Shown here in pieces: positions 1 to 64,000 of a DNA stretch of 64,000 nt. The stretch covers positions 1 through 64,000 of the forward strand of contig NZ_CAKOET010000005.1 in NCBI RefSeq assembly GCF_933208495.1, read 5' to 3'. Below the pieces are notes generated by a model. That model was not told where the DNA came from and did not search any database. It was given only the letters and a program-made list of their open reading frames with translations. Position 1 is the stretch's first letter; the number at the start of each line of letters is the position of its first letter. The position numbers were made by a program, and so were the translations under genes. Origin of the DNA: Convivina praedatoris (GTDB lineage Bacteria; Bacillota; Bacilli; Lactobacillales; Lactobacillaceae).

Positions 1-106
1 TAGAGGAACCACCTGTATCCATCTCGAACACAGAAGTTAAGCTCTAGAGCGCCGAAAGTAGTGGCCGGAACGCTGGCTGTGAGGATAGGACGATGCGATG
101 CCGTAC
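1..106 (+). rRNA. rrf: 5S ribosomal RNA, 3' part
   Basis: The first ~106 bases match the body of a bacterial 5S rRNA: a CGAACACAGAAGTTAAGC segment (positions 27-44), then GCGCCGA and the TGAGGATAGGACG helix at 80-92. About 10 bases of the 5' end lie outside the window. It should be the last gene of an rRNA operon, because a terminator follows directly. The exact 3' end is approximate. Confidence 0.93.
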
Positions 107-114
107 ATAGATTT

Positions 115-142
115 AAAAAGACATCCTATTGGGTGTCTTTTA
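115..142 (+). terminator. rho-independent terminator of the rRNA operon
   Basis: AAAAGACATCC, loop TATT, then GGGTGTCTTTT followed by more T residues. It lies about 9 bases after the 5S gene. Confidence 0.85.
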
Positions 143-222
143 TTGTATTTCAATCTTTGATTGTTTAGAATATAAGTTGTGATTATATTTTAATTTATGC
201 CTTATTTAGAAAGGTGGTTTCT

Positions 223-906
223 ATGGAAATGGAACGTATTAATGACCACACAATTCGGATAATGGTGGAGAATGAAGATTTAGAAGATCGAGGAACTTCT
301 GTTAAAGATTTGTTAAGCGATCGTACGAAAATTGAATCTTTTTTTTACAACATTTTATCCGAAATTGACGTGGATAATGATTTCATGGATAATGATAAAG
401 TTTCTTTTCAAATTTTACCTAACAAGAATGGCTTAGAACTTTTTATCTCGCGTATGGATAGTGAGAATGGTATTTCTGATATACTTGATACCATTGTTGG
501 AGGAAATGAGCTTCGCAATGATACTAAGGATGAGATTGACAATCTTTCAGATGAACGGCGTTCTGCTCTAATGGGGCAGGATTCATTTGGAAATCATGAA
601 AATTCCGATAATAAGGTGCGGCCGGTATTAGTTTATCGTTTTAGTGAAGTTGAAGATTTAATTAAATTAGCTGTTTTAATGAAAAACGTTAAACTTATTA
701 ATACGTTATTCAGTTATCAAGGGGAACTTTATCTTACTGTTGATTTTAGCAGTTTAGAATGTAGCGAAGATCAATATAATTTTATGTTAGGTAGTTTTTA
801 TGAATTTGCTGAATTATCAAAGTTTAGTTATGACGCTTTGGTAGAACATGGTCAGGTTGTTTATTTTAGAAGTGCTTTAAAGCAGATAGCAAAATTATTT
901 AGCTAA
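223..906 (+). CDS. mecA: MecA, adaptor protein for ClpC
   Basis: MecA-type adaptor that brings substrates to the ClpCP protease and helps ClpC oligomerise. The N-terminal motif MEMERINDHTIRIMVENEDL is characteristic of the family. It is followed by a hydrophilic acidic linker (about residues 85-140) and a conserved C-terminal ClpC-binding domain. About 227 aa, the usual size. An in-frame GTG lies at 214, but the ATG at 223 has the AAAGGTGG site right before it and gives the canonical MEMERI start. It stands alone after the rRNA terminator. Substrates cannot be inferred from the sequence. Confidence 0.93.
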   Translation: MEMERINDHTIRIMVENEDLEDRGTSVKDLLSDRTKIESFFYNILSEIDVDNDFMDNDKVSFQILPNKNGLELFISRMDSENGISDILDTIVGGNELRNDTKDEIDNLSDERRSALMGQDSFGNHENSDNKVRPVLVYRFSEVEDLIKLAVLMKNVKLINTLFSYQGELYLTVDFSSLECSEDQYNFMLGSFYEFAELSKFSYDALVEHGQVVYFRSALKQIAKLFS

Positions 907-939
907 TATCACATGTAATTAATTATTGGGAATATTAAT

Positions 940-1332
940 ATGAATTTATTTTTAGTGTTATTTTTAGTTGTTTTCTTTTGGCTACTATTTGTTGGGGTTT
1001 CTTGGTTGTTCATGTTTTTATTGGCCAAGAGCCGAGGAACTGTCTTAAAGGGTGATGAATTTTATCAAAAAGCGACTGATGAGCATGGTCAGTTGATTGA
1101 CTTACGTGATAGTGCACCATATAAGCGTTCTCACATGCGGAATGCTCGGAATATTCCGACTTTAAACTTTACTCAGGGGAAGTCAGGCCTACGCAAGGAC
1201 CGTGACATTTTTCTTTACGATGATAGTATTCGAGGAGCAATTCGGGTTGCTGGGATTTTAAAGAAGCAAGGTTTTTCAAAGAATAAAATCTTTATTTTAC
1301 GTGGAGGCTACCGTCAATATAAGGGGAGGTAG
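940..1332 (+). CDS. membrane-anchored rhodanese-like protein lacking the catalytic cysteine
   Basis: Residues 1-28 form one N-terminal membrane helix. A rhodanese fold follows: DLRDSAPYKRSHMRNARNIP is the typical first half, and ILRGGYRQYKG is the C-terminal turn. Active rhodaneses carry Cys after the central strand (usually YC.S/G). Here the strand reads FLYDDSIRGA, so the nucleophile is replaced by Asp. The protein is therefore unlikely to be a sulfurtransferase and may be a binding or structural member. 130 aa matches the short YqhL-like membrane rhodaneses of lactic acid bacteria. The Shine-Dalgarno site is weak. A terminator follows. Confidence 0.8.
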   Translation: MNLFLVLFLVVFFWLLFVGVSWLFMFLLAKSRGTVLKGDEFYQKATDEHGQLIDLRDSAPYKRSHMRNARNIPTLNFTQGKSGLRKDRDIFLYDDSIRGAIRVAGILKKQGFSKNKIFILRGGYRQYKGR

Positions 1333-1337
1333 AGCAC

Positions 1338-1366
1338 AAAAAAGACCGCATCTCGCGGTCTTTTTC
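1338..1366. terminator. bidirectional terminator
   Basis: AAAAAAGACCGC, loop ATCTC, GCGGTCTTTTTC. It can end the rhodanese gene on the plus strand and the convergent DUF3042 gene on the minus strand. Confidence 0.9.
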
Positions 1367-1374
1367 TTTGAATC

Positions 1375-1560
1375 TTAGTAGCGTGATTGATGAGCGGCAA
1401 CACTACGGCGAACAGCTGCTTTAGATACTTTGTCGTAGTGTTCTTCTGCTTTTTGTTCTGGTTTAACAACTAATTGGCGATACCCCAATGCACTGCTTAC
1501 AACAGCAAAGGCGGAAACGGCTAGTCCCGTCAATACACCAAATTTAAATGTTTTTTTCAT
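1375..1560 (-). CDS. DUF3042 family small membrane-associated protein
   Basis: 61 aa protein starting MKKTFKFGVLTGLAVSAFAVVSSALGY, a single hydrophobic helix, followed by a charged tail. It resembles DUF3042 proteins, which in lactobacilli sit beside miaA as here. Its start is well supported by GAGGAG upstream on the minus strand. It is transcribed divergently from miaA. Function unknown. Confidence 0.82.
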   Translation of the reverse strand: MKKTFKFGVLTGLAVSAFAVVSSALGYRQLVVKPEQKAEEHYDKVSKAAVRRSVAAHQSRY

Positions 1561-1644
1561 TACTATCTCCTCTATACTACGTATACACAGTATTATCGTT
1601 TATTTTTGTTCTTTTGTAAATGTTTTTTAGAAAGAGAAGGATTT

Positions 1645-2511
1645 ATGGTTGCCATTCCGATTTTAGTCATAGCTGGTCCAACTGCTTCGGGGAAAAGTTC
1701 CTTAGCTTTGAAGGTTGCAGAAGAGTTCAACGGAGAAATTATTTCAGCAGATTCAATGCAGATTTATCGTGGATTGGATATTGGAACTGCTAAGCCAACT
1801 GTTGCTGAACAGGATCAGATTTGTCATCATTTGATTGATATCGTAGATATTAATCAAAAATTTTCAGTTCATGACTATATAAGATTAGCAGATCAAGCAA
1901 TTTTGTCTGTGCATCGGCGTGGTAAACTACCAATTGTGGTCGGTGGAACAGGCTTCTATGTTAAGTCACTTTTAGGTTTACAATCCTTAGAATATGGTGA
2001 AAGCAACTTAGATGAAGTAGCTGAACTGGAAAAATTAACAACAGTAGAATTACGAGATTTACTAATAGATTCTACTTTAGTAACTGATAGAGATAACCGT
2101 CAACGTCTCATTAGAGGTATTCAAAAGCAGCAACACGGTAAAAAGACAAGTCCGGTTAGGCCGATCTATGATGCGCAAACAATTGCCTTAGCATGGCCAC
2201 GTGATATTTTATATGAGCGCATAAATCAGCGAGTGTTACTGATGCTTGAGCAAGGACTAATTGATGAGGCCCAGATGTTGTATAACACTGGTGGTATTGC
2301 CTTACAAGCCGGCCGCGGAATTGGCTATAAAGAATTTTATCCATACTTTAATGGTCAAGTAACACTGAATGAAGTTGTTGAACAAATTCAACAAGATTCT
2401 CGTCGATATGCTAAACGACAGTTAACCTATTGGCGTCATCAAATTGATGGGTTGGAATGGGTTGATGCGGGAATGGCTTACGAGCATATACGAACCTATC
2501 TTGCCGATTAA
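1645..2511 (+). CDS. miaA: tRNA dimethylallyltransferase MiaA
   Basis: Transfers a dimethylallyl group to A37 of tRNAs that read UNN codons. The P-loop GPTASGKSS is at residues 11-19, and DSMQIYRGLDIGTAKP is the family signature. GRGIGYKE and the C-terminal RRYAKRQLTYWR are also typical. The reading frame is open from 1606, but the ATG at 1645 follows GAAAGAGAAGG and gives the normal N-terminus (288 aa). It is the only gene between DUF3042 and a small unknown ORF. Confidence 0.96.
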   Translation: MVAIPILVIAGPTASGKSSLALKVAEEFNGEIISADSMQIYRGLDIGTAKPTVAEQDQICHHLIDIVDINQKFSVHDYIRLADQAILSVHRRGKLPIVVGGTGFYVKSLLGLQSLEYGESNLDEVAELEKLTTVELRDLLIDSTLVTDRDNRQRLIRGIQKQQHGKKTSPVRPIYDAQTIALAWPRDILYERINQRVLLMLEQGLIDEAQMLYNTGGIALQAGRGIGYKEFYPYFNGQVTLNEVVEQIQQDSRRYAKRQLTYWRHQIDGLEWVDAGMAYEHIRTYLAD

Positions 2512-2545
2512 TAAAATTTTATTAAGTTTAAAATGGGGAGTTGAA

Positions 2546-2725
2546 ATGACAGTTGACTATTTAACAGCATTGAATGATTTACGTGATGGAAAGATTGAAG
2601 AACTTAAAATTACACCTAGCGATTTTGCAGCTTTTCAAAAAGGGTGGTCGCAATTTCCTTATCAAAATACGGTGCGAGGAATTGCCCATAGAGGTGGACA
2701 TATCACTTACATTCGTTCAAAATAA
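2546..2725 (+). CDS. small hypothetical protein (59 aa)
   Basis: I do not recognise this protein. The ATG at 2546 follows a good GGGGAG site with 5-base spacing. The product MTVDYLTALNDLRDGKIEEL..., ending GIAHRGGHITYIRSK, is hydrophilic and mostly helical in character, with no membrane segment or Cys. It lies 34 bases after miaA and before the mreB promoter. The strong ribosome site and protein-like composition argue that it is real. It may be a small cytosolic protein co-transcribed with miaA. Confidence 0.68.
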   Translation: MTVDYLTALNDLRDGKIEELKITPSDFAAFQKGWSQFPYQNTVRGIAHRGGHITYIRSK

Positions 2726-2746
2726 GATGTGTAGTAGTGAAAAATA

Positions 2747-2755
2747 TGCTACAAT
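2747..2755 (+). promoter_or_regulatory. extended -10 promoter of mreB
   Basis: TGC followed by TACAAT, an extended -10 element, in the gap before mreB. The transcript would have a leader of about 60 bases. I see no clear -35 box. Confidence 0.5.
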
Positions 2756-2822
2756 AATCTACGAGTAAAATAATAATTAGTGGTGACCCATGTGGATCTA
2801 CCACGAAATGAGAGGCAAAATC

Positions 2823-3830
2823 GTGGTTTTTTCATTTGGACAACAAAATGTTGGTATCGACCTAGGGACAGCCAATACATATGTCTACCTAGAAGGTAAA
2901 GGGATTGTATTACGTGAACCTTCTGTCGTAGCCCGAAATACCGAAACAAACGAAGTAATTGCGGTAGGTACTGAAGCTAAGGAAATGCTAGGACGGACAC
3001 CATCAAGTATTTCTGCAATTCGTCCGATGCGTGATGGCGTTATTGCCGATTATGATACAACGGTTGCGATGATTACTTATTACCTAAAAAAGGCTCTAGG
3101 TGGCCGTATGGGTCATCCTTATGTTACCTTAGGTGTCCCTTCAGGAATCACTGCAGTTGAGCGTCGTGCGGTTATTGATGCCGCTCGTGTAGCTGGAGCT
3201 CGGGATGCCTACGTATTAGAAGAACCTTTTGCTGCTGCTGTTGGAGCCGGTTTGCCAGTCATGGATCCAACAGGATCTATGGTTGTTGATTTAGGTGGGG
3301 GAACGACTGATGTTGCCACCATTTCGCTTGGTGGGATTGTTTCAAGTCGTTCAACTCGTTTTGCCGGTGATAAGTTAGATGAATCTATTGCTAACTATAT
3401 CCGTAATAAATACGAAGCAGCAATTGGTGAACCAACAGCTGAACGCTTAAAGATTGATATTGGTACGGTTTCGTTGGAAGAAGCACGTGAAATTGAACCA
3501 GCAATGGTACGCGGACGTGATTTATTAACTGGTTTGCCAAAGACCTATGAAATTAGTGCTGAGGACGTTGCCATGGCCATTCAAGAGCCAATTAGTGAAA
3601 TTGTTAATGCAATCCGTGAGACTTTGGAAGCGACCCAGCCTGAAATTGCTGCTGATATTATTGATCACGGCATGGTCTTAACTGGTGGTGGGGCATTGCT
3701 CCGTGGTATGGATTCAATGATTCAAGAAATTACTAAGGTACCAGTATTGATTGCCAAGGATCCACTTGATGCTGTTGCCAATGGTATTGGTGAGTCACTG
3801 AAGTCACTTGATGTATTACGTCAAAAATAA
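2823..3830 (+). CDS. mreB: rod shape-determining protein MreB
   Basis: Actin-like filament protein that directs lateral wall synthesis. It shows the phosphate-1 motif VGIDLGTANTYVY, VVDLGGGTTDVA (phosphate 2) and VLTGGGALLRG (adenosine motif). In-frame starts exist at 2790 and 2808, but GAGAGG at 2810-2815 stands 7 bases before a GTG at 2823, giving (M)VFSFGQQNVGIDLG..., the normal MreB N-terminus (335 aa). It is followed by a hairpin and then mreC and mreD. MreB here fits a rod or ovoid cell rather than a true coccus. Confidence 0.93.
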   Translation: MVFSFGQQNVGIDLGTANTYVYLEGKGIVLREPSVVARNTETNEVIAVGTEAKEMLGRTPSSISAIRPMRDGVIADYDTTVAMITYYLKKALGGRMGHPYVTLGVPSGITAVERRAVIDAARVAGARDAYVLEEPFAAAVGAGLPVMDPTGSMVVDLGGGTTDVATISLGGIVSSRSTRFAGDKLDESIANYIRNKYEAAIGEPTAERLKIDIGTVSLEEAREIEPAMVRGRDLLTGLPKTYEISAEDVAMAIQEPISEIVNAIRETLEATQPEIAADIIDHGMVLTGGGALLRGMDSMIQEITKVPVLIAKDPLDAVANGIGESLKSLDVLRQK

Positions 3831-3843
3831 TTAAGTTTAACAG

Positions 3844-3875
3844 AAGCGTGGCGCTTGCGCTACGCTTTTATTTTT
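3844..3875 (+). terminator. hairpin with T-tract between mreB and mreC
   Basis: AAGCGTGGC, loop GCTTGC, GCTACGCTT, then TTTATTTTT. It looks like a terminator or partial attenuator inside the mre operon. No clear promoter for mreC lies after it, so read-through is probable. Confidence 0.65.
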
Positions 3876-3900
3876 CACACCTGGGGAAGGAATAATAAGA

Positions 3901-4758
3901 ATGCGTAAATTTTTTTCTTCAAAAACTGCAGTGACTATCATCATTGGTTTCTTTGTCATAGTGGGTTTGATTGCAGGATCAAATTGGTGGGCACGTCGTA
4001 CGAATACCACACCTTTTTTTCAACGCTTTATGAATGATTTAGCGGGGGGAATCAGTCGTGTAATTTCTGTACCAACCAATGCAGTCGGGAAAAGTGCTGA
4101 TAGTGCCGGCAACTTGCTTAACACATTTGCAGAAAACAAAAAATTAAAATCAGAAATTGATAGTTATGCCCAAGACAAAGTTCGTTTACAAACTGTTGAA
4201 AGTGAGAATCAATCTCTAAAGAAACAGTTGAAGTTAAAAGAGACTTTGACCGATTATGATACTGTTTCAGCAGTAACCATTAGTCGTTCACCTACGACTT
4301 GGAAATCACAGTTAGTTATTGATAAAGGGGCCCGAGCTGGTTTAAGAAAAGGTATGCCAGTATTGGCTGGTTCTGGTATTATTGGCCGAATTAGCGAAGT
4401 AAATACGGTTAATGCTAAAGTGGCTTTAATATCTGATACTAGTGAGGATGCCAACCGTTTTGCGATTACCATTAAGGGGACCCACGGAGACGTCAATGGA
4501 ATTATCTCTGATTTTGATTCAGAGCGGGGGCAGTTAGTTATGGGTCAGATTACTTCTAGCAATGAAATTAAAAAGGGTGATACTGTTCAGACATCTGGAT
4601 TAGGTGGTGTGATTCCAGCTGGCTTGTTTGTTGGTAAAGTTGCAGAAGTAACGACAGATGATTATGGTTTGTCAAAGAAAGTATATATTGAACCAAGTGC
4701 TGATTTAGGTAATATCACAACGGTATTAGTGGCAGTTTCACATATGGAGACGAAGTGA
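3901..4758 (+). CDS. mreC: rod shape-determining protein MreC
   Basis: Scaffold of the elongation machinery on the outer face of the membrane. One N-terminal membrane helix (about residues 9-27), a coiled coil rich in K/E/L (about 75-115), and a two-barrel C-terminal domain with GMPVLAGSGIIGRISEVN and GDTVQTSGLGGVIPAGLFVGKV, both typical of MreC. 285 aa is normal. GGAAGGAAT precedes the ATG. Its stop overlaps the start of mreD. Confidence 0.95.
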   Translation: MRKFFSSKTAVTIIIGFFVIVGLIAGSNWWARRTNTTPFFQRFMNDLAGGISRVISVPTNAVGKSADSAGNLLNTFAENKKLKSEIDSYAQDKVRLQTVESENQSLKKQLKLKETLTDYDTVSAVTISRSPTTWKSQLVIDKGARAGLRKGMPVLAGSGIIGRISEVNTVNAKVALISDTSEDANRFAITIKGTHGDVNGIISDFDSERGQLVMGQITSSNEIKKGDTVQTSGLGGVIPAGLFVGKVAEVTTDDYGLSKKVYIEPSADLGNITTVLVAVSHMETK

Positions 4759-5285
4759 TGGCATTTTGGCAGTTAATTCGATTTCGAGTTATTTATCCGT
4801 TAGTTTTATTCTTTTTATTATTCTTAGATGGTAATTTAATGTCTAGTTTAGGTGGGGTTTTAAACCATTTTCCTTTTCATATTTTACCGCTATTAACTTT
4901 GATTTGGTTGTTTTATGCAATTGAATTTGAAGTTACCAATCGTATTCCATTTTGGGTGTATGTTGTTGTGATTGGCTTGTTATTTGATATTTATTACACT
5001 GGGATTTTAGGTTCTTACACGATTGCTTTTTTGGCAGCCTGTGTGGTGATGGAGCGTTTGCGTCCCTATTTTGATGAACGACTAATGAGTGGCTTATTGT
5101 TGTGCTTAATTGGTTTAATTATTTATCTATTGGTGACATATGCGACTGGGTTTATTATTAATATCGCCGATGTTAGTTTAGGACGGTTTCTCCTATATGA
5201 ATTAGTACCGACGTTGGTCTTAAATATTATCATTGCGGCCTTAGGTTACTATCCAGCTTGGTCATTATTCCAAGTTCTATCATAA
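4758..5285 (+). CDS. mreD: rod shape-determining protein MreD
   Basis: Highly hydrophobic 175 aa protein with five to six membrane helices, typical of MreD, and directly coupled to mreC. The ATG at 4758 overlaps the mreC stop; a GTG codon one position upstream (4755) is also possible. GGAG at 4746 is the ribosome site. In many lactobacilli minC and minD follow here, but in this window they do not. Confidence 0.88.
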   Translation: MAFWQLIRFRVIYPLVLFFLLFLDGNLMSSLGGVLNHFPFHILPLLTLIWLFYAIEFEVTNRIPFWVYVVVIGLLFDIYYTGILGSYTIAFLAACVVMERLRPYFDERLMSGLLLCLIGLIIYLLVTYATGFIINIADVSLGRFLLYELVPTLVLNIIIAALGYYPAWSLFQVLS

Positions 5286-5288
5286 TTC

Positions 5289-5317
5289 TTGACAATCTGA
5301 TAAAAACTTTGTACAAT
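5289..5317 (+). promoter_or_regulatory. sigma-A promoter of the T-box operon
   Basis: TTGACA at 5289-5294, a 17-base spacer and TACAAT at 5312-5317: a near-consensus promoter directly after mreD. Transcription should start near 5324, just before stem I of the T-box leader. Confidence 0.85.
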
Positions 5318-5323
5318 GAGAAA

Positions 5324-5588
5324 AACATTTGAAAACGATGAGTAGAAGAGTAATTTACTACCTCATATCAGGGAGCTTACGGTAATTGAGAGTAAGTATG
5401 GATAGTGAATGAAACACATCTACGAGTGCAAGATTGAATTTGAGTAGGTTTTGCCGGTGATGGCCGTTAACACATTCAGTTTTAAACTGATTGAGGCTGT
5501 ATTAGTGATGATGCAGCGGATAATGAGGTGGGACCGCGGAAACGCCCTCTAAGTGCTTATTAGCATTTAGAGGGCGTTTCTTTCGTTT
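5324..5588 (+). promoter_or_regulatory. T-box riboswitch, specifier read as CAC (histidine)
   Basis: This 5286-5633 gap holds a full T-box leader. The stem I base pairs GTAGA (about 5342-5346) with TCTAC (5419-5423). Inside it AGAGTA forms the left side of the specifier loop, and ATTTAC pairs with GTGAAT. The right side then reads GAAA-CAC-A, aligning with GAAA-GGC-A in the well-known glyQS T-box, so the specifier is CAC at 5415-5417, for tRNA-His. The T-box sequence GGTGGGACCGCGG is at 5527-5539. A strong terminator follows. Uncharged tRNA-His should permit read-through into the transporter genes. The leader type is certain; the amino acid is a structural inference. Confidence 0.9.
5539..5585 (+). 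terminator. T-box regulated terminator
   Basis: GAAACGCCCTCTAA pairs with TTAGAGGGCGTTTC, followed by TTTCG. It overlaps the T-box sequence on its 5' side, as expected for the alternative antiterminator. Confidence 0.88.
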
Positions 5589-5633
5589 TTAAATAATTGG
5601 TAGTCATTAACCGTGACATAAAGAGGGGGCAAT

Positions 5634-6275
5634 ATGAAATATTTGATGGAAATTTTACCAGGGATTTTGACCGGATTACAGTCGACCTTAGGGGTATTCT
5701 TCATTACTCTGTTGGGATCAATTCCTTTAGGAATTTTAGTTTCTGTAGGGATGAAATCGCCTTATTTTACAATTCGATGGCTCATTAATGGTTATATTTG
5801 GATTATGCGTGGTACGCCATTATTATTACAGTTGATATTTATCTACTATGGTCTAAGTATGATTGGGATTAACTTTCCTCGTTTTGAAGCAGCCGTACTA
5901 GCCTTTGTTGTTAATTATGCCGCTTATTTAGCTGAAATATTTCGTGGAGGATTACAATCAATCCCTAAGGGACAATATGATGCGGCTAAAGTATTAGGAT
6001 TTAGTCGAAGTCAAACTTTCTTTAAAATTGTTTTGCCCCAGGTAATTAAGATTATTATGCCATCCTTTGGTAATGAAGTGATTAATTTGGTTAAAGATAC
6101 TTCACTAGTATATGTTATTGGCTTGGGTGATATTTTACGAGCAGGGAGTATCGCCGCTAGTCGAGATGTAACTTTAATTCCTTACCTAGTTGTAGGAATT
6201 CTTTATTTAATCATGACTGCAGCCGTTACTGTCTCACTCCGTCGTAGTGAGAAGCGTTTAAGTATTTGGAGGTAA
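5634..6275 (+). CDS. polar amino-acid ABC transporter permease, probably histidine
   Basis: Permease of the polar amino-acid uptake family (HisM/GlnP type), 213 aa with about five membrane helices. The cytoplasmic loop GQYDAAKVLGFSRSQTFFKIVLPQ is the EAA motif that docks the ATPase. GAGGGGG precedes the ATG. It is the first gene after the T-box leader and overlaps no other gene; the ATPase starts 3 bases after its stop. Histidine as substrate is inferred only from the specifier codon. Confidence 0.9.
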   Translation: MKYLMEILPGILTGLQSTLGVFFITLLGSIPLGILVSVGMKSPYFTIRWLINGYIWIMRGTPLLLQLIFIYYGLSMIGINFPRFEAAVLAFVVNYAAYLAEIFRGGLQSIPKGQYDAAKVLGFSRSQTFFKIVLPQVIKIIMPSFGNEVINLVKDTSLVYVIGLGDILRAGSIAASRDVTLIPYLVVGILYLIMTAAVTVSLRRSEKRLSIWR

Positions 6276-6277
6276 AT

Positions 6278-6916
6278 ATGTTAGAAATTAAGGGATTAAC
6301 CAAAAAATATGGTCAAAATGTTATTTTTAAAGACTTGGATTTAACGCTGAATAATGGAGAAGTATTGAGTGTTATTGGTCCTTCGGGAATCGGTAAAACC
6401 ACATTAATTAAAATTATGACGGGATTAGAGACGGCTAACAGTGGACAAGTTTTCATTGATGGAGAAGAATTTGGCATTGGTGATGGTCGCTTAAATGCTA
6501 AAATTGGTATTATTTTTCAAGACTTTAATCTTTTTCCCAACTATACTGTCTTAGATAATATTACTTTAGCACCTGTAAATGTTAATAAATTATCCAAAAA
6601 AGCTGCTAAACAAGAAGCCATAGAATTGCTTGATACATTAGGGATGAAGGATAAAGAAATCCTATATCCCTATCAGCTATCTGGTGGGCAAAAGCAGCGT
6701 GTCGCCATTGCCCGTGCTTTAGCAATGCATCCCAATATTATTGCCTATGATGAACCTACTAGTGGGTTAGATGAACATTCAACACGTCAAGTGGCTGCCG
6801 TAATTAAACAGTTGAAGAGTAGCGGGGTTACCCAATTGGTGATTACCCACGATCAATATTTTGCAGAATTAATTTCTGACCGTATATTTGATTTTGCCCA
6901 GGAGGTACAAAGATAA
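6278..6916 (+). CDS. polar amino-acid ABC transporter ATPase, probably histidine
   Basis: ABC ATPase of 212 aa: Walker A GPSGIGKTT, Q-loop FQDFNLF, signature LSGGQKQR, Walker B IIAYDEPTSGLD and switch His in ITHD are all present. The ATG at 6278 follows GGAGGTAAAT; the frame is open from 6266, inside the permease gene, but that start has no ribosome site. Its stop overlaps the ATG of the binding-protein gene, so the three genes are translationally coupled. Confidence 0.92.
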   Translation: MLEIKGLTKKYGQNVIFKDLDLTLNNGEVLSVIGPSGIGKTTLIKIMTGLETANSGQVFIDGEEFGIGDGRLNAKIGIIFQDFNLFPNYTVLDNITLAPVNVNKLSKKAAKQEAIELLDTLGMKDKEILYPYQLSGGQKQRVAIARALAMHPNIIAYDEPTSGLDEHSTRQVAAVIKQLKSSGVTQLVITHDQYFAELISDRIFDFAQEVQR

Positions 6917-7761
6917 TGGTTAGTCAACGGAAAAAAATTATTGTCAATAGTATAGTTGGATTAGTCGTATTGTTTGGTGTGGTTTTTATTGGGCTGGGTT
7001 TGCATAATAAAAATCAAAATAAGGGTCAAATCGGGGCTCATAATGATGAATGGCCACGGATTAAAAGTGAAAAAACAATTACAATCGGGTTGGATGATAC
7101 CTTTGTACCTATGGGTTTTCGAGATAATAGTGGCAAATTAGTCGGTTTTGATATTGATTTGGCTACTCAAGTTTTTAAGGATTTGGGCATTGCCGTTAAG
7201 TGGCAACCAATTGATTGGTCCATGAAGGAAACTGAGTTAAATACGGGGAATATTGATGCAATTTGGAATGGTTATACTGCCACGCCAGAACGGGCTCAAA
7301 AAGTTGCCTTTTCGAATTCATATCATCGAGTTACTCAGGTAGTGGTGACACTAAAGAAAAATAATATCAATAGTTTTGCCGATATGAGTGGTAAGATATT
7401 AGCTGATCAGAATTCCTCAAGTGGTGATGCCGAGTTGAATGCCAAGCCTAATATTTTGAAAAAATATATTAAAGATAATAAGGCTGTTGGTTATGATACC
7501 TTTGATAAAGCGTTTAATGATTTGAATGCTGGTCGAATTGATGGTTTACTTGTTGATGAAGATTATGCTCGTTACTATATTAGTCATCAAGATAACGCTG
7601 ATAATTACCAAATTGTTAAGGGTGATTTTTCAATGACGGATGATGTGGTTGGCTTCCGTAAGGGGGATGTTGGCCTACAAAAAGCAGTTAACGAACAATT
7701 TAGTAAGTTACAAAAAAATGGCTGGATCAGTGATTTAGAAAAGAAGTGGTTTGGTCAGTGA
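6916..7761 (+). CDS. amino-acid ABC substrate-binding protein with an uncleaved membrane anchor
   Basis: Type II periplasmic-binding fold of the SBP_bac_3 family: ITIGLDDTFVPMGFRDNSGKLVGFDIDLA is the typical ligand-site start, with DAIWNGYTATPERAQKVAFSNSYH further on. Residues about 8-28 form a hydrophobic helix, but there is no lipobox Cys: IGLGLHNKNQ follows it. Gram-positive binding proteins of this family are usually lipoproteins, so this one seems held by a transmembrane anchor. The last gene of the T-box operon; a terminator follows. Confidence 0.9.
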   Translation: MVSQRKKIIVNSIVGLVVLFGVVFIGLGLHNKNQNKGQIGAHNDEWPRIKSEKTITIGLDDTFVPMGFRDNSGKLVGFDIDLATQVFKDLGIAVKWQPIDWSMKETELNTGNIDAIWNGYTATPERAQKVAFSNSYHRVTQVVVTLKKNNINSFADMSGKILADQNSSSGDAELNAKPNILKKYIKDNKAVGYDTFDKAFNDLNAGRIDGLLVDEDYARYYISHQDNADNYQIVKGDFSMTDDVVGFRKGDVGLQKAVNEQFSKLQKNGWISDLEKKWFGQ

Positions 7762-7762
7762 G

Positions 7763-7783
7763 AAGCGCTATAGGCGCTTTTTT
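7763..7783 (+). terminator. terminator of the amino-acid transporter operon
   Basis: AAGCGC, loop CTATAG approx., GCGCTTTTTT, directly after the stop codon. Confidence 0.8.
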
Positions 7784-7817
7784 CATTAAAAAAATTTAAA
7801 GAGAGATACTGAGTATT

Positions 7818-9101
7818 TTGAAAATCAAGAGCTATCAAATAAACCAACGGGTTAAGTTGGTCGTTGTGCCCAATTGTCAATTTAAAACAGTTCAATTAGC
7901 CGTTAATTTTGCCAGTACGGCTAGTAGTTCTCAATTAGTTAGTCAACGGGCCCTACTATCTTATGTACAGGCAGTCAGTTCTGCCAAATATATTAATCAA
8001 CAAGCAGTTGCTCGTCAGTTAATTTCCCTATTTGGTAGCCAATATCAAACCGATGTGCAACTTTTTGGCAATCAACATCAGGTACGGTTCTTATTACAAT
8101 GTCCTAATCCGCAATATATTAATCAAAATAGTGATTATCTTGAGATCAATTTGGCCTTTATTAGGTCAATGATTTTTGAACCACTCCTAGACTCAGCGAG
8201 CTCATTTAATGCTGGTATTGTTCGTCAAGAAAGACAAAGCTTACTAAATGAATTGTTATCAGTAGCTGATGATAAAGTTGATTTTGCTCTAGCTCAATTA
8301 CGGCAATTAACCATTCCTGTGGTAGCGCTTCAATCTTCAGCATTAGGTACAGTTGAGGAAATCCAATCAATTTCTTCTCAGCAGCTTTATCAGACACACC
8401 AAAGAATGATTTATCATGATCAGGTGACGATTACGGTACTAGGGGATGTAGATGCTAAGCAGCTATTTAAAACTTTTAGTCAATGGCCCTGGGGTGATCT
8501 TGAGTTAGCTGACCAAACTGAACAACGTCCATTTATGGACTTGTCACAGCAAGGATTATCCATTAAGAATGAGCTTAGGCCTCAGATTGAACAGGCAGTG
8601 TTAACCAAAAATTACCTTTTGCCAATTAATCCCAATAGTGATCAACGTTTTACGGCCTTGGTATTAAATACGATGTTTGGCGGTGCTCCGATTTCTAAGT
8701 TGTTTATGAATATTCGTGAGAAACACGCTCTTTGTTACAGTATTGTTAGTCGTTGGCAGTTAGATTGGCGGTTATTGACTGTAATTGTCGGCTTAGGTGT
8801 TGATACAGTAGATAGGGTAAGCAGTATGATTGAAACAGAACAGCAAGCATTAGCAGCCGGTGATTTCTCTGATCAACTATTAGCTGATGTTAAAGAAATA
8901 TTAATTAATGACTATCTTAGTCAATTGGATGTACCGATGAGTGTTTTGTCGATTATTTTACGACAAGAAATGACCCAATTGAAGATCACTCCTCAGGAAT
9001 GGATAGCTAAAATTAATACTGTACAACGTGATGATATTCAATCTTTGGCGCAACAAATGCGGGCTATTTACCAATACAATTTACTGCCTGAGGAGCTCTA
9101 A
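7818..9101 (+). CDS. ymfF: M16 family peptidase-like protein, inactive partner (YmfF-like)
   Basis: 427 aa protein with the M16 fold (for example LNTMFGGAPISKLFMNIREKHALCYSI, the typical second-half motif), but without the HxxEH zinc motif near the N-terminus. It is thus probably the non-catalytic half of a pair whose active half is the next gene. The start is TTG at 7818, giving MKIKSYQINQRVKLVV; no better in-frame start is close by, and AAAGAGAG lies about 12 bases upstream. Its stop overlaps the ATG of the next gene. Confidence 0.85.
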   Translation: MKIKSYQINQRVKLVVVPNCQFKTVQLAVNFASTASSSQLVSQRALLSYVQAVSSAKYINQQAVARQLISLFGSQYQTDVQLFGNQHQVRFLLQCPNPQYINQNSDYLEINLAFIRSMIFEPLLDSASSFNAGIVRQERQSLLNELLSVADDKVDFALAQLRQLTIPVVALQSSALGTVEEIQSISSQQLYQTHQRMIYHDQVTITVLGDVDAKQLFKTFSQWPWGDLELADQTEQRPFMDLSQQGLSIKNELRPQIEQAVLTKNYLLPINPNSDQRFTALVLNTMFGGAPISKLFMNIREKHALCYSIVSRWQLDWRLLTVIVGLGVDTVDRVSSMIETEQQALAAGDFSDQLLADVKEILINDYLSQLDVPMSVLSIILRQEMTQLKITPQEWIAKINTVQRDDIQSLAQQMRAIYQYNLLPEEL

Positions 9102-10369
9102 TGATTAAAAATTATACTAATCTTGGTGAGAAAGTTATTGAAGAGGTCTTGCCAAATGGTTTAAAGTTGATAATGGTTCCTCGTGCCAACTATCATCAAT
9201 GCGTCGCAGTTTTAAGTACCCGGTTTGGTTCATTGACTCAAAAAGTGACCGTGGACGGACAAAATATTTTAGATATTCCAGCCGGAACGGCCCATTTTTT
9301 AGAACATAAACTTTTTGACAAACAAGACGAGGATGCTTTTTATCGGTTTAGTCAGCTTGGTGCTGATGCTAATGCCTTTACAACCAATTTACAAACCAGT
9401 TATTATTTTTCTACTAGCCAAAATTTAGCTGCCTGCTTACAACATTTGCTAGATTTTGTACAAATACCATATTTTGATCAAAGCAAGGTGGTCAAAGAAC
9501 GTGGTATCATCGAGCAAGAAATTCAAATGTACCAAGATGATCCAGAATGGCGTTTGTACATGACCTTGTTGGAACAATTGTATCCTAAATCACCATTAGC
9601 GCTCGATATCGCGGGTAGTCCAGCTTCATTAAAGCAGATTACGGATGACCTGTTATATCAAATCCATCACATCTTTTACCAGCCTAAGAATTTAACTTTG
9701 CAGGTAGTTGGGAAATTTGATCCGACAGCAATTTTTAATTTAGTACAAGCCAATCAAGCCAATAAGGTACCAGCAATAGTTGATTTTAAAACCTTTAACC
9801 CGACTTTAGAAACTAGGCTATCGCAAGATTTCCAAGTTACAGCTAATGTTACTATTCCTAAAGCCGCTTGGGGAATTCGTTTCCCAGCTGGTGATTGGCA
9901 GGGGCTGGCAATGAGTCGACGAAGTTTAGTGGCAGATTTACTACTTGATATTTTATTTGGAGAACAGACTACTTGGTATCAAGATTTGTATAATAAAAGT
10001 ATTATTGATGATAATTTTGACTTCGAATACGTTCTAATGCCCCAGTACCAATATTTAACTTTTTTCAGTCAAACTCATTTTTATACGCAGTTAGAAACTG
10101 CTTTATGTTCACGCTTGGAAAATTACCATGATTACCTCTTAAATCACCAACAAGTTTTTCTTGAATTGCAAGCAGCAACGTTAGGAGAAGCAATTATCCG
10201 GTTGAATTCATTAGAACAAATTGCGCTTCGGGGGGATGATATCTTGTGTGGGGTTAATCTCTTTGATAAAATTGATGTATTAAAGGAAATAAAATTTAAG
10301 GATATACTTGATCTTGCGGATCAGTTGTTTAATCAATTTGAACTCAGTCGAGTAATATTAAAAAAGTAG
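9101..10369 (+). CDS. ymfH: M16 family zinc peptidase (YmfH-like)
   Basis: 422 aa. The inverted zinc motif HFLEH is at residues 65-69, and a downstream glutamate in EQEIQMYQDDP (about 140) can complete the metal site. So this is the catalytic member of the pair. The ymfF-ymfH-rodZ-pgsA order is conserved in Firmicutes. The substrate is not known; such pairs are thought to process peptides. Translationally coupled to the preceding gene. Confidence 0.9.
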   Translation: MIKNYTNLGEKVIEEVLPNGLKLIMVPRANYHQCVAVLSTRFGSLTQKVTVDGQNILDIPAGTAHFLEHKLFDKQDEDAFYRFSQLGADANAFTTNLQTSYYFSTSQNLAACLQHLLDFVQIPYFDQSKVVKERGIIEQEIQMYQDDPEWRLYMTLLEQLYPKSPLALDIAGSPASLKQITDDLLYQIHHIFYQPKNLTLQVVGKFDPTAIFNLVQANQANKVPAIVDFKTFNPTLETRLSQDFQVTANVTIPKAAWGIRFPAGDWQGLAMSRRSLVADLLLDILFGEQTTWYQDLYNKSIIDDNFDFEYVLMPQYQYLTFFSQTHFYTQLETALCSRLENYHDYLLNHQQVFLELQAATLGEAIIRLNSLEQIALRGDDILCGVNLFDKIDVLKEIKFKDILDLADQLFNQFELSRVILKK

Positions 10370-10381
10370 GCGAATAACATT

Positions 10382-11248
10382 ATGTCAGAGGTATTAACTG
10401 AAGCAATTAGTCAACAGTTAAAAGACGCCCGTCAACAGCAGGGATTGTCACTAGATGAATTAAATCAAAAAACTAAGATTCAAACTCGTTATTTAAAAGC
10501 ACTTGAAGAAGGTGATGCAGATACTCTTCCTAGTGCCTTTTATGTGCGGGCTTTTGCACGCCGCTATGCCGAAGCAGTCGGACTTAATCCAGATGAATTA
10601 TTGGGTGAAAGTGAAGAGAGCCCAATTGTGCCGAGTGATTTAAGTTATGCGCACCGTGATGATGATGGTGTCGTTCGAGCTGGTGTAGATCATAATGAGA
10701 GTGCGAAAACTCGTTTAATGGGGTGGGTTCCTAAAATTTGGGTTGGCTTAGGAATTTTTGTTGGACTACTAATTGTCTGGTTAGTGATAACGCAACTGGC
10801 TAGCAGTGGTAAACAAAGTAGTTCACAGAGTCAGGTTGAAGTGTCATCATCTTCAGTATCCAAAGCTAGTTCCTCATCTTCTTCGTCATCATCAAAAAAG
10901 GATGAGATTCAATTGGGACAAGCACAGACCAATGCCCAACAACTAACAACGACCTATAATATTGCCGGTCAGCAAGCTAAAGCCCATAAGTTGGTAATTA
11001 AGGCTAGTGCTACAGGTACAACGGTCAAAGTTAATGATGCTACCAGTAAAATTTTGTTTAATGAAACTGTAGCTGCTAATACCGAGAAAACTGTTGAAAT
11101 TCCAGCTAATACTACAGCTGTTAATGTTCAGTTTGGTACGGTTGCTAATGGTACGGTGTCATTGGATGGTCAGGCAGTTGCTATTAATAATTTGCCTACG
11201 ATGCCAGCACCTACAACCTGGAATCTTCTGTTGAATTTTAATAAGTGA
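10382..11248 (+). CDS. rodZ: RodZ-like cell-shape protein with N-terminal HTH (YmfM)
   Basis: 288 aa. The N-terminal helix-turn-helix, LKDARQQQGLSLDELNQKTKIQTRYLKALEEGD, is the RodZ/YmfM type that binds MreB. One membrane helix lies at about residues 118-140. A Ser-rich stretch (about 145-172) leads to an extracytoplasmic DUF4115-like beta domain. Fits with mreBCD earlier in the window. It sits between the M16 peptidase pair and pgsA, 12 bases after ymfH. Confidence 0.9.
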   Translation: MSEVLTEAISQQLKDARQQQGLSLDELNQKTKIQTRYLKALEEGDADTLPSAFYVRAFARRYAEAVGLNPDELLGESEESPIVPSDLSYAHRDDDGVVRAGVDHNESAKTRLMGWVPKIWVGLGIFVGLLIVWLVITQLASSGKQSSSQSQVEVSSSSVSKASSSSSSSSSKKDEIQLGQAQTNAQQLTTTYNIAGQQAKAHKLVIKASATGTTVKVNDATSKILFNETVAANTEKTVEIPANTTAVNVQFGTVANGTVSLDGQAVAINNLPTMPAPTTWNLLLNFNK

Positions 11249-11259
11249 GTGGTATTACA

Positions 11260-11844
11260 ATGAATTTACCGAATCGATTAACTGTTTTTCGTATCTTCTT
11301 AATTCCCATATTTATGCTGACATTATCAATTCCGTCTACTAATAGCTGGGGTGTTTTAAATATTGGATCCGGGCATACATTACCGTTAACTTGGTTGTTT
11401 GCGGCAATTATTTTTGCTGTTGCTTCACTAACGGATTTTTTGGACGGACAGATTGCCCGTCGTAAAAATTTAGTTACTAATTTTGGTAAGTTTGCCGATC
11501 CCTTGGCAGATAAGTTATTAGTTATGACGGCCTTGATTTACCTTACGGCCTTTGGTGTAGTGGCACCATGGATGACTGCCGTTATTGTAATTCGTGAGTT
11601 GGCTATTACTGGTTTACGAACTTTACTTGTAGAAAATAATGGGAAGGTTTTGGCAGCCGCCTTACCGGGTAAAATTAAAACATTTTCGCAAATGTTTGCC
11701 ATTGTCTTTCTTTACCTGCATAATTGGCCAGTTGCTGGTGTGCCAGTTGGAGAAACATTGTTGGTTATTGCAGTTATATTTACTATTTATTCAGGAATTG
11801 ATTATTTTTGGCAAAATCGTCAAGTATTTTCTGACGGATTATAA
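11260..11844 (+). CDS. pgsA: CDP-diacylglycerol-glycerol-3-phosphate phosphatidyltransferase
   Basis: Makes phosphatidylglycerol phosphate, the committed step to anionic phospholipids. The CDP-alcohol motif is seen in DFLDGQIARRKNLVTNFGKFADPLADK, with several membrane helices, about 194 aa. The ATG at 11260 gives the normal MNLPNRLTVFRIF start; a GTG at 11245 overlapping the rodZ stop is also in frame. A terminator follows at once; cinA, often next, is absent. Confidence 0.94.
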   Translation: MNLPNRLTVFRIFLIPIFMLTLSIPSTNSWGVLNIGSGHTLPLTWLFAAIIFAVASLTDFLDGQIARRKNLVTNFGKFADPLADKLLVMTALIYLTAFGVVAPWMTAVIVIRELAITGLRTLLVENNGKVLAAALPGKIKTFSQMFAIVFLYLHNWPVAGVPVGETLLVIAVIFTIYSGIDYFWQNRQVFSDGL

Positions 11845-11849
11845 AAATG

Positions 11850-11871
11850 AAAGCGCGTTGGCGCTTTTTTT
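11850..11871 (+). terminator. terminator after pgsA
   Basis: AAAGCGC, loop GTTG, GCGCTTTTTTT. Confidence 0.85.
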
Positions 11872-11897
11872 CGTATAAAGAAATGAAAGGATAGGGA

Positions 11898-11911
11898 CGA
11901 ACAAATGTTCG
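11898..11911 (+). promoter_or_regulatory. LexA (DinR) operator upstream of recA
   Basis: CGAACAAATGTTCG: both CGAAC and GTTCG arms of the Gram-positive SOS box with the usual 4-base centre. It lies 9 bases before the -35 box of the recA promoter. Confidence 0.85.
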
Positions 11912-11919
11912 AATTATTC

Positions 11920-11948
11920 TTGATTTTCTATTATTAAACAGGTAAACT
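11920..11948 (+). promoter_or_regulatory. recA promoter
   Basis: TTGATT at 11920-11925, a 17-base spacer and TAAACT at 11943-11948, just after the LexA box. The leader is about 22 bases with AAGGAG before the ATG. Confidence 0.65.
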
Positions 11949-11976
11949 AATCGTAATTAATAAGGAGTTAACTTAC

Positions 11977-13098
11977 ATGGTTGCAAAGAAAAATGCTCAA
12001 AGTAAGCAAGATGGTCGTCGAGCGGCTCTAGATGATGCATTGAAGCGGATTGAAAAAAATTTTGGAAAAGGATCGATTATGACTTTGGGTGATAATGTTA
12101 CTACCCAAGTGGAGACCATTCCTTCTGGATCTGTTAAATTGGATATTGCTTTAGGGGTTGGTGGATATCCTAAAGGACGAGTCATTGAAATATATGGTCC
12201 GGAATCCTCAGGGAAAACAACACTGGCCTTGCATGCAGTCGCTGAAATTCAAAAAGCTGGTGGTACGGCAGCCTATATTGATGCTGAAAATGCTCTAGAT
12301 GTCAAATATGCAGAGGCGTTAGGTGTTAAGAAAGAAGAGCTCCTTTTATCACAGCCTGACACTGGGGAGCAAGGGTTGGAAATTACGGATGCCTTAGTTC
12401 AATCGGGGGCAGTGGATATGGTGGTTATTGATTCGGTTGCTGCTTTAGTACCTCGCGTTGAAATTGAAGGGGAAATGGGAGATGCCCATGTCGGTTTACA
12501 AGCCCGTTTGATGAGTCAGGCGCTTCGTAAGTTAGCTGGGACCTTGAACCGAACGGGTACGATTGCTATTTTCATTAACCAAATCCGTGAAAAAGTTGGA
12601 GTTATGTTTGGAAACCCAGAAACTACTCCTGGTGGTCGAGCTTTGAAGTTTTATTCCACTGTCCGTTTGGAAGTTCGGCGCTCAACTCAAATTAAAGATG
12701 GTTCAGATGTCACTGGAAACTTGACTAAGGTCAAAGTAGTTAAAAATAAGGTAGCGCCACCCTTTAAAGTGGCGGAAGTTGACATTATGTATGGGAAAGG
12801 GATTTCTCAAACCGGTGAAATTTTGGATCTAGCAGTTGATCAAGATATTGTTGATAAAGCTGGTGCTTGGTATGCCTATGAAGGAGAACGAATTGGGCAG
12901 GGCCGTGAAAAGGCCAAAGAATATTTAGATGATCCTGAACATACTGAGTTACGTGCTGAACTATATCATACAGTTCGTCAAGCCTATGGCATTGGTGATG
13001 AGACCGATGAGGCTGTACAAGAAGAACCCGTTGAGCCAGAAGCTAATCAAGAGCTTAATTTGATCGATGATGATCAAGCAGATCAACCAATTTCATAA
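11977..13098 (+). CDS. recA: recombinase RecA
   Basis: Strand-exchange protein and co-protease for LexA cleavage. Walker A is GPESSGKTT, Walker B is VVIDSVAAL, and the L2 region [21 protein letters not shown] is intact. 373 aa with a long acidic tail ([10 protein letters not shown] end). The ATG follows AAGGAGTTAACTTAC. It is preceded by a LexA box, so it should be induced by DNA damage. Monocistronic, with a terminator after it. Confidence 0.98.
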
Positions 13099-13111
13099 TA
13101 AGTAATTTACT

Positions 13112-13142
13112 AAAAAGAGGGCTAAATTAGTGCTCTTTTTTG
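13112..13142 (+). terminator. terminator of recA
   Basis: AAAAAGAG ... CTCTTTTTT arms with an 13-base loop region after the recA stop. Confidence 0.75.
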
Positions 13143-13235
13143 TTACAATAGACTTGCTTAAGTGAGTCAGTTACTTGAGTTTGTTAGTTATACGTACAGC
13201 AATCACAGTGACAGTATGTTGTGGGGGATGGTTTC

Positions 13236-14120
13236 ATGCCAAAAATGCACCGTGGAAGAACAATCTTTGCTGGTATTTTAGTTGTATTAGCATTGCTAAT
13301 TGGAACAGCTTACCTAACGCGAGATAAAACTTCCTCAAGTGTTTCAATTACAGCCGTTGGTTCAACAGCTCTTCAACCCTTGGTTGAAGCAGCCGGAGAA
13401 GATTATGCCAGAGATAATGCTGGTGTTTTTGTAAACGTTCAAGGAGGAGGAACAGGAACAGGTCTTAGCCAAGTTGCTCAAGGAGCAGTTGATTTAGGTA
13501 ATTCTGACCTTTTTGCTGCAGAGAAAAAAGGAATTAAGGCTCAGGATCTAGTTGATCATCAAGTTGCTGTAGTCGGGATTACCCCGATCTTAAATAAAGG
13601 ACTTAATATTCATGATTTAACTTCCAAACAGTTACAAGATATTTTTACTGGAAAAGTAACTAATTGGAAAGAATTAAACGGTCCGGATCAAGAAATTGTT
13701 GTGATCAATCGCGCCGCTGGTTCTGGTACTCGTGCAGCCTTTGAAAAGTGGGGATTAGACGGGGCTAAGAGTTTAGAAGCACAAGAGCAAGATTCTTCTG
13801 GAATGGTTCGTTCAATTGTTTCTAGTACTCCGGGCGCAATTTCTTATGTAGCTTTTGCCTATGGTAATAGCAGTGTTACTAGTCCGGCGATCAATGGTGT
13901 TGCTGCCAAAGATGAAAATGTTAAAAATGGTACTTATCCAATCTGGTCTTACGAACATATTTATACCAAAGGTAAGCCTAATCAGGCTGTACAAGGATTT
14001 CTTGATTATCTTATGTCCCATCAAGTTCAATCTAAATTAGTACCAAAGTTGGGTTATATTTCAATCCATGATATGGATATTAAACGTAGTATGGACGGAC
14101 AGATAACAGCCAATTCCTAA
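13236..14120 (+). CDS. pstS: phosphate ABC transporter substrate-binding protein PstS, membrane-anchored
   Basis: Phosphate-binding protein of about 294 aa. The phosphate-site motifs AVGSTALQPLVEAAGEDY, GGGTGTGLSQVAQGAVDLGNSD and NRAAGSGTRAAFEKW are clear. The N-terminus has a hydrophobic helix (GRTIFAGILVVLALLIGTAYLTRD) but no lipobox Cys, so it should stay as an uncleaved anchor. The ATG at 13236 follows a GGGGGATGG site; a GTG at 13221 is in frame upstream. First gene of the pst operon. Confidence 0.93.
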   Translation: MPKMHRGRTIFAGILVVLALLIGTAYLTRDKTSSSVSITAVGSTALQPLVEAAGEDYARDNAGVFVNVQGGGTGTGLSQVAQGAVDLGNSDLFAAEKKGIKAQDLVDHQVAVVGITPILNKGLNIHDLTSKQLQDIFTGKVTNWKELNGPDQEIVVINRAAGSGTRAAFEKWGLDGAKSLEAQEQDSSGMVRSIVSSTPGAISYVAFAYGNSSVTSPAINGVAAKDENVKNGTYPIWSYEHIYTKGKPNQAVQGFLDYLMSHQVQSKLVPKLGYISIHDMDIKRSMDGQITANS

Positions 14121-14138
14121 GTCGGGTGGGAGAAGATT

Positions 14139-15062
14139 ATGGATAGTATTACAGAAAAAATCAAGAGACAGTCTGAGTCAACTCGTAAGGATCGTTTCGG
14201 TCGTACACTGAGTTGGACTGCGCTAACTTTTATTGTTTTAGTGGTAGCTTTAATTTTTGCTTTTGTGTTAAGTCGTGGCTTAAATACCTTTATTGCTAAT
14301 AAGGTATCAGTTACTGATTTTTTGTTTGGTACAACTTGGAATCCATCCGTGGTTAATCCAAAAACTCATCAACCTTTCGTGGGTGCCTTACCGATGATTA
14401 TGGGGTCTTTTCTAGTTACCTTTTTATCAGCAATAGTGGCGACTCCATTTGCGATTGGTACTGCTTTGTTTATGACTGAAATCGCTAAAAAACGTGGGGC
14501 TAAAATTATGCAACCTATCGTGGAATTGCTAGTTGGTATTCCTTCGGTTGTATATGGATTCATTGGTTTAACGGTAATTGTACCCTTTATGCGGGGCGTT
14601 GTTGGTGGATCGGGATTTGGTATTTTGTCAGGAACGATTGTTTTGTTTGTGATGATTTTACCCACAGTTACTTCAATGACCGTCGATACCTTGAAATCGG
14701 TACCACGTCATTATCGTGAATCGGCGTTGGCCATTGGTGCGACTCGGTGGCAGATGATTTATAAGGTAATCCTCCGTGCCGCCACTCCTGGTATTTTAAC
14801 TGCTGTGGTATTTGGTATGGCGCGAGCCTTTGGAGAGGCTTTGGCGGTTCAAATGGTTATCGGAAATGCAGCATTAATGCCTACGGGATTGACTACCCCA
14901 GCCTCAACTTTGACATCGGTGTTGACGATGGGAATTGGTAATACGGTGATGGGCTCTTTGCAAAATAATGTGTTATGGACATTAGCTATGATTTTGTTAC
15001 TTATGTCATTGGTCTTTAATTTAATTATCCGCATGATTGGTAGCAAAGGGGAGTTGAAATAA
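14139..15062 (+). CDS. pstC: phosphate ABC transporter permease PstC
   Basis: Membrane subunit of the high-affinity phosphate importer; 307 aa, about six helices. VELLVGIPSVVYGFIGL and the EAA loop ESALAIGATRWQMIYKVILRAATPGI are typical of PstC. GGGAGAAG precedes the ATG. Its stop overlaps the pstA start by one base. Confidence 0.95.
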   Translation: MDSITEKIKRQSESTRKDRFGRTLSWTALTFIVLVVALIFAFVLSRGLNTFIANKVSVTDFLFGTTWNPSVVNPKTHQPFVGALPMIMGSFLVTFLSAIVATPFAIGTALFMTEIAKKRGAKIMQPIVELLVGIPSVVYGFIGLTVIVPFMRGVVGGSGFGILSGTIVLFVMILPTVTSMTVDTLKSVPRHYRESALAIGATRWQMIYKVILRAATPGILTAVVFGMARAFGEALAVQMVIGNAALMPTGLTTPASTLTSVLTMGIGNTVMGSLQNNVLWTLAMILLLMSLVFNLIIRMIGSKGELK

Positions 15063-15946
15063 TGAACGCTAAATTAGCTGATAAAATTGCTACTACGGTT
15101 ATTTATGTTATTGCCGGTATGGTGGCTTTGGTTTTATTCTCCATGCTTGGATTTATCTTGGTACAAGGACTACCTCATCTTTCTTGGCACTTTTTAACTT
15201 CACCGGCGCTTTCCTTTGAAGCTGGTGGAGGAATTGGCATCCAATTGTTCAATTCCTTTTATCTATTAGTTTTGGCTATGGTTATTAGTTTTCCAATTGC
15301 TTTGGGTGCGGCCATTTATTTAAATGAGTATGCGAAGAAATCAGTTTGGACTAATATTATTCGAACTGCGATTGAAATTTTAAGTTCACTACCTTCTGTA
15401 GTTGTTGGTCTGTTTGGCTTTTTACTTTTCGTTGTTCAGTTTAAGTTTGGCTTTTCAATTTTATCTGGGGCGATTGCCTTAAGTATTTTTAATTTGCCAC
15501 TATTAACTCGTTCCATTGAGACTAGTTTGGCTCAAATTCCCTATTTGCAACGGGAGGCGGGGGCTGCTTTAGGGTTGTCCCGCTGGGAAACGGTTTTACA
15601 TGTTGTTTTGCCAGCCGCAGTTCCCTCAATTGTAACTGGAGTTGTCTTATCAGCGGGCCGGGTATTTGGTGAAGCAGCCGCTTTGATTTTTACCGCGGGG
15701 CAATCGGCACCAGCTTTGAACTTTATGGATTGGAATCCTTTCAATATCTCCAGTCCATTAAGTCCAATGCGTCCGGCGGAAACATTAGCAGTTCATATTT
15801 GGAAAATTAATTCGGAAGGAATCATGCCGGATTTGAATTTAGTTTCGGCTGGTGCTTCAGCTGTCCTAATTATTGTTGTTCTTATTTTTAATTTTAGTGC
15901 CCGTAAACTTGGTATGAAGCTCTTTAAAAAGCTAACCAGCTCTTGA
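15062..15946 (+). CDS. pstA: phosphate ABC transporter permease PstA
   Basis: Second permease, 294 aa, six predicted helices. ILSSLPSVVVGLFGFLLF and the EAA loop EAGAALGLSRWETVLHVVLPAAVPSI are typical. Coupled to pstC by a one-base overlap and followed 8 bases later by the first of two ATPase genes. Confidence 0.95.
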   Translation: MNAKLADKIATTVIYVIAGMVALVLFSMLGFILVQGLPHLSWHFLTSPALSFEAGGGIGIQLFNSFYLLVLAMVISFPIALGAAIYLNEYAKKSVWTNIIRTAIEILSSLPSVVVGLFGFLLFVVQFKFGFSILSGAIALSIFNLPLLTRSIETSLAQIPYLQREAGAALGLSRWETVLHVVLPAAVPSIVTGVVLSAGRVFGEAAALIFTAGQSAPALNFMDWNPFNISSPLSPMRPAETLAVHIWKINSEGIMPDLNLVSAGASAVLIIVVLIFNFSARKLGMKLFKKLTSS

Positions 15947-15954
15947 GGTAATAC

Positions 15955-16797
15955 ATGACAAATCCTAATATTGATTTAAAACCGTTAAGTGAGTTTATTG
16001 TTGACGAAGCCCCGGAACGTTATATCTATGATATGAATTCTGGTAAACATGAAGTGGCAATCGCCACCAAAGGTCTCCAGGTACGTTATGGGGATAAGCT
16101 GGCGCTGAGCGAAGGTGATTTAAGTTTTGAGCGTTATAAAATTACTAGTTTGATTGGGGCTTCAGGTTCTGGAAAATCAACTTTTCTACGTTCATTAAAT
16201 CGAATGAACGATGATGTTGCTACAGTTAGTGGTAAGATTATGTACCGCGGATTAGACATTAATTCGGCTGACATTGATGTCTACGAAATGCGCCGTCATA
16301 TTGGTATGGTCTTTCAAAGGCCAAATCCATTTGCTAAGTCAATTTATGACAATATCACTTTTGCCTTAACTCAACGTGGCCGTTATACCAAGGAACAGTT
16401 GGATGAAATTGTTGAGACTAGCTTGAAACAAGCGGCTTTGTGGGACCAGGTTAAAGATGAGTTAAATAAATCGGCCCTAGCTCTTTCTGGGGGACAAGCA
16501 CAGCGTCTGGTAATTGCTCGTGCTTTAGCCTTGAAGCCCGATATTTTACTGTTGGACGAGCCTTCGAGTGCTTTAGATCCAATTTCTTCTGCTCAAGTTG
16601 AAGATACACTGTTAGAGTTGAAAAAAGATTACACAATTATTATTGTGACGCATAATATGCAGCAAGCGGCTCGAATTAGTGATTATACTGCGTTCTTCCA
16701 TATGGGCCGTGCAATTGAATATGATTTAACTCGTAAGATCTTTACCCGTCCTAAAGTAGCGTTGACAAATGACTATATATCAGGTAATTTTGGATGA
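15955..16797 (+). CDS. pstB: phosphate ABC transporter ATPase PstB (first copy)
   Basis: 280 aa ATPase: Walker [11 protein letters not shown]-loop FQRPNPF, signature LSGGQAQR, Walker [13 protein letters not shown], switch His in VTHNM. The FQRPNPF and LNRMND motifs mark PstB. It carries about 40 extra residues before the ABC domain compared with the second copy. GAGGTAATAC precedes the ATG. Two tandem pstB genes are common in lactic acid bacteria. Confidence 0.94.
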
Positions 16798-17558
16798 AAA
16801 ATCAAGATAATATTTTAATAACGCGTGATGTACGGCTTTGGTATGGACAAAAGGAAGCCTTGCATGGAATTGACTTAGACTTTCCTCAAAAAGGAATTAC
16901 AGCCTTAATTGGACCGTCTGGTTCTGGTAAGTCGACTTATTTGCGGGCGCTGAATCGGATGCATGATTTAGAAGATAATGTAACGGTAACTGGCTCCTTT
17001 ACTTTTGATGGTAGTGATATTTATGCGCCAACTACGGACACCGTGGAATTGCGCAAGAAAATTGGGATGGTTTTTCAACAACCTAATCCCTTTCCATTTT
17101 CAATTTATGACAATGTTGTCTTTGGCTTAAGACTAGCTGGTGTACGAGATCGCCAGACTTTGGATGAGGCCGTAGAAAAGTCATTAAAGGCCGCTTCCAT
17201 TTGGAAAGAAGTTAAAGATTCGCTTAATAAGTCGGCTTTGGGACTATCGGGTGGTCAACAACAACGTGTTTCTATTGCCCGTGTTTTGGCTACTTCCCCA
17301 GAATTGTTACTATTAGATGAACCAACCTCGGCTTTGGACCCGGTTTCTAGTCACAATATCGAAGAAACTTTGATGAATTTGCGTGATCAATATGCCATGA
17401 TTATTGTGACGCATTCTATGTCACAGGCATCGCGAATCTCAGATCGAACGGCTTTCTTTTTGGATGGTGATTTAATTGAAGTTGATGATACACGTAAGAT
17501 TTTCTTGGATCCGAGTCAAAAGAAGACCCAAGATTATATTAGTGGACGTTTTGGATAA
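16794..17558 (+). CDS. pstB: phosphate ABC transporter ATPase PstB (second copy)
   Basis: 254 aa, the usual PstB length. Walker [24 protein letters not shown], signature LSGGQQQR, Walker [13 protein letters not shown] and VTHSM are all intact. It overlaps the first copy by 4 bases (ATGA). The two copies are clearly diverged paralogues, not a recent duplication, so they may form a heterodimer or have separate roles. Confidence 0.95.
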
Positions 17559-17581
17559 TCTAACAACAGAGAGGTAATAGA

Positions 17582-18256
17582 ATGCGACGTTTATTTGATG
17601 AAGAGTTAGCTGATTTAGATAGTTCTTTTACAGAAATGGGTGAAATTACCGCTAAGACAATCCAGGCTGCGGTACAATCCTTTATTAATCACGACCGTGA
17701 AGGGGCTCACAAAATTATTAATAATGATTTTAAAATCAATGAGCGCGAAGCTGCTATTGAAAAAAAGTCATTTGAAATGATTGCACTTTACCAACCGGTT
17801 ACAACTGACTTGCGTGAAATTGTTACTATCTTAAAAGCAGTTTCAGTTCTGGAACGGATGGGTGATCAAGCTCGGAATATTGCGACTTCAACAATTCGAG
17901 TGAAGGGTACCAAGCACATTAAAAAGGTTGAAGAGCAACTAGGTGAAATGGGTGAGTTAGTCGCTCAAATGGTTTCTGAAGTGATGTCTTATTACGTTCA
18001 AAACGAGGCCTTAGGGGCTGAAACAATTGCTGCTAAAAACCATGAGTTATCGAATAATGCTGCTCAAGTGCGAACTGATTCAGTCAATGCCATGAAAGAA
18101 GATGCTCAATTAGTTGATTCAGCGGCCGATTATTTGGTTATCGCTGGATATATTAAGCGTATTGGCGATTATACGACCGATATTGCTGAATGGATTGTTT
18201 ATAAGCGGACTGGAAAAATTATTGAATTAAATCCTGGTTATAACTACTTTATTTAG
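17582..18256 (+). CDS. phoU: phosphate transport accessory protein PhoU
   Basis: Regulator of phosphate uptake. Two PhoU helical repeats, with RRLFDEELADLDSSFTEMG at the start and LERMGDQARNIATS and IKRIGDYTTDIAEW as the metal-binding E/D motifs of each half. 224 aa. GAGAGGTAATAG precedes the ATG. Last gene of the pst operon; no PhoP/PhoR genes are seen in the window. Confidence 0.95.
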   Translation: MRRLFDEELADLDSSFTEMGEITAKTIQAAVQSFINHDREGAHKIINNDFKINEREAAIEKKSFEMIALYQPVTTDLREIVTILKAVSVLERMGDQARNIATSTIRVKGTKHIKKVEEQLGEMGELVAQMVSEVMSYYVQNEALGAETIAAKNHELSNNAAQVRTDSVNAMKEDAQLVDSAADYLVIAGYIKRIGDYTTDIAEWIVYKRTGKIIELNPGYNYFI

Positions 18257-18259
18257 TCT

Positions 18260-18284
18260 AAAGTGCCCTTCGGGGGCTTTTTTT
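18260..18284 (+). terminator. terminator of the pst-phoU operon
   Basis: AAAGTGCCC, loop TTCG, GGGGCTTTTTTT. Confidence 0.88.
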
Positions 18285-18318
18285 ATTTATGGGCTTATTT
18301 TCGTGACTTGACTGAATT

Positions 18319-18327
18319 TGCTATAAT
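18319..18327 (+). promoter_or_regulatory. extended -10 promoter of the YvlD-hprK operon
   Basis: TGC followed by TATAAT, 58 bases before the next gene. The TTGACT at 18308 is too close to be its -35 box, so the element probably works as an extended -10. Confidence 0.6.
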
Positions 18328-18384
18328 AGTAATATCAACGGGTCATAGCTAAAAAGTTTCGACCTGTTTATATCCGGAGGTAAG

Positions 18385-18741
18385 ATGCGTTTTATTACTA
18401 ATGTAATTATTAATATGGCTGTTTTTTTAGCCTGTTCGATGCTCTTTCCAGTTGGTTTTCAACTAGCCGACATGCTGACAGCCTTAGTAGCTGCTATATT
18501 ATTAGCTACTTTAAACATTATCCTTAAACCAATTTTATTTGTTTTATCTTTACCAATTTTAGTGCTCACTTTTGGACTATTTACAATCGTGATTAATACA
18601 ATTTTGCTAGAGATAACAGCTCATCTGTTAAATGGATTTGCATTTACTAATTTTGGTTGGGCAATGTTAGTGGCAATTATTTTAGCCGGTGTTAATTTTA
18701 TTTTTAATGACCGAAGTAAGTTAAAGATTGAGAGATATTAA
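18385..18741 (+). CDS. YvlD-like membrane protein (phage holin 4 superfamily name)
   Basis: 118 aa with four membrane helices, MRFITNVIINMAVFLACSMLFPVGFQLADMLTALVAA. The family is called phage_holin_4_2 but is a widespread chromosomal protein beside hprK, as here, and not a sign of a prophage. CGGAGG precedes the ATG. The stop overlaps no gene; hprK starts two bases later. Function unknown. Confidence 0.88.
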   Translation: MRFITNVIINMAVFLACSMLFPVGFQLADMLTALVAAILLATLNIILKPILFVLSLPILVLTFGLFTIVINTILLEITAHLLNGFAFTNFGWAMLVAIILAGVNFIFNDRSKLKIERY

Positions 18742-18742
18742 G

Positions 18743-19714
18743 ATGGCACAAAATTCAGTGACCGTTAGAGAATTAGTTAATAATACCCGTTTGAAGATTG
18801 TTGCGGGAAAAGAATATTTGGATCGACCAATTACGACTTCTGATATTAGCCGACCAGGATTGGAAATGACTGGGTATTTTAATTACTATGCTCCTGAGCG
18901 AGTTCAGTTATTAGGAATTACAGAAACCTCATTTTCAACACGAATGCAACATGATGAATTATTAATGGTTTATCGGAAGATGGCTAATGCGAAGACACCG
19001 GTTTTTGTGGTTTCAACTAACTTACCAATCAGTGATGAGTTAAAGCAGGCCGCTAGTGAGGCGCATATTCCGATTTTAACTACCTCGTTAACTTCTTCGC
19101 GGATTTTATCTAATATGACCTATTATCTAGGAGATCAGTTGGCCCCACGGGAAAGCGTTCATGGGGTATTAATTGATGTCCACGGAATGGGTGTTTTAAT
19201 TACTGGGGATGCTGGAATTGGCAAAACAGAGGCCGCTTTGGAACTGATTCAGCAGGGAAAAGCTCGTTTGGTAGCTGATGATCGGGTTGATATTCATCAA
19301 GAAGATGAAGAACGTTTAATTGGGGAACCAAGCGAAGTTTTGCGAAACATGATGGAAGTTCGTGGGGTTGGTATCATTGATGTGCAACAGGTGTATGGAG
19401 CTGTTTCTGTACGTTCCCATGCTTCGATTATGATTAACATCCATTTATCGAATGGACGTATTGGTGAAGAAAATTTTGACCGTTTAGGTAATGAAAATGA
19501 TTCCCTAGAAATTTTAGGTGTTAAATTAAAGCGTATGGTTGTACCGGTGACTCCTGGTCGTAACACAGCGAGTGTTATTGATGCAGCGGCGGTTAAGTTT
19601 AGGACCACTAATATGGGCTTTGATGCGCTAGAGACTTTGGAAAAGCGAATGACAGCTGAAATTAGTAAGAATGAAAAAATTGATGCAAAGGAAAAGCAAG
19701 AAAACAATGACTAA
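18743..19714 (+). CDS. hprK: HPr kinase/phosphorylase
   Basis: Phosphorylates HPr at Ser46 and so drives CcpA-dependent catabolite control. Walker A GDAGIGKTE, the K3 region VRGVGIIDV, and the N-terminal domain start TVRELVNNTRLKIVAGKEYLDRPI are all present, 323 aa. The ATG at 18743 gives MAQNSVTVREL; an upstream GTG or TTG-like start is less likely. It overlaps gpsA by 8 bases. In most lactobacilli lgt stands between these two genes, and it is absent here. Confidence 0.96.
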   Translation: MAQNSVTVRELVNNTRLKIVAGKEYLDRPITTSDISRPGLEMTGYFNYYAPERVQLLGITETSFSTRMQHDELLMVYRKMANAKTPVFVVSTNLPISDELKQAASEAHIPILTTSLTSSRILSNMTYYLGDQLAPRESVHGVLIDVHGMGVLITGDAGIGKTEAALELIQQGKARLVADDRVDIHQEDEERLIGEPSEVLRNMMEVRGVGIIDVQQVYGAVSVRSHASIMINIHLSNGRIGEENFDRLGNENDSLEILGVKLKRMVVPVTPGRNTASVIDAAAVKFRTTNMGFDALETLEKRMTAEISKNEKIDAKEKQENND

Positions 19715-20717
19715 AATTGCTGTCTTAGGGGCTGGTTCATGGGGAACTGCACTGGCCAATCGAATTGCCAGTAATGGCTTTTCAACGGTCTTATGGTCAC
19801 ACCGGGCTGAGCAAGTTGAAGAAATTAACCAAACTCATACTAATGCTGATTATTTACCTGGCACCCAACTTTATCAGGGGTTGCAGGCAACGGCTGATTT
19901 GACCGTTGCCATAGATGGAGCTGATATTATTTTAGTGGTTGTACCAACTAAGGGTATTCGTGAAGTCGCTCAAAAATTAAATAAAGTGTTATTAAATTTA
20001 CAGCATTCTGCCATTGTCGTGCATGCTACCAAGGGATTAGAAGAGGGGAGTCACAAGCGAATTTCTGAAATGTTGCTTGAGGAAATGGAGGCAAAGACTT
20101 ATACTGCTATTGCAGCTATATCTGGGCCTTCCCACGCTGAAGATGTGGTGAAAAATGATTTAACTGCGGTTTCAGTGGCTAGTCCAGACCTTAAAGCTGC
20201 GCAAGCTATCCAAGCGGTATTAGCTAGCCCAACCTTTCGACCATATACTAATCAAGATTTATTAGGGTCCGAATTAGGTGGGGCCTTAAAAAATATTATT
20301 GCGATTGGCTCAGGCATGTTAGTTGGCCTGGGATATGGCGTAAATGCCCAAGCGGCTTTGCTAACACGTGGTTTAGCGGAATTACGCCGCATTGGTGTGG
20401 CAATGGGCGCTCAGGCAGAAACATTTCTGGGACTGGCTGGTATTGGTGACTTAATTGTGACCGGTATGTCGGCTAATTCACGGAATTATCGGGCCGGCTT
20501 TGCCTTGGGACAAGGACAATCTTTACCAGAAGTCCAAGCCCAGATGGGAATGGTAATTGAAGGGGTTAATACAACTAAAGCTGTTTTTGAGTATGCCCAA
20601 CAGCTTGACCTTGAAATACCAATTACCCAGGCCATTTATCAAGTGCTCTATCAGCAAGCTGATATTAGGGCTGAAATTGAAGCTTTGATGACTCGGCCGC
20701 TAAAAAGTGAAAATTAA
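19707..20717 (+). CDS. gpsA: glycerol-3-phosphate dehydrogenase, NAD(P)-dependent
   Basis: Reduces dihydroxyacetone phosphate to sn-glycerol-3-phosphate for phospholipid synthesis. LGAGSWGTALANRIA is the dinucleotide site; SGPSHAEDV, ALKNIIAIGSGM and SRNYRAGFALGQG are conserved. 336 aa. The frame is open from 19671, but the ATG at 19707 gives the normal MTKIAVLGAGSWG start and overlaps the hprK stop. Confidence 0.97.
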   Translation: MTKIAVLGAGSWGTALANRIASNGFSTVLWSHRAEQVEEINQTHTNADYLPGTQLYQGLQATADLTVAIDGADIILVVVPTKGIREVAQKLNKVLLNLQHSAIVVHATKGLEEGSHKRISEMLLEEMEAKTYTAIAAISGPSHAEDVVKNDLTAVSVASPDLKAAQAIQAVLASPTFRPYTNQDLLGSELGGALKNIIAIGSGMLVGLGYGVNAQAALLTRGLAELRRIGVAMGAQAETFLGLAGIGDLIVTGMSANSRNYRAGFALGQGQSLPEVQAQMGMVIEGVNTTKAVFEYAQQLDLEIPITQAIYQVLYQQADIRAEIEALMTRPLKSEN

Positions 20718-20744
20718 CATACAGGTGAGAAAGTAGGATACATT

Positions 20745-21620
20745 ATGAAACCAGTGCGTAAAGCAATTATTCCGGCTGCCGGCTTGGGAACTCGTTTTTT
20801 ACCAGCAACTAAGGCCTTGGCAAAGGAAATGCTCCCAATCGTTGATACACCAACGATTGAATATATTGTTCGGGAAGCAATCGCTTCTGGAATAGAAGAT
20901 ATTGTCGTGGTTGATGGGAAATCTAAGCGGTCAATTGAGGATCATTTTGACTCCAATCCAGAATTGGAAGATAATTTAAAACAAAAAAACAAATTAGAAC
21001 TTCTAAAAGTAGTTGAAGAAACGACTGACATTAATATGTATTTCATTCGTCAGTCCCATCCTAAGGGACTAGGGGATGCAGTTTTAACTGCTAAAGACTT
21101 TATTGGTGATGAACCCTTTGTGGTTTTGTTGGGTGATGATTTAATGCAAGATGATGTGCCTTTGACCAAGCAATTGATTGATCGTTATAACCAAACTGGC
21201 GAATCAACGTTGGCCGTTATGGAGGTGCCTCATTCTCAAGTTTCTGAATATGGGGTGATTGATCCGGCGACACGGGTAACAGATGATGGCCTTTACCGGG
21301 TAAAGAGCTTTGTTGAAAAGCCCCGTCCCGAAGATGCCCCTTCTGATTTGGCTATTATTGGTCGTTATCTCCTTACGCCAGAAATCTTTGAAGAACTTGA
21401 GAAGACTAAACCTGGTAAGGGTGGAGAAGTCCAGTTGACTGATGCCATTGATTCTCTTAATGACCGTCAGCACGTTTATGCTCACGAATTTAAGGGAGAG
21501 CGTTATGATATTGGCTCAAAGATTGGTTTCTTGGAAACTAATATTGAGTTTGGCTTAAAGCATCCACAAACTAAAGACCAGTTGCGAGCCTATATTAAGG
21601 AACTAGCAGCTAAATTGTAA
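20745..21620 (+). CDS. galU: UTP-glucose-1-phosphate uridylyltransferase GalU
   Basis: Makes UDP-glucose for polysaccharide, glycolipid and galactose metabolism. The nucleotide-binding start [21 protein letters not shown] is followed by the GDD metal site, [10 protein letters not shown]. 291 aa. An AGGTGAGAAAGTAGG site precedes the ATG. Co-oriented with gpsA, 27 bases apart, and probably in the same operon. A terminator-like hairpin separates it from trxB. Confidence 0.97.
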
Positions 21621-21628
21621 TTGAGATG

Positions 21629-21659
21629 AAAGAGGAGGTAAGTGCAAACCTCTTTTTTT
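21629..21659 (+). terminator. terminator after galU
   Basis: AAAGAGG and CCTCTTT arms with a 13-base loop, followed by T residues. Confidence 0.72.
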
Positions 21660-21676
21660 GATAGGTGGAGTGAAAT

Positions 21677-22612
21677 ATGACGGAAATAAAACAATATGAC
21701 GTAGTAATTATTGGTGCCGGCCCTGGTGGTATGACGGCTGCCACCTATGCCTCCCGTGCTGAGCTATCTGTGGCAATGATTGATCAGGGGATTTATGGGG
21801 GACAAATGAACAATACCGCTGAGGTAGAAAACTACCCTGGTTTTGATAGTATCATGGGTCCTGATTTAGCTGAAAAAATGTATGCCTCCTCAACACAATT
21901 TGGGGCTGAATATACTTTTGGCCGAGTAACCGGCATCGAATTGCTTGATCACAACCGTAAATTAGTCCGGACTGATATGGGGGATTTAGAAGCTAAAGCA
22001 GTTATCATTGCAACCGGATCAGAACATACGCATCTCGGTGTCCCTGGTGAAGAAGCTTATCAGGGCAAGGGAGTTAGTTACTGTGCGGTTTGTGATGGAG
22101 CCTTTTTCAAGGGAGAAGATGTTGCGGTGATTGGTGGTGGCGATTCAGCAGTGGAAGAGGGACTTTACTTGGCTAATTTGGCCCGTTCGGTTACAATTAT
22201 TCACCGACATGATCAATTAAAAGCACAGCCTATTTTACAAGAACGTGCTAAGAAGAACGATAAAATTAAGTTTCTCTGGCATACTGAAGTACAGGCGATT
22301 GAAGGGGATGAACAGGAAGTTCAAAGTTTGTCCTTAATTAACAATCAAACTCAGGCTTTGAGTACCATGTCTTTTGCTGGGGTCTTTATTTACATTGGCT
22401 TAAAGCCTAATACTCAAGCATTTCTTAACTTAGATATTGTTGATCAACACGGTTGGATTCCGACTGATGAGCAGATGGCTACTAAGATTCCCGGTATTTA
22501 TGCTATCGGGGATGTACGTCAAAAGACCCTGCGTCAAATTACAACAGCGGTTGGTGATGGCGGAATTGCCGGACAAGCAGTCTATGAATATGTTAGTCAG
22601 TTAAATGATTAA
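21677..22612 (+). CDS. trxB: thioredoxin reductase TrxB
   Basis: Passes electrons from NADPH to thioredoxin. FAD site VVIIGAGPGGMTAATYASRA, NADPH site VIGGGDSAVEEGLYLA, and the redox motif YCAVCDG between them. 311 aa. The start follows AGGTGGAGTGAAAT. hprK-gpsA-galU-trxB is a usual lactobacillar order. A thioredoxin gene is at 56774. Confidence 0.97.
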   Translation: MTEIKQYDVVIIGAGPGGMTAATYASRAELSVAMIDQGIYGGQMNNTAEVENYPGFDSIMGPDLAEKMYASSTQFGAEYTFGRVTGIELLDHNRKLVRTDMGDLEAKAVIIATGSEHTHLGVPGEEAYQGKGVSYCAVCDGAFFKGEDVAVIGGGDSAVEEGLYLANLARSVTIIHRHDQLKAQPILQERAKKNDKIKFLWHTEVQAIEGDEQEVQSLSLINNQTQALSTMSFAGVFIYIGLKPNTQAFLNLDIVDQHGWIPTDEQMATKIPGIYAIGDVRQKTLRQITTAVGDGGIAGQAVYEYVSQLND

Positions 22613-22620
22613 TGATAATA

Positions 22621-22654
22621 AAAAAAGCAGTTGCCAGATGGCAACTGCTTTTTT
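22621..22654. terminator. bidirectional terminator between trxB and the VOC gene
   Basis: AAAAAAGCAGTTGCC, loop AGAT, GGCAACTGCTTTTTT: a perfect 15-base stem serving both convergent genes. Confidence 0.93.
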
Positions 22655-22663
22655 ACTGAAGAT

Positions 22664-23059
22664 TTATTTAACGATTTCGCAAAATTCTACGATAACGCCA
22701 TCAGGACCTTGGACATTGAAAAACTTAATGCCTTTATCCCAGAATGGTAAATGTTGAACTTCTGAATCGATTAAATCAAAACCTTCTGCCTTAGCGGCCT
22801 TAAAAGCAGCATCAGCGTCAGTAGTATTCATTGAAATGTGGTTGATAGCACCGGCTTTACCAGCGACTTCATCAGCCTGCCAAGTTTCAATTACAAGGTG
22901 ATTACGCTTCATGAAAATCACCTTACCCACTGGGAAATCACCTGTTTTTTCAAAGCCAAGTGATTGCCAAAAGGCTTCCGCTTGCTTTAAATCTTTGGTT
23001 GGAATTCCAATGTGTTGAACATCATCAAAATAATCTGTAAAAGCCATATTATCAATCAT
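22664..23059 (-). CDS. VOC (glyoxalase/bleomycin-resistance) family protein
   Basis: 131 aa with two beta-alpha-beta-beta-beta units typical of the VOC fold: VQHIGIPTKDLKQAEAFWQSLGFEK and HISMNTTDADAAFKAAKAEGFDL...GPDGVIVEFCEI. Metal ligands of the family (first His in HIGIP, last Glu in VEFCE) are seen. It could be a glyoxalase or another VOC enzyme; I cannot tell the substrate. An ATG 12 bases downstream (23047) is also possible. Third gene of the mannitol dehydrogenase operon. Confidence 0.87.
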   Translation of the reverse strand: MIDNMAFTDYFDDVQHIGIPTKDLKQAEAFWQSLGFEKTGDFPVGKVIFMKRNHLVIETWQADEVAGKAGAINHISMNTTDADAAFKAAKAEGFDLIDSEVQHLPFWDKGIKFFNVQGPDGVIVEFCEIVK

Positions 23060-23104
23060 GTAGCCAATTTATCATTAACTACATACTCCTTTCAAATACC
23101 TAAA

Positions 23105-23821
23105 TTAATTTTCAACGGAAATTGCTTGGTGCTTTAACTTAGGGAAGATGCTCTTATCTGCCCAACCAGTGATATTTCCCTGCAATAAGAATGCAAAAAT
23201 GGTACCTAGTCCATAATTACTAAAGTCTGGATAAACAATCAAAGCAATGATACCGATAATGGTTGGTGGAATGTAAGAAACCCACATGGCAATTCCGGCA
23301 TTTCCATTGAAATATTTAAAACGTAAAATCTGCATTAAATCATCAGCAGGATGGAGAACAATATTAACACGTTGGTAGATAGAAATAGCAATCGCAATGA
23401 GGGCTACCCCTGTAAAGTTAAGGAGAACATATAAGATGTCCATACCCCAACCATGGGCCTCGGGTAAAATATTGGCAAATGCAGTGGCAAAGATACTAAT
23501 CAAAGCTGAAAAAGGCACCATGAAAGCTAAGTTTCCCAGGAACCGTTTCCAATCTAGCCGACGCTCTAACACCATGTTTAAGATTGCAACCAACATACCA
23601 ACTACGAAGAAGACAATCGATAGGGTGCCAGGCTTACCGCCTAGGAAAGAAACATTCCAACCGTTTTGGGCGGCAGTCCAGTAGGCTGATCCTAGAAAAG
23701 CAGGATGAATCTTTTGGCTAGTAACAATGGTTAAAACATTTCCCATTGAGTTAATAACTAGGGAAAAAGCAAAGAAAGCTAGGGAGGAACCCCACGACAT
23801 GGTGCGGGCACTTTTCTTCAT
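23105..23821 (-). CDS. YczE/YitT-like integral membrane protein
   Basis: 238 aa, about six membrane helices: residues 13-35, 65-87, 93-119, 126-150, 177-198 and 205-222. The ...GSAYWTAAQNGWN...PGTLSIVFFVVGMLVAI pattern resembles the YczE/YyaS/YitT group. It starts two bases after the mannitol dehydrogenase stop with GAGGC upstream, so the two are coupled. A role in moving the polyol or its sugar is possible but not shown by the sequence. Confidence 0.7.
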   Translation of the reverse strand: MKKSARTMSWGSSLAFFAFSLVINSMGNVLTIVTSQKIHPAFLGSAYWTAAQNGWNVSFLGGKPGTLSIVFFVVGMLVAILNMVLERRLDWKRFLGNLAFMVPFSALISIFATAFANILPEAHGWGMDILYVLLNFTGVALIAIAISIYQRVNIVLHPADDLMQILRFKYFNGNAGIAMWVSYIPPTIIGIIALIVYPDFSNYGLGTIFAFLLQGNITGWADKSIFPKLKHQAISVEN

Positions 23822-23823
23822 GA

Positions 23824-24840
23824 TTATGCCTCTTCGCCGCCAACCTTAACAACAGCCTTAGAAACAACACCAAGACGGCCATTTACAAAGTCATCAACTT
23901 GCTTGTAATCCAATTCGTGAGACATCAAAGGCTTAACGTTAAGCTTACCAGATGAAAGCAAAGCTAATGAATCTTCAAAAGCGTTAGGGTTGATGAATGA
24001 ACCTTGGATAGTAAGCTCCTTTTGGAAGACTTCATAGGTGTTCATTTCAAATTTGGCATCGGGACCACCAACACCAAACATCAATACTTGACCACCACGA
24101 GCAGCTGACTCGATGGCCATTTCTTGGGTTTGTGGCAAACCAACGGCTTCGATGACAACGTCGTATTCACCAGTAGGTACTTGATCACCCTTAGCAGTGT
24201 TGAAAGTGTTCTGGGCACCAAATAATTCCTTGTTCATTGCCAACTTTTCATCAACGATACCAGCCAAATCAACTTGGTGAATACCGTAAGCTTGTAAGAT
24301 TTGAACGAAAAGTTCACCCATGAATCCGTCACCAATTACCAAAGCCTTTTGGTATGGTGATGGCTTAAGCAACTTGATACCGTGCACGGCACATGAGATT
24401 GGTTCAACAATTGCAGCTGACTTCAAATCAACGTTGTCAGGAATTGGGTAAACAACTGAAGCTGGAGCAGTGAAGAATTCTTCAAAACCACCGTTACGTG
24501 TAACACCAACTGCTGAAAGGTTCTCACAAAGTTCAGGACGGGCAGTGTGGCAATACTTACATTCACCACAGTAGATGTTAGGGTCAACAGTAACACGGTC
24601 GCCAACCTTTACGTTAGTAACGGCTGAACCGATTTCTTTAACAACCCCTGAGTTTTCGTGGCCCAATACGATTGGTGGAACAGCATCAGCTGAACCAGGC
24701 AAACCAGCATATAGGGCGTGGTCAGTACCACAGATACCAGCAAAGGCAGTGTGAATCAATACCTCGTTGGGCTTTACTTCGGGCTTAGCAATATCTTGAA
24801 CTTCAAGTTGCTTCTTACCAGTTAAAACAAGTGCTTCCAT
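23824..24840 (-). CDS. mdh: mannitol 2-dehydrogenase, zinc-dependent
   Basis: Medium-chain dehydrogenase that reduces fructose to mannitol with NAD(P)H, a redox sink of heterofermentative bacteria. 338 aa. The N-terminus MEALVLTGKKQLEVQDI, GHENSGVVKEIG, VGVTRNGGFEEFFTAPASVV and the C-terminus KAVVKVGGEEA resemble from memory the Leuconostoc enzyme. Catalytic zinc Cys in AGICGTDHALYAG; structural zinc Cys in CGECKYCHTARPELC. Codon use favours AAG, AAC and GGT, like tig, which suggests high expression. AAGGAG precedes the ATG. Sorbitol or another polyol remains possible. Confidence 0.87.
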   Translation of the reverse strand: MEALVLTGKKQLEVQDIAKPEVKPNEVLIHTAFAGICGTDHALYAGLPGSADAVPPIVLGHENSGVVKEIGSAVTNVKVGDRVTVDPNIYCGECKYCHTARPELCENLSAVGVTRNGGFEEFFTAPASVVYPIPDNVDLKSAAIVEPISCAVHGIKLLKPSPYQKALVIGDGFMGELFVQILQAYGIHQVDLAGIVDEKLAMNKELFGAQNTFNTAKGDQVPTGEYDVVIEAVGLPQTQEMAIESAARGGQVLMFGVGGPDAKFEMNTYEVFQKELTIQGSFINPNAFEDSLALLSSGKLNVKPLMSHELDYKQVDDFVNGRLGVVSKAVVKVGGEEA

Positions 24841-24885
24841 GAAGACTTCTCCTTTTCAAATCCTTAGTTTTAAGATGCAACGTCT

Positions 24886-24914
24886 ATGTTAAACCGGTAA
24901 CAATGGTGTGTCAA
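24886..24914 (-). promoter_or_regulatory. mdh promoter
   Basis: On the minus strand, TTGACA (24914-24909), a 17-base spacer and TAACAT (24891-24886). A-T rich DNA (24915-25000) lies upstream. Confidence 0.72.
24887..24902. promoter_or_regulatory. inverted repeat over the mdh promoter, possible operator
   Basis: TGTTAAACCGGTAACA: arms TGTTA and TAACA around AACCGG. It covers the -10 box and part of the spacer. It resembles, but does not match, a CcpA cre site (the CG is off centre). Confidence 0.45.
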
Positions 24915-25111
24915 CTGCCATTTAAATTTTTTAAAAAATAAGCAATACTTTGTTATTAAAAATACATATAAAAAGGCTTGATTTCACTAGATTATGGCTA
25001 CTAAAAGCTTTAACTTTGATTGGTAATTGATAAGGTATAATAAATGTTACTAAGTGATGGTTGCGATACTTTGTGATTTACATGTTAATAATAGTAGGAA
25101 AGGAGTTAAAT

Positions 25112-25687
25112 ATGCTGTTTGAACGAGAAATTATGGCCGATCCCTTAAACGCTGAATTTACTAAAAAAGGTTGGCATCCGGTTTATTGGATTGATAAATC
25201 GGCGCGCATTCTAATTGTTGGCCAAGCACCAGGACGTAAGGTTCAAGATACTGGGATTATGTGGAATGATGCCAGTGGGGATCGTTTACGGGAATGGTTA
25301 GGAGTCGATTGTGATACTTTTTATCATTCGGGCTTGTTTGCCGTTTTACCAATGGATTGCTACTATCCTGGCAAAGCTAGTAGTGGGGATAAACCGCCAC
25401 GCAAGGAATTTGCTGAGCAGTGGCATGCCCGCATGTTAGCTAAAATGCCGGACATCCAACTAACAATTTTGATTGGTTCTTACGCACAACGTTATTATTT
25501 AGGACTTTCTCGTCAGAATCGGATTACTGATGTCATCCAAAACTACCAAAGCTATTTGCCAAAATATCTGCCCATTGTACATCCCTCACCGCGTAATAAT
25601 ATTTGGTTAAAACGCAATCCATGGTTTGAACAAGACGTGATTCCTGAATTACAAAAAAGGGTGCAAGCAATTATGAAAGAAAGCTAA
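25112..25687 (+). CDS. uracil-DNA glycosylase superfamily protein
   Basis: 191 aa. LIVGQAPGRKVQDTGIMWNDASGDRLREWLG is a UDG-superfamily active-site start, and IVHPSPRNN is the second motif. The protein is a group of its own, unlike Ung (motif GQDPYH). The role is likely DNA uracil repair or a related, uncharacterised base excision. The ATG at 25112 follows AAAGGAG; the frame is open from 25061. Confidence 0.83.
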   Translation: MLFEREIMADPLNAEFTKKGWHPVYWIDKSARILIVGQAPGRKVQDTGIMWNDASGDRLREWLGVDCDTFYHSGLFAVLPMDCYYPGKASSGDKPPRKEFAEQWHARMLAKMPDIQLTILIGSYAQRYYLGLSRQNRITDVIQNYQSYLPKYLPIVHPSPRNNIWLKRNPWFEQDVIPELQKRVQAIMKES

Positions 25688-25758
25688 GTTTTTTAGTATG
25701 TTACTTTTTTAATTGGTAAAATGTTAATTAGAATAACAATAACTAGGAGGAATAATAA

Positions 25759-27465
25759 ATGACGCAGGAGAGTAATCTGCAGAAATGGCAGGCAGCTAGT
25801 TTGCCAGTCGATTTAGCACAGGAATTGGCAGCCTATACGCCTGCTGAACAAGAGGATGCTTTTTATCAAGATTTAAGCTTTGGAACTGCCGGTATGCGGG
25901 GATTGATGGGTCCTGGTAGTAACCGGATGAATATTTATACGGTCCGCCAAGTGACCGAAGCCCTAGCGCGTTTTATTGATGATCAGGGAGCTGAGGCTAA
26001 AAAACGTGGGGTCGTCATTAGTTTTGATTCCCGTCATCATTCCCAAGAATTTGCCCAAGAAACAGCGCGGGTTTTATCACAACATGGAATTCATGTTTAT
26101 TTATTTAGCTCCTTGCGTCCGACTCCTGAACTTTCTTTTTCAGTACGTTATCTAAAGGCTTTTGCCGGTGTCATGGTAACGGCTTCTCATAATCCTAAGG
26201 AATATAATGGTTACAAGGTTTATGGTGAAGATGGTGGTCAAATGGTGCCCGATGCTGTGGCGGCTGTGGTTGCTAAGCGGGCTGAAATTCAAGATATTTT
26301 CACGATTGCTACTGATGAAAAGGAAGCTAATGTGGATATTGTCGATGATCAACTTGATAATGCTTATCTAAAGGAAATGAAGACCGTTACGGTTGATCCA
26401 GCCTTAGTGGCTGCCGAAGGATCACAGTTAAAGTTTATTTATTCACCTTTGCACGGAACTGGTCAATACATTGGCGAAAAAGCGCTACAACAGGCTGGTT
26501 TCACTAACTACACGATTGTTAAAGAACAGGCCATTTTGGACGGTGATTTTCCAACTGTTAAAAAGCCTAATCCTGAAGATCCTGCGGCTTTAGCCTTGGC
26601 TATTGAATATGCTAAGCAAAATGGTGCTGATGCAGTGGTTGCCACTGATCCTGATGCTGATCGGATGGGCGCTGCTGTCCGTTTGGCTAATGGTGAGTAT
26701 CAAGTATTAACTGGAAACCAAATTGCCGCGGTTTTGGTTAACTACCTATTAACTGCTAAGAAACAGCGCCAAGAATTACCTGACAATGGCGCCATTGTTA
26801 CTTCGGTTGTTTCATCTCGTTTTGCTTCAACGGTTGCCCAAAGCTTTGGGGTTACTACTGTAGATGTGTTAACTGGCTTCAAATATATTGCCGAGATGAT
26901 TGATCGTTTTGAAGCGACCGGCGAACATCAATTCCAGTTTGGTTTTGAAGAAAGTTTTGGTTATTTGGTAAAGCCTTTTGCCCATGATAAAGACGCTATT
27001 CAGGCCTTGGTTTTGTTTGCTGAAGTAGCGGCTTATTACAAGTCTAAGCAACAAACCTTTGCCGATGGACTGGAAGAACTCTTTGAACGTTACGGTTATT
27101 TTGAAGAAAAGACTGTTAGTTATGAGTTCCCTGGTCAACATGGTCATGAAGAAATGGCAGCAATTATGAGTACTTTCCGTCAGGAAGGACCCAAGACCAT
27201 TGGTGGTCAGTTAGTCCTAGCTACACAAGATTTTGCTAGTCAAACTGAGTATGATCGTGATGGGGCTACTAAAACTTTGCCACAACCTAAGGCTGATGTT
27301 TTGAAGTATTGGTTGGCTGATGGTTCTTGGGTTGCTTTGCGACCATCTGGTACTGAACCTAAGTTAAAACTCTATGTAGGGGTTACCGATGATAGCGCAG
27401 CTGGTGCGCAAACTAAATTAACTGAAATTGTTAATGATATGGAAGTTGCTTTGAAAAAGAATTAG
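25759..27465 (+). CDS. pgm: alpha-phosphoglucomutase/phosphomannomutase family
   Basis: 568 aa phosphohexomutase linking glucose-1-phosphate and glucose-6-phosphate. Catalytic Ser loop is VTASHNP. Metal-binding loop DPDADRMGAAV and sugar loop GFEESFGYLV are present, as is the phosphate site RPSGTEPKLKLYV. AGGAGGAATAATAA precedes the ATG. With galU it supplies UDP-glucose. Confidence 0.95.
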   Translation: MTQESNLQKWQAASLPVDLAQELAAYTPAEQEDAFYQDLSFGTAGMRGLMGPGSNRMNIYTVRQVTEALARFIDDQGAEAKKRGVVISFDSRHHSQEFAQETARVLSQHGIHVYLFSSLRPTPELSFSVRYLKAFAGVMVTASHNPKEYNGYKVYGEDGGQMVPDAVAAVVAKRAEIQDIFTIATDEKEANVDIVDDQLDNAYLKEMKTVTVDPALVAAEGSQLKFIYSPLHGTGQYIGEKALQQAGFTNYTIVKEQAILDGDFPTVKKPNPEDPAALALAIEYAKQNGADAVVATDPDADRMGAAVRLANGEYQVLTGNQIAAVLVNYLLTAKKQRQELPDNGAIVTSVVSSRFASTVAQSFGVTTVDVLTGFKYIAEMIDRFEATGEHQFQFGFEESFGYLVKPFAHDKDAIQALVLFAEVAAYYKSKQQTFADGLEELFERYGYFEEKTVSYEFPGQHGHEEMAAIMSTFRQEGPKTIGGQLVLATQDFASQTEYDRDGATKTLPQPKADVLKYWLADGSWVALRPSGTEPKLKLYVGVTDDSAAGAQTKLTEIVNDMEVALKKN

Positions 27466-27491
27466 ACAGATTTCGGAATATTTGCTACAAT
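27463..27491 (+). promoter_or_regulatory. rplS promoter
   Basis: TAGACA at 27463-27468, a 17-base spacer and TACAAT at 27486-27491. The -35 box overlaps the end of pgm. Confidence 0.7.
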
Positions 27492-27496
27492 AACAG

Positions 27497-27579
27497 ACGG
27501 CTAAGAGCCAACAATTAACGGCAATCCGCTGTGCGTGGAGCCTACGGGCGAGTGTATGATTGGCGATCAGGAGAACGAC
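27497..27579 (+). promoter_or_regulatory. structured rplS leader, probable L19 autoregulatory leader
   Basis: 83 bases with nested short helices: GGCT/AGCC near the start, CCGC/GCG and CGGGC elements, and the ribosome site CAGGAGAACGAC near the end. The sequence resembles, from memory, the L19 leader family upstream of rplS in Bacilli. The match is not verified. Confidence 0.55.
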
Positions 27580-27939
27580 ATGCGTCAAAATAGTATTTTA
27601 GAAAATGTTACTTCAGCCCAGTTACGTACTGATATCCCAGTATTCCGCGCTGGAGACTCTGTTCGAGTTCATGCTCGAATCGTCGAAGGAACTCGTGAAC
27701 GTGTTCAGTTATTTGAAGGCGTTGTAATCAAGCGTAAGGGTGCTGGTATTCAAGCTACCTATACTGTTCGTAAGATTTCTTCAGGTGTTGGTGTGGAACG
27801 TACATTCCCACTTCACTCACCTCGAGTTGATAAGATTGAAGTCACGCGGTTCGGTCATGTTCGTCGTGCTAAGCTTTACTACTTGCGTGCCTTGCAAGGT
27901 AAGGCTGCTCGTATTAAAGAGCGCCGTCGCGATATTTAA
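27580..27939 (+). CDS. rplS: 50S ribosomal protein L19
   Basis: 119 aa: [37 protein letters not shown], then [13 protein letters not shown] and [21 protein letters not shown], all L19. The frame is open from 27535, but the ATG at 27580 has AGGAG before it and gives the normal start. Alone here; rimM and trmD are not next to it. Confidence 0.97.
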
Positions 27940-27946
27940 TAATGAA

Positions 27947-27974
27947 GGGTCTCCACTTAGTGGAGACTTTTTAT
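27947..27974 (+). terminator. terminator of rplS
   Basis: GTCTCCAC, loop TTA, GTGGAGAC, TTTTT. Confidence 0.87.
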
Positions 27975-27992
27975 TTGTTAGAAGGAATAGTT

Positions 27993-29084
27993 ATGGGTGA
28001 GTTTTTAACAACTAGTGATTCACGTAAAATATTGCATGTTGATCTGGATGCTTTCTATGCTCAAATTGAAATGCGCGATAATCCCCGTTTGAAAAAAGTA
28101 CCGTTGATTGTCGGTCGTGATCCGCAACAATCACATGGGCATGGGGTCGTAGCTACGGCTAATTATTTGGCTCGAGAACTAGGCGTACACTCGGCAATGA
28201 GTACGGTAGAAGCTATACGTTTGGCACCACAGGCGGTTTTTTTACCGCCTAATTTTGATAAATATCGCCAAAATTCACGTCAAATTCATGCTATTTTTCA
28301 TGCCTATACCGATAAAGTTGAAGCAGTTGCCCTAGATGAAGCTTATCTGGATTTAACAAATCATGCTTTGAGTGGCGCTACCTTGGCGGCTAAAATTCGA
28401 CATGCGATTTTAAAAGAAACTAAATTAACGAGTTCGATTGGTATTTCGTATAATAAGTTATTGGCAAAATTAGGTTCTGAATATAATAAACCTAATGGCG
28501 TTACGCTGATTGATCATCAAGATGCACAAAGTTTTATGGCTTGTTTACCAATTGAAAATTTTCGTGGTGTTGGTAAGCAAACATTACGTAAACTGTTAGC
28601 GATGAATATTCATAATGGGCTGGACCTCCGGCAATTATCCCAGGATCAGTTACGGGCTGATTTTGGTAAAATGGGAGAACACCTTTATTGGCAAGCTCGT
28701 GGGGTCCATTTTGGTCAAGTTGATTGGCAGCGACAACGTCATTCAATTGGTAAGGAAGCAACCTTTGACAGCCCCCTGCGTACTAGGGCTGAAGTAAGCA
28801 TTGAATTTCAGTCTTTAGCGAAACGGGTTGTTGATAATATGCAGGCTAAAAAAATGGTTGGACGAACCTTAAACATTAAAATGCGGGCTGATTCTTACCA
28901 AACCATTACTCGGGCAATTACCTTATCAGAGCCCTGGCAGCTAGATGTTAGTAATTTAGCCCGTAGGGCCCAAGAAATATTTGATAGTAGTTTTGAAAAT
29001 GATTTTTCAATTCGTCTATTGGGGTTAACTTTTAGTAATTTACAAAGTAATTCATATGTTAATCTTTCCCTATTTGATGATTAA
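27993..29084 (+). CDS. dinB: DNA polymerase IV (Y family)
   Basis: Translesion polymerase of 363 aa. Catalytic carboxylates in HVDLDAFYAQIE and ALDEAYLDLT; helix-hairpin-helix in FRGVGKQTLRKLL; little-finger domain after it. The ATG at 27993 follows AGAAGGAATAG. The gene has no LexA box that I can see, unlike recA. It ends shortly before nrnA. Confidence 0.95.
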   Translation: MGEFLTTSDSRKILHVDLDAFYAQIEMRDNPRLKKVPLIVGRDPQQSHGHGVVATANYLARELGVHSAMSTVEAIRLAPQAVFLPPNFDKYRQNSRQIHAIFHAYTDKVEAVALDEAYLDLTNHALSGATLAAKIRHAILKETKLTSSIGISYNKLLAKLGSEYNKPNGVTLIDHQDAQSFMACLPIENFRGVGKQTLRKLLAMNIHNGLDLRQLSQDQLRADFGKMGEHLYWQARGVHFGQVDWQRQRHSIGKEATFDSPLRTRAEVSIEFQSLAKRVVDNMQAKKMVGRTLNIKMRADSYQTITRAITLSEPWQLDVSNLARRAQEIFDSSFENDFSIRLLGLTFSNLQSNSYVNLSLFDD

Positions 29085-29154
29085 TAAGTAGCACAACGTC
29101 AATTATTAGTTATGTGTATAATGGAAGTGTTATTAGAGAATGAAGGGGTTTAGC

Positions 29155-30150
29155 ATGGCAACCATTCAGGAAGAAATTTTAAATCAAATTAAGCGATATG
29201 ATACAATCATCATTCATCGCCACCAACGGCCTGATCCCGATGCTTACGGATCACAACTAGGTTTGAAGGCTTTGTTGCAAGCTAGTTTTCCAGAAAAAAA
29301 TATTTATGCAGTCGGTAAAGAAATTCCAGGATTATCTTGGATTAGTTCATCTGAGCAGTTTATGGACGATATTCCTGATGCTACTTATAATAAGGCCTTG
29401 GTGATTGTGTGTGATACTGCTAACGATCCTCGTGTTGATGATCAGCGCTGGCGCCAGGGTCTTGAAATCATTAAAATTGATCATCATCCTAATGATGAAC
29501 CCTTTGGGGATTGGCAGTGGGTTGCTGATGAAAAAGCCGCTACTAGTATCATGATTTATGAGTGGTATGAGGCCTTGAAAGATCAAGGTTTGCAGATGAC
29601 GGCTGAAGCAGCCCGATACTTGTACATTGGCATTATTGGTGATACTGGGCGTTTTTTGTATAGCCTGGATCAAGAAGTTTTCCGAGTTGTTTCAGAAATC
29701 TTTGCCTATCAATTTGATTACCAGTCAATTTATCTGCACATGACTACTGTTTCCGAGAGTGCTGCTAAACTCTCAGGATACGTGTTACAGCACTTAAATA
29801 TTTTGCCATCTGGTTTTGCCTACGTAGTCTTAACTCGGACGCTTATTCATCAGTTTGATCTGGGGGATGCAGGAACATCCTTTATCGTGCCACTACCGGC
29901 CAAAATTGATCGAGTCAAAGCTTGGGCTATTTTTGAAGAGCAAGATGAGGGTAATTACCGCGTTCGGATGCGTTCACGGAGTGTGCCTATTAATAAGATT
30001 GCCCAAAATTTTGATGGTGGTGGTCATCCGATGGCCTCCGGTGCCTGGGCTCAGGATCAAGAAGAGATTGATAAAATCATTAAAAGTGTTGACCAAGCAA
30101 TTTTGGTTGACGAACAGACTCAGCAGGTAAAGGATAAACTGGATGACTGA
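29155..30150 (+). CDS. nrnA: DHH-family oligoribonuclease/pAp phosphatase
   Basis: Degrades 2-5 nucleotide RNAs and dephosphorylates pAp. HRHQRPDPDAYGSQ, CDTANDPRVDD and the KIDHHPND (DHH) motif coordinate the metal; FDGGGHPMASG is the DHHA1 signature. 331 aa. The ATG at 29155 follows GAAGGGG. A TATAAT is at 29117. Overlaps the next gene by 8 bases. Confidence 0.95.
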   Translation: MATIQEEILNQIKRYDTIIIHRHQRPDPDAYGSQLGLKALLQASFPEKNIYAVGKEIPGLSWISSSEQFMDDIPDATYNKALVIVCDTANDPRVDDQRWRQGLEIIKIDHHPNDEPFGDWQWVADEKAATSIMIYEWYEALKDQGLQMTAEAARYLYIGIIGDTGRFLYSLDQEVFRVVSEIFAYQFDYQSIYLHMTTVSESAAKLSGYVLQHLNILPSGFAYVVLTRTLIHQFDLGDAGTSFIVPLPAKIDRVKAWAIFEEQDEGNYRVRMRSRSVPINKIAQNFDGGGHPMASGAWAQDQEEIDKIIKSVDQAILVDEQTQQVKDKLDD

Positions 30151-31489
30151 CCAAACAAACTATTTTGGTGAATTTAATTTAAAAAATGATGTAATCTCAG
30201 CGTTGACTAAGATTGGTTTTACCAAGCCAACTCCGGTTCAAGCTAAATTAATTCCTGATATTTTACAGGGAAAGGATGTGGTCGGCCAATCTCAAACTGG
30301 TTCGGGTAAGACCCATACCTTTTTGATTCCTATTTTTAATGCATTAGGGGCAGATTTAGAAGCTACCCAGGTAGTGATTACCACACCTTCGCGGGAATTG
30401 GCCGCTCAAATTACTCGAGCTGCTCGTCAAATGAGTGATGCTATGGGGTATGAAAAAGTTTCCATTGCTGAATATGTTGGTGGAACTGATAAGCAACGGC
30501 AGTTGCGGCAGTTAAGCAAGCATCAAGCCCAAATTGTGATTGGTACACCAGGAAGAATCCGTGACTTAGTTGCTTTAAAGGCGCTACGATTGACTTCAGT
30601 GAATACTTTAGTGGTTGATGAAGCTGATATGACGCTGGATATGGGGTTCTTAAGTGATATTGACTATATCGCTGGAGCCATGCCGGAACAGTTACAGACC
30701 TTAGTTTTCAGTGCTACTATGCCTGAAAAGTTAAAGCCATTTCTAAAAAAATATCTGGATAACCCGCATTTTGAGGAAATTCCAACGACTACAGTGATTG
30801 CTGACACGATTGATAATTGGCTTTTGGCCACTAAATCAAAGTCTAAAGAGGCTGTATTAGATCAACTTTTGGGGATTTTGAATCCTTATCTAGCTCTTAT
30901 TTTTGCTAACACTAAGGAGCGAGCTAAGGAATTAAGCCGACACTTACGGGAACGAGGCTTGAAGGTCGCTGAAATTCACGGCGATATTAATCCGCGTGAG
31001 CGTCGTCGAGTCATGAAAGATATTCAACATTTAGACTATCAGTATGTGGTAGCCACTGATTTAGCAGCTCGAGGAATTGATATTGAAGGGGTTTCCCACG
31101 TCATTAACGATGGGATTCCTAATGAATTAGAGTTCTTTGTTCACCGAGTTGGGCGAACCGGTCGAAACGGGATGAGTGGGATTGCGATTACCCTGTATAG
31201 TCCCGATGAAGATGCCGCAGTAGTTGAATTGGAGAACTTAGGGATTAACTTCCAGGCGATGGAAATTCGTCAAGGTGAAATTTCACCCATTAAAGACCGA
31301 CGAGCCCGTCATCAACGAGTGGCAACGACTAATAAGTTGAAGCCTGAGATGATTGGGATGGTTAAAAAGAAAAAGAAGATTGTTAAACCGGGTTATAAGC
31401 GTAGGATTAAAAACACCTTGAAGCGTGAGCGGCAGATGGAGCGTCGTATTGAGCAACGTCAAGAACGTCGTGCTGCTCATAAAAAATAA
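30143..31489 (+). CDS. cshB: DEAD-box RNA helicase (CshB-like)
   Basis: 448 aa. Motif I QTGSGKTHT, motif II VVDEADMTLD, motif III SATMPE, motif VI HRVGRTGRNG are intact. The tail (about 400-448) is rich in Lys and Arg, as in RNA-binding members. nrnA-cshB pairing as in other Bacilli suggests a shared role in RNA turnover and cold response. Confidence 0.93.
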   Translation: MTDQTNYFGEFNLKNDVISALTKIGFTKPTPVQAKLIPDILQGKDVVGQSQTGSGKTHTFLIPIFNALGADLEATQVVITTPSRELAAQITRAARQMSDAMGYEKVSIAEYVGGTDKQRQLRQLSKHQAQIVIGTPGRIRDLVALKALRLTSVNTLVVDEADMTLDMGFLSDIDYIAGAMPEQLQTLVFSATMPEKLKPFLKKYLDNPHFEEIPTTTVIADTIDNWLLATKSKSKEAVLDQLLGILNPYLALIFANTKERAKELSRHLRERGLKVAEIHGDINPRERRRVMKDIQHLDYQYVVATDLAARGIDIEGVSHVINDGIPNELEFFVHRVGRTGRNGMSGIAITLYSPDEDAAVVELENLGINFQAMEIRQGEISPIKDRRARHQRVATTNKLKPEMIGMVKKKKKIVKPGYKRRIKNTLKRERQMERRIEQRQERRAAHKK

Positions 31490-31523
31490 AAAAGTTCAAA
31501 ATCAAACGATTTTGAACTTTTTT
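31488..31523. terminator. bidirectional terminator
   Basis: AAAAAAGTTCAAAATC, loop AAAC, GATTTTGAACTTTTTT; ends the helicase gene and the convergent YslB-like gene. Confidence 0.92.
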
Positions 31524-32301
31524 AGTGATTACTATTTGATTGAAAATCGGCTTCATTATCAAATTGAAAGGCCAATAAAGAATTCGTGATTGATTGAGTT
31601 GCCATCTCTGAATGGGGCACACTAGTACTTGTTGTGTGGCTGGAACTAGCGGCCTGGGATTGAAGAGTTGGCGTGATACGATTGGAACTAGTTGAATTAT
31701 TTAGGAAATGCTGATCAACCTGCTGTGACTGTTGAACGGGCCTAGCAGAACTAGTTGACTCACTGGGAAGGTCTGATACAGCTTGTTGCTGGGACTGATC
31801 GTTAGCCTTCTTCAAAAAAGTGTCTCGTCGTGCGACTTCCTCGGAAGGGTTGTCGGTGTTTAGGGGATGATCTAAGTCCGTTAAAATATTAATGACGACC
31901 CGATGCGAATGATTTTTAATGACGTAACTGCCTTCGGCAATGGCTCCAACTTGATTTTCTAATTGTTGCGCTAAAAAGCCCGTTTCTAAATTAAAGTCAG
32001 CTTGACGATTAAGGTCTAAACGTTGGTGTACTAAGGAACCTTTGAGAAACCAAATTTGTTCGGTACTACTTTGGCGTGAAATGTCTAAATCACCTAAGCC
32101 AGCTGTTTGAAAAAATTGTTTAAGTTCTTCAATTGTATCTAAAGGAAATTGACGGGCTAATTCTTTACCTGCCCAGTAGGCAATGCCATGATAATCAGTT
32201 TGTAGTAAATTGCTTAGCAGCGCATCCCGCAGTAGAAGAGTTGCAAAGAAATTGACAGATTGGGGATGGGCGTTCATCTCGTCATAAGTATTGATATTCA
32301 T
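31522..32301 (-). CDS. YslB-like (DUF2507) protein with a long low-complexity tail
   Basis: 259 aa. Residues 1 to about 150 match DUF2507/YslB: FFATLLLRDALLSNLLQTDYHGIAYWAGKELARQFPL..., the domain usually found next to racE, as here. The remaining ~110 residues are rich in Ser, Gln, Thr and Asn, with no obvious fold. Ordinary YslB proteins are about 150 aa. The GAGAGGAT site precedes the ATG, and TGTTATAAT is its extended -10. Function unknown. Confidence 0.83.
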   Translation of the reverse strand: MNINTYDEMNAHPQSVNFFATLLLRDALLSNLLQTDYHGIAYWAGKELARQFPLDTIEELKQFFQTAGLGDLDISRQSSTEQIWFLKGSLVHQRLDLNRQADFNLETGFLAQQLENQVGAIAEGSYVIKNHSHRVVINILTDLDHPLNTDNPSEEVARRDTFLKKANDQSQQQAVSDLPSESTSSARPVQQSQQVDQHFLNNSTSSNRITPTLQSQAASSSHTTSTSVPHSEMATQSITNSLLAFQFDNEADFQSNSNH

Positions 32302-32358
32302 AGTTGATCCTCTCTAGAAATTTATTATAACAAAACTCCCTTCGATTAAGGGAAATGC

Positions 32359-32386
32359 TTGCAATATAAGACCAACTGTTCATAAT
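32359..32386 (+). promoter_or_regulatory. racE promoter, leaderless mRNA predicted
   Basis: TTGCAA at 32359-32364, a 16-base spacer and CATAAT at 32381-32386. The ATG is at 32394, so transcription would start at or one base before it. No Shine-Dalgarno site lies upstream. Confidence 0.55.
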
Positions 32387-32393
32387 AAAATAT

Positions 32394-33254
32394 ATGATAA
32401 ATGATAGTCGACCAATTGGAATGATGGATTCTGGCGTAGGTGGTTTGACCGTTTTGTTGGCGGCCCAACAGGCTTTACCTCAGGAACATTTTGTATATGT
32501 AGGTGATACTGCCCGGATGCCTTATGGTAGTAAACTTGCTAGTGATGTAGTGTCTTTTAGCCAAGAAATTGCGAATTTTCTAATCAATAATTATGATATC
32601 AAGCTCTTAGTTATTGCCTGTAATACTGCGTCAGCCTGTGCCTTACCAATTTTAGCTAAAGAATTAAATATTCCTGTTATTGGGGTGATTGATGGCGGTG
32701 CTCGAGCGGCTGTACAGCAGAGTCAAAATCAAAAAATTGGGTTAATCGCTACTCAGGGAACGGTGAATTCTGGTAAGTATCAGGCTGAAATCAAGCAATT
32801 AAATCCTAATTTAACCGTAATTGCGCAAGCAGAACCAGAATTTGTTACCTTAGTGGAAAGTGATCAAGCTAATAATTCTGCCTATCAACCGCTAATCAAT
32901 CAACACCTAGCTATGTTTGTTAATCAAGGTGTTGATACCTTGGTGTTGGGATGTACGCATTTTCCGTTACTAGGCAAAATGATTCAAAAAGCAGTGGGCG
33001 ATCAGGTTACCTTAATTGAACCAAGTTTTGAAACGGCCCATGATATTAAAAAATATCTTATCCAACATGAAATGTTGGCTAGCCGGGACTTGCCTCCAAA
33101 ACCTAATCGCTATTTTACTACCGGAAATTGTGCCACCTTTGCCCAAATTGCTAGTAAATGGTTACAGCCCACTAGGCCATTAGTGGTGTCCCATTTGGCA
33201 ATTAAACAAAATGCTACTCAGGAATATTTGGAGGAAGTTGTATGTCCCGATTAA
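32394..33254 (+). CDS. racE: glutamate racemase
   Basis: Makes D-glutamate for peptidoglycan. Catalytic Cys in ACNTASA and LGCTHFP; start DSGVGGLTVLLAA is canonical. 286 aa. No ribosome site is seen upstream; see its promoter. It overlaps rdgB by 13 bases, and GGAGG near its end serves rdgB. Confidence 0.95.
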   Translation: MINDSRPIGMMDSGVGGLTVLLAAQQALPQEHFVYVGDTARMPYGSKLASDVVSFSQEIANFLINNYDIKLLVIACNTASACALPILAKELNIPVIGVIDGGARAAVQQSQNQKIGLIATQGTVNSGKYQAEIKQLNPNLTVIAQAEPEFVTLVESDQANNSAYQPLINQHLAMFVNQGVDTLVLGCTHFPLLGKMIQKAVGDQVTLIEPSFETAHDIKKYLIQHEMLASRDLPPKPNRYFTTGNCATFAQIASKWLQPTRPLVVSHLAIKQNATQEYLEEVVCPD

Positions 33255-33847
33255 TTATAGCCAGTAATAATGCCCATAAACTTAGTGAAATTAAAGCAGT
33301 CTTACAAGCACAAGCAATTGATTTACCAGTATTGGGCCTAAAAGATTTACCGCAACAACCTGAAGTAGTCGAAGATGGGGATAGTTTTTTGGCCAATGCT
33401 CGTAAAAAGGCTTTAACGATTGCCAGCCTGTATCCAACTGATTATGTTTTGGCCGACGATTCCGGATTGGTTATTCCAGCCTTAAACGGTGAGCCAGGGG
33501 TATATTCGGCCCGCTATGCTGGAGACCATGATGATGTGGCCAATAATAAAAAAGTTTTAACCAAACTACAAAATGTGCAAGGCTCTCAAAGAGCTGCCTA
33601 TTTCACGACCGTAATGGTTTTAGTTGGCCCTGATCGGCCTGAATTAGTGACTCAAGGGCGGGTAGATGGTTTTATTACCCAACATCCACACGGACAAAAT
33701 GGGTTTGGCTATGATCCAATTTTTTGGCTGGCTGATGCCAATGCAACCATGGCTGAAATTTCAGCTAGCCAAAAAAATGCAATTAGCCATCGAGGACGGG
33801 CCTTGGCGGAATTAGTTCAAGCTTTACCAGCATGGCTGAAGGAGTAA
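33242..33847 (+). CDS. rdgB: XTP/dITP diphosphatase (Ham1)
   Basis: Removes non-canonical purine nucleotides from the pool. IIASNNAHKLSEIKAVL, VLADDSGLVIPALNGEPGVYSARYAG and HPHGQNGFGYDPIF are Ham1 motifs. 201 aa. Start overlaps the racE stop, with TTGGAGGAAG before it. racE-rdgB-phosphodiesterase is the usual order. Confidence 0.95.
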   Translation: MSRLIIASNNAHKLSEIKAVLQAQAIDLPVLGLKDLPQQPEVVEDGDSFLANARKKALTIASLYPTDYVLADDSGLVIPALNGEPGVYSARYAGDHDDVANNKKVLTKLQNVQGSQRAAYFTTVMVLVGPDRPELVTQGRVDGFITQHPHGQNGFGYDPIFWLADANATMAEISASQKNAISHRGRALAELVQALPAWLKE

Positions 33848-33850
33848 AAA

Positions 33851-34399
33851 ATGGGTAAAATTTTAATTGTTTCAGATGTACATGGAGATCGGGCGATTTT
33901 AGTTGATATCTTAAATCACTGGCACAATCAGGTGGATGCAATTTTCTACAATGGGGATTCCGAATTAGCCGCCGATGATTCAGTCTTTGATGGAGTATCA
34001 ACGGTAATTGGCAATCGGGATAGTGATGCTAATTTTGTAGAAGCACGTTCTACTACTGTTGACGGGGTAACTTTTTTCCAAACCCACGGGCATTTGTATA
34101 ATGCTCGGGACTTTATCCATTGGGCTAATCTAACGGATATGAATCAAGCTGCTAACGAAGCCCAGGCTCAGGTCGTTTTGTTTGGTCATACTCATCAATC
34201 TGGGACTCAAGTTTATGATCATAAGCTATTTATTAATCCAGGATCAACGACCTTACCAATGGGAGAGTATGCCAGTTTAGGTGGTAGTTATGCCATCTTG
34301 TCAATTGAACCCCAGCAGTTAATCGTTGATTTTTATAACCGTCAGCACCAAGAACTGCCTGTTTTAAAAGCAGTGGTTAATCGTGATCAACTAAAGTAA
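33851..34399 (+). CDS. YfcE/YsnB-type metallophosphodiesterase
   Basis: 182 aa calcineurin-like fold. Metal ligands in SDVHGDR, NGDSE, GNRD, THGH and GHTHQSG. Close to YfcE/MJ0936 phosphodiesterases. GGAGTAAAAA precedes the ATG, three bases after rdgB. The natural substrate is unknown. Confidence 0.92.
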
Positions 34400-34408
34400 T
34401 TTTGAGCT

Positions 34409-34438
34409 AAACCTGCTTATCAGTAAGCGGGTTTTATT
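34409..34438 (+). terminator. terminator of the racE-rdgB-phosphodiesterase operon
   Basis: AAACCTGCTTA, loop TCAG, TAAGCGGGTTTT, then ATTAT. Confidence 0.75.
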
Positions 34439-34463
34439 ATTTAATTGGGTTTGGTTACTTGTG

Positions 34464-34469
34464 TATAAT
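34464..34469 (+). promoter_or_regulatory. -10 box very close to ruvB
   Basis: TATAAT ends 9 bases before the ruvB ATG. With the usual spacing the mRNA would carry a leader of about 3-4 bases only. The GGAG at 34470-34473 would then be untranscribed from this promoter. Confidence 0.5.
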
Positions 34470-34478
34470 GGAGTTGTT

Positions 34479-35534
34479 ATGGAAGAAAATCAACCAGAAT
34501 TTAATTATTGGGATGCTCCTCAAAATGAAACCGATGAGCTTTTGCGTGAGGTAGCGGTAAATGCTAGCGAACAAGAAGATGAATTTTCTTTGCGTCCGCG
34601 CCGGCTAAGTGAATATATTGGTCAAGAAGCCCTTAAAGATGAACTATCGGTCTATATTGCGGCCGCTAAACAGCGCCAGGAAGCCTTAGATCATGTGTTA
34701 CTCTTTGGCCCTCCCGGGTTAGGGAAAACGACTCTGGCCATGATTATCGCCAATGAAATGGGCGTTCATTTAAAAACGACCTCCGGACCGGCCATTGAAA
34801 AATCAGGCGATCTTGTGGCGCTATTAAATGGGATTGAACCTGGGGATGTTGTTTTTATCGATGAAATTCATCGCTTACCCACGAGCATTGAAGAAATGCT
34901 GTATTCAGCCATGGAAGACTTCTTTGTCGACATCATGGTTGGACAGGGGCCAACCGCACGAGCCGTTCATTTTCCCTTACCACCTTTTACCTTAGTGGGT
35001 GCGACGACTAGACCTGGTATGCTATCTAAGCCTATGCGCGACCGATTTGGTATTATTAATTCTTTGCGCTATTATCAGCCAGAAGAATTACAAGAAATTG
35101 TTAAACGAACGGCCGACATTTTTGAAACCCCGATTACTCCAGAGGGAGCCTATGCAATTGCTTCTCGTTCCCGGGGAACACCGCGAATTGCTAATCGTTT
35201 GTTAAAGCGAGTACGTGATTTTGCGCAAATTGCTGGTAAGCCAGCTATTGATGCATCTATCGTAGAAATGGCTTTAACTAAACTACGGGTTGATGAACGG
35301 GGATTAGATGAAATTGATCATAAATTGTTACAAACGATGATTGATTACTATGAAGGGGGTCCGGTTGGTTTAAATACCATTGCGGCAAATATCGGTGAAG
35401 AAGCCGAAACACTTGAATCAATGGTGGAACCATATTTGCTTCAGATTGGTTTTTTGCAACGAACCCCGCGAGGTCGTCAAGTGACTCCCGCGGCTTATCA
35501 ACATCTAGGAATGCAGCAACCTGAACCCAAATAA
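34479..35534 (+). CDS. ruvB: Holliday junction helicase subunit RuvB
   Basis: AAA+ motor for branch migration. Walker [10 protein letters not shown], Walker [27 protein letters not shown] (sensor 1), and winged helix at the end. About 351 aa from the ATG at 34479; an earlier in-frame start at 34461 lies upstream of the -10 box. ruvA is not adjacent, unlike most relatives, where ruvA directly precedes ruvB. Confidence 0.96.
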
Positions 35535-35549
35535 ATTAAAGGAATTTGT

Positions 35550-36611
35550 ATGACTGAAAATAAAGTTTATCAATTATCGGATTTTGATTATCATTTACCC
35601 GAAAAACTCATTGCCCAAACACCGTTAAAACAGCGGGATCAATCTCGTTTGTTGGTTCTTAATGCTAAAACTGGAGAATACCAAGATCGTCATTTTTATG
35701 ATGTTTTAGACTATTTAAATCCAGGGGATGCCTTAGTAATGAATAATTCCCGGGTTTTGCCGGCTCGGTTGCATGGTGTCCGGCCAGAAACCGGTGGTCA
35801 TGCCGAAGTTTTGTTACTACGACAGGACCGCGGCGATGTTTGGGAAACGTTGGTTAAGCCGGCTAAGAAATCCCCAATTGGTTCAACTATTGTTTTTGGT
35901 AATAATCCGGATCATCCTTTGATGACGGCAACCGTAGTTGGCGAACTGGAACATGGTGGTCGCTATGTTGAGTTTTCCTATGAAGGTATTTTCATGGAGT
36001 TGTTGGAACAATTAGGCGAAATGCCTTTGCCACCGTACATTAAAGAAAAATTAAGTGACCAAGAACGTTATCAAACCGTTTATTCCAAAGTCGAAGGGTC
36101 AGCTGCAGCGCCAACTGCTGGCCTACACTGGACCCCAGAGCTATTAGAAAAGGTTCGAGCCAAAGGCGTGCAAACGGTAGAATTAACCCTACATGTTGGC
36201 TTGGGAACTTTTCGGCCAGTCGAAGAAGAAAATATCGAAGATCACAAGATGCACTCTGAGTTTTATCAACTGACTCAAGAAGCGGCCGATACTTTGAATG
36301 CCGTTCGAGCCCAAGGCGGTAAAATTGTCGCTACCGGAACCACGACGATTCGGACCTTAGAAACGATTGGCACTAAATTCAATGGGCAATTACAGGCTGA
36401 CTCTGGTTGGACAGACATCTTCATTAAACCTGGTTATCAGTGGCAGGTCGTGGATGCCTTTATTACTAATTTCCACTTGCCTAAATCAACCTTAATTATG
36501 TTAGTGGCAGCCTTTACTGGCCGGGAAAATATTTTAGGTGCCTATGAACATGCAGTTCAGGCCGGTTATCGTTTCTTTAGTTTTGGCGATGCAATGTACG
36601 TTCATAAATAA
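35550..36611 (+). CDS. queA: S-adenosylmethionine:tRNA ribosyltransferase-isomerase QueA
   Basis: Transfers the ribosyl group of SAM to the modified base in the queuosine pathway. [34 protein letters not shown] and [12 protein letters not shown] are family motifs. 353 aa. The ATG follows AAAGGAATTTGT. It comes 15 bases after ruvB; tgt and yajC, common here, are absent. Confidence 0.95.
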
Positions 36612-36641
36612 AAAAAGAACCTCATTAGAGGTTCTTTTTTT
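36610..36641 (+). terminator. terminator of ruvB-queA
   Basis: AAAAAAAGAACCTC, loop ATTA, GAGGTTCTTTTTTT. Confidence 0.9.
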
Positions 36642-36674
36642 ATTGGCTTAAATTCTTAAGTCGATTTAAGCCCG

Positions 36675-36683
36675 TGTTATAAT
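36675..36683 (+). promoter_or_regulatory. extended -10 promoter of tsaE, leaderless mRNA predicted
   Basis: TGT followed by TATAAT (36678-36683). The ATG comes only 6 bases later. Transcription would begin at the ATG. Same layout as rsgA. Confidence 0.6.
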
Positions 36684-36689
36684 GACAGC

Positions 36690-37142
36690 ATGAAAGAATA
36701 TCAAAGTAATGGGGTTATTGATACCCAAAATTTAGCCCAAAAAGTCGCTCAAATAACTTATCCAGGACTGGTTATTACCTTAAACGGCGATTTGGGTGCT
36801 GGTAAAACGACCTTTACGAAGGCTCTAGCTCAGGAATTGGGGGTAAAAGCCCGGGTAAAAAGTCCAACTTTTAATATTTTAAACATCTATCAGGGACAGG
36901 ATTTTCCAATTTATCATTTTGATGCTTATCGTTTAGAAGAAAGTGGCGCTTTAGATCAGGGATTTGAAGATTATATCGAGACTGATGGTTTGACTTTAAT
37001 TGAATGGCCTCAGTATATGGCTGATTTGTTACCCAACGATTATTTGAGTTTGGATTTTATTCGACAGGCGGGAGACAATCAACGTTTGATTCAAATTACT
37101 GGTCAGGGAACTGGCACGAAATTAGTGGAGCAGTTGGCATGA
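36690..37142 (+). CDS. tsaE: tRNA threonylcarbamoyladenosine synthesis ATPase TsaE
   Basis: P-loop GDLGAGKTTFTK; 150 aa. Works with TsaB and TsaD to make t6A37. SPTFNILNIYQGQDFPIYHFDAYRL is typical. No ribosome site upstream; a TATAAT ends 6 bases before the ATG. Start of a coupled three-gene operon in which each stop overlaps the next ATG. Confidence 0.94.
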   Translation: MKEYQSNGVIDTQNLAQKVAQITYPGLVITLNGDLGAGKTTFTKALAQELGVKARVKSPTFNILNIYQGQDFPIYHFDAYRLEESGALDQGFEDYIETDGLTLIEWPQYMADLLPNDYLSLDFIRQAGDNQRLIQITGQGTGTKLVEQLA

Positions 37143-37612
37143 TCAATCAGGATGACTATAGTTTAGCAACCTTAAATGCTCAATTGGCACCATTTGCTAG
37201 TCAATTAATCAATCAATTACAGCAAGAAAGTGATACCTTTACGATTGGCAGTGTGCGTGACGGCCAAGACGGGATAGTCGAGTCAACTGACGATAGTCCG
37301 GCTAAAACATGGTTAATTTTAAAAACAGAACAGCCAATTGGCCTGGCTTCGATTGAACAAGGTGAAATCGGTTTGGCCATTTTAAAGAAAGAACAGGGGC
37401 AGGGGATTGGCCAAATGGTGGTCCGAGCTTTAATTGACTGGGTGCAACAAGTTGATTTAGCCTATTTATGGTTAGATGTACAAGAACACAATGTACCGGC
37501 TATTCATATTTACCAAAAAATGGGCTTTGAATTTACCGGTGCTTCGCAACAATTAACCCTGCCCAACCAACGACAGGTTGTCATTTTACGAATGGAGTTA
37601 CCCTTAAAATGA
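37139..37612 (+). CDS. GNAT family acetyltransferase
   Basis: 157 aa. The acetyl-CoA motif is LKKEQGQGIGQMVVRALIDWV and the last strand VPAIHIYQKMGFEFTG. 4-base ATGA overlap with tsaE. It sits where RimI-type acetyltransferases are found near t6A genes, but the protein substrate is not evident. Confidence 0.85.
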   Translation: MINQDDYSLATLNAQLAPFASQLINQLQQESDTFTIGSVRDGQDGIVESTDDSPAKTWLILKTEQPIGLASIEQGEIGLAILKKEQGQGIGQMVVRALIDWVQQVDLAYLWLDVQEHNVPAIHIYQKMGFEFTGASQQLTLPNQRQVVILRMELPLK

Positions 37613-38139
37613 ACTTTGTGGCAATTGACTTTGAAACTGCTAATCATGAGCGTCATTCAGCATTATCTTTAGCCTTAGTAGTGGTGCGTAATGATCAAAT
37701 TATTGATCAATTTTATAGTCTGATCAAACCGGCAACTTATATTAGTGCCCGTAATACTCAAATTCACGGGATTACCAAAGACGATGTAGCCGATGCGCCC
37801 GAATTTCCAGCGGTTTGGGATAAAATTGCGCCTTTATTTACTGAAGATCATTTGGTGGTTGCTCATAATGCTAATTTTGATAGTAGTGTTTTAAAGGCGA
37901 CCTTAGCTTATTATGGTATCGCTGAACCACATTATCAGTTACTTGATACCGTCCAAACCAGTCGGCGATTATTAAATTTAGAAAATTATAAATTAAATAC
38001 CGTTGCAAAAAGTTTAACCATTCGTTTGGATCATCACCATAATGCTTTGGCCGATGCGATTGCGGCGGCTCAAATTTTAATTTATGAACACCAACAATTT
38101 GGACCTGCTCCGCTAAAAGCTTTGGTCCGTAATAAATAA
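37609..38139 (+). CDS. DEDDh 3'-5' exonuclease, DnaQ-like
   Basis: 176 aa. ExoI AIDFETANHERHSALSLALV, ExoII HNANFDSSVLK, ExoIII HHHNALADAIAAAQI: all DEDDh residues are present. Possibly an epsilon-like proofreading or stand-alone exonuclease. ATGA overlap with the preceding gene. A bidirectional terminator follows. Confidence 0.9.
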   Translation: MNFVAIDFETANHERHSALSLALVVVRNDQIIDQFYSLIKPATYISARNTQIHGITKDDVADAPEFPAVWDKIAPLFTEDHLVVAHNANFDSSVLKATLAYYGIAEPHYQLLDTVQTSRRLLNLENYKLNTVAKSLTIRLDHHHNALADAIAAAQILIYEHQQFGPAPLKALVRNK

Positions 38140-38173
38140 AAAAGTAATCAACCAGTTGGTTGATTACTTTTTT
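38138..38173. terminator. bidirectional terminator
   Basis: AAAAAAGTAATCAACC, loop AGTT, GGTTGATTACTTTTTT; shared by the convergent exonuclease genes. Confidence 0.93.
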
Positions 38174-38990
38174 ATAGATTAATTTCTAATTCAATGGGGG
38201 CGTGATCCTGTCGAGCTCCAGTATCAATAACGCCTGTTTTTTCAACTAAATTATTAATCCGATTGCTGACGAGATAGTAGTCAATCCGCCAGCCAGAATT
38301 ATTGATTTTACTGGTTTTAGAGCGCTGCGCCCACCAAGTATAAAGGCCGGTTTGGTCAGGATGTTCTTGACGCATGGTATCAGTAAAGCCAGCGGCTAAT
38401 AACTCAGTAAATTTTTGCCGTTCTTCATCGGTAAAACCAGCCGAATGGTGGTTGCTGTTAGGATGTTTTAGATCAATTTCTTTATGGGCAACATTTAAAT
38501 CGCCACTGAAAATAACTGGTTTGCTTTGGTCTAGCTCACTAACATACATCCGAAAAGCATCATCCCAGGCTTGGCGATCGGGTAAGCGATCTAAATTACT
38601 ACCGGAATTGGGTGTGTAAACTGTTACTAAGTAAAAATTGGGGTATTCTAGGGTAATTACCCGGCCTTCCTGATCCATTTCACCCGGAGCTCCCAATATT
38701 GGATAACTAACATTTTCCGGTTTGTTTTTAGTTAAAAACATAGTACCAGAATAGCCCGAACGGGCGGTACTGGATGAAGTATAGATTTGATAATCAGGAA
38801 AAATTTCCTGGAGGGCTTTTTCTTGTTTAGGTGTTAAACCAGTCGCCTTAAGCTTGGTTTCTTGAATAGCCAGTACTTCTGGTTGGCGTTGGGCAATTTC
38901 ATTTAAGACTGCCCAAGTCATTTCTCCACGGGGGCTGCTGTGCGTAATTGCGGCATTAATTGAATCGATGTTCCATGAAATAAATTTCAA
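38172..38990 (-). CDS. xth: exodeoxyribonuclease III (AP endonuclease)
   Basis: 272 aa. MKFISWNIDSINAAI, LAIQETKL, SGDLNVAHKEIDL, YTWWAQRSK and IDYYLVS...DHAPIELEI are the exonuclease III motifs. Cuts abasic sites during base excision repair. Follows nnrD 18 bases apart, transcribed away from the plus-strand operon. Confidence 0.95.
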   Translation of the reverse strand: MKFISWNIDSINAAITHSSPRGEMTWAVLNEIAQRQPEVLAIQETKLKATGLTPKQEKALQEIFPDYQIYTSSSTARSGYSGTMFLTKNKPENVSYPILGAPGEMDQEGRVITLEYPNFYLVTVYTPNSGSNLDRLPDRQAWDDAFRMYVSELDQSKPVIFSGDLNVAHKEIDLKHPNSNHHSAGFTDEERQKFTELLAAGFTDTMRQEHPDQTGLYTWWAQRSKTSKINNSGWRIDYYLVSNRINNLVEKTGVIDTGARQDHAPIELEINL

Positions 38991-39008
38991 AAGAGACCTA
39001 CTTTCTAC

Positions 39009-39833
39009 TTAATTTAATTGACTATATCGGCGCATAAATGGACTAATTTGGCCACTAATTTGCGTGGGTAGGGTGACATAATAATCTTGGGCAAGCTCCT
39101 GGGCAATGGCAGAATGAGCATAAGTAGCAGCCATCACGGCTGAAGCTACTGGATGAAATTGTGCCGAAAAACCAGCAATCATTCCGGCTAGAGTATCGCC
39201 CATCCCACCTGTGGCTTGATAGGGACCCCCAACTGGAATTTGGTACACTTCATTTTTAGTATAAATTTGGGTGTGATTACTTTTGAGAACTAATAAAGGT
39301 TGGTTCGTATAATCTTGTAACGCCTGCCAATTTAAATCAGTTTGATTTTGATTGGCAATGGCAATATGGCTTAGGCGTTGCCATTCCATCTGATGTGGGG
39401 TCAATACCAAGTGACAGACTGGTAGCACTTGGGGATGTTGTGCTAAAAGGGTCAGGGCGGAACCGTCGATAATCAAAATTTGATGGGGCTGGATACTGGC
39501 TAGCACCTTTTGAAGAAGGGGTAGTTGATCACCCAAACCAGAACCGATTAAGACTACATCACTGTTGACAATTAAAGCTTTCAAATCTTGTTGGTAGTCA
39601 GTTACCATGGCTTCAGGCGTGTGGCAGTGAATTGCCGTAAAATTACTGGGATCAGTGGCAACTGAGACCAAACCAGCACCACTATGAACGGCCGCCATAG
39701 TGTTCATTATCACGGCGCCACCGTAGTTAGTATTTCCGCCAATGATTAAAACACGGCCGAAGCTTCCTTTGTAGCTGACACTGGATCGTTTAGTGATGAC
39801 TTCTTTTAAAATTTGATCGGTTAAAATCCTCAT
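39009..39833 (-). CDS. nnrD: ADP/ATP-dependent NAD(P)H-hydrate dehydratase
   Basis: Repairs hydrated NAD(P)H. YjeF C-terminal-type: FGRVLIIGGNTNYGGAVIMNTMAAVHSGAGLVSVATD and GGMGDTLAGMIAGF are the family motifs. The epimerase half is missing. The ATG at 39833 follows GAGGAGG; a GTG at 39848 lies in the ribosome site itself and is rejected. About 274 aa. Confidence 0.93.
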   Translation of the reverse strand: MRILTDQILKEVITKRSSVSYKGSFGRVLIIGGNTNYGGAVIMNTMAAVHSGAGLVSVATDPSNFTAIHCHTPEAMVTDYQQDLKALIVNSDVVLIGSGLGDQLPLLQKVLASIQPHQILIIDGSALTLLAQHPQVLPVCHLVLTPHQMEWQRLSHIAIANQNQTDLNWQALQDYTNQPLLVLKSNHTQIYTKNEVYQIPVGGPYQATGGMGDTLAGMIAGFSAQFHPVASAVMAATYAHSAIAQELAQDYYVTLPTQISGQISPFMRRYSQLN

Positions 39834-39954
39834 ACCTAGCCTCCTCACTAAACATTTTACATGACTGACATGTATAATGAAGAGTAAGATTCTAGAAATT
39901 TTAGAAAGAGCTTAGAATCAACCAACATCAAATGTTTTCATACGGAGGTAGCAA

Positions 39955-41367
39955 ATGACTGATTGGCAAAAAGAAGCACAAGTACGGCAAGATGACTATT
40001 TGACAGATTTAACGACTCTATTGGCCGTTAAATCTGTCCGTGATGACCAGCAGGCCACCAGCGAGGCACCTTTAGGACCGGGGCCTAAACAAGCCCTAGA
40101 CACCATGTTAGCAATCGCAGAACGGGATGGTTTCCGGACTAAAAATATTGATAATATTGTTGGTTATATTGAAATTGGACCTGAAGATAGCCAAGACTAC
40201 GTGGCTTTGTTGTCGCATGTTGATGTCATGCCAGCCGGTGAAGGTTGGGAGACCGATCCCTTCCAGGCTAAAATTACCGAAGATAAGGTGATTGCCCGAG
40301 GTGCTTCTGATGATAAGGGACCCGGCATGGCGGCCTATTATGGTTTTAAAATTATTCGTGATTTAGGACTGCCTTTGAAACATCGGGTGCGTTTGATTTT
40401 TGGTACTGATGAAGAAAATGACTGGACGGGCATGACTCGCTATTTTGAAGTTGAACCAGCGCCGTTGCTAGGATTTTCACCGGATGCGGAATATCCCATT
40501 ATTAATGGTGAAAAGGGTAATGTTCAAATTGAAATTAAAAGTGCGGCCAGCAATGGCGGCAGCGTCACTTTAGAACGCTTTGAAGCTGGTATGCGTACCA
40601 ATATGGTACCTGGTGTAGCCCGGGCCAGCCTTAAATTGGCAGAACCGGCAATTATCACAGATGATTTTAAAGCCTACCTAAATTACCATCCAAATGTGAA
40701 GGGCGAATTAAATATTGCAGGACAGGAAGTTCACGTAACGCTTTGGGGCAAACAGGTTCATGGCGCTATGCCAGAGACTGGCGTTAACGCTGGCACATAT
40801 TTGGCCAGTTTCTTGAAGCAATATGATTTTGGTGGGGATGCTGCTGAGTTCTTAAATTACCTTGGTGGACCCGCCCACAATGATACGCGTGGCGTTAAGT
40901 TTGGTGTTGACCATGCCGATGAAGTCATGGGCGCTTTGTCAATGAATGTTGGTATCCAAAAGTTTGTTGCCCAGCAAGAGGCCTTTTTAAACTTTAATTT
41001 CCGTTATCCAAAGGGCATTGAACCAGAACAAATTCTAACCAAGTTGACCCAAGCTACTGGCTCTTGGGCAGCGACTGTTACCATTGGTGGACATACTCAA
41101 GTGCCTCACTATGTAGCTCCTAGTGATCCTTTGGTTCAAACGTTGTTAAATATTTATCATGAACAGACTGGCTTACCCGCTTATGATCAAGTTATTGGTG
41201 GTGGAACCTATGGGCGCTTGATGAAACGGGGGGTCGCTTTTGGTGCTTTATTCCCTGATTCACCGGATACCATGCATCAGGTCAATGAATTTGCCTTGAT
41301 TAGTGATTTAGTTCGCTCAATTAGTATTTATGCACAAGCTATTTTTAAAATTTCGGCTTTAGATTAA
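39955..41367 (+). CDS. pepV: dipeptidase PepV (M20 family)
   Basis: 470 aa zinc dipeptidase of lactic acid bacteria. LLSHVDVMPAGEGWETDPF gives the first zinc His and Asp; FGTDEENDWTGMTRYF the catalytic Glu; lid domain in the middle. ACGGAGGTAGCAA precedes the ATG, and TATAAT at 39873-39878 is the -10 box. Provides amino acids from dipeptides. Confidence 0.95.
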   Translation: MTDWQKEAQVRQDDYLTDLTTLLAVKSVRDDQQATSEAPLGPGPKQALDTMLAIAERDGFRTKNIDNIVGYIEIGPEDSQDYVALLSHVDVMPAGEGWETDPFQAKITEDKVIARGASDDKGPGMAAYYGFKIIRDLGLPLKHRVRLIFGTDEENDWTGMTRYFEVEPAPLLGFSPDAEYPIINGEKGNVQIEIKSAASNGGSVTLERFEAGMRTNMVPGVARASLKLAEPAIITDDFKAYLNYHPNVKGELNIAGQEVHVTLWGKQVHGAMPETGVNAGTYLASFLKQYDFGGDAAEFLNYLGGPAHNDTRGVKFGVDHADEVMGALSMNVGIQKFVAQQEAFLNFNFRYPKGIEPEQILTKLTQATGSWAATVTIGGHTQVPHYVAPSDPLVQTLLNIYHEQTGLPAYDQVIGGGTYGRLMKRGVAFGALFPDSPDTMHQVNEFALISDLVRSISIYAQAIFKISALD

Positions 41368-41377
41368 GGCTGAAAAC

Positions 41378-41406
41378 TTGAGTTAATCCCGCTTTTAGTC
41401 TAAAAT
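41378..41406 (+). promoter_or_regulatory. tig promoter
   Basis: TTGAGT at 41378-41383, a 17-base spacer and TAAAAT at 41401-41406. Confidence 0.7.
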
Positions 41407-41436
41407 TGTAGGGAGTTAATTATTGGAGGATTTAAT

Positions 41437-42738
41437 ATGTCTAAGTGGACACCGGCAACGGATGCAAAGAATCGCGGTACATTAGAATTTACAGTACCTC
41501 AAGAAGAGGTAAAGCAGGGCTTGAAGGCTGCTTTTGAAAAGAATAAGGACAAGATTGCGGTTCCTGGTTTCCGTAAGGGAAAGGTGCCCATGGCGCTTTT
41601 TATCCAAAAGTTTGGTGAAGAAGCTCTTTACCAAGATGTTTTGGATCAAGTTTTGCCTGCTATTTATGAAGCAGCAGTCTTGGAAGCTGGCATTAACGTG
41701 GTAGGACGTCCAGGAATTGCCCCCGTATCAATGAACAAGGGTGAAGATTGGCAGTTAAAGGCTGAAGTAACAGTTGCTCCTGAAATTAAGTTGGGAGAGT
41801 ACTTGGGTCTTGAAGTACCTGCCCAAGACGAAGCTGTTGACGACGCTGCCGTTGAACAAGAATTGGGCCAAATGCGTGAGAACCAAGCTGAATTGGTCTT
41901 GCAAGAAGATGGTGTAAAGGCTGAAGAAGGCGATACTGTTGTGATCGACTTTGATGGTTCAGTAGATGGGGAACATTTTGATGGTGGTCAATCCAAGGAT
42001 TATTCTTTGGAATTAGGCTCAGGACAATTCATTCCTGGCTTTGAAGAACAATTGGTTGGTCATGAAGCTGGCCAAGAAGTTGACGTTAAGGTTACTTTCC
42101 CTGAAGAATACCAAGCTAAGAACTTAGCTGGTAAGGAAGCATTGTTTGAAGTAACTATTCACGAAATTAAGCGTAAGTCATTGCCTGATTTGGATGATGA
42201 ATTTGCTAAGGATGTTGATGAAGACGTTGAAACTTTGGCTGAGTTGAAGGAAAAGGTTCAAAAGCGCCTTGCTGACGAAAAGCAAGCAGCTGCTAAGGAC
42301 GCCTTCGAAGACGCTGCAGTAAACGCCGTAGTTGATAATGCTGAAGTAATTGGCGATGAAATTCCTGAAGCAATGCTTCAAGAAGATATCGACAACCAAA
42401 CTAATCAGTACTTGGGTCAGTTGCAACAACAAGGTATCTCACCAGAAATGTTCTTTAAGATTTCTGGTCAGACTAAGGAAGGTTTGAGCGCCCAGTTTAA
42501 GGAAGGTGCTGACCGCCGTGTTAAGACTGGTTTGGTATTGGATGCCGTTGTTAAGGCTGAAAACATCACACCATCTGATGAAGAAGTTAACGAAGAAGTT
42601 AAGAGCTTATCTGAACAGTACCATGTTGATGAAGCTCAAGTTCGGGCTGCTTTGTCAGATACACTTTTGAAGCATGATATCGCTATGCGTCAAGCAGTTG
42701 AAAAGATTGTTTCATCTGCTAAGGCTATTCAAAAGTAA
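41437..42738 (+). CDS. tig: trigger factor
   Basis: 433 aa ribosome-bound chaperone and prolyl isomerase. Ribosome-binding signature FRKGKVPMALF; FKBP-type centre with EEGDTVVIDFDGSVDGEHFDGG; helical arms after it. Strong codon bias (mostly AAG, GAA, CAA), typical of high expression. TTGGAGGATTTAAT precedes the ATG. Confidence 0.98.
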   Translation: MSKWTPATDAKNRGTLEFTVPQEEVKQGLKAAFEKNKDKIAVPGFRKGKVPMALFIQKFGEEALYQDVLDQVLPAIYEAAVLEAGINVVGRPGIAPVSMNKGEDWQLKAEVTVAPEIKLGEYLGLEVPAQDEAVDDAAVEQELGQMRENQAELVLQEDGVKAEEGDTVVIDFDGSVDGEHFDGGQSKDYSLELGSGQFIPGFEEQLVGHEAGQEVDVKVTFPEEYQAKNLAGKEALFEVTIHEIKRKSLPDLDDEFAKDVDEDVETLAELKEKVQKRLADEKQAAAKDAFEDAAVNAVVDNAEVIGDEIPEAMLQEDIDNQTNQYLGQLQQQGISPEMFFKISGQTKEGLSAQFKEGADRRVKTGLVLDAVVKAENITPSDEEVNEEVKSLSEQYHVDEAQVRAALSDTLLKHDIAMRQAVEKIVSSAKAIQK

Positions 42739-42745
42739 AATCAAG

Positions 42746-42768
42746 AAAAAAGCCTTCGGGCTTTTTTC
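42746..42768 (+). terminator. terminator of tig
   Basis: AAAAAAGCC, loop TTCG, GGCTTTTTT. Confidence 0.9.
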
Positions 42769-42779
42769 TTTTACCCTGC

Positions 42780-42807
42780 TTGATAACTATTTTAAGATTG
42801 ATAAAAT
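42780..42807 (+). promoter_or_regulatory. clpX promoter
   Basis: TTGATA at 42780-42785, a 16-base spacer and TAAAAT at 42802-42807. Confidence 0.6.
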
Positions 42808-42842
42808 AGAGGGTACTTTAGCTTATAAAAAAGGAAATAAAT

Positions 42843-44093
42843 ATGGCCAAAACACCAAATTATTCACCTGAGGTTCACTGCAGCTTTTGTGGCAAACCAG
42901 CTAGTGAAGTTAAAAAACTAGTTGCTGGCCCAGATGGATTATATATTTGTAACGAATGTGTTGATTTAGCTGAGCAAATTATTCAAGAAGAATTTGCTGC
43001 TGAACAAGGTGAACACTTATTGGATTTGCCAACTCCCCATCAAATTGTGGCGGAGTTAAACGACTATGTGATTGGACAAGAAGATGCTAAAAAGACCTTA
43101 GCAGTTGCTGTTTATAATCATTACAAGCGGGTTAACGAAAATAATCTAAAAACTACTGAAGTTGAACTACAAAAGTCTAACATTGCTCTTTTAGGACCTA
43201 CAGGTTCGGGAAAGACCTATTTAGCCCAAAGTTTGGCTCGTATTCTGGATGTACCCTTTGCCATTGCTGATGCTACGACTTTGACTGAAGCTGGGTATGT
43301 AGGAGAAGATGTTGAAAATATCTTGCTTAAGCTCCTACAGGCTGCCAATTTTGATGTTGAACGGGCTCAACAAGGAATTATTTATGTTGATGAAATCGAT
43401 AAGATTGCTAAAAAATCAGAAAACGTTTCTATCACGCGTGATGTTTCCGGTGAAGGTGTCCAACAGGCCTTGTTAAAGATGCTAGAGGGAACCATTGCCA
43501 GTGTGCCACCTCAGGGTGGTCGTAAGCATCCGCAACAAGAGCTGATTCAGGTTGATACGACCAATATTCTCTTTATTGTCGGTGGAGCTTTTGCTGGTCT
43601 AGAAACCATTATTAAAGAGCGTTTGGGGCAACGAGTAATTGGTTTTGGTTCTATCCAAGGGAATCGTAAAAATGATGAATTGGATGACAAAAACATTTTG
43701 AAACAAGTGGAACCTGAGGATTTGTCTAAGTTTGGATTAATTCCAGAATTTATTGGCCGTTTGCCAATTTTGACTGTCCTTGATGAGTTGACTGTTAAAG
43801 ACTTAACTCATATTTTGACTCAACCCAAAAATGCCTTAGTGAAGCAGTATAAAGCCTTGTTGGGCTTAGATGAAGTTGATTTAGAATTTGAGTCAGCAGC
43901 CTTACAAGCCATGGCTGATTTGGCGATTGAACGAAAAACAGGTGCTCGTGGCCTACGTTCAATTATTGAAGCGGTGATGAAGGAAGTTATGTATGATATT
44001 CCTAGTCGCCCTGAGATTGCCAAGGTAATCATCACTAAGGAAAGTGTCCTGGGCCAAAAAAGTCCTGAATTAGTCTTAAAGGAAAAGAAATAA
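42843..44093 (+). CDS. clpX: ClpX, ATPase subunit of ClpXP
   Basis: 416 aa AAA+ unfoldase. N-terminal C4 zinc finger [18 protein letters not shown]...YICNEC, Walker A GPTGSGKT, Walker [11 protein letters not shown], the ClpP-docking loop RVIGFGS, and the pore loop GYVGEDV. AAAAAAGGAAATAAAT precedes the ATG. Follows tig, as in other lactobacilli; engB is one base after. Confidence 0.98.
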
Positions 44094-44094
44094 G

Positions 44095-44679
44095 ATGGAA
44101 GTCCACAATGTTGAAATCGTTATGAGTGCGGTTAATCCCAGTCAGTATCCAACTGATGGACAGCCGGAATTTGCCTTGGTTGGTCGTTCCAATGTAGGGA
44201 AGTCTTCTTTGACCAATACCTTAATTAATCGTAAGGGATTGGCCAGGACTTCTTCTCAGCCTGGTAAGACTCAGACATTGAATTTTTATCATGTTGAAGA
44301 CTCTTTTTATTTTGTTGATGTGCCTGGTTATGGCTATGCCAAAGTATCTAAGAAAAAGCGTGAGGCCTTCGGTCAAATGATTGAGACTTACATCTCAACG
44401 CGTAAGCAACTTCGCGGCGTGATTGCCTTAGTAGATGCTCGGCACGCCCCTAGTCAAGAAGATGTGATGATGTATCAATGGTTGGATTATTATAATATAC
44501 CAATTTTAGTAGTTGCTACTAAATCAGATAAAATTGCTCGTGGTAAGTTTAACAAAGCTGAGTCAATTGTTAAAAAGAGTTTGGAATTCAATCCCGATAA
44601 TAGCACATTTCAATTCTTTTCTTCGCAAACTAAGACCGGGAAGGATGAAGTTTGGCAGTGGATTGAAGACCATATGTAA
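44095..44679 (+). CDS. engB: ribosome biogenesis GTPase YsxC/EngB
   Basis: 194 aa, GTPase for 50S assembly. G1 [10 protein letters not shown]3 [12 protein letters not shown]4 TKSDK. Starts one base after the clpX stop; the clpX end (AAGGAAAAG) holds its ribosome site. Essential in Bacilli. Confidence 0.96.
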
Positions 44680-44700
44680 TTAAATATATAAACTATACCA

Positions 44701-44728
44701 TTGTTTATTTAGGATAATTGAGTACAAT
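44701..44728 (+). promoter_or_regulatory. msrA promoter
   Basis: TTGTTT at 44701-44706, a 16-base spacer and TACAAT at 44723-44728. Confidence 0.6.
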
Positions 44729-44749
44729 AGAGTCTAGGAGGTTGTTGAA

Positions 44750-45274
44750 ATGTCAGAAGATACAGCAATTTTTGCCGGAGGGTGTTTCTGGTGCATGGTC
44801 GAGCCCTTTGATAGTCTACCTGGAATTATCAAGGTTCGTTCGGGTTACACTGGGGGACATGTACCCAATCCGACCTATGAACAAGTCTGCAGTCATACAA
44901 CTGGGCATACTGAAGCGGTTAAAGTCTGGTTTGACCCTGAAATTATTTCTTACCGTCAGTTGGTAGATTTGTATTGGCAAGTCGCTGACCCAACCGATGC
45001 AATGGGCCAGTTCCAAGATCGTGGTGATAATTATCGTCCCGTGATTTTTGTCAATAGTCCTAAGCAACGCGAAGTGGCGGAAGAATCCAAGCAAGACTTA
45101 GCCACGTCACAACGTTTCGATGACCCAATCGTAACGACAATCGAGGATGCGCAGCCATTTTATGACGCTGAAGAGTATCACCAAGATTTCTATAAAAAAG
45201 ATCCTTTGCGTGAAGCAGCTATGATGGCTCCGCGGGTTCGCTATCAGGAAAAATATTGGGAGGATAAGCAATGA
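44750..45274 (+). CDS. msrA: peptide methionine-S-sulfoxide reductase MsrA
   Basis: 174 aa. The catalytic GGCFWCM motif is near the N-terminus; [17 protein letters not shown] and YHQDFYKK are family motifs. CTAGGAGGTTG precedes the ATG. Coupled to msrB by a 4-base overlap. Oxidative-damage repair pair. Confidence 0.96.
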
Positions 45275-45702
45275 CCAAATATTCTCAAGATGAACTCAAG
45301 CAACGGCTAACGCCAGAACAATATGATGTGACGCAAAATGCTGCAACAGAACGGCCCTTTACTGGTAAATATGACCAGTGGTGGGATGACGGCATTTTTG
45401 TCGATGTTGTCAGTGGAGAACCTTTATTTTCTTCTACGGATAAATATGATTCTGGCTGTGGTTGGCCTGCTTTTACCAAGGGAATTAATGATTTAGCCGA
45501 ATCAACTGACCATTCCTTTGGCATGACTAGAACTGAGGTTCGTTCAAAAGAAGCCGGTTCTCATTTGGGACATGTTTTCCCAGATGGGCCTGCTGATCAA
45601 GGTGGTCTGCGTTATTGCATTAACTCGGCTAGTTTACGTTTTATTCCTAAAGCTGATTTACAAAAAGAAGGATATGGAAAGTATTTGACTTTATTTGAAT
45701 AA
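45271..45702 (+). CDS. msrB: peptide methionine-R-sulfoxide reductase MsrB
   Basis: 143 aa. [22 protein letters not shown] and the catalytic RYCINSASL motif. Overlaps msrA (ATGA). GGGAGGATAAGC before the start is its ribosome site. A terminator follows. Confidence 0.96.
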
Positions 45703-45714
45703 TAATCATGGTTG

Positions 45715-45742
45715 AAAAGTCCGACGGTCGTTGGGCTTTTTC
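45715..45742 (+). terminator. terminator of msrAB
   Basis: AAAAGTCCGACG and CGTTGGGCTTTTT with GT-rich loop. Confidence 0.8.
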
Positions 45743-45755
45743 GATTTGGTAAAAA

Positions 45756-45764
45756 TGTTACAAT
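45756..45764 (+). promoter_or_regulatory. extended -10 promoter of the NadR-like gene
   Basis: TGT followed by TACAAT at 45759-45764. Confidence 0.55.
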
Positions 45765-45810
45765 AGGGACATTGAAAATCGTTAAATAAGATAAATCGTT
45801 GGATGAGGTT

Positions 45811-46923
45811 ATGGTTGAAACGAGTAATTTAGTTAAGGATAATTTAACTGGTAGCAGAATTGGTGTCTTTTTTGGTACTTTGGCGCCCATGCACATTGGA
45901 CATCAGGCCGAAATTTATAAAGCAGCAGCCTTAAACGATGGTGTAGTAGTGATTGTTTCGGGTTATACAGGAGATCGGGGCGATAAAATCGGGCTACCGG
46001 TTGAAAAAAGATTTCGTTATGTGCGGGAGGCTTTTAATGATGAGCCTAGTATTAAGGTCGATTATATAAATGAAGATCATATTCCCGTTATGCCTGGCGG
46101 TTGGACGGAATGGACCCGTCTTTTAACAGAAACTATCCAGCGTAACATCGTGAATCCAGATGCCCAGGTAACTTTGTATACTGGTGAACCAGAGTACCAA
46201 GCTAAATTGCAAGAATTACTGCCCAATAATGGTCGCTTTCAGGTTAGTTTAATGGATCGAACAATTTTACGGGTATCAGCCACTGCCATTCGTAAAGATC
46301 CTATGGTTAATTGGGATTACATTAATCGAGTTTTTCGTCGGCATTTTGCCCATAAAATTACCATAATGGGCGCTCCGAATACCGGAAAATCAACGCTGGT
46401 TCGACGTTTAGCTCGTACTAGTAATTCACCTTTTTCAGATGAATATGCTCGACATTATCAAGAAGAATCCAATGTTTGTAACGATGAGTTGATCCTAAAA
46501 GATTATATTCGGATTATTCAAGGACAATACGATGCCAATTCTAATGAAATTAATTCACCAGCCAATAACGGATTAACTTTTTTTGATACAGATGCCATGG
46601 TAACGATGGCTGAAGCCCATATCTTTTTACCAGCAACCGATAATGAACAACTTAAGGCTTTATTTGATAATACAATCAAAGAAGAGGAGATTGACCTAAT
46701 TTTAGTGATTCCACCTTTTGAACAAGAAGGGGTCGATAATGTCCTACAAAAACGTTTTCATCAGGAATTACTTAAAATTATTGAACAATATGGTTTTAGC
46801 GATAAATTAGTGATTTTAGATCGACCTGGTAATCGTGAAGATCGTTATGGTTACTATGCCCGTTATTTACAAGCTTTAGATGCTATCCAAGATCGTTTGG
46901 GGATTAATTTAAAGCATATTTAA
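45811..46923 (+). CDS. NadR-like bifunctional nicotinamide-nucleotide adenylyltransferase/kinase
   Basis: About 370 aa, two domains. First, a nucleotidyltransferase: GVFFGTLAPMHIGHQAEIY contains the HxGH motif, and LRVSATAIRKDP the second one. Second (about residues 180-370), a P-loop kinase, ITIMGAPNTGKSTLVRRLA. Together they should convert nicotinamide riboside to NAD. No helix-turn-helix repressor domain. Start is the ATG at 45811; a TTG at 45799 is in frame but less likely. Confidence 0.88.
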   Translation: MVETSNLVKDNLTGSRIGVFFGTLAPMHIGHQAEIYKAAALNDGVVVIVSGYTGDRGDKIGLPVEKRFRYVREAFNDEPSIKVDYINEDHIPVMPGGWTEWTRLLTETIQRNIVNPDAQVTLYTGEPEYQAKLQELLPNNGRFQVSLMDRTILRVSATAIRKDPMVNWDYINRVFRRHFAHKITIMGAPNTGKSTLVRRLARTSNSPFSDEYARHYQEESNVCNDELILKDYIRIIQGQYDANSNEINSPANNGLTFFDTDAMVTMAEAHIFLPATDNEQLKALFDNTIKEEEIDLILVIPPFEQEGVDNVLQKRFHQELLKIIEQYGFSDKLVILDRPGNREDRYGYYARYLQALDAIQDRLGINLKHI

Positions 46924-46930
46924 ACAGTAG

Positions 46931-46957
46931 AACCAACGTTTTGTTGGTTTTTATTTT
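46931..46957 (+). terminator. terminator of the NadR-like gene
   Basis: AACCAAC, loop GTTTT, GTTGGTTTTTATTTT. Confidence 0.82.
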
Positions 46958-46996
46958 ATCAACTAATGCCAACTCAGAGGTAGAAAGGACGTAACC

Positions 46997-49411
46997 ATGA
47001 ATCCAATCTATGCACAGGTCATTGTGGATGTCCCAACGCAGCAAACTAATCAACCCTATACTTATGCAATTCCAACAAATTTGTTTGATTTAGTGCAAGT
47101 GGGGATGCGTGTGAAAGTTCCCTTTGGTAAACGTGATGTCATGGGCTTTGTGGTGAATTTAATTGATCAAAAACCATCGGATCGTATCCAAATTAAAGCA
47201 ATCCAATCTGTTATGGATTTGGTGCCCGTACTTAATTCAGAATTACTGACCTTATCGGCACACCTAGCCCAAGATGTTTTTGCCTTTCGGATTTCAGTGT
47301 TAAAAATGATTTTACCCAATGCCCTTAGTGCTACTTATCAGTATTTAATCCAGCTTCAGCCGACCTTTATATTGAATGACGAAAGCCAATTTTTACAAGA
47401 ATTAGATCAGCAAGTTGTGCAATTAAGTGACTTCACCTCACGGCAACGACGTTTAATTTCAACCCTAAATCAGCAAGGACAGCTAACGGTGGAAATGCTG
47501 ATTCAAGACCGGTTAGGTATCAAAACGCAACGAGCTTATCAAATTACGGCTGACGATGATTTGCTGGTTCAAGCCCAGCTAAACTTGCGAGCCAATGCGC
47601 ATCAGCAATCCCAACTCTTAGCTTTTGCCCGACAAAATTTAGGCCAAGCTTTTACCCAAAAAGAATTAGTTGAAATGACGGATCTTAGCTCAGGGACTTT
47701 ACGGGCCGGTGTTAGTAAAGGGTGGTTACAAGTTTTAGCGGTTGAGAAGCTACGCCGACCGCAAGAAACTATGAATCAGGCTCATGAAGCTAATTTAGCT
47801 TTGAATGAACAACAACAACAGGCCTTTGAAAAAATAATAACCGCCCATCAAAATCATACTTATCAACCGTTTTTGTTAGAGGGAATTACTGGTTCTGGTA
47901 AAACCGAAGTTTATTTACAAGCAGCCCAACAGATAGTTCAAGATGGCCGTACGGTCCTATTTTTAGTGCCTGAAATTGCTCTAACTCTACAGATGATTCG
48001 GCGGGTAAGTTCTCGGTTTGGATCAGGTGTGGCAGTTTTGCACTCTGGTTTGAGTGAAGGTGAGCGTTACGATGAATGGCGGCGGATTCAACGTGGTGAT
48101 GTGAATGTGGTAGTCGGAGCTCGCTCAGCAGTTTTTGCCCCCTTGACTAATATTGGCCTCATCATTGTTGATGAAGAACATGAAGTGAGTTATCAACAAC
48201 AGGATAATCCACGCTACAACGCGCGCCAAGTAGCACTTTGGCGGGGAGAATATCATCACGCGCCCGTCATTTTAGGCTCAGCTACGCCGTCATTAGAAAG
48301 TCGCGCTCGTGCCCAAAAGGGGCTTTATCAACTACTAACACTAACAAAAAGAGCAGGGGATGCCCATCTACCAACCGTTCAAGTTGTTGACATGCGTGAG
48401 AGTTTAGCTGATAACCAGGAAACTAATTTTTCACCTGAATTAAAGCAAAAAATAATTGAGCGAATTCAAACCCATCAGCAGGTCGTTTTGTTACTGAATC
48501 GGCGTGGCTTTTCTAGCTTTGTCATGTGTCGTGATTGTGGTTACGTCCCCCGTGATCCTAACTGTAACTTAGCTATGACCTTGCATTTAGATAGCCATTG
48601 TTTAAAATGCCACTATTGTGGTTATCAAACGACCATTCCGCATCGATGTCCTCAGTGTCAATCAAATCGAATTCGTTATTATGGTACGGGTACTGAAAAG
48701 GTAGCCAGGGAGCTAGAACAAATACTACCCGAAGCTCGAGTAATTCGCCTAGATCAAGATACAACCCGAAAAAAGGGTAGTTTGGCCAAAGCTTTACAGG
48801 ATTTTGGTCAGCAAAAAGCTGATATTTTACTGGGGACACAAATGGTTGCCAAGGGATTGGATTTCCCAAATGTTACTTTAGTAGGGGTTTTGAATGCCGA
48901 TACGGCGTTAGGTTTACCTGATTTTCACGCTAGTGAGCGGACCTTTCAGTTATTAACTCAGGTAAGTGGCCGGGCAGGTCGGGGTCAAACGGCTGGAGAA
49001 GTGGTAGTTCAGACCTTTAATCCGGAGCATTATGCGATTGCTTTTGCACAAAAACATGATTACGAAGGGTTTTATCGCTACGAAATGCGATTACGTCAAG
49101 TCGGACAATATCCACCTTACTATTACACGATTCAAATTCAAACGAGTGACTTGGATGAAAATGTGGTGGCCGTTCATACTGCCCAAATTACCCGTTGGTT
49201 AAAAACCCAGCTTAAAAAAGACGTGATTATTCTCGGTCCTTCGCCCCAACCAATTGCTAAATTAAAAAAACGGTACTATTTTCAAATCTTATTAAAGTTT
49301 AAAAAGCCCCATGAAAACGATGCGCTTTTACAAGAACTAATTCAGCTGGCCCAACAGATTAAGGGAAATTTTCAGGTCAACATTGTCCGTAATCCGCTGA
49401 CATTTATGTAA
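46997..49411 (+). CDS. priA: primosomal protein N' (helicase PriA)
   Basis: 804 aa. Restarts stalled replication forks. N-terminal 3'-DNA-binding domain, Walker A EGITGSGKTEVY, Walker B IIVDEEHEVSY, a zinc-binding insert with eight Cys (CRDCGYVPRDPNC...HCLKCHYCG...RCPQC), and QVSGRAGRG. AGAAAGGACGTAACC precedes the ATG. Usual partner of def/fmt/rsmB. Confidence 0.97.
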   Translation: MNPIYAQVIVDVPTQQTNQPYTYAIPTNLFDLVQVGMRVKVPFGKRDVMGFVVNLIDQKPSDRIQIKAIQSVMDLVPVLNSELLTLSAHLAQDVFAFRISVLKMILPNALSATYQYLIQLQPTFILNDESQFLQELDQQVVQLSDFTSRQRRLISTLNQQGQLTVEMLIQDRLGIKTQRAYQITADDDLLVQAQLNLRANAHQQSQLLAFARQNLGQAFTQKELVEMTDLSSGTLRAGVSKGWLQVLAVEKLRRPQETMNQAHEANLALNEQQQQAFEKIITAHQNHTYQPFLLEGITGSGKTEVYLQAAQQIVQDGRTVLFLVPEIALTLQMIRRVSSRFGSGVAVLHSGLSEGERYDEWRRIQRGDVNVVVGARSAVFAPLTNIGLIIVDEEHEVSYQQQDNPRYNARQVALWRGEYHHAPVILGSATPSLESRARAQKGLYQLLTLTKRAGDAHLPTVQVVDMRESLADNQETNFSPELKQKIIERIQTHQQVVLLLNRRGFSSFVMCRDCGYVPRDPNCNLAMTLHLDSHCLKCHYCGYQTTIPHRCPQCQSNRIRYYGTGTEKVARELEQILPEARVIRLDQDTTRKKGSLAKALQDFGQQKADILLGTQMVAKGLDFPNVTLVGVLNADTALGLPDFHASERTFQLLTQVSGRAGRGQTAGEVVVQTFNPEHYAIAFAQKHDYEGFYRYEMRLRQVGQYPPYYYTIQIQTSDLDENVVAVHTAQITRWLKTQLKKDVIILGPSPQPIAKLKKRYYFQILLKFKKPHENDALLQELIQLAQQIKGNFQVNIVRNPLTFM

Positions 49412-49445
49412 AAGCAAAAGTTTGGTACAATAACAGTAATTACAG

Positions 49446-49472
49446 GTGCTCGAAGTCTTTCGAGCCCTTTTC
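49446..49472 (+). terminator. hairpin after priA, terminator or fmt leader stem-loop
   Basis: GCTCGAA, loop GTC(T), TTCGAGC, followed by CCTTTTCGTT. An extended -10 (TGGTACAAT, 49423-49431) lies just before it, so it may instead be the 5' hairpin of the fmt mRNA. Confidence 0.55.
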
Positions 49473-49488
49473 GTTAGTGAGGATAATT

Positions 49489-50445
49489 ATGACATATCGG
49501 GTAGTATTTATGGGCACCCCCCAATTTGCAGTACCAATTTTAGAAGCCTTGGTTGCTAGTAATCAGTATGAGATTTTGGCGGTTGTTACTCAGCCAGATC
49601 GACCACAGGGACGTAAAAAGACTTTGACTGCTAGTCCGGTGAAACAAGTAGCCCTGGAACATGACTTACTGGTGCTGCAACCAGGAAAGATTGGCCAGTC
49701 AGAAGCGATGAATCAAATTATTGCCTGGCAACCAGACTTTATTATTACTGCAGCTTTTGGACAATTTTTACCTACAAAACTATTGAATTCAGTTAAAATT
49801 GCTGCAGTTAACACCCATGCCTCGCTCCTACCAAAATATCGAGGGGGCGCACCCGTTCACTATGCCATTATGAACGGTGAACAAGAGACTGGTGTTTCCA
49901 TTATGTACATGGTGAAGGAAATGGATGCCGGCGATGTTATTGACGTTGTCCGAGTACCAATCCAAGATGATGACAATGTCGGTACCATGTTTGAAAAGCT
50001 TAGTCTTGCTGGTCGTGATTTGTTGATGGCGACCTTACCTAAGATTGCCAGTGGTCAAATTCAGCCAGTTACCCAAGATCCATCAGCAGTGACTTTTTCA
50101 CCCAATATTAGTCATGAACAGCAGCAATTGCATTTTAAAGATGAAACAGCCCAGCAATTAGACTGGCATATTCGTGGTTTGTATCCAACGCATCCGGCCT
50201 ACATGCAAGCTGGCGGACAACGTTTTAAGCTAGTAGCCGTTAAAGTACTAAAGGAATCAACTGATCAAGAGCCGGGAACCATCGTTGCCAAAGATAAAAA
50301 AACTTTGACGGTTGCTGCAGCTAACCATACTCAATTGTTAATTTTGCGCTTACAACCTGCCGGTAAGCCAGCCATGGATATTGCTGCCTACTTAAATGGT
50401 GGAGGACGTGATTTGTCAGTCGGACAAGCTTGGGTTGAGGATTAA
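49489..50445 (+). CDS. fmt: methionyl-tRNA formyltransferase
   Basis: 318 aa. VVFMGTPQFAVPILEAL, HASLLPKYRGGAPVHYAIMNGEQETG (formyl-THF site) and DAGDVI motifs. Transfers formyl to initiator Met-tRNA. ATG at 49489 follows AGTGAGGATAATT; the frame is open from 49477. rsmB follows two bases after the stop. Confidence 0.97.
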   Translation: MTYRVVFMGTPQFAVPILEALVASNQYEILAVVTQPDRPQGRKKTLTASPVKQVALEHDLLVLQPGKIGQSEAMNQIIAWQPDFIITAAFGQFLPTKLLNSVKIAAVNTHASLLPKYRGGAPVHYAIMNGEQETGVSIMYMVKEMDAGDVIDVVRVPIQDDDNVGTMFEKLSLAGRDLLMATLPKIASGQIQPVTQDPSAVTFSPNISHEQQQLHFKDETAQQLDWHIRGLYPTHPAYMQAGGQRFKLVAVKVLKESTDQEPGTIVAKDKKTLTVAAANHTQLLILRLQPAGKPAMDIAAYLNGGGRDLSVGQAWVED

Positions 50446-50447
50446 AA

Positions 50448-51794
50448 ATGTCAGTAAAAAAAGTTAACAGTAATAATCCACGTGTTTTAGCGGTGCAAAC
50501 CTTAAGTCGAGTCAAAGATGGCGCCTATTCCAACTTACAGTTAAATCAAGTGATCAAAAAGCATCAGTTGTCAGCAGCTGATCGCTCGTTACTAACAACT
50601 CTCGTTTATGGCGTGATTCAACATCGCTTAACTTTGGAATTCTATCTAGCCCCCTTTATTAATCCCGCTAAAATTGACCCCTGGGTTCGTGAATTATTAT
50701 ATACGGCCTTATTCCAATGGCAGTTTTTGGACCGGGTGCCTAAGCATGCTCTATTTAACGAAAGCATTGAAGTTGCTAAAATTATGGGACATCAAGGAAC
50801 TGCTAAATACGTAACGGCCATTTTACATAAAATGGACCGGGAAGGATTACCCAATTTACAGGCAATTGATAATCCAACTGAGCGCTTGGTCGTTGAATAT
50901 AGCGTACCGCATTGGTTAGTGGAAAATTTAATCAGCCAAGTCGGCCAGTCAAAGACTCTTGCTATTTTAAAGAGCATTAATTTAGCACCTAAACAGTCGA
51001 TTCGGGTCAATAGCGCTTTGTCCACCGATGATCAGGTGGTTGCATCCTTAGAAGAAGCTGGTTTAAAGGTTAAAAAATCAGCTATTGTGCCGCATGCTTA
51101 TTTGGTGACAGGGGGCCATGTTGCCACTAGTCAAGCCTTTTTAAAGGGTTGGATAATACTTCAAGATGAAAGCGCCATGTTGCCGGTAGAAAGTATGCAG
51201 TTAAATTCGAGTGGCCAATCGGTATTGGATGTTGCTGCAGCACCAGGTGGTAAAACCACACAAATTGCTGCCGCCGTAGGTGAGGCAGGACATGTTTTGG
51301 CACTGGATATTCATCAACATAAAATTAAGCTGATTTTAGACAATGCTCAGCGTTTGGGCGTGGGAAATCAGGTTAGCGCTCAAATGTTAGATGCCCGTCA
51401 AATTCCAAATCAGCTAAGTCAACAATTTGATCGTGTTTTGGTGGATGCTCCTTGTTCGGGTTTGGGATTATTACGGCGTAAGCCAGAAATTCGTTATGAA
51501 AAAACTTTAGCCGATGTGGAAAAATTAGCAAAACTACAGGGAGAAATATTAAGTGCATCTAGTCACATTGTGAAAAAAGATGGTATCATGGTTTATAGTA
51601 CTTGTACCATTTTGCAGCAGGAAAATAGCGATGTTGTGCAGCAGTTCTTAGCTCAACATCCTAATTTTGAACTGCTGGCTACTAAGACGGATTTTAATTT
51701 GAAGTCTGACCGTCAAGAAAAAACATTGCAGATTTATCCTGATGATTACCTGACGGACGGTTTCTTTATTGCCACCTTCCAACGCAAGGAGTAA
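50448..51794 (+). CDS. rsmB: 16S rRNA (cytosine-967-C5) methyltransferase RsmB
   Basis: 448 aa. NusB-like N-terminal domain (about 1-140), then the SAM domain: DVAAAPGGKTTQIAA, VDAPCSGLGLLRRKPEIRY and the catalytic YSTCTI Cys. Start ATG two bases after fmt with GAGGATTAAAA upstream. Followed by stp. Confidence 0.95.
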   Translation: MSVKKVNSNNPRVLAVQTLSRVKDGAYSNLQLNQVIKKHQLSAADRSLLTTLVYGVIQHRLTLEFYLAPFINPAKIDPWVRELLYTALFQWQFLDRVPKHALFNESIEVAKIMGHQGTAKYVTAILHKMDREGLPNLQAIDNPTERLVVEYSVPHWLVENLISQVGQSKTLAILKSINLAPKQSIRVNSALSTDDQVVASLEEAGLKVKKSAIVPHAYLVTGGHVATSQAFLKGWIILQDESAMLPVESMQLNSSGQSVLDVAAAPGGKTTQIAAAVGEAGHVLALDIHQHKIKLILDNAQRLGVGNQVSAQMLDARQIPNQLSQQFDRVLVDAPCSGLGLLRRKPEIRYEKTLADVEKLAKLQGEILSASSHIVKKDGIMVYSTCTILQQENSDVVQQFLAQHPNFELLATKTDFNLKSDRQEKTLQIYPDDYLTDGFFIATFQRKE

Positions 51795-51800
51795 TGTTCT

Positions 51801-52529
51801 ATGCAAATTGCCTATCAAACGAGTGCCGGACCTTTACGAACTGATAACCAAGACGCTGTTGGTGTCTTTTATAATACAAAAAAAGCCCCACTTATGATGG
51901 TAGCTGATGGGGTTACTAGTAATCCCGGTAGTCAGCAGGCTAGTCAAGTAGTTATTCAGTACCTAGGTGCGCAATGGGAGATTAGTCATTTTGACGATTT
52001 AAAACAAGTGCAAGCATGGCTGGTTAGTCAGGTGCACCTGGCTAACCAAGCGGTGATTGAAACAGGCCGCCATCAGCCTGGCGCAGCCCAGATGGCAACA
52101 ACATTAGTTTTAGCAGTGGTGATTGACCATCAATTATTAATTGCTAATGCGGGTGACTCCAAGGCCTATATCTTACACAATCATGAATTGAATCAACTGA
52201 GTTTTGACCATAATTTAAAAAATGAGTTATCGCGGGAACAAGGAAAAGTCTATGATGATTCTTTGCCGCAAGGAAATAGTTTAACGCGTTATTTGGGCGT
52301 AAATGACCAAGTGGACTTAGAGTTTAATTATGGTAATTTCTTTTTAGAGGATGTCATATTTTTGACTTCGGATGGTTTATCAAAGGTTCTTAGTGATGAT
52401 GATATCGTTAATATTATTGAACATAGTCACTCGGCTGCCCAGCGAGTTGAAGATTTGATGGCAGCTGCAGTAAAACTCAATGTTTCCGATAATATAACCG
52501 CATTGATTGCCCTTGATGATGAGAGTTGA
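51801..52529 (+). CDS. stp: PP2C-type serine/threonine phosphatase Stp
   Basis: 242 aa. Metal motifs RTDNQDAVG, VADGV, ANAGDSKAY and SDNITAL are intact. Opposes PrkC, whose gene is next. AAGGAGTAATGTTCT precedes the ATG, the ribosome site being the rsmB end. Cytoplasmic. Confidence 0.95.
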   Translation: MQIAYQTSAGPLRTDNQDAVGVFYNTKKAPLMMVADGVTSNPGSQQASQVVIQYLGAQWEISHFDDLKQVQAWLVSQVHLANQAVIETGRHQPGAAQMATTLVLAVVIDHQLLIANAGDSKAYILHNHELNQLSFDHNLKNELSREQGKVYDDSLPQGNSLTRYLGVNDQVDLEFNYGNFFLEDVIFLTSDGLSKVLSDDDIVNIIEHSHSAAQRVEDLMAAAVKLNVSDNITALIALDDES

Positions 52530-52560
52530 TGAGCTAAGCTCATAAAGGATAGAGATTAGA

Positions 52561-54429
52561 ATGCAAGCAGGGACTATAATTGATAATCGATATCGTATCA
52601 TCCGCCCACTGGGTGGGGGTGGTATGGCCAATGTTTATTTGGCTCATGATCAAAAGCTCAATCGTGATGTTACTTTTAAAATCATGCGAATGGACTTACG
52701 TGATCGCCAAAACTTAGTCAAACGTTTCCAGCGGGAAGCTCAGGCAGCGAAGGATTTAGTTAATGAACATATTGTCCAAATTTATGGAACTGGTGAGTAC
52801 GACGGTTCCCACTATATGGTCATAGAATACGTTGAGGGGATGGATTTAAAGGAATATGTTTCGCAGCATTTTCCAATTCCTTATCGTAAAATTGTCGATA
52901 TCATGCTCCAAATTTTGGAAGCAGTCGAAGTTGCCCATGATTCTGGCATTATTCATCGGGATTTAAAGCCGCAAAATATTTTAATTAATGACGATGGTCA
53001 AGTTAAAATTACTGATTTTGGGATTGCAGTCGCCAAAGAAAACCAAAATCTAACCCAAACCAATTCCGTCATAGGTTCAGTGCACTATATTTCACCAGAA
53101 CAAATTGCTGGGGAAAGTGCTTCCGTACAATCTGATATTTATGCTTTAGGGGTGATTTTATATCAGTTGATTACCAAGCAGGTACCATACGAAGGGGAAA
53201 CGGCGGCGACAGTTGCTTTGCAACATACTACTGGCACAATGCCGTCGGTTCGTAATTTTGACCCAACCATTCCACAACCCCTGGAAAATGTGGTTCTTAA
53301 AGCAACCGCTAAAAATCCGGAAGATCGATATGTTAGTGCCCTAGAGATGGCGGATGATTTGCAGACTTGTTTGTCACCTAGACGTGCTCATGATCCTCGC
53401 TATGTTCCCTTGGCTGATGATGCCACTCGGGTGATTCCGCTGGATGAATTAGAGAATTATCCCTTACCAGAAGAGCATGAAAAAATTAGTAGCACAACGG
53501 AAGGGGAAAATATTCAAACTGTCGTTGATCAAATTATTGACTATGCTAATCGGGGCTATGCTATTAAAAAGATTGCCGGTCTAGTTGATCGTACCCCTCG
53601 TTACGTGCGTAAGGTCCTTAAAGATAATGGTATTAAATTCCATGACAAGCGCCGTTGGTTGCTTGCCTGTGGTTTAGTTTGCTTACTGGGGATGGTTATC
53701 TTTTTCGTTAATCAATCTCAGACAAACTATGTTAAGGTCCCAGATTTAAGTAATTTATCGCAGAGTCAAGCAACTAGTAAACTGGAAAGTGCCCATCTAG
53801 TTGCAGATAATAATGTGACCTATACCACTTCTAAAACAGTTAGTAAGGATGAGGTGATTAAGACTTCGCCTAGTGTGGGAAGTCGGGTAAAGCGTGGCAG
53901 TAAGATTCGCCTAATTATCTCAACTGGGGCCGGTAAAATCCGTTTTGGTGATTTTACTGATTCTGATTACGGTGCTACGGCTGCCCAATTAAATGCGCAA
54001 GGCTTTACTGTTAAAAAGGAACTAACAACGTCTAATGACGTGCCAGCTGGTAAAATTATTAGTCAATCCCTTGAAGCAGGTAGTTTGGTTGATCCAACTG
54101 ATACAACCGTTACTTTTGTTGTTTCTAGTGGCGTGGCTAAGGTCAATGTGCCAGATTTTTCTGGTAAGACGCGAAATGAGGTCCAGGCTTGGAGCCGGGC
54201 CAACAATATTACTGTTTCTTATATATCACAAACTAATCAGGCACCTAAAAATGAAGTCTTAACGCAATCATTAAGTGCTGGTTCAAAAATGTCAGTGGAC
54301 CAGACTTTAGAAGTAACCATTTCTGATGGGCCTGCTTCATCCAGTTCTGCTGATAGTTCATCTTCAGCTAGTTCAAGTAGTTCCAGTGGGGCTAGTTCAT
54401 CTAGTCAAAAGAGTTCAAGTGCCTCTTAA
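52561..54429 (+). CDS. prkC: PASTA-domain serine/threonine kinase PrkC with a juxtamembrane HTH-like segment
   Basis: 622 aa. Kinase domain (about 9-270): glycine loop GGGGMANVYLA, Lys in VTFKIMR, HRDLKPQN at 132-139, DFG at 152-154. Residues about 332-356, IKKIAGLVDRTPRYVRKVLK, look like a helix-turn-helix before the membrane helix (about 367-385). Three PASTA repeats (about 389-458, 460-527, 528-597) bind wall fragments; then a Ser-rich tail. Coupled to stp by 31 bases. Other kinases of this group have an unstructured linker at this place. Confidence 0.95.
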   Translation: MQAGTIIDNRYRIIRPLGGGGMANVYLAHDQKLNRDVTFKIMRMDLRDRQNLVKRFQREAQAAKDLVNEHIVQIYGTGEYDGSHYMVIEYVEGMDLKEYVSQHFPIPYRKIVDIMLQILEAVEVAHDSGIIHRDLKPQNILINDDGQVKITDFGIAVAKENQNLTQTNSVIGSVHYISPEQIAGESASVQSDIYALGVILYQLITKQVPYEGETAATVALQHTTGTMPSVRNFDPTIPQPLENVVLKATAKNPEDRYVSALEMADDLQTCLSPRRAHDPRYVPLADDATRVIPLDELENYPLPEEHEKISSTTEGENIQTVVDQIIDYANRGYAIKKIAGLVDRTPRYVRKVLKDNGIKFHDKRRWLLACGLVCLLGMVIFFVNQSQTNYVKVPDLSNLSQSQATSKLESAHLVADNNVTYTTSKTVSKDEVIKTSPSVGSRVKRGSKIRLIISTGAGKIRFGDFTDSDYGATAAQLNAQGFTVKKELTTSNDVPAGKIISQSLEAGSLVDPTDTTVTFVVSSGVAKVNVPDFSGKTRNEVQAWSRANNITVSYISQTNQAPKNEVLTQSLSAGSKMSVDQTLEVTISDGPASSSSADSSSSASSSSSSGASSSSQKSSSAS

Positions 54430-54447
54430 ATAAATAGTACGAATTAC

Positions 54448-54482
54448 AGCAGGTCATTACACAGGTAATGGCCTGCTTTTTA
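54448..54482 (+). terminator. terminator of the priA/fmt-prkC cluster
   Basis: AGCAGGTCATTAC, loop ACAG, GTAATGGCCTGCTTTTT. Confidence 0.88.
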
Positions 54483-54512
54483 TTGAGCGAAATCGGCTAT
54501 TAAATTTAGGCA

Positions 54513-54521
54513 TGGTATAAT
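54513..54521 (+). promoter_or_regulatory. extended -10 promoter of rsgA, leaderless mRNA predicted
   Basis: TGG followed by TATAAT (54516-54521). The ATG is only 6 bases downstream, so the mRNA should begin at or next to the start codon. Same as tsaE. Confidence 0.6.
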
Positions 54522-54527
54522 AGCAGC

Positions 54528-55415
54528 ATGAAAACAGGTAGAATTATACGCTCATTAAGTGGTTATTATGATGTTCAACTGGCCGATGGTACGGTTGAAC
54601 GTACCCGGGCTCGGGGCCAATTTAGGAAATCCAAACAAAAACCCGTTGTGGGTGATTTTGTTGATTTTGAAAGTGAAAATGATGAAGGCTTTATTTGGCA
54701 AATTAAGGTTCGAGAAAATGAGTTGATTCGGCCACTGATTGCTAATGTTGACTTAGCAGTTATTGTAACGGCTGTGCGACAACCGGATTTTACGAATAAT
54801 TTATTGGATCGACAATTAGTGGCTTTAGCAGCTGCTGATGTTCAACCTGTGATTTACTTCTCTAAATTAGATTTACTAGATGCTAGTCAAAGGGCTGATT
54901 TTGAACAAGTAATCCAGTTATACCGCCACATCGGTTATTCAGTTGTCTGTTCTGACCAAAAACCTTTATTCCAGCTAAAACAATTATTTAAGGATAAAGT
55001 AGTTGTTTTTATGGGCCAAACTGGGGCCGGAAAATCAACTCTGTTAAATCAAATTGCTCCAGAGCTAAATTTAACCATTGGAGAGGTTTCTAAAGCCCTT
55101 AGCCGCGGTAAACATACGACTCGGCAAGTCTCTTTAATTACTATACCGAGTTATGAAGCAATGATTGCTGATACACCTGGATTTTCATCATATGAAGTTT
55201 TTGATTTTCCGGTTGAAGACTTAGCGGACTATTTTCCAGAAATGGTAACCATTAGTGGACAGTGTCGTTTTCGGGGCTGCTTACACTTAAATGAGCCTGG
55301 TTGTGCGGTTAAAGCCGCCGTTGAGCTTGGCACGATTGCCCCATCACGGTATAATGATTACAAGCTATTTTATAACTTAATTAAGCAACAAAAGCCCCGT
55401 TACTCAAGGGAATAG
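54528..55415 (+). CDS. rsgA: ribosome small subunit GTPase RsgA (YloQ)
   Basis: 295 aa. OB-fold N-terminus, then a circularly permuted GTPase: YFSKLDLLD (G4), [14 protein letters not shown] (G1), DTPGF (G3), and the zinc motif [16 protein letters not shown]. Checks 30S maturation. No ribosome site upstream of the ATG; a TATAAT ends 6 bases before it. rpe follows. Confidence 0.95.
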
Positions 55416-55436
55416 AAAGAAAAGAGGACCTTTTTC

Positions 55437-56111
55437 ATGGCAGGAATTATTGCCCCATCAATTTTAAGTGCAGACTATACGAATTTGGAACGAGACGTTA
55501 AAATCGTTGAAAATGCCGGTGCTGAGTATCTACACATCGATATTATGGATGGTAGCTTTGTACCAGCTATTTCGTACGGGCCTAACTGGGTAAAGCAGCT
55601 GCGTCCCGAGACAAATATGACTTTGGATGTGCATATGATGGTTGTTCATCCAGAAAACTTCATTGATCAATTTGCTGATGCTGGCGCTGATATTATTGGG
55701 GTTCATGTGGAAGCAACCCCTCATATTCACCGAGCCTTGCAAATGATTCAAAATCGTGGTGTTAAGGCAGAGGTTGTGATTAATCCAGGAACGCCAGTTA
55801 GTGCTATTCAACCAGTTTTGGATATGGTTGACCAGGTCTTAGTAATGACGGTCAATCCTGGTTTTGGCGGACAAAAGTTTTTGCCATCAACTTTGGACAA
55901 GATTAGTCAATTGAATACTTACCGGAATATGAATGATTTGAACTTTGATATCGAAGTTGATGGTGGTATTAATAATGAGACGATTCGTTTAGCCTATGAA
56001 GCTGGTGCTAACGTCTTCGTTGCTGGTTCTTATGTTTACGATAAGAAGGACCCAGCTGCTAAGGTAGCCCAATTAATGAAGTTGACTTCTGGATCAGTTG
56101 TGACCGACTAA
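55437..56111 (+). CDS. rpe: ribulose-phosphate 3-epimerase
   Basis: 224 aa TIM barrel. APSILSADYTNLERDV, YLHIDIMDGSFVPAISYGP, LDVHMMV, VNPGFGGQKF and IEVDGGINNETI. Interconverts ribulose- and xylulose-5-phosphate, which feeds the phosphoketolase pathway of heterofermenters. AAAAGAGGACC precedes the ATG by 8 bases. Confidence 0.96.
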   Translation: MAGIIAPSILSADYTNLERDVKIVENAGAEYLHIDIMDGSFVPAISYGPNWVKQLRPETNMTLDVHMMVVHPENFIDQFADAGADIIGVHVEATPHIHRALQMIQNRGVKAEVVINPGTPVSAIQPVLDMVDQVLVMTVNPGFGGQKFLPSTLDKISQLNTYRNMNDLNFDIEVDGGINNETIRLAYEAGANVFVAGSYVYDKKDPAAKVAQLMKLTSGSVVTD

Positions 56112-56127
56112 TTGAGGAGGGGATTTA

Positions 56128-56796
56128 ATGCAGGTTAATATTTTAGCAGGTGGGTATCCAGACCTTTGGCCAACCGATATTTTTGATCAACCAGGTGTAT
56201 GGATTGGTGCTGATCGTGGTGCTTGGCGCCTGCTAAAGGCTGGAGTTAATTTTCAATTGGCAGTTGGCGATTTTGACTCCTTAAATCCCCAGGAATATCA
56301 ATTTTTAAAAGAGCATTTTCAACAAGAAAATATTAAACAAGTTCCCACGGTTAAAGATTTTACCGATACCCAATTGGCTCTTCAAATGGCAATGACCTTT
56401 GATTGTGACTTGATTAAAGTGTATGGTGCTACTGGGGGACGAGTGGATCATTGGCTTAGTAATTTATGGATTATTAACGAACCCGTTTTTCAACCAATTA
56501 TTGAAAAAGTCCATTTTGTGGATTGCCAAAATGATATTAGCTATTTACAACCGGGTTATAAAACCATTCAGCATCTTCCTGGTATGAAATACTTAGGTTT
56601 TATGCCTTTGGGTCTAGTTGATAATTTGCATATTATTGATGCGAAGTATACCTTGACATCTGCAGTGAATTGGCCTAAGATGTGGTCATCAAATGAATTT
56701 GTCGACGAATTGGTACATGTTAGTTTTGATTCTGGAATTATCATGGTTACCCAGACAAAAGATAGGAGCAACGATGACAGTAGCAGTAGTAACTGA
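56128..56796 (+). CDS. thiN: thiamine pyrophosphokinase
   Basis: 222 aa. GADRGAWRLLKAG, AVGDFDSL, KDFTDTQLALQMA and GATGGRVDHWLSNLW are the family motifs. Makes thiamine diphosphate directly. AGGAGGGGATTTA precedes the ATG. Its last 23 bases overlap the trx gene. Confidence 0.94.
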   Translation: MQVNILAGGYPDLWPTDIFDQPGVWIGADRGAWRLLKAGVNFQLAVGDFDSLNPQEYQFLKEHFQQENIKQVPTVKDFTDTQLALQMAMTFDCDLIKVYGATGGRVDHWLSNLWIINEPVFQPIIEKVHFVDCQNDISYLQPGYKTIQHLPGMKYLGFMPLGLVDNLHIIDAKYTLTSAVNWPKMWSSNEFVDELVHVSFDSGIIMVTQTKDRSNDDSSSSN

Positions 56797-57085
56797 TGCA
56801 ACTTTTGAGAAGGCTTCCAGTCAAGGAGTTAGTATCACTGATTTTTGGGCTCCTTGGTGTGGCCCTTGTAAGATGCAATCACCTGTTTTGGACGCTTTGT
56901 CGGAAGAAATGACGGATGTCGACTTTTTAAAAATGGATGTAGATCAGAATCCGCAGACACCAGCCGATTTTGGTGTTCGGGCGATTCCAACCCTGTTGCT
57001 TAAAAAAAATGGGGAAGTAGTTGACCGTTTAACTGGTTTCCACAATAAAGAGCAATTGGCAAAGATCTTAGAGAATTATCTATAG
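56774..57085 (+). CDS. trx: thioredoxin
   Basis: 103 aa. Redox centre WCGPCK in FWAPWCGPCKM; cis-Pro in AIPTLLL. The frame is open from 56693, but the ATG at 56774 with AGGAGC upstream gives MTVAVVTDATF. It starts inside thiN and is thus coupled to it. Placed between thiN and rpmB, a spot usually empty. Electrons likely come from TrxB (21677). Confidence 0.93.
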   Translation: MTVAVVTDATFEKASSQGVSITDFWAPWCGPCKMQSPVLDALSEEMTDVDFLKMDVDQNPQTPADFGVRAIPTLLLKKNGEVVDRLTGFHNKEQLAKILENYL

Positions 57086-57176
57086 TAGCTTGTCAAAGTT
57101 CGGCACTTCTGGTAAAATTTATTATTGTTGTAAGAAGAGCGTTTAAGATAAAAGGCTCACAAAAGGAGGGTTGAAC

Positions 57177-57377
57177 ATGGCAAAGGATGCTATTACTGGC
57201 GCACGTACACGTTTCGGCAACCAACGTTCACACGCACTTAACTCAAGTCGTCGTAGTTGGAAGCCTAACTTGCAAAAAGTAACGGTTAAAATTAATGGTT
57301 CTGCACCTAAAAAAGTTTATTTGACAGCACGGACTTTGAAGTCTGGGTTGAAGAACGGTTCCATTGAACGTGTTTAA
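57177..57377 (+). CDS. rpmB: 50S ribosomal protein L28
   Basis: 66 aa, [43 protein letters not shown] precedes the ATG at 57177; two earlier codons are open but not the start. Here it is co-oriented with asp23, while in many lactobacilli it is divergent. Confidence 0.96.
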
Positions 57378-57379
57378 TG

Positions 57380-57406
57380 AAAAGTCACTATTCAGTGGCT
57401 TTTTTA
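57380..57406 (+). terminator. terminator of rpmB
   Basis: AAAAGTCACT, loop ATTC, AGTGGCTTTTTT. Confidence 0.87.
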
Positions 57407-57455
57407 TTTTTTGAATTAATCCTCGAGCTTATCAATAATCGGAGCTGGTCGAATA

Positions 57456-57464
57456 TGATACAAT
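57456..57464 (+). promoter_or_regulatory. extended -10 promoter of asp23-fakA
   Basis: TGA followed by TACAAT at 57459-57464; about 57 bases of leader before asp23. Confidence 0.55.
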
Positions 57465-57528
57465 AGAAAGCAGCAAGTACGTACTGGAAGGAAAATAGAG
57501 AATAGCAATATTCCCTTCACTGAAAGAA

Positions 57529-57894
57529 ATGGCAATAAAAATTAAAACCAAAAATGGTGAGATTAACATTGAAAATGATGTTATCGCTAGTATTGTTGGC
57601 GGAGCAGCGATTGCTAATCCTGGTGTAGTTGGCATGGCTTCTCGAGCCGCTTTGCGAGATGGAGTGGACCAGATTTTAAATCGAGAAACCTATGGTCGCG
57701 GAGTGGTTGTCCATCAAAAAGATATTGGCTTGAGTGTCGATGTTTATGTGGTAGCCCAATATGGGATGCGCTTGGCTGAAATTTCAAAATCAGTCCAAAA
57801 AAAGGTTAAGTATAATTTAGACGCTCAATTAGGCGTTCGTGCTGCCGAAGTGAACATTATTATTCAAGGCATTCAAACGAGCGACTATCGCTAG
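57529..57894 (+). CDS. Asp23/YloU family protein
   Basis: 121 aa. GEINIENDVIASIVGGAAIANPGVVGMASR and RGVVVHQKDIGLSVDVYVVAQYGMRLAEI are typical of Asp23/Gls24. Envelope-associated stress protein. It is 8 bases before fakA, the usual arrangement. Ribosome site is weak (GAAAGAA). Confidence 0.92.
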   Translation: MAIKIKTKNGEINIENDVIASIVGGAAIANPGVVGMASRAALRDGVDQILNRETYGRGVVVHQKDIGLSVDVYVVAQYGMRLAEISKSVQKKVKYNLDAQLGVRAAEVNIIIQGIQTSDYR

Positions 57895-57902
57895 GAAGAA
57901 AC

Positions 57903-59609
57903 ATGACAAGTAAAAAAGTAACAACCATAACCAATGTCGAATTTGGCAAAATGATTAATGCTGCTGCAGCCATGTTAGCTGCTAATGCTGAAAAAATTAA
58001 TAAATTAAATGTTTTCCCAGTCCCAGATGGTGATACAGGAACCAATATGAGTTTATCTATGGCCAGCGGTGCTCAGTACGAGCGTGATGCTTTGGATACT
58101 CAGATTGGGGCCTTGGCCAAGGCAACTTCTAAAGGACTATTAATGGGCGCTCGTGGTAATTCGGGCGTTATTTTATCGCAAATCTTTCGTGGCTTTGCCA
58201 ATAGTGTCGCTGATAAAGATACTATGTCAGCCCGTGATTTGGCTGACGCCTTGATGGAATCTGCTCAGGTGGCTTATAAATCTGTGATGAAGCCAACTGA
58301 AGGAACGATTTTAACGATTATTCGTGAAGCGGCTAGTCAAGCTAATCAAAGTGCTAAAGAAACCGATGATGTTGTGGCTTTGATGGCTGCTGTAACTAAG
58401 GCTGCCCAGGCTGCCTTAGACTCAACCCCTGATTTATTACCGGTCCTAAAAGAAGTTGGCGTAGTTGATTCTGGTGGACAGGGACTAGTTTTTGTCTTAC
58501 GTGCTTTTTATGAAGTACTTAGTGGACAATTTAATGAAAATGAATTGACGGCTCCCGATAATGCCGAACTTGATCGGATGGTTGAAAACTTACATGCCGG
58601 TGCCCAGGCGGATAGTAATTTGGATCCAGCCGATATTCAGTACGGTTATTGTACGGAAATCATGGTCGAAATTGCCCGAGGAACAACATTTGATAAGCAG
58701 TTTGATTATCAAGAATTTTACGATTATTTAGCCCAACTAGGTGATTCTTTGCTGGTGATTAATGATGATGAAATCGTAAAAGTGCATGTCCACACTGAAG
58801 ATCCAGGATCAGTACTGCATTGGGGAACTGAGTATGGTTCTTTGGTCAAGGTTAAAGTGGATAATATGCGTGATCAGCAACAGGCTGTTATTGATGAACA
58901 AAAGCGCCAAAATGCTCAGCAAACTGGTCAAGTGAGTCAAGCAATCAAGGTACCTGATGTAGCAGTTATTGCTGTTGCAGCTGGAGATGGTGTGGCCGAG
59001 CTTTTTAGAAGTTTAGGAGTTTATACTGTTATTAGCGGTGGCCAAACCATGAATCCTTCAACGGCTGACATTGTACAAGCTATTCAAGATAGTGGAGCTA
59101 AGGCGGCTGTCATTTTGCCCAATAACAGCAATATTTTCATGGCTGCTGAACAGTCCGTTGCTTTAGCTGGTGTACCGGTTGAAGTTGTAAAAAGTCGGAC
59201 GGTTCAACAGGGATTATCGGCTATGTTGGGCTATAATCCTGAAGGTAGTTTAGCAGATAATATGGCTGAAATGACGGCCTTGTTGGCGGAAGTCAAGTCA
59301 GCACAAATTACCCAAGCAGTCCGGGATACTAGCTTGAATGGCCGTGAAATTCAACATGGAGACTGGCTAGGTATCGTCGATGGTGAGATTGAAGTGGTCG
59401 GTAAGAAGCTTATGACTGTGGCTACCGACACGATTCAATCCATGTTAGATGATGATTCCGAGATTGTTACGGTTATATATGGACAAGACGCAAAGAAACG
59501 TGATGCAGAATCATTAATGAAGTGGGTTCAGGATTACGATGAGGATTTAGAAACTGAGATTCATGCTGGTAAGCAACCGCTTTATCCATTCTTAATTTCA
59601 GTTGAATGA
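57903..59609 (+). CDS. fakA: fatty acid kinase subunit FakA (YloV, DhaL domain)
   Basis: 568 aa. N-terminal kinase-like domain with NKLNVFPVPDGDTGTNMSLS (residues about 33-52) and GARGNSGVILSQIFRG. The C-terminal ~200 residues have the YloV/FakA-C fold. Phosphorylates fatty acids with a FakB partner (DegV family) not in the window. Ribosome site AGGAAGAAAC. Confidence 0.93.
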   Translation: MTSKKVTTITNVEFGKMINAAAAMLAANAEKINKLNVFPVPDGDTGTNMSLSMASGAQYERDALDTQIGALAKATSKGLLMGARGNSGVILSQIFRGFANSVADKDTMSARDLADALMESAQVAYKSVMKPTEGTILTIIREAASQANQSAKETDDVVALMAAVTKAAQAALDSTPDLLPVLKEVGVVDSGGQGLVFVLRAFYEVLSGQFNENELTAPDNAELDRMVENLHAGAQADSNLDPADIQYGYCTEIMVEIARGTTFDKQFDYQEFYDYLAQLGDSLLVINDDEIVKVHVHTEDPGSVLHWGTEYGSLVKVKVDNMRDQQQAVIDEQKRQNAQQTGQVSQAIKVPDVAVIAVAAGDGVAELFRSLGVYTVISGGQTMNPSTADIVQAIQDSGAKAAVILPNNSNIFMAAEQSVALAGVPVEVVKSRTVQQGLSAMLGYNPEGSLADNMAEMTALLAEVKSAQITQAVRDTSLNGREIQHGDWLGIVDGEIEVVGKKLMTVATDTIQSMLDDDSEIVTVIYGQDAKKRDAESLMKWVQDYDEDLETEIHAGKQPLYPFLISVE

Positions 59610-59610
59610 A

Positions 59611-59669
59611 AAAAAGTGGAACTGTGTAGCGGTTAGGAAATCAATTCCTCCGACACGGTTCCACTTTTT
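59611..59669. terminator. long bidirectional hairpin terminator
   Basis: AAAAAGTGGAAC pairs with GTTCCACTTTTT; inner arms GTGT/ACAC, CGG/CCG and AGGAA/TTCCT make about 59 bases in all. It lies between fakA (plus) and the DUF4044 gene (minus). Confidence 0.88.
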
Positions 59670-59684
59670 ATTTATCTTTTAAAA

Positions 59685-59891
59685 TTACATTAATCCTAAG
59701 GCACTGACGGCGGCGTAAATAACGCCACCAACCATGATGAAGACCATTAGAAACGACATGAAAAGGGTTAAACGGTGTAACTTCGTTTTTTCCTTTTTTT
59801 CAACCTTGGGAATTGGTCGCTTATCTAATTGTTCTGTCACTTCATCAGCTAACTTTTTATTAATCTTAATTTTTTTTGTATTCGTTGCCAT
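59685..59891 (-). CDS. DUF4044-like small membrane protein
   Basis: 68 aa. N-terminal ~40 residues are charged, then one membrane helix LTLFMSFLMVFIMVGGVIYAAVSALGL. Resembles DUF4044 proteins, found next to mraZ in lactobacilli. The start follows AGGGAAAGC on the minus strand. Convergent with fakA. Function unknown. Confidence 0.75.
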   Translation of the reverse strand: MATNTKKIKINKKLADEVTEQLDKRPIPKVEKKEKTKLHRLTLFMSFLMVFIMVGGVIYAAVSALGLM

Positions 59892-59960
59892 AGCTTTCCC
59901 TCACTTAGAATAGTAACATGGTATCATATTATTTTTTAAAATTGAAATTTAGAGGTGTTT

Positions 59961-60302
59961 ATGGATTGGAAATATTGGGCCTTGGGGCTGTTAGGGATTT
60001 TAATCTTATTGTACTTATTTAGGCGTTTTTCTCGCACCTGGCGCCAAGTATCATTTTTTGATTTAGCCGTATTACCGAGCTGGATCACCCTCTATATGAC
60101 GATGGGATTAGCTTTTGGCGTATCATATTTACCATTTATCTTAGTAATATGGTTATTCCTTGGCTTGATTTTTTCTTGGTGGTTATTAGGAAGGAATTGG
60201 CCAGTTCATGTTTTTTTTCATAAATATTGGCAATGGAGTGCCTTGGTAGCTATTTTAGCTGAATTAATAGTTGTAATTATGGCTGTCTACTTACAAAAAT
60301 AA
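59961..60302 (+). CDS. DUF3397-like membrane protein
   Basis: 113 aa with three to four membrane helices and many Trp residues. Similar in length and position to DUF3397 proteins upstream of mraZ. The ATG at 59961 follows GAGGTGTTT; an earlier GTG (59955) is inside the ribosome site. Function unknown. Confidence 0.75.
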   Translation: MDWKYWALGLLGILILLYLFRRFSRTWRQVSFFDLAVLPSWITLYMTMGLAFGVSYLPFILVIWLFLGLIFSWWLLGRNWPVHVFFHKYWQWSALVAILAELIVVIMAVYLQK

Positions 60303-60341
60303 AAAAACCTTAAGGACTTAATTAGTTCTTAAGGTTTTTTT
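60301..60341 (+). terminator. terminator before mraZ
   Basis: AAAAAAACCTTAAG, loop region, CTTAAGGTTTTTTT. Confidence 0.88.
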
Positions 60342-60360
60342 ATGGTCTTCAATTAAAACT

Positions 60361-60397
60361 AAGTGGTAAAAAAGTGGAGGAAAGTGGGGGAATGTGG
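60361..60397 (+). promoter_or_regulatory. MraZ operator repeats
   Basis: Four AAGTGG/ATGTGG units with GTGG at 60363, 60374, 60384 and 60394, spaced 11, 10 and 10 bases. MraZ is known to bind such direct repeats before its own gene. Confidence 0.78.
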
Positions 60398-60438
60398 TAA
60401 ATTAATCTTAGTAAAGTAGAGGGAAGGAGGCGATTTTT

Positions 60439-60870
60439 ATGTTCATGGGAGAATATTCACATACCGTTGATACTAAGGGTCGCCTGATTATTCCTGCTAA
60501 ATTTCGCCATCAACTGGGGGATAGTTTTGTCATCACCAAGTGGATGGAGCATGCCTTGCGGGCAATGCCTCGCGATGTTTGGGAAAATCTCGAAAAGCAT
60601 TTAAATCAATTACCGATTGGAAAAAAAGAAGCGCGGGCTTTTAAGCGCTTTGTCATGGCTGGTGCTTTAGAGGCAGAATTTGATAAACAAGGTCGAATTG
60701 TGATTCCTAGTAATTTGCGACAGCATGCCCAGTTAGATAAAGACGTCGTCATTACCGGAGCCGGTGATAGTTTTGAAATTTGGAGTAACCAAAATTGGCA
60801 AAACTACACCCAAGCTACTGCTGAAGATTTTGATGAAATCGCTGAAGGTTTGGTTGATTTTGACTTTTAA
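60439..60870 (+). CDS. mraZ: transcriptional regulator MraZ
   Basis: 143 aa, two AbrB-like swapped hairpins: [23 protein letters not shown] and [20 protein letters not shown]. Controls the division cluster and probably itself (repeats upstream). GGGAAGGAGGCGATTTTT precedes the ATG. First gene of the cluster. Confidence 0.96.
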
Positions 60871-60896
60871 GGCCCGTATACGAGCAAGGAGACATA

Positions 60897-61850
60897 ATGG
60901 CATTTGAACACGTAACTGTCCTATTGAAAGAGGCCGTTGAATTTTTAGCGATCAAACCAGATGGTATTTATGTTGATGCTACTTTAGGCGGTGGCGGTCA
61001 TACCGGTGAAATCCTTAAACAGTTAGAAACTGGTCGTTTGTACAGTTTTGATCAAGATGATGTAGCCATTGCCTACAATAAAGACCAGTATGCAACCGAG
61101 ATTGCGGCCGGTAAATTAGTACTAATACATCAAAATTTTCGTGATTTAAAGTCAGCTTTAGCTAGCTATCAGGTTAAACACGTTGATGGGGTTCTTTATG
61201 ACTTAGGAGTCAGTTCGGTTCAATTTGATGATGGTCAGCGTGGATTTTCCTATAATCACGATGCGCAGTTAGATATGCGGATGGACCAGCGGCAGACGTT
61301 AACGGCTTGGGAGATTGTCAACCAATGGTCTTTTCAAGACCTTTATCGTATTTTAAGTCGTTATGGTGAGGATCGATTTCCAAAGCAGGTTGCTCGCAAG
61401 ATTGAACAAAGCCGGCAATCAAAAAGTATTGATACCACGCTAGAACTGGTTGAAGTTATTAAAGAGGCCATTCCAGCCCCAGCTCGTCGTCACGGCGGGC
61501 ATCCGGCTAAACGAACTTTTCAGGCACTAAGAATTGCAGTTAACGATGAATTAGGTGCTTTGGAAGATTCTTTAACACAGGCTTTAGATCTATTGGATCT
61601 AAAGGGGCGTGTAAGCGTAATTACTTTTCAGTCGTTAGAAGACCGTTTAGTGAAGCAAATGTTTCGTGAAAAAGCGAGTGGACCAGATTTGCCAGCTGGA
61701 CTGCCGGTTCTACCTGGTCAGTTTGAAGCTGATTATCGTTTATTAAGCCGCAAGGCTATTAAACCCAGTGAAAGCGAAGTTCAAAATAATCATCGAGCTC
61801 AGTCAGCTCAGTTACGTGCAATTGAGCGGATTCATTTTTCAAAGGATTAG
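60897..61850 (+). CDS. rsmH: 16S rRNA (cytosine-1402-N4) methyltransferase RsmH
   Basis: 317 aa. [29 protein letters not shown] (SAM), [20 protein letters not shown] and [15 protein letters not shown] motifs. AAGGAGACATA precedes the ATG. 26 bases after mraZ; ftsL follows. Confidence 0.97.
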
Positions 61851-61861
61851 GAGTTAATTTT

Positions 61862-62227
61862 ATGGCACAAAATCCAAGTTACCGAACCACTAATTTAGCC
61901 CGTGATTTCTCTAATAAACCAGCTAAAAAGAAAGTTTTGAAGCGCTATAAAGCTGCGGTTTGGACTAAAAATGAACGACGTTTAGTTTTTGGCTTTGCTG
62001 TAGGAACACTAATAATTATGTTGGCTACGGTTTACACTAGTGTTCAAACGGATAATGTACTTCAAAAGAATGCCCAAACGCAGCGTAAAATGACTCAAAT
62101 TAAGCAGGATAATGATAGTTTGAGAGCTGATATTCAAAAAAAAATAAACCGTCAGAATTTAGATGATGTGGCTAAGAAATCCAAAATGTCGCAGACGGGT
62201 GATAGTGTCCGTAATATTAATCAATAA
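61862..62227 (+). CDS. ftsL: cell division protein FtsL
   Basis: 121 aa bitopic protein: cytosolic tail, one membrane helix (about residues 40-60, LVFGFAVGTLIIMLATVYTS), and a leucine-type coiled coil with KQDNDSLRADIQKKIN. Part of the FtsLB/DivIC complex. TTAGGAGTTAATTTT precedes the ATG. Weakly conserved; called by position. Confidence 0.9.
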   Translation: MAQNPSYRTTNLARDFSNKPAKKKVLKRYKAAVWTKNERRLVFGFAVGTLIIMLATVYTSVQTDNVLQKNAQTQRKMTQIKQDNDSLRADIQKKINRQNLDDVAKKSKMSQTGDSVRNINQ

Positions 62228-62232
62228 TTATT

Positions 62233-64000
62233 ATGAGTAAAAAAATTAAGCGTCTATCCAATCGAAGAGTGTCAAAAAATGCCAAATTTTTTGGTTTTTT
62301 TCTGTTGATTGCGACTGGATTGCTAATTTTGATTATGGGTTTACGTTTGTTACAAATCGCTACCTTAAAACGAGTGAATTCACATAATTTAACCACGGCG
62401 ACCCGTCAGGCCTTTATGCAAGAGCAAATGGTAACTGCTACTCGGGGACGTGTTTTTTCGACTGATGGCGAAGTTTTAGCGGATAACAGCACTGTTTATG
62501 ATTTGTATGCCGTCTTAGATAAAAATCAATTTGATGGTAAGAAACCAAAGTATGTTCAAGATAAAAAAGAAACTGCTAAAAAATTAAGCTCAGTGATTGA
62601 TTTATCTGAGGATGATATTTTAAAACGCTTGGATAGTAACAAACTACAGGTTGAATTTGGTACAGCCGGTAAGGGGTTAGACATTGACCAATACAATAAA
62701 ATTAAGGCGATGAAATTAGCCGGAGTTGGCTTCATCCCCCAGCCGGCTCGTTATTACCCTAATAATCGGATGGCTTCACATATTATTGGTTTAACCAATT
62801 CGATTACGAATGCCTTTGGTAAAAATACTCTGAATGGTATTTTAGGGATTGAAGACACTCGGAATAAAAGTTTAAAGGGTAAGGATGGCGTTAAGGATTA
62901 TCTGGGGAATCAGGTCTCACAAGGACAAAATCAAGTTAAAAACGGCGATAATGTTACCCTGACTTTGGATGAAAAGTTACAAACTACTTTGGAAAATCGA
63001 ATGGATGTTATGTTTGATGGCACCAAAGCCAAGTCTGCGATGGCGGTTTTGATGGATAGTAAGACAGGTAAGATTTTAGCAGCTACTCAGCGCCCAAATT
63101 TTGATCCTAATTCGCAAGATGGCTTAAAAGATAACTGGGTTAATTTGTTAAATCAATCCACCTTTGAACCAGGGTCGACAATGAAAACAATCACCCTAGC
63201 TGCTGCCATCCAAGAAGGTAAATGGCATCCAAATGATACCTACCAATCAGGAAGTTTGAACATTGACGGCGGTCGAATTGTCGATGCTTTCGGGCAAAAT
63301 GAAGGTGTGCTAACCTATCGAGAAGGTTATTGGCGCTCTTCGAATGTGGCCTTTGCGCACGTTGAACAAGCTTTAGGGGCGACGATATGGAAAAAATATA
63401 TCGATCGGTTCCATTTCTTAGAGCCGACGCATTCAGATTTACCCAATGAAGCGAGTGGATCAATTTCCTTCCAACAAGCCATTGACCAAGCCAATACCGC
63501 CTACGGGCAGGCAATTAATGTGACCACTTTACAACTATTGCAAGCGTATAGTGCAATTGCCAATAACGGTAAAGAGGTAAAACCATATTTGGTTGAGAAA
63601 GTGACCGATTCTAAGACTGGTAAAACCTTATATCAAGGCAAAACTACAACTGTGGGGCAGCCGATAACTGCTGCCACTGCTAAAGAAGTTCGTAAATATA
63701 TGACAGATGTCGTTAATCAGGAAACTGGAACAGCCAAGCAGTATGATTTGCGCGATGCCGGTTACCAAATTTCGGCCAAGACCGGAACGGCTCAAATTTC
63801 AGAAAATGGACGTTACTTAGATGGATTGAATAATGATATTCATTCGGTCATGACGATTGTGCCAGAAGAAAATCCGCGATTCATTATGTATGTAGCGGTC
63901 CGCCAGCCTAAAGTTTTCCCTGATCCTAATATTCAGCTCACGCTAAATAAAGTTTTCCGTCCGGTCATGCTCCAGGCTTTGAATGATAGCAAGAGTGCGG
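62233..64000 (+). CDS. pbp2B: penicillin-binding protein 2B-like transpeptidase, cut by window end
   Basis: Division-specific transpeptidase (FtsI/Pbp2B). The ATG at 62233 is 5 bases after ftsL; 589 codons are visible and the gene runs on past 64000. Membrane helix about residues 20-45. Dimerisation domain with RGRVFSTDGEVLADN. Catalytic motifs SxxK as STMK with Ser315, SSN at 369-371, KTGT at 516-519. PASTA domains may follow outside the window. There is no clear Shine-Dalgarno site before the ATG. Confidence 0.95.
   Translation, partial: MSKKIKRLSNRRVSKNAKFFGFFLLIATGLLILIMGLRLLQIATLKRVNSHNLTTATRQAFMQEQMVTATRGRVFSTDGEVLADNSTVYDLYAVLDKNQFDGKKPKYVQDKKETAKKLSSVIDLSEDDILKRLDSNKLQVEFGTAGKGLDIDQYNKIKAMKLAGVGFIPQPARYYPNNRMASHIIGLTNSITNAFGKNTLNGILGIEDTRNKSLKGKDGVKDYLGNQVSQGQNQVKNGDNVTLTLDEKLQTTLENRMDVMFDGTKAKSAMAVLMDSKTGKILAATQRPNFDPNSQDGLKDNWVNLLNQSTFEPGSTMKTITLAAAIQEGKWHPNDTYQSGSLNIDGGRIVDAFGQNEGVLTYREGYWRSSNVAFAHVEQALGATIWKKYIDRFHFLEPTHSDLPNEASGSISFQQAIDQANTAYGQAINVTTLQLLQAYSAIANNGKEVKPYLVEKVTDSKTGKTLYQGKTTTVGQPITAATAKEVRKYMTDVVNQETGTAKQYDLRDAGYQISAKTGTAQISENGRYLDGLNNDIHSVMTIVPEENPRFIMYVAVRQPKVFPDPNIQLTLNKVFRPVMLQALNDSKSA

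Follow-up and report, generated by a model that had tools for sequence, protein, structure and literature searches.

Why do hprK and gpsA overlap in Convivina praedatoris, when lgt normally lies between them in lactobacilli? The question arises in a window of 64,000 nucleotides, the whole stretch of DNA analysed (positions 1 to 64,000 of contig NZ_CAKOET010000005.1, assembly GCF_933208495.1). Its preliminary description proposed that lgt had been deleted or moved, that the lipoprotein maturation pathway had been lost and that transmembrane anchors had taken its place. We asked whether the gene is gone or has moved, how many times it was lost, and what may now hold the proteins that lipid once anchored.

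Results

The hprK-gpsA junction

The junction consists of the following features.

18743 to 19714, forward strand: hprK, HPr kinase/phosphorylase, 323 aa (Pfam Hpr_kinase_N and Hpr_kinase_C), 5′ of the lost lgt.
19707 to 19714, forward strand: 8-base overlap ATGACTAA of the hprK stop and gpsA start, at the position that lgt takes in lgt-positive relatives.
19707 to 20717, forward strand: gpsA, NAD-dependent glycerol-3-phosphate dehydrogenase, 336 aa (Pfam NAD_Gly3P_dh_N/_C), 3′ of the lost lgt.

The overlap of 8 bases thus lies within the interval 19690-19725 named earlier, with no lgt between the two genes. The order hprK-lgt-gpsA, which the preliminary description took as standard for lactobacilli, was seen in every one of the family's 20 top-scoring lgt loci. 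Among 80 named loci, lgt lies downstream of hprK in 62, including those of Periweissella beninensis and P. fabalis, and gpsA was found beyond lgt in 54 of these. The other 18 have hprK followed by gpsA with no lgt between, and belong to Convivina, L1_55_11, Leuconostoc, Fructobacillus, Weissella and three Lactobacillaceae MAGs. The same arrangement was found at each of the 26 survey loci from lgt-minus genomes.

The distance from the hprK stop to the gpsA start is 830 to 1495 bases in the 54 lgt-positive loci measured. It is -8 in 13 of the 14 survey loci from Convivina, Fructobacillus, Leuconostoc and L1_55_11, with +1 in the Leuconostoc fallax lineage, -20 in 4/4 Oenococcus-like loci, -14 in one MAG and +102 to +126 in 8/8 Weissella survey loci (73-132 across the Weissella clade). 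Since these distances differ by genus, the 8-base overlap is typical of the Leuconostoc group and not of every lgt-minus genome. The junction without lgt is neither chance nor a local artefact.

Search for Lgt and LspA

A search of the genome with PF01790 (Lgt) and PF01252 (LspA) had been named beforehand as the test of pathway loss. The Convivina assembly is a draft of 21 contigs (1,523,323 bases, 98.45% complete), and neither profile gave a match anywhere in it. The PF01790 search detected 9 of 14 controls and can therefore miss; because it missed B. subtilis, which should have lgt, the Lgt protein of Periweissella beninensis was added as a query. This protein matched all six lgt-positive controls in full (one of them the query's own genome) and gave no match in the Convivina genome.

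Surveyed with PF01790, 254 of 301 family genomes matched, and the 47 without a match all fell in seven genera; 20 of the 47 were listed and the other 27 deduced, the genus of each being confirmed and the protein query again giving no match. Six more genomes, of Leuconostoc and Weissella, carry C-terminal Lgt fragments only (about positions 154-240), several with stops. These weak matches were considered as working genes and rejected, as they hold only the C-terminal part, about a third. Across the 53 clade genomes the P. beninensis query hence returned nothing in 47 and fragments in six, and by the two methods full-length Lgt was found in none of the 53, single-contig assemblies included and two genomes (G167, G188) being 65-68% complete.

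LspA follows the same distribution. PF01252 matched 248 of the 301 family genomes, and LspA is absent from 51 of the 53 clade genomes (some rows deduced, not listed); the two LspA-minus genomes outside the clade (G063, G173) are 65% and 76% complete. Both Periweissella genomes carry Lgt and LspA.

One loss or two

The seven lgt-minus genera, labelled from the nearest named HprK and GpsA and from the tree, are Convivina (g1), Fructobacillus (g2), the Leuconostoc fallax lineage (g7), Leuconostoc (g16), Weissella (g18), an Oenococcus-like genus (g29) and the L1_55_11 lineage (g39). The Oenococcus-like label is by inference, its nearest named row being a Lactobacillaceae MAG (HprK 72%) in a comparison with no named Oenococcus row. 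HprK of the window is 100% identical to that of Convivina intestini DSM 28795 (323 aa) and GpsA is 94% identical to its C. intestini counterpart, while in another genome of the window's genus (G006) both proteins are 100% identical to those of C. intestini. The window would accordingly belong to a Convivina distinct from C. intestini, perhaps C. praedatoris, the one further species that the taxonomy names.

A tree of HprK, GpsA and GalU (52 rows) placed the 27 lgt-minus rows in one clade with support of 99/97, the two Periweissella rows being its sister and the Convivina genome of the window pairing with C. intestini. Full-length Lgt is absent clade-wide and LspA from all but two of the clade genomes, whereas Periweissella has both, with lgt at the ancestral site. 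The loss is ancient and common to the whole clade, and on these sequences it most likely postdates the split from Periweissella. What very probably happened is that lgt was truly lost, and lspA too, in an ancestor of Convivina, Fructobacillus, Leuconostoc, Weissella and the Oenococcus-like bacteria.

Among the other explanations, the one that survives best is that the gene was lost twice, once in Weissella and once in the line of Leuconostoc and the Oenococcus-like bacteria. The junctions do differ between the two sides, with an overlap of 8-20 bases or a 1-base gap against 73-132 bases in the Weissella clade. Moreover, a tree that pairs Weissella with Periweissella is worse by 9.8 log-likelihood units and is rejected only marginally (p=0.043), and one joining Periweissella to the Leuconostoc side is rejected at p=0.022, in AU tests on a quick tree of 49 rows that left out two rows with about a third of their columns filled (L124, L133) and a long-branch MAG (L073). 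The best three-gene tree, however, unites all lgt-minus rows, and we consider two losses unlikely; a single loss is the favoured reading.

Has the gene moved?

That lgt has simply changed place, to another part of the genome or to DNA missing from the assembly, with the pathway still working, is much less probable again. It could be argued for from the draft state of the Convivina assembly, from the fragments of lgt in six of the 53 clade genomes and from the fact that lgt travels on plasmids, many of them from lactic acid bacteria and enterococci. However, full Lgt was found in none of the clade genomes, even where the assembly is a single contig, and the fragments cover about the C-terminal third only, several with stops. 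Furthermore, the conserved former substrates have no lipobox cysteines, as described below, which would be unexpected with a working pathway. Of the two fates offered by the preliminary description, deletion thus agrees with the data from the genome itself and from its clade.

Lipobox cysteines of the former substrates

The two groups differ in YidC. Two copies were present in each of the 24 genomes searched, and the lipobox cysteine occurs in 21 of 22 copies from lgt-positive genomes and in none of 26 from lgt-minus genomes. For YidC-A the counts are 11/11 lgt-positive genomes, Periweissella included, against 0/13, and for YidC-B 10/11 against 0/13, with the N-terminus of L. saniviri YidC-B (L187) scored as having no lipobox. 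The YidC-B motif L-[ST]-G-C of lgt-positive genomes is replaced by [LIMF]-T-G-G in Convivina, Leuconostoc and Fructobacillus, by T-G-H or T-G-K in Weissella and by G-G in the Oenococcus-like rows, so that the cysteine column holds G, H or K. Judged by the aligned residues, the YidC-B site of the clade is the old lipobox minus its cysteine. In one single-contig Weissella genome the main YidC frame is broken (G018, C1, 724400-726100; L189), and its YidC-A was scored from the N-terminal frame.

Two families of binding proteins were read likewise, at 30 of 58 MetQ matches and 30 of 102 family-3 matches (the best in each genome, then some second matches). A lipobox is found in 8 of 10 readable lgt-positive MetQ copies and in 0 of 17 readable lgt-minus ones (p=2e-5), and in 10 of 12 lgt-positive family-3 proteins and 1 of 17 readable lgt-minus ones (p=3e-5, or 9/12 and p=2e-4 with a doubtful lgt-positive row, the fused permease L333, counted as negative), all these p-values being too small because related rows were treated as independent. 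The rows dropped were L352 and L359 (lgt-positive MetQ, wrong frame), L363 (lgt-minus MetQ, no N-terminus) and L324 (lgt-minus family-3, no readable start). The sole lgt-minus family-3 protein to match the lipobox pattern, in F. tropaeoli (L330), has its cysteine inside the helix. One MetQ each in lgt-positive Periweissella and Pediococcus has no lipobox.

Since neither Lgt nor LspA was matched and the former substrates have lost their lipobox cysteine, we regard loss of the pathway as very probable on these two lines together. The idea that unrelated enzymes have replaced Lgt and LspA and that lipoproteins persist draws on archaea, which lipidate cysteines by enzymes unrelated to Lgt (according to passages of PMC13251419); it is highly improbable here, the lipobox cysteine being absent from 26/26 YidC and 17/17 readable MetQ copies in the clade. 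In cells of the clade, no protein would then be lipidated on an N-terminal cysteine.

Binding proteins of the window

Two binding proteins in the window had been described as having no lipobox. They are listed here with the transporter to which the first belongs.

5634 to 6275: permease of the ABC transporter near a T-box.
About 6266 to 6916: ATPase of the same transporter.
6916 to 7761, forward strand: its family-3 binding protein (SBP_bac_3), with an N-terminal helix and no cysteine in the first 60 residues.
13245 to 14120, forward strand: PstS-like phosphate binding protein (PBP_like_2), with an N-terminal helix and no lipobox; possible GTG start at 13221.

The absence of a lipobox was confirmed for both; as evidence of pathway loss it carries less than had been supposed, because counterparts in lgt-positive relatives lack one too. 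For PstS, read by eye, a lipobox occurs in 1 of 23 readable lgt-positive loci, that of Pediococcus (L136), and none was seen in Lactiplantibacillus, Levilactobacillus, Lentilactobacillus, Secundilactobacillus or Periweissella. PstS was accordingly rejected as evidence of loss, the other 22 readable lgt-positive loci being without a lipobox as well. Family-3 proteins have a lipobox in Levilactobacillus (L319) and Paucilactobacillus (L326); in both lgt-positive Periweissella genomes (L318, L329) they have an N-terminal helix and none. Because of these Periweissella counterparts, the family-3 protein of the window would be weak evidence of the loss.

Upstream of the ABC transporter lies an Rfam T-box leader (window 5329-5552, forward strand, 113.7 bits).

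Lipobox census and cysteine use

A lipobox pattern was counted in six samples, each of 399 to 456 kb; the window forms part of the one from Convivina, and the Periweissella sample was drawn from two genomes. The pattern matched 3/435, 2/372 and 2/365 ORFs in the lgt-minus samples and 3/385, 6/373 and 3/351 in the lgt-positive ones; the raw totals, 7/1172 against 12/1109, do not differ significantly (p=0.25). The seven lgt-minus matches comprise four multi-helix proteins, one ORF of 89 aa, a protein whose cysteine is followed by a hydrophobic stretch (L213) and L238, which we take to resemble a WxL-associated protein with a C-terminal helix. After reading by eye, 12 apparent lipoproteins remained in the lgt-positive samples (two of the 12 matches being YidC) against at most one in the lgt-minus samples, with p=0.0014 calculated after the fact. 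The pattern count by itself was set aside as not decisive, since it separates the groups only after this reading. No credible lipobox protein was seen in about 30% of the Convivina genome, both YidC copies, one MetQ and two of its seven family-3 matches.

Cysteine makes up 0.169-0.246% of residues in the three lgt-minus samples, 0.230% in Periweissella and 0.295 and 0.607% in the other lgt-positive samples. Other conserved cysteines of YidC-A and YidC-B are also gone in lgt-minus rows, for example at YidC-B column 161 (10/10 against 0/13), so that the loss of any one cysteine tells less than it might seem to, and general divergence may account for some of these losses. General avoidance of cysteine with the pathway retained, which would account both for the low usage in lgt-minus samples and for the lost non-lipobox cysteines of YidC, is nevertheless very improbable: the enzyme genes are absent too, and Periweissella, equally low in cysteine, keeps Lgt, LspA and lipoboxes, so overall cysteine use alone is no explanation.

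Probable replacements of the lipid anchor

The N-termini of MetQ, judged by eye, differ within the clade. In Convivina, Leuconostoc, Fructobacillus and L1_55_11 the protein has a basic start and one helix, and two of the 10 Leuconostoc-group rows carry an A-x-A motif after residue 18, in one case within the helix. Of the seven Weissella and Oenococcus-like rows, by contrast, six have A-x-A sites (L347, L350, L351, L357, L358, L367). From this contrast we infer uncleaved helices in the Leuconostoc group and cleavage by signal peptidase I in Weissella and the Oenococcus-like bacteria. The proposal that transmembrane anchors replaced lipid suits Convivina and the Leuconostoc group; it fits less well in Weissella and the Oenococcus-like rows, where MetQ mostly has an A-x-A site like those of signal peptidase I.

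Binding proteins of Convivina and the Leuconostoc group would be held by an uncleaved N-terminal helix; in Weissella and the Oenococcus-like bacteria, a cleavable type-I signal peptide would direct the export of some, which would then have to be retained or used in another way. The lipobox-less helix proteins of lgt-positive relatives suggest a gradual shift to helix anchors as the route to the loss: PstS and amino-acid binding proteins anchored by a helix, which such relatives already have, may have made the pathway dispensable. Tentatively, the clade may be without any lipid-anchored proteins, and Weissella and the Oenococcus-like bacteria may run some ABC importers with cleaved, unanchored binding proteins in cells with a single membrane; this is conceivable, though we would not call it the likelier case.

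Discussion

Lgt was matched in 392 of 398 phylum genomes (completeness ≥90%), which makes the Lgt-minus state rare in the phylum and agrees with the earlier remark that it would be unusual in Firmicutes.

At the level of proteins, published predictions had already hinted at the loss. Table 1 of PMC3017865 (LAB-Secretome) gives predicted lipid-anchored proteins of 0.06-0.12% in L. citreum, L. mesenteroides and O. oeni and of 0.66-2.32% in 23 other LAB genomes. In PMC5727369 (2017), O. oeni PSU-1 belongs to the three Gram-positives, out of 179, for which no lipoproteins were predicted; the remaining species of the set have 9-160 each, which counts against a clade-wide loss if Leuconostoc or Weissella were among them. 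These predictions would describe the same protein-level phenomenon in the same clade, Oenococcus being a probable member; the parts of PMC5727369 and PMC3017865 just cited do not deal with the absence of lgt and lspA, with its reach across Weissella, Fructobacillus and Convivina, or with what took the place of the anchor. In the portions of the open-licence literature searched, no statement on the loss of lgt and lspA in these genera was found, and an earlier mention is possible.

In Buchnera and Orientia, small-genome symbionts and pathogens, lgt is likewise absent though relatives have it (passages of PMC13251419). By contrast, the loss described here extends over no fewer than seven genera, and the clade genomes measure about 1.2-2.1 Mb (not counting two incomplete ones). 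Most of the clade bacteria, unlike Buchnera and Orientia, live freely and have been cultured. Laboratory lgt deletion mutants of Gram-positives, for example S. pneumoniae, are also cells without lipoprotein lipidation; their substrates keep the lipobox, whereas in the clade it is gone from the substrates, as after a natural loss of long standing.

The clade, which includes food-fermentation genera, would be a natural lipoprotein-free system in which binding proteins, YidC and surface proteins could be tested without lipid anchors, and Periweissella, which has kept the pathway genes, offers a convenient control. It would also allow one to ask whether such bacteria escape TLR2 sensing and whether Lgt or LspA inhibitors have any effect on them. 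If MetQ is cleaved in Weissella and the Oenococcus-like bacteria, it would have to stay with its transporter by other means.

Besides the genome of the window, five scattered genomes of the phylum had no Lgt match (G339, G464, G508, G572, G640); for G464, G508 and G640, Lgt was matched in another genome of the same genus.

Mobile lspA and plasmid-borne lgt

Two Weissella genomes, G251 (C1, L054) and G280 (C16, L053), encode an intact LspA. In each, an interrupted fragment from the C-terminal part of lgt lies about 1.3 kb away, and over 1805 bases the two genomes share 99.5% identity in this stretch. A search with 3000 bases of the G280 stretch matched LAB plasmid DNA, with ISLpl1 and IS1163 transposases in its annotation, as well as an Enterococcus casseliflavus plasmid annotated with CadD plus lspA. 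We judge from these matches that lspA of the two genomes is mobile, in hosts without Lgt.

Among plasmid records, 523 match Lgt, 327 of them over at least 80% of the query, and 269 of the 523 are from Enterococcus.
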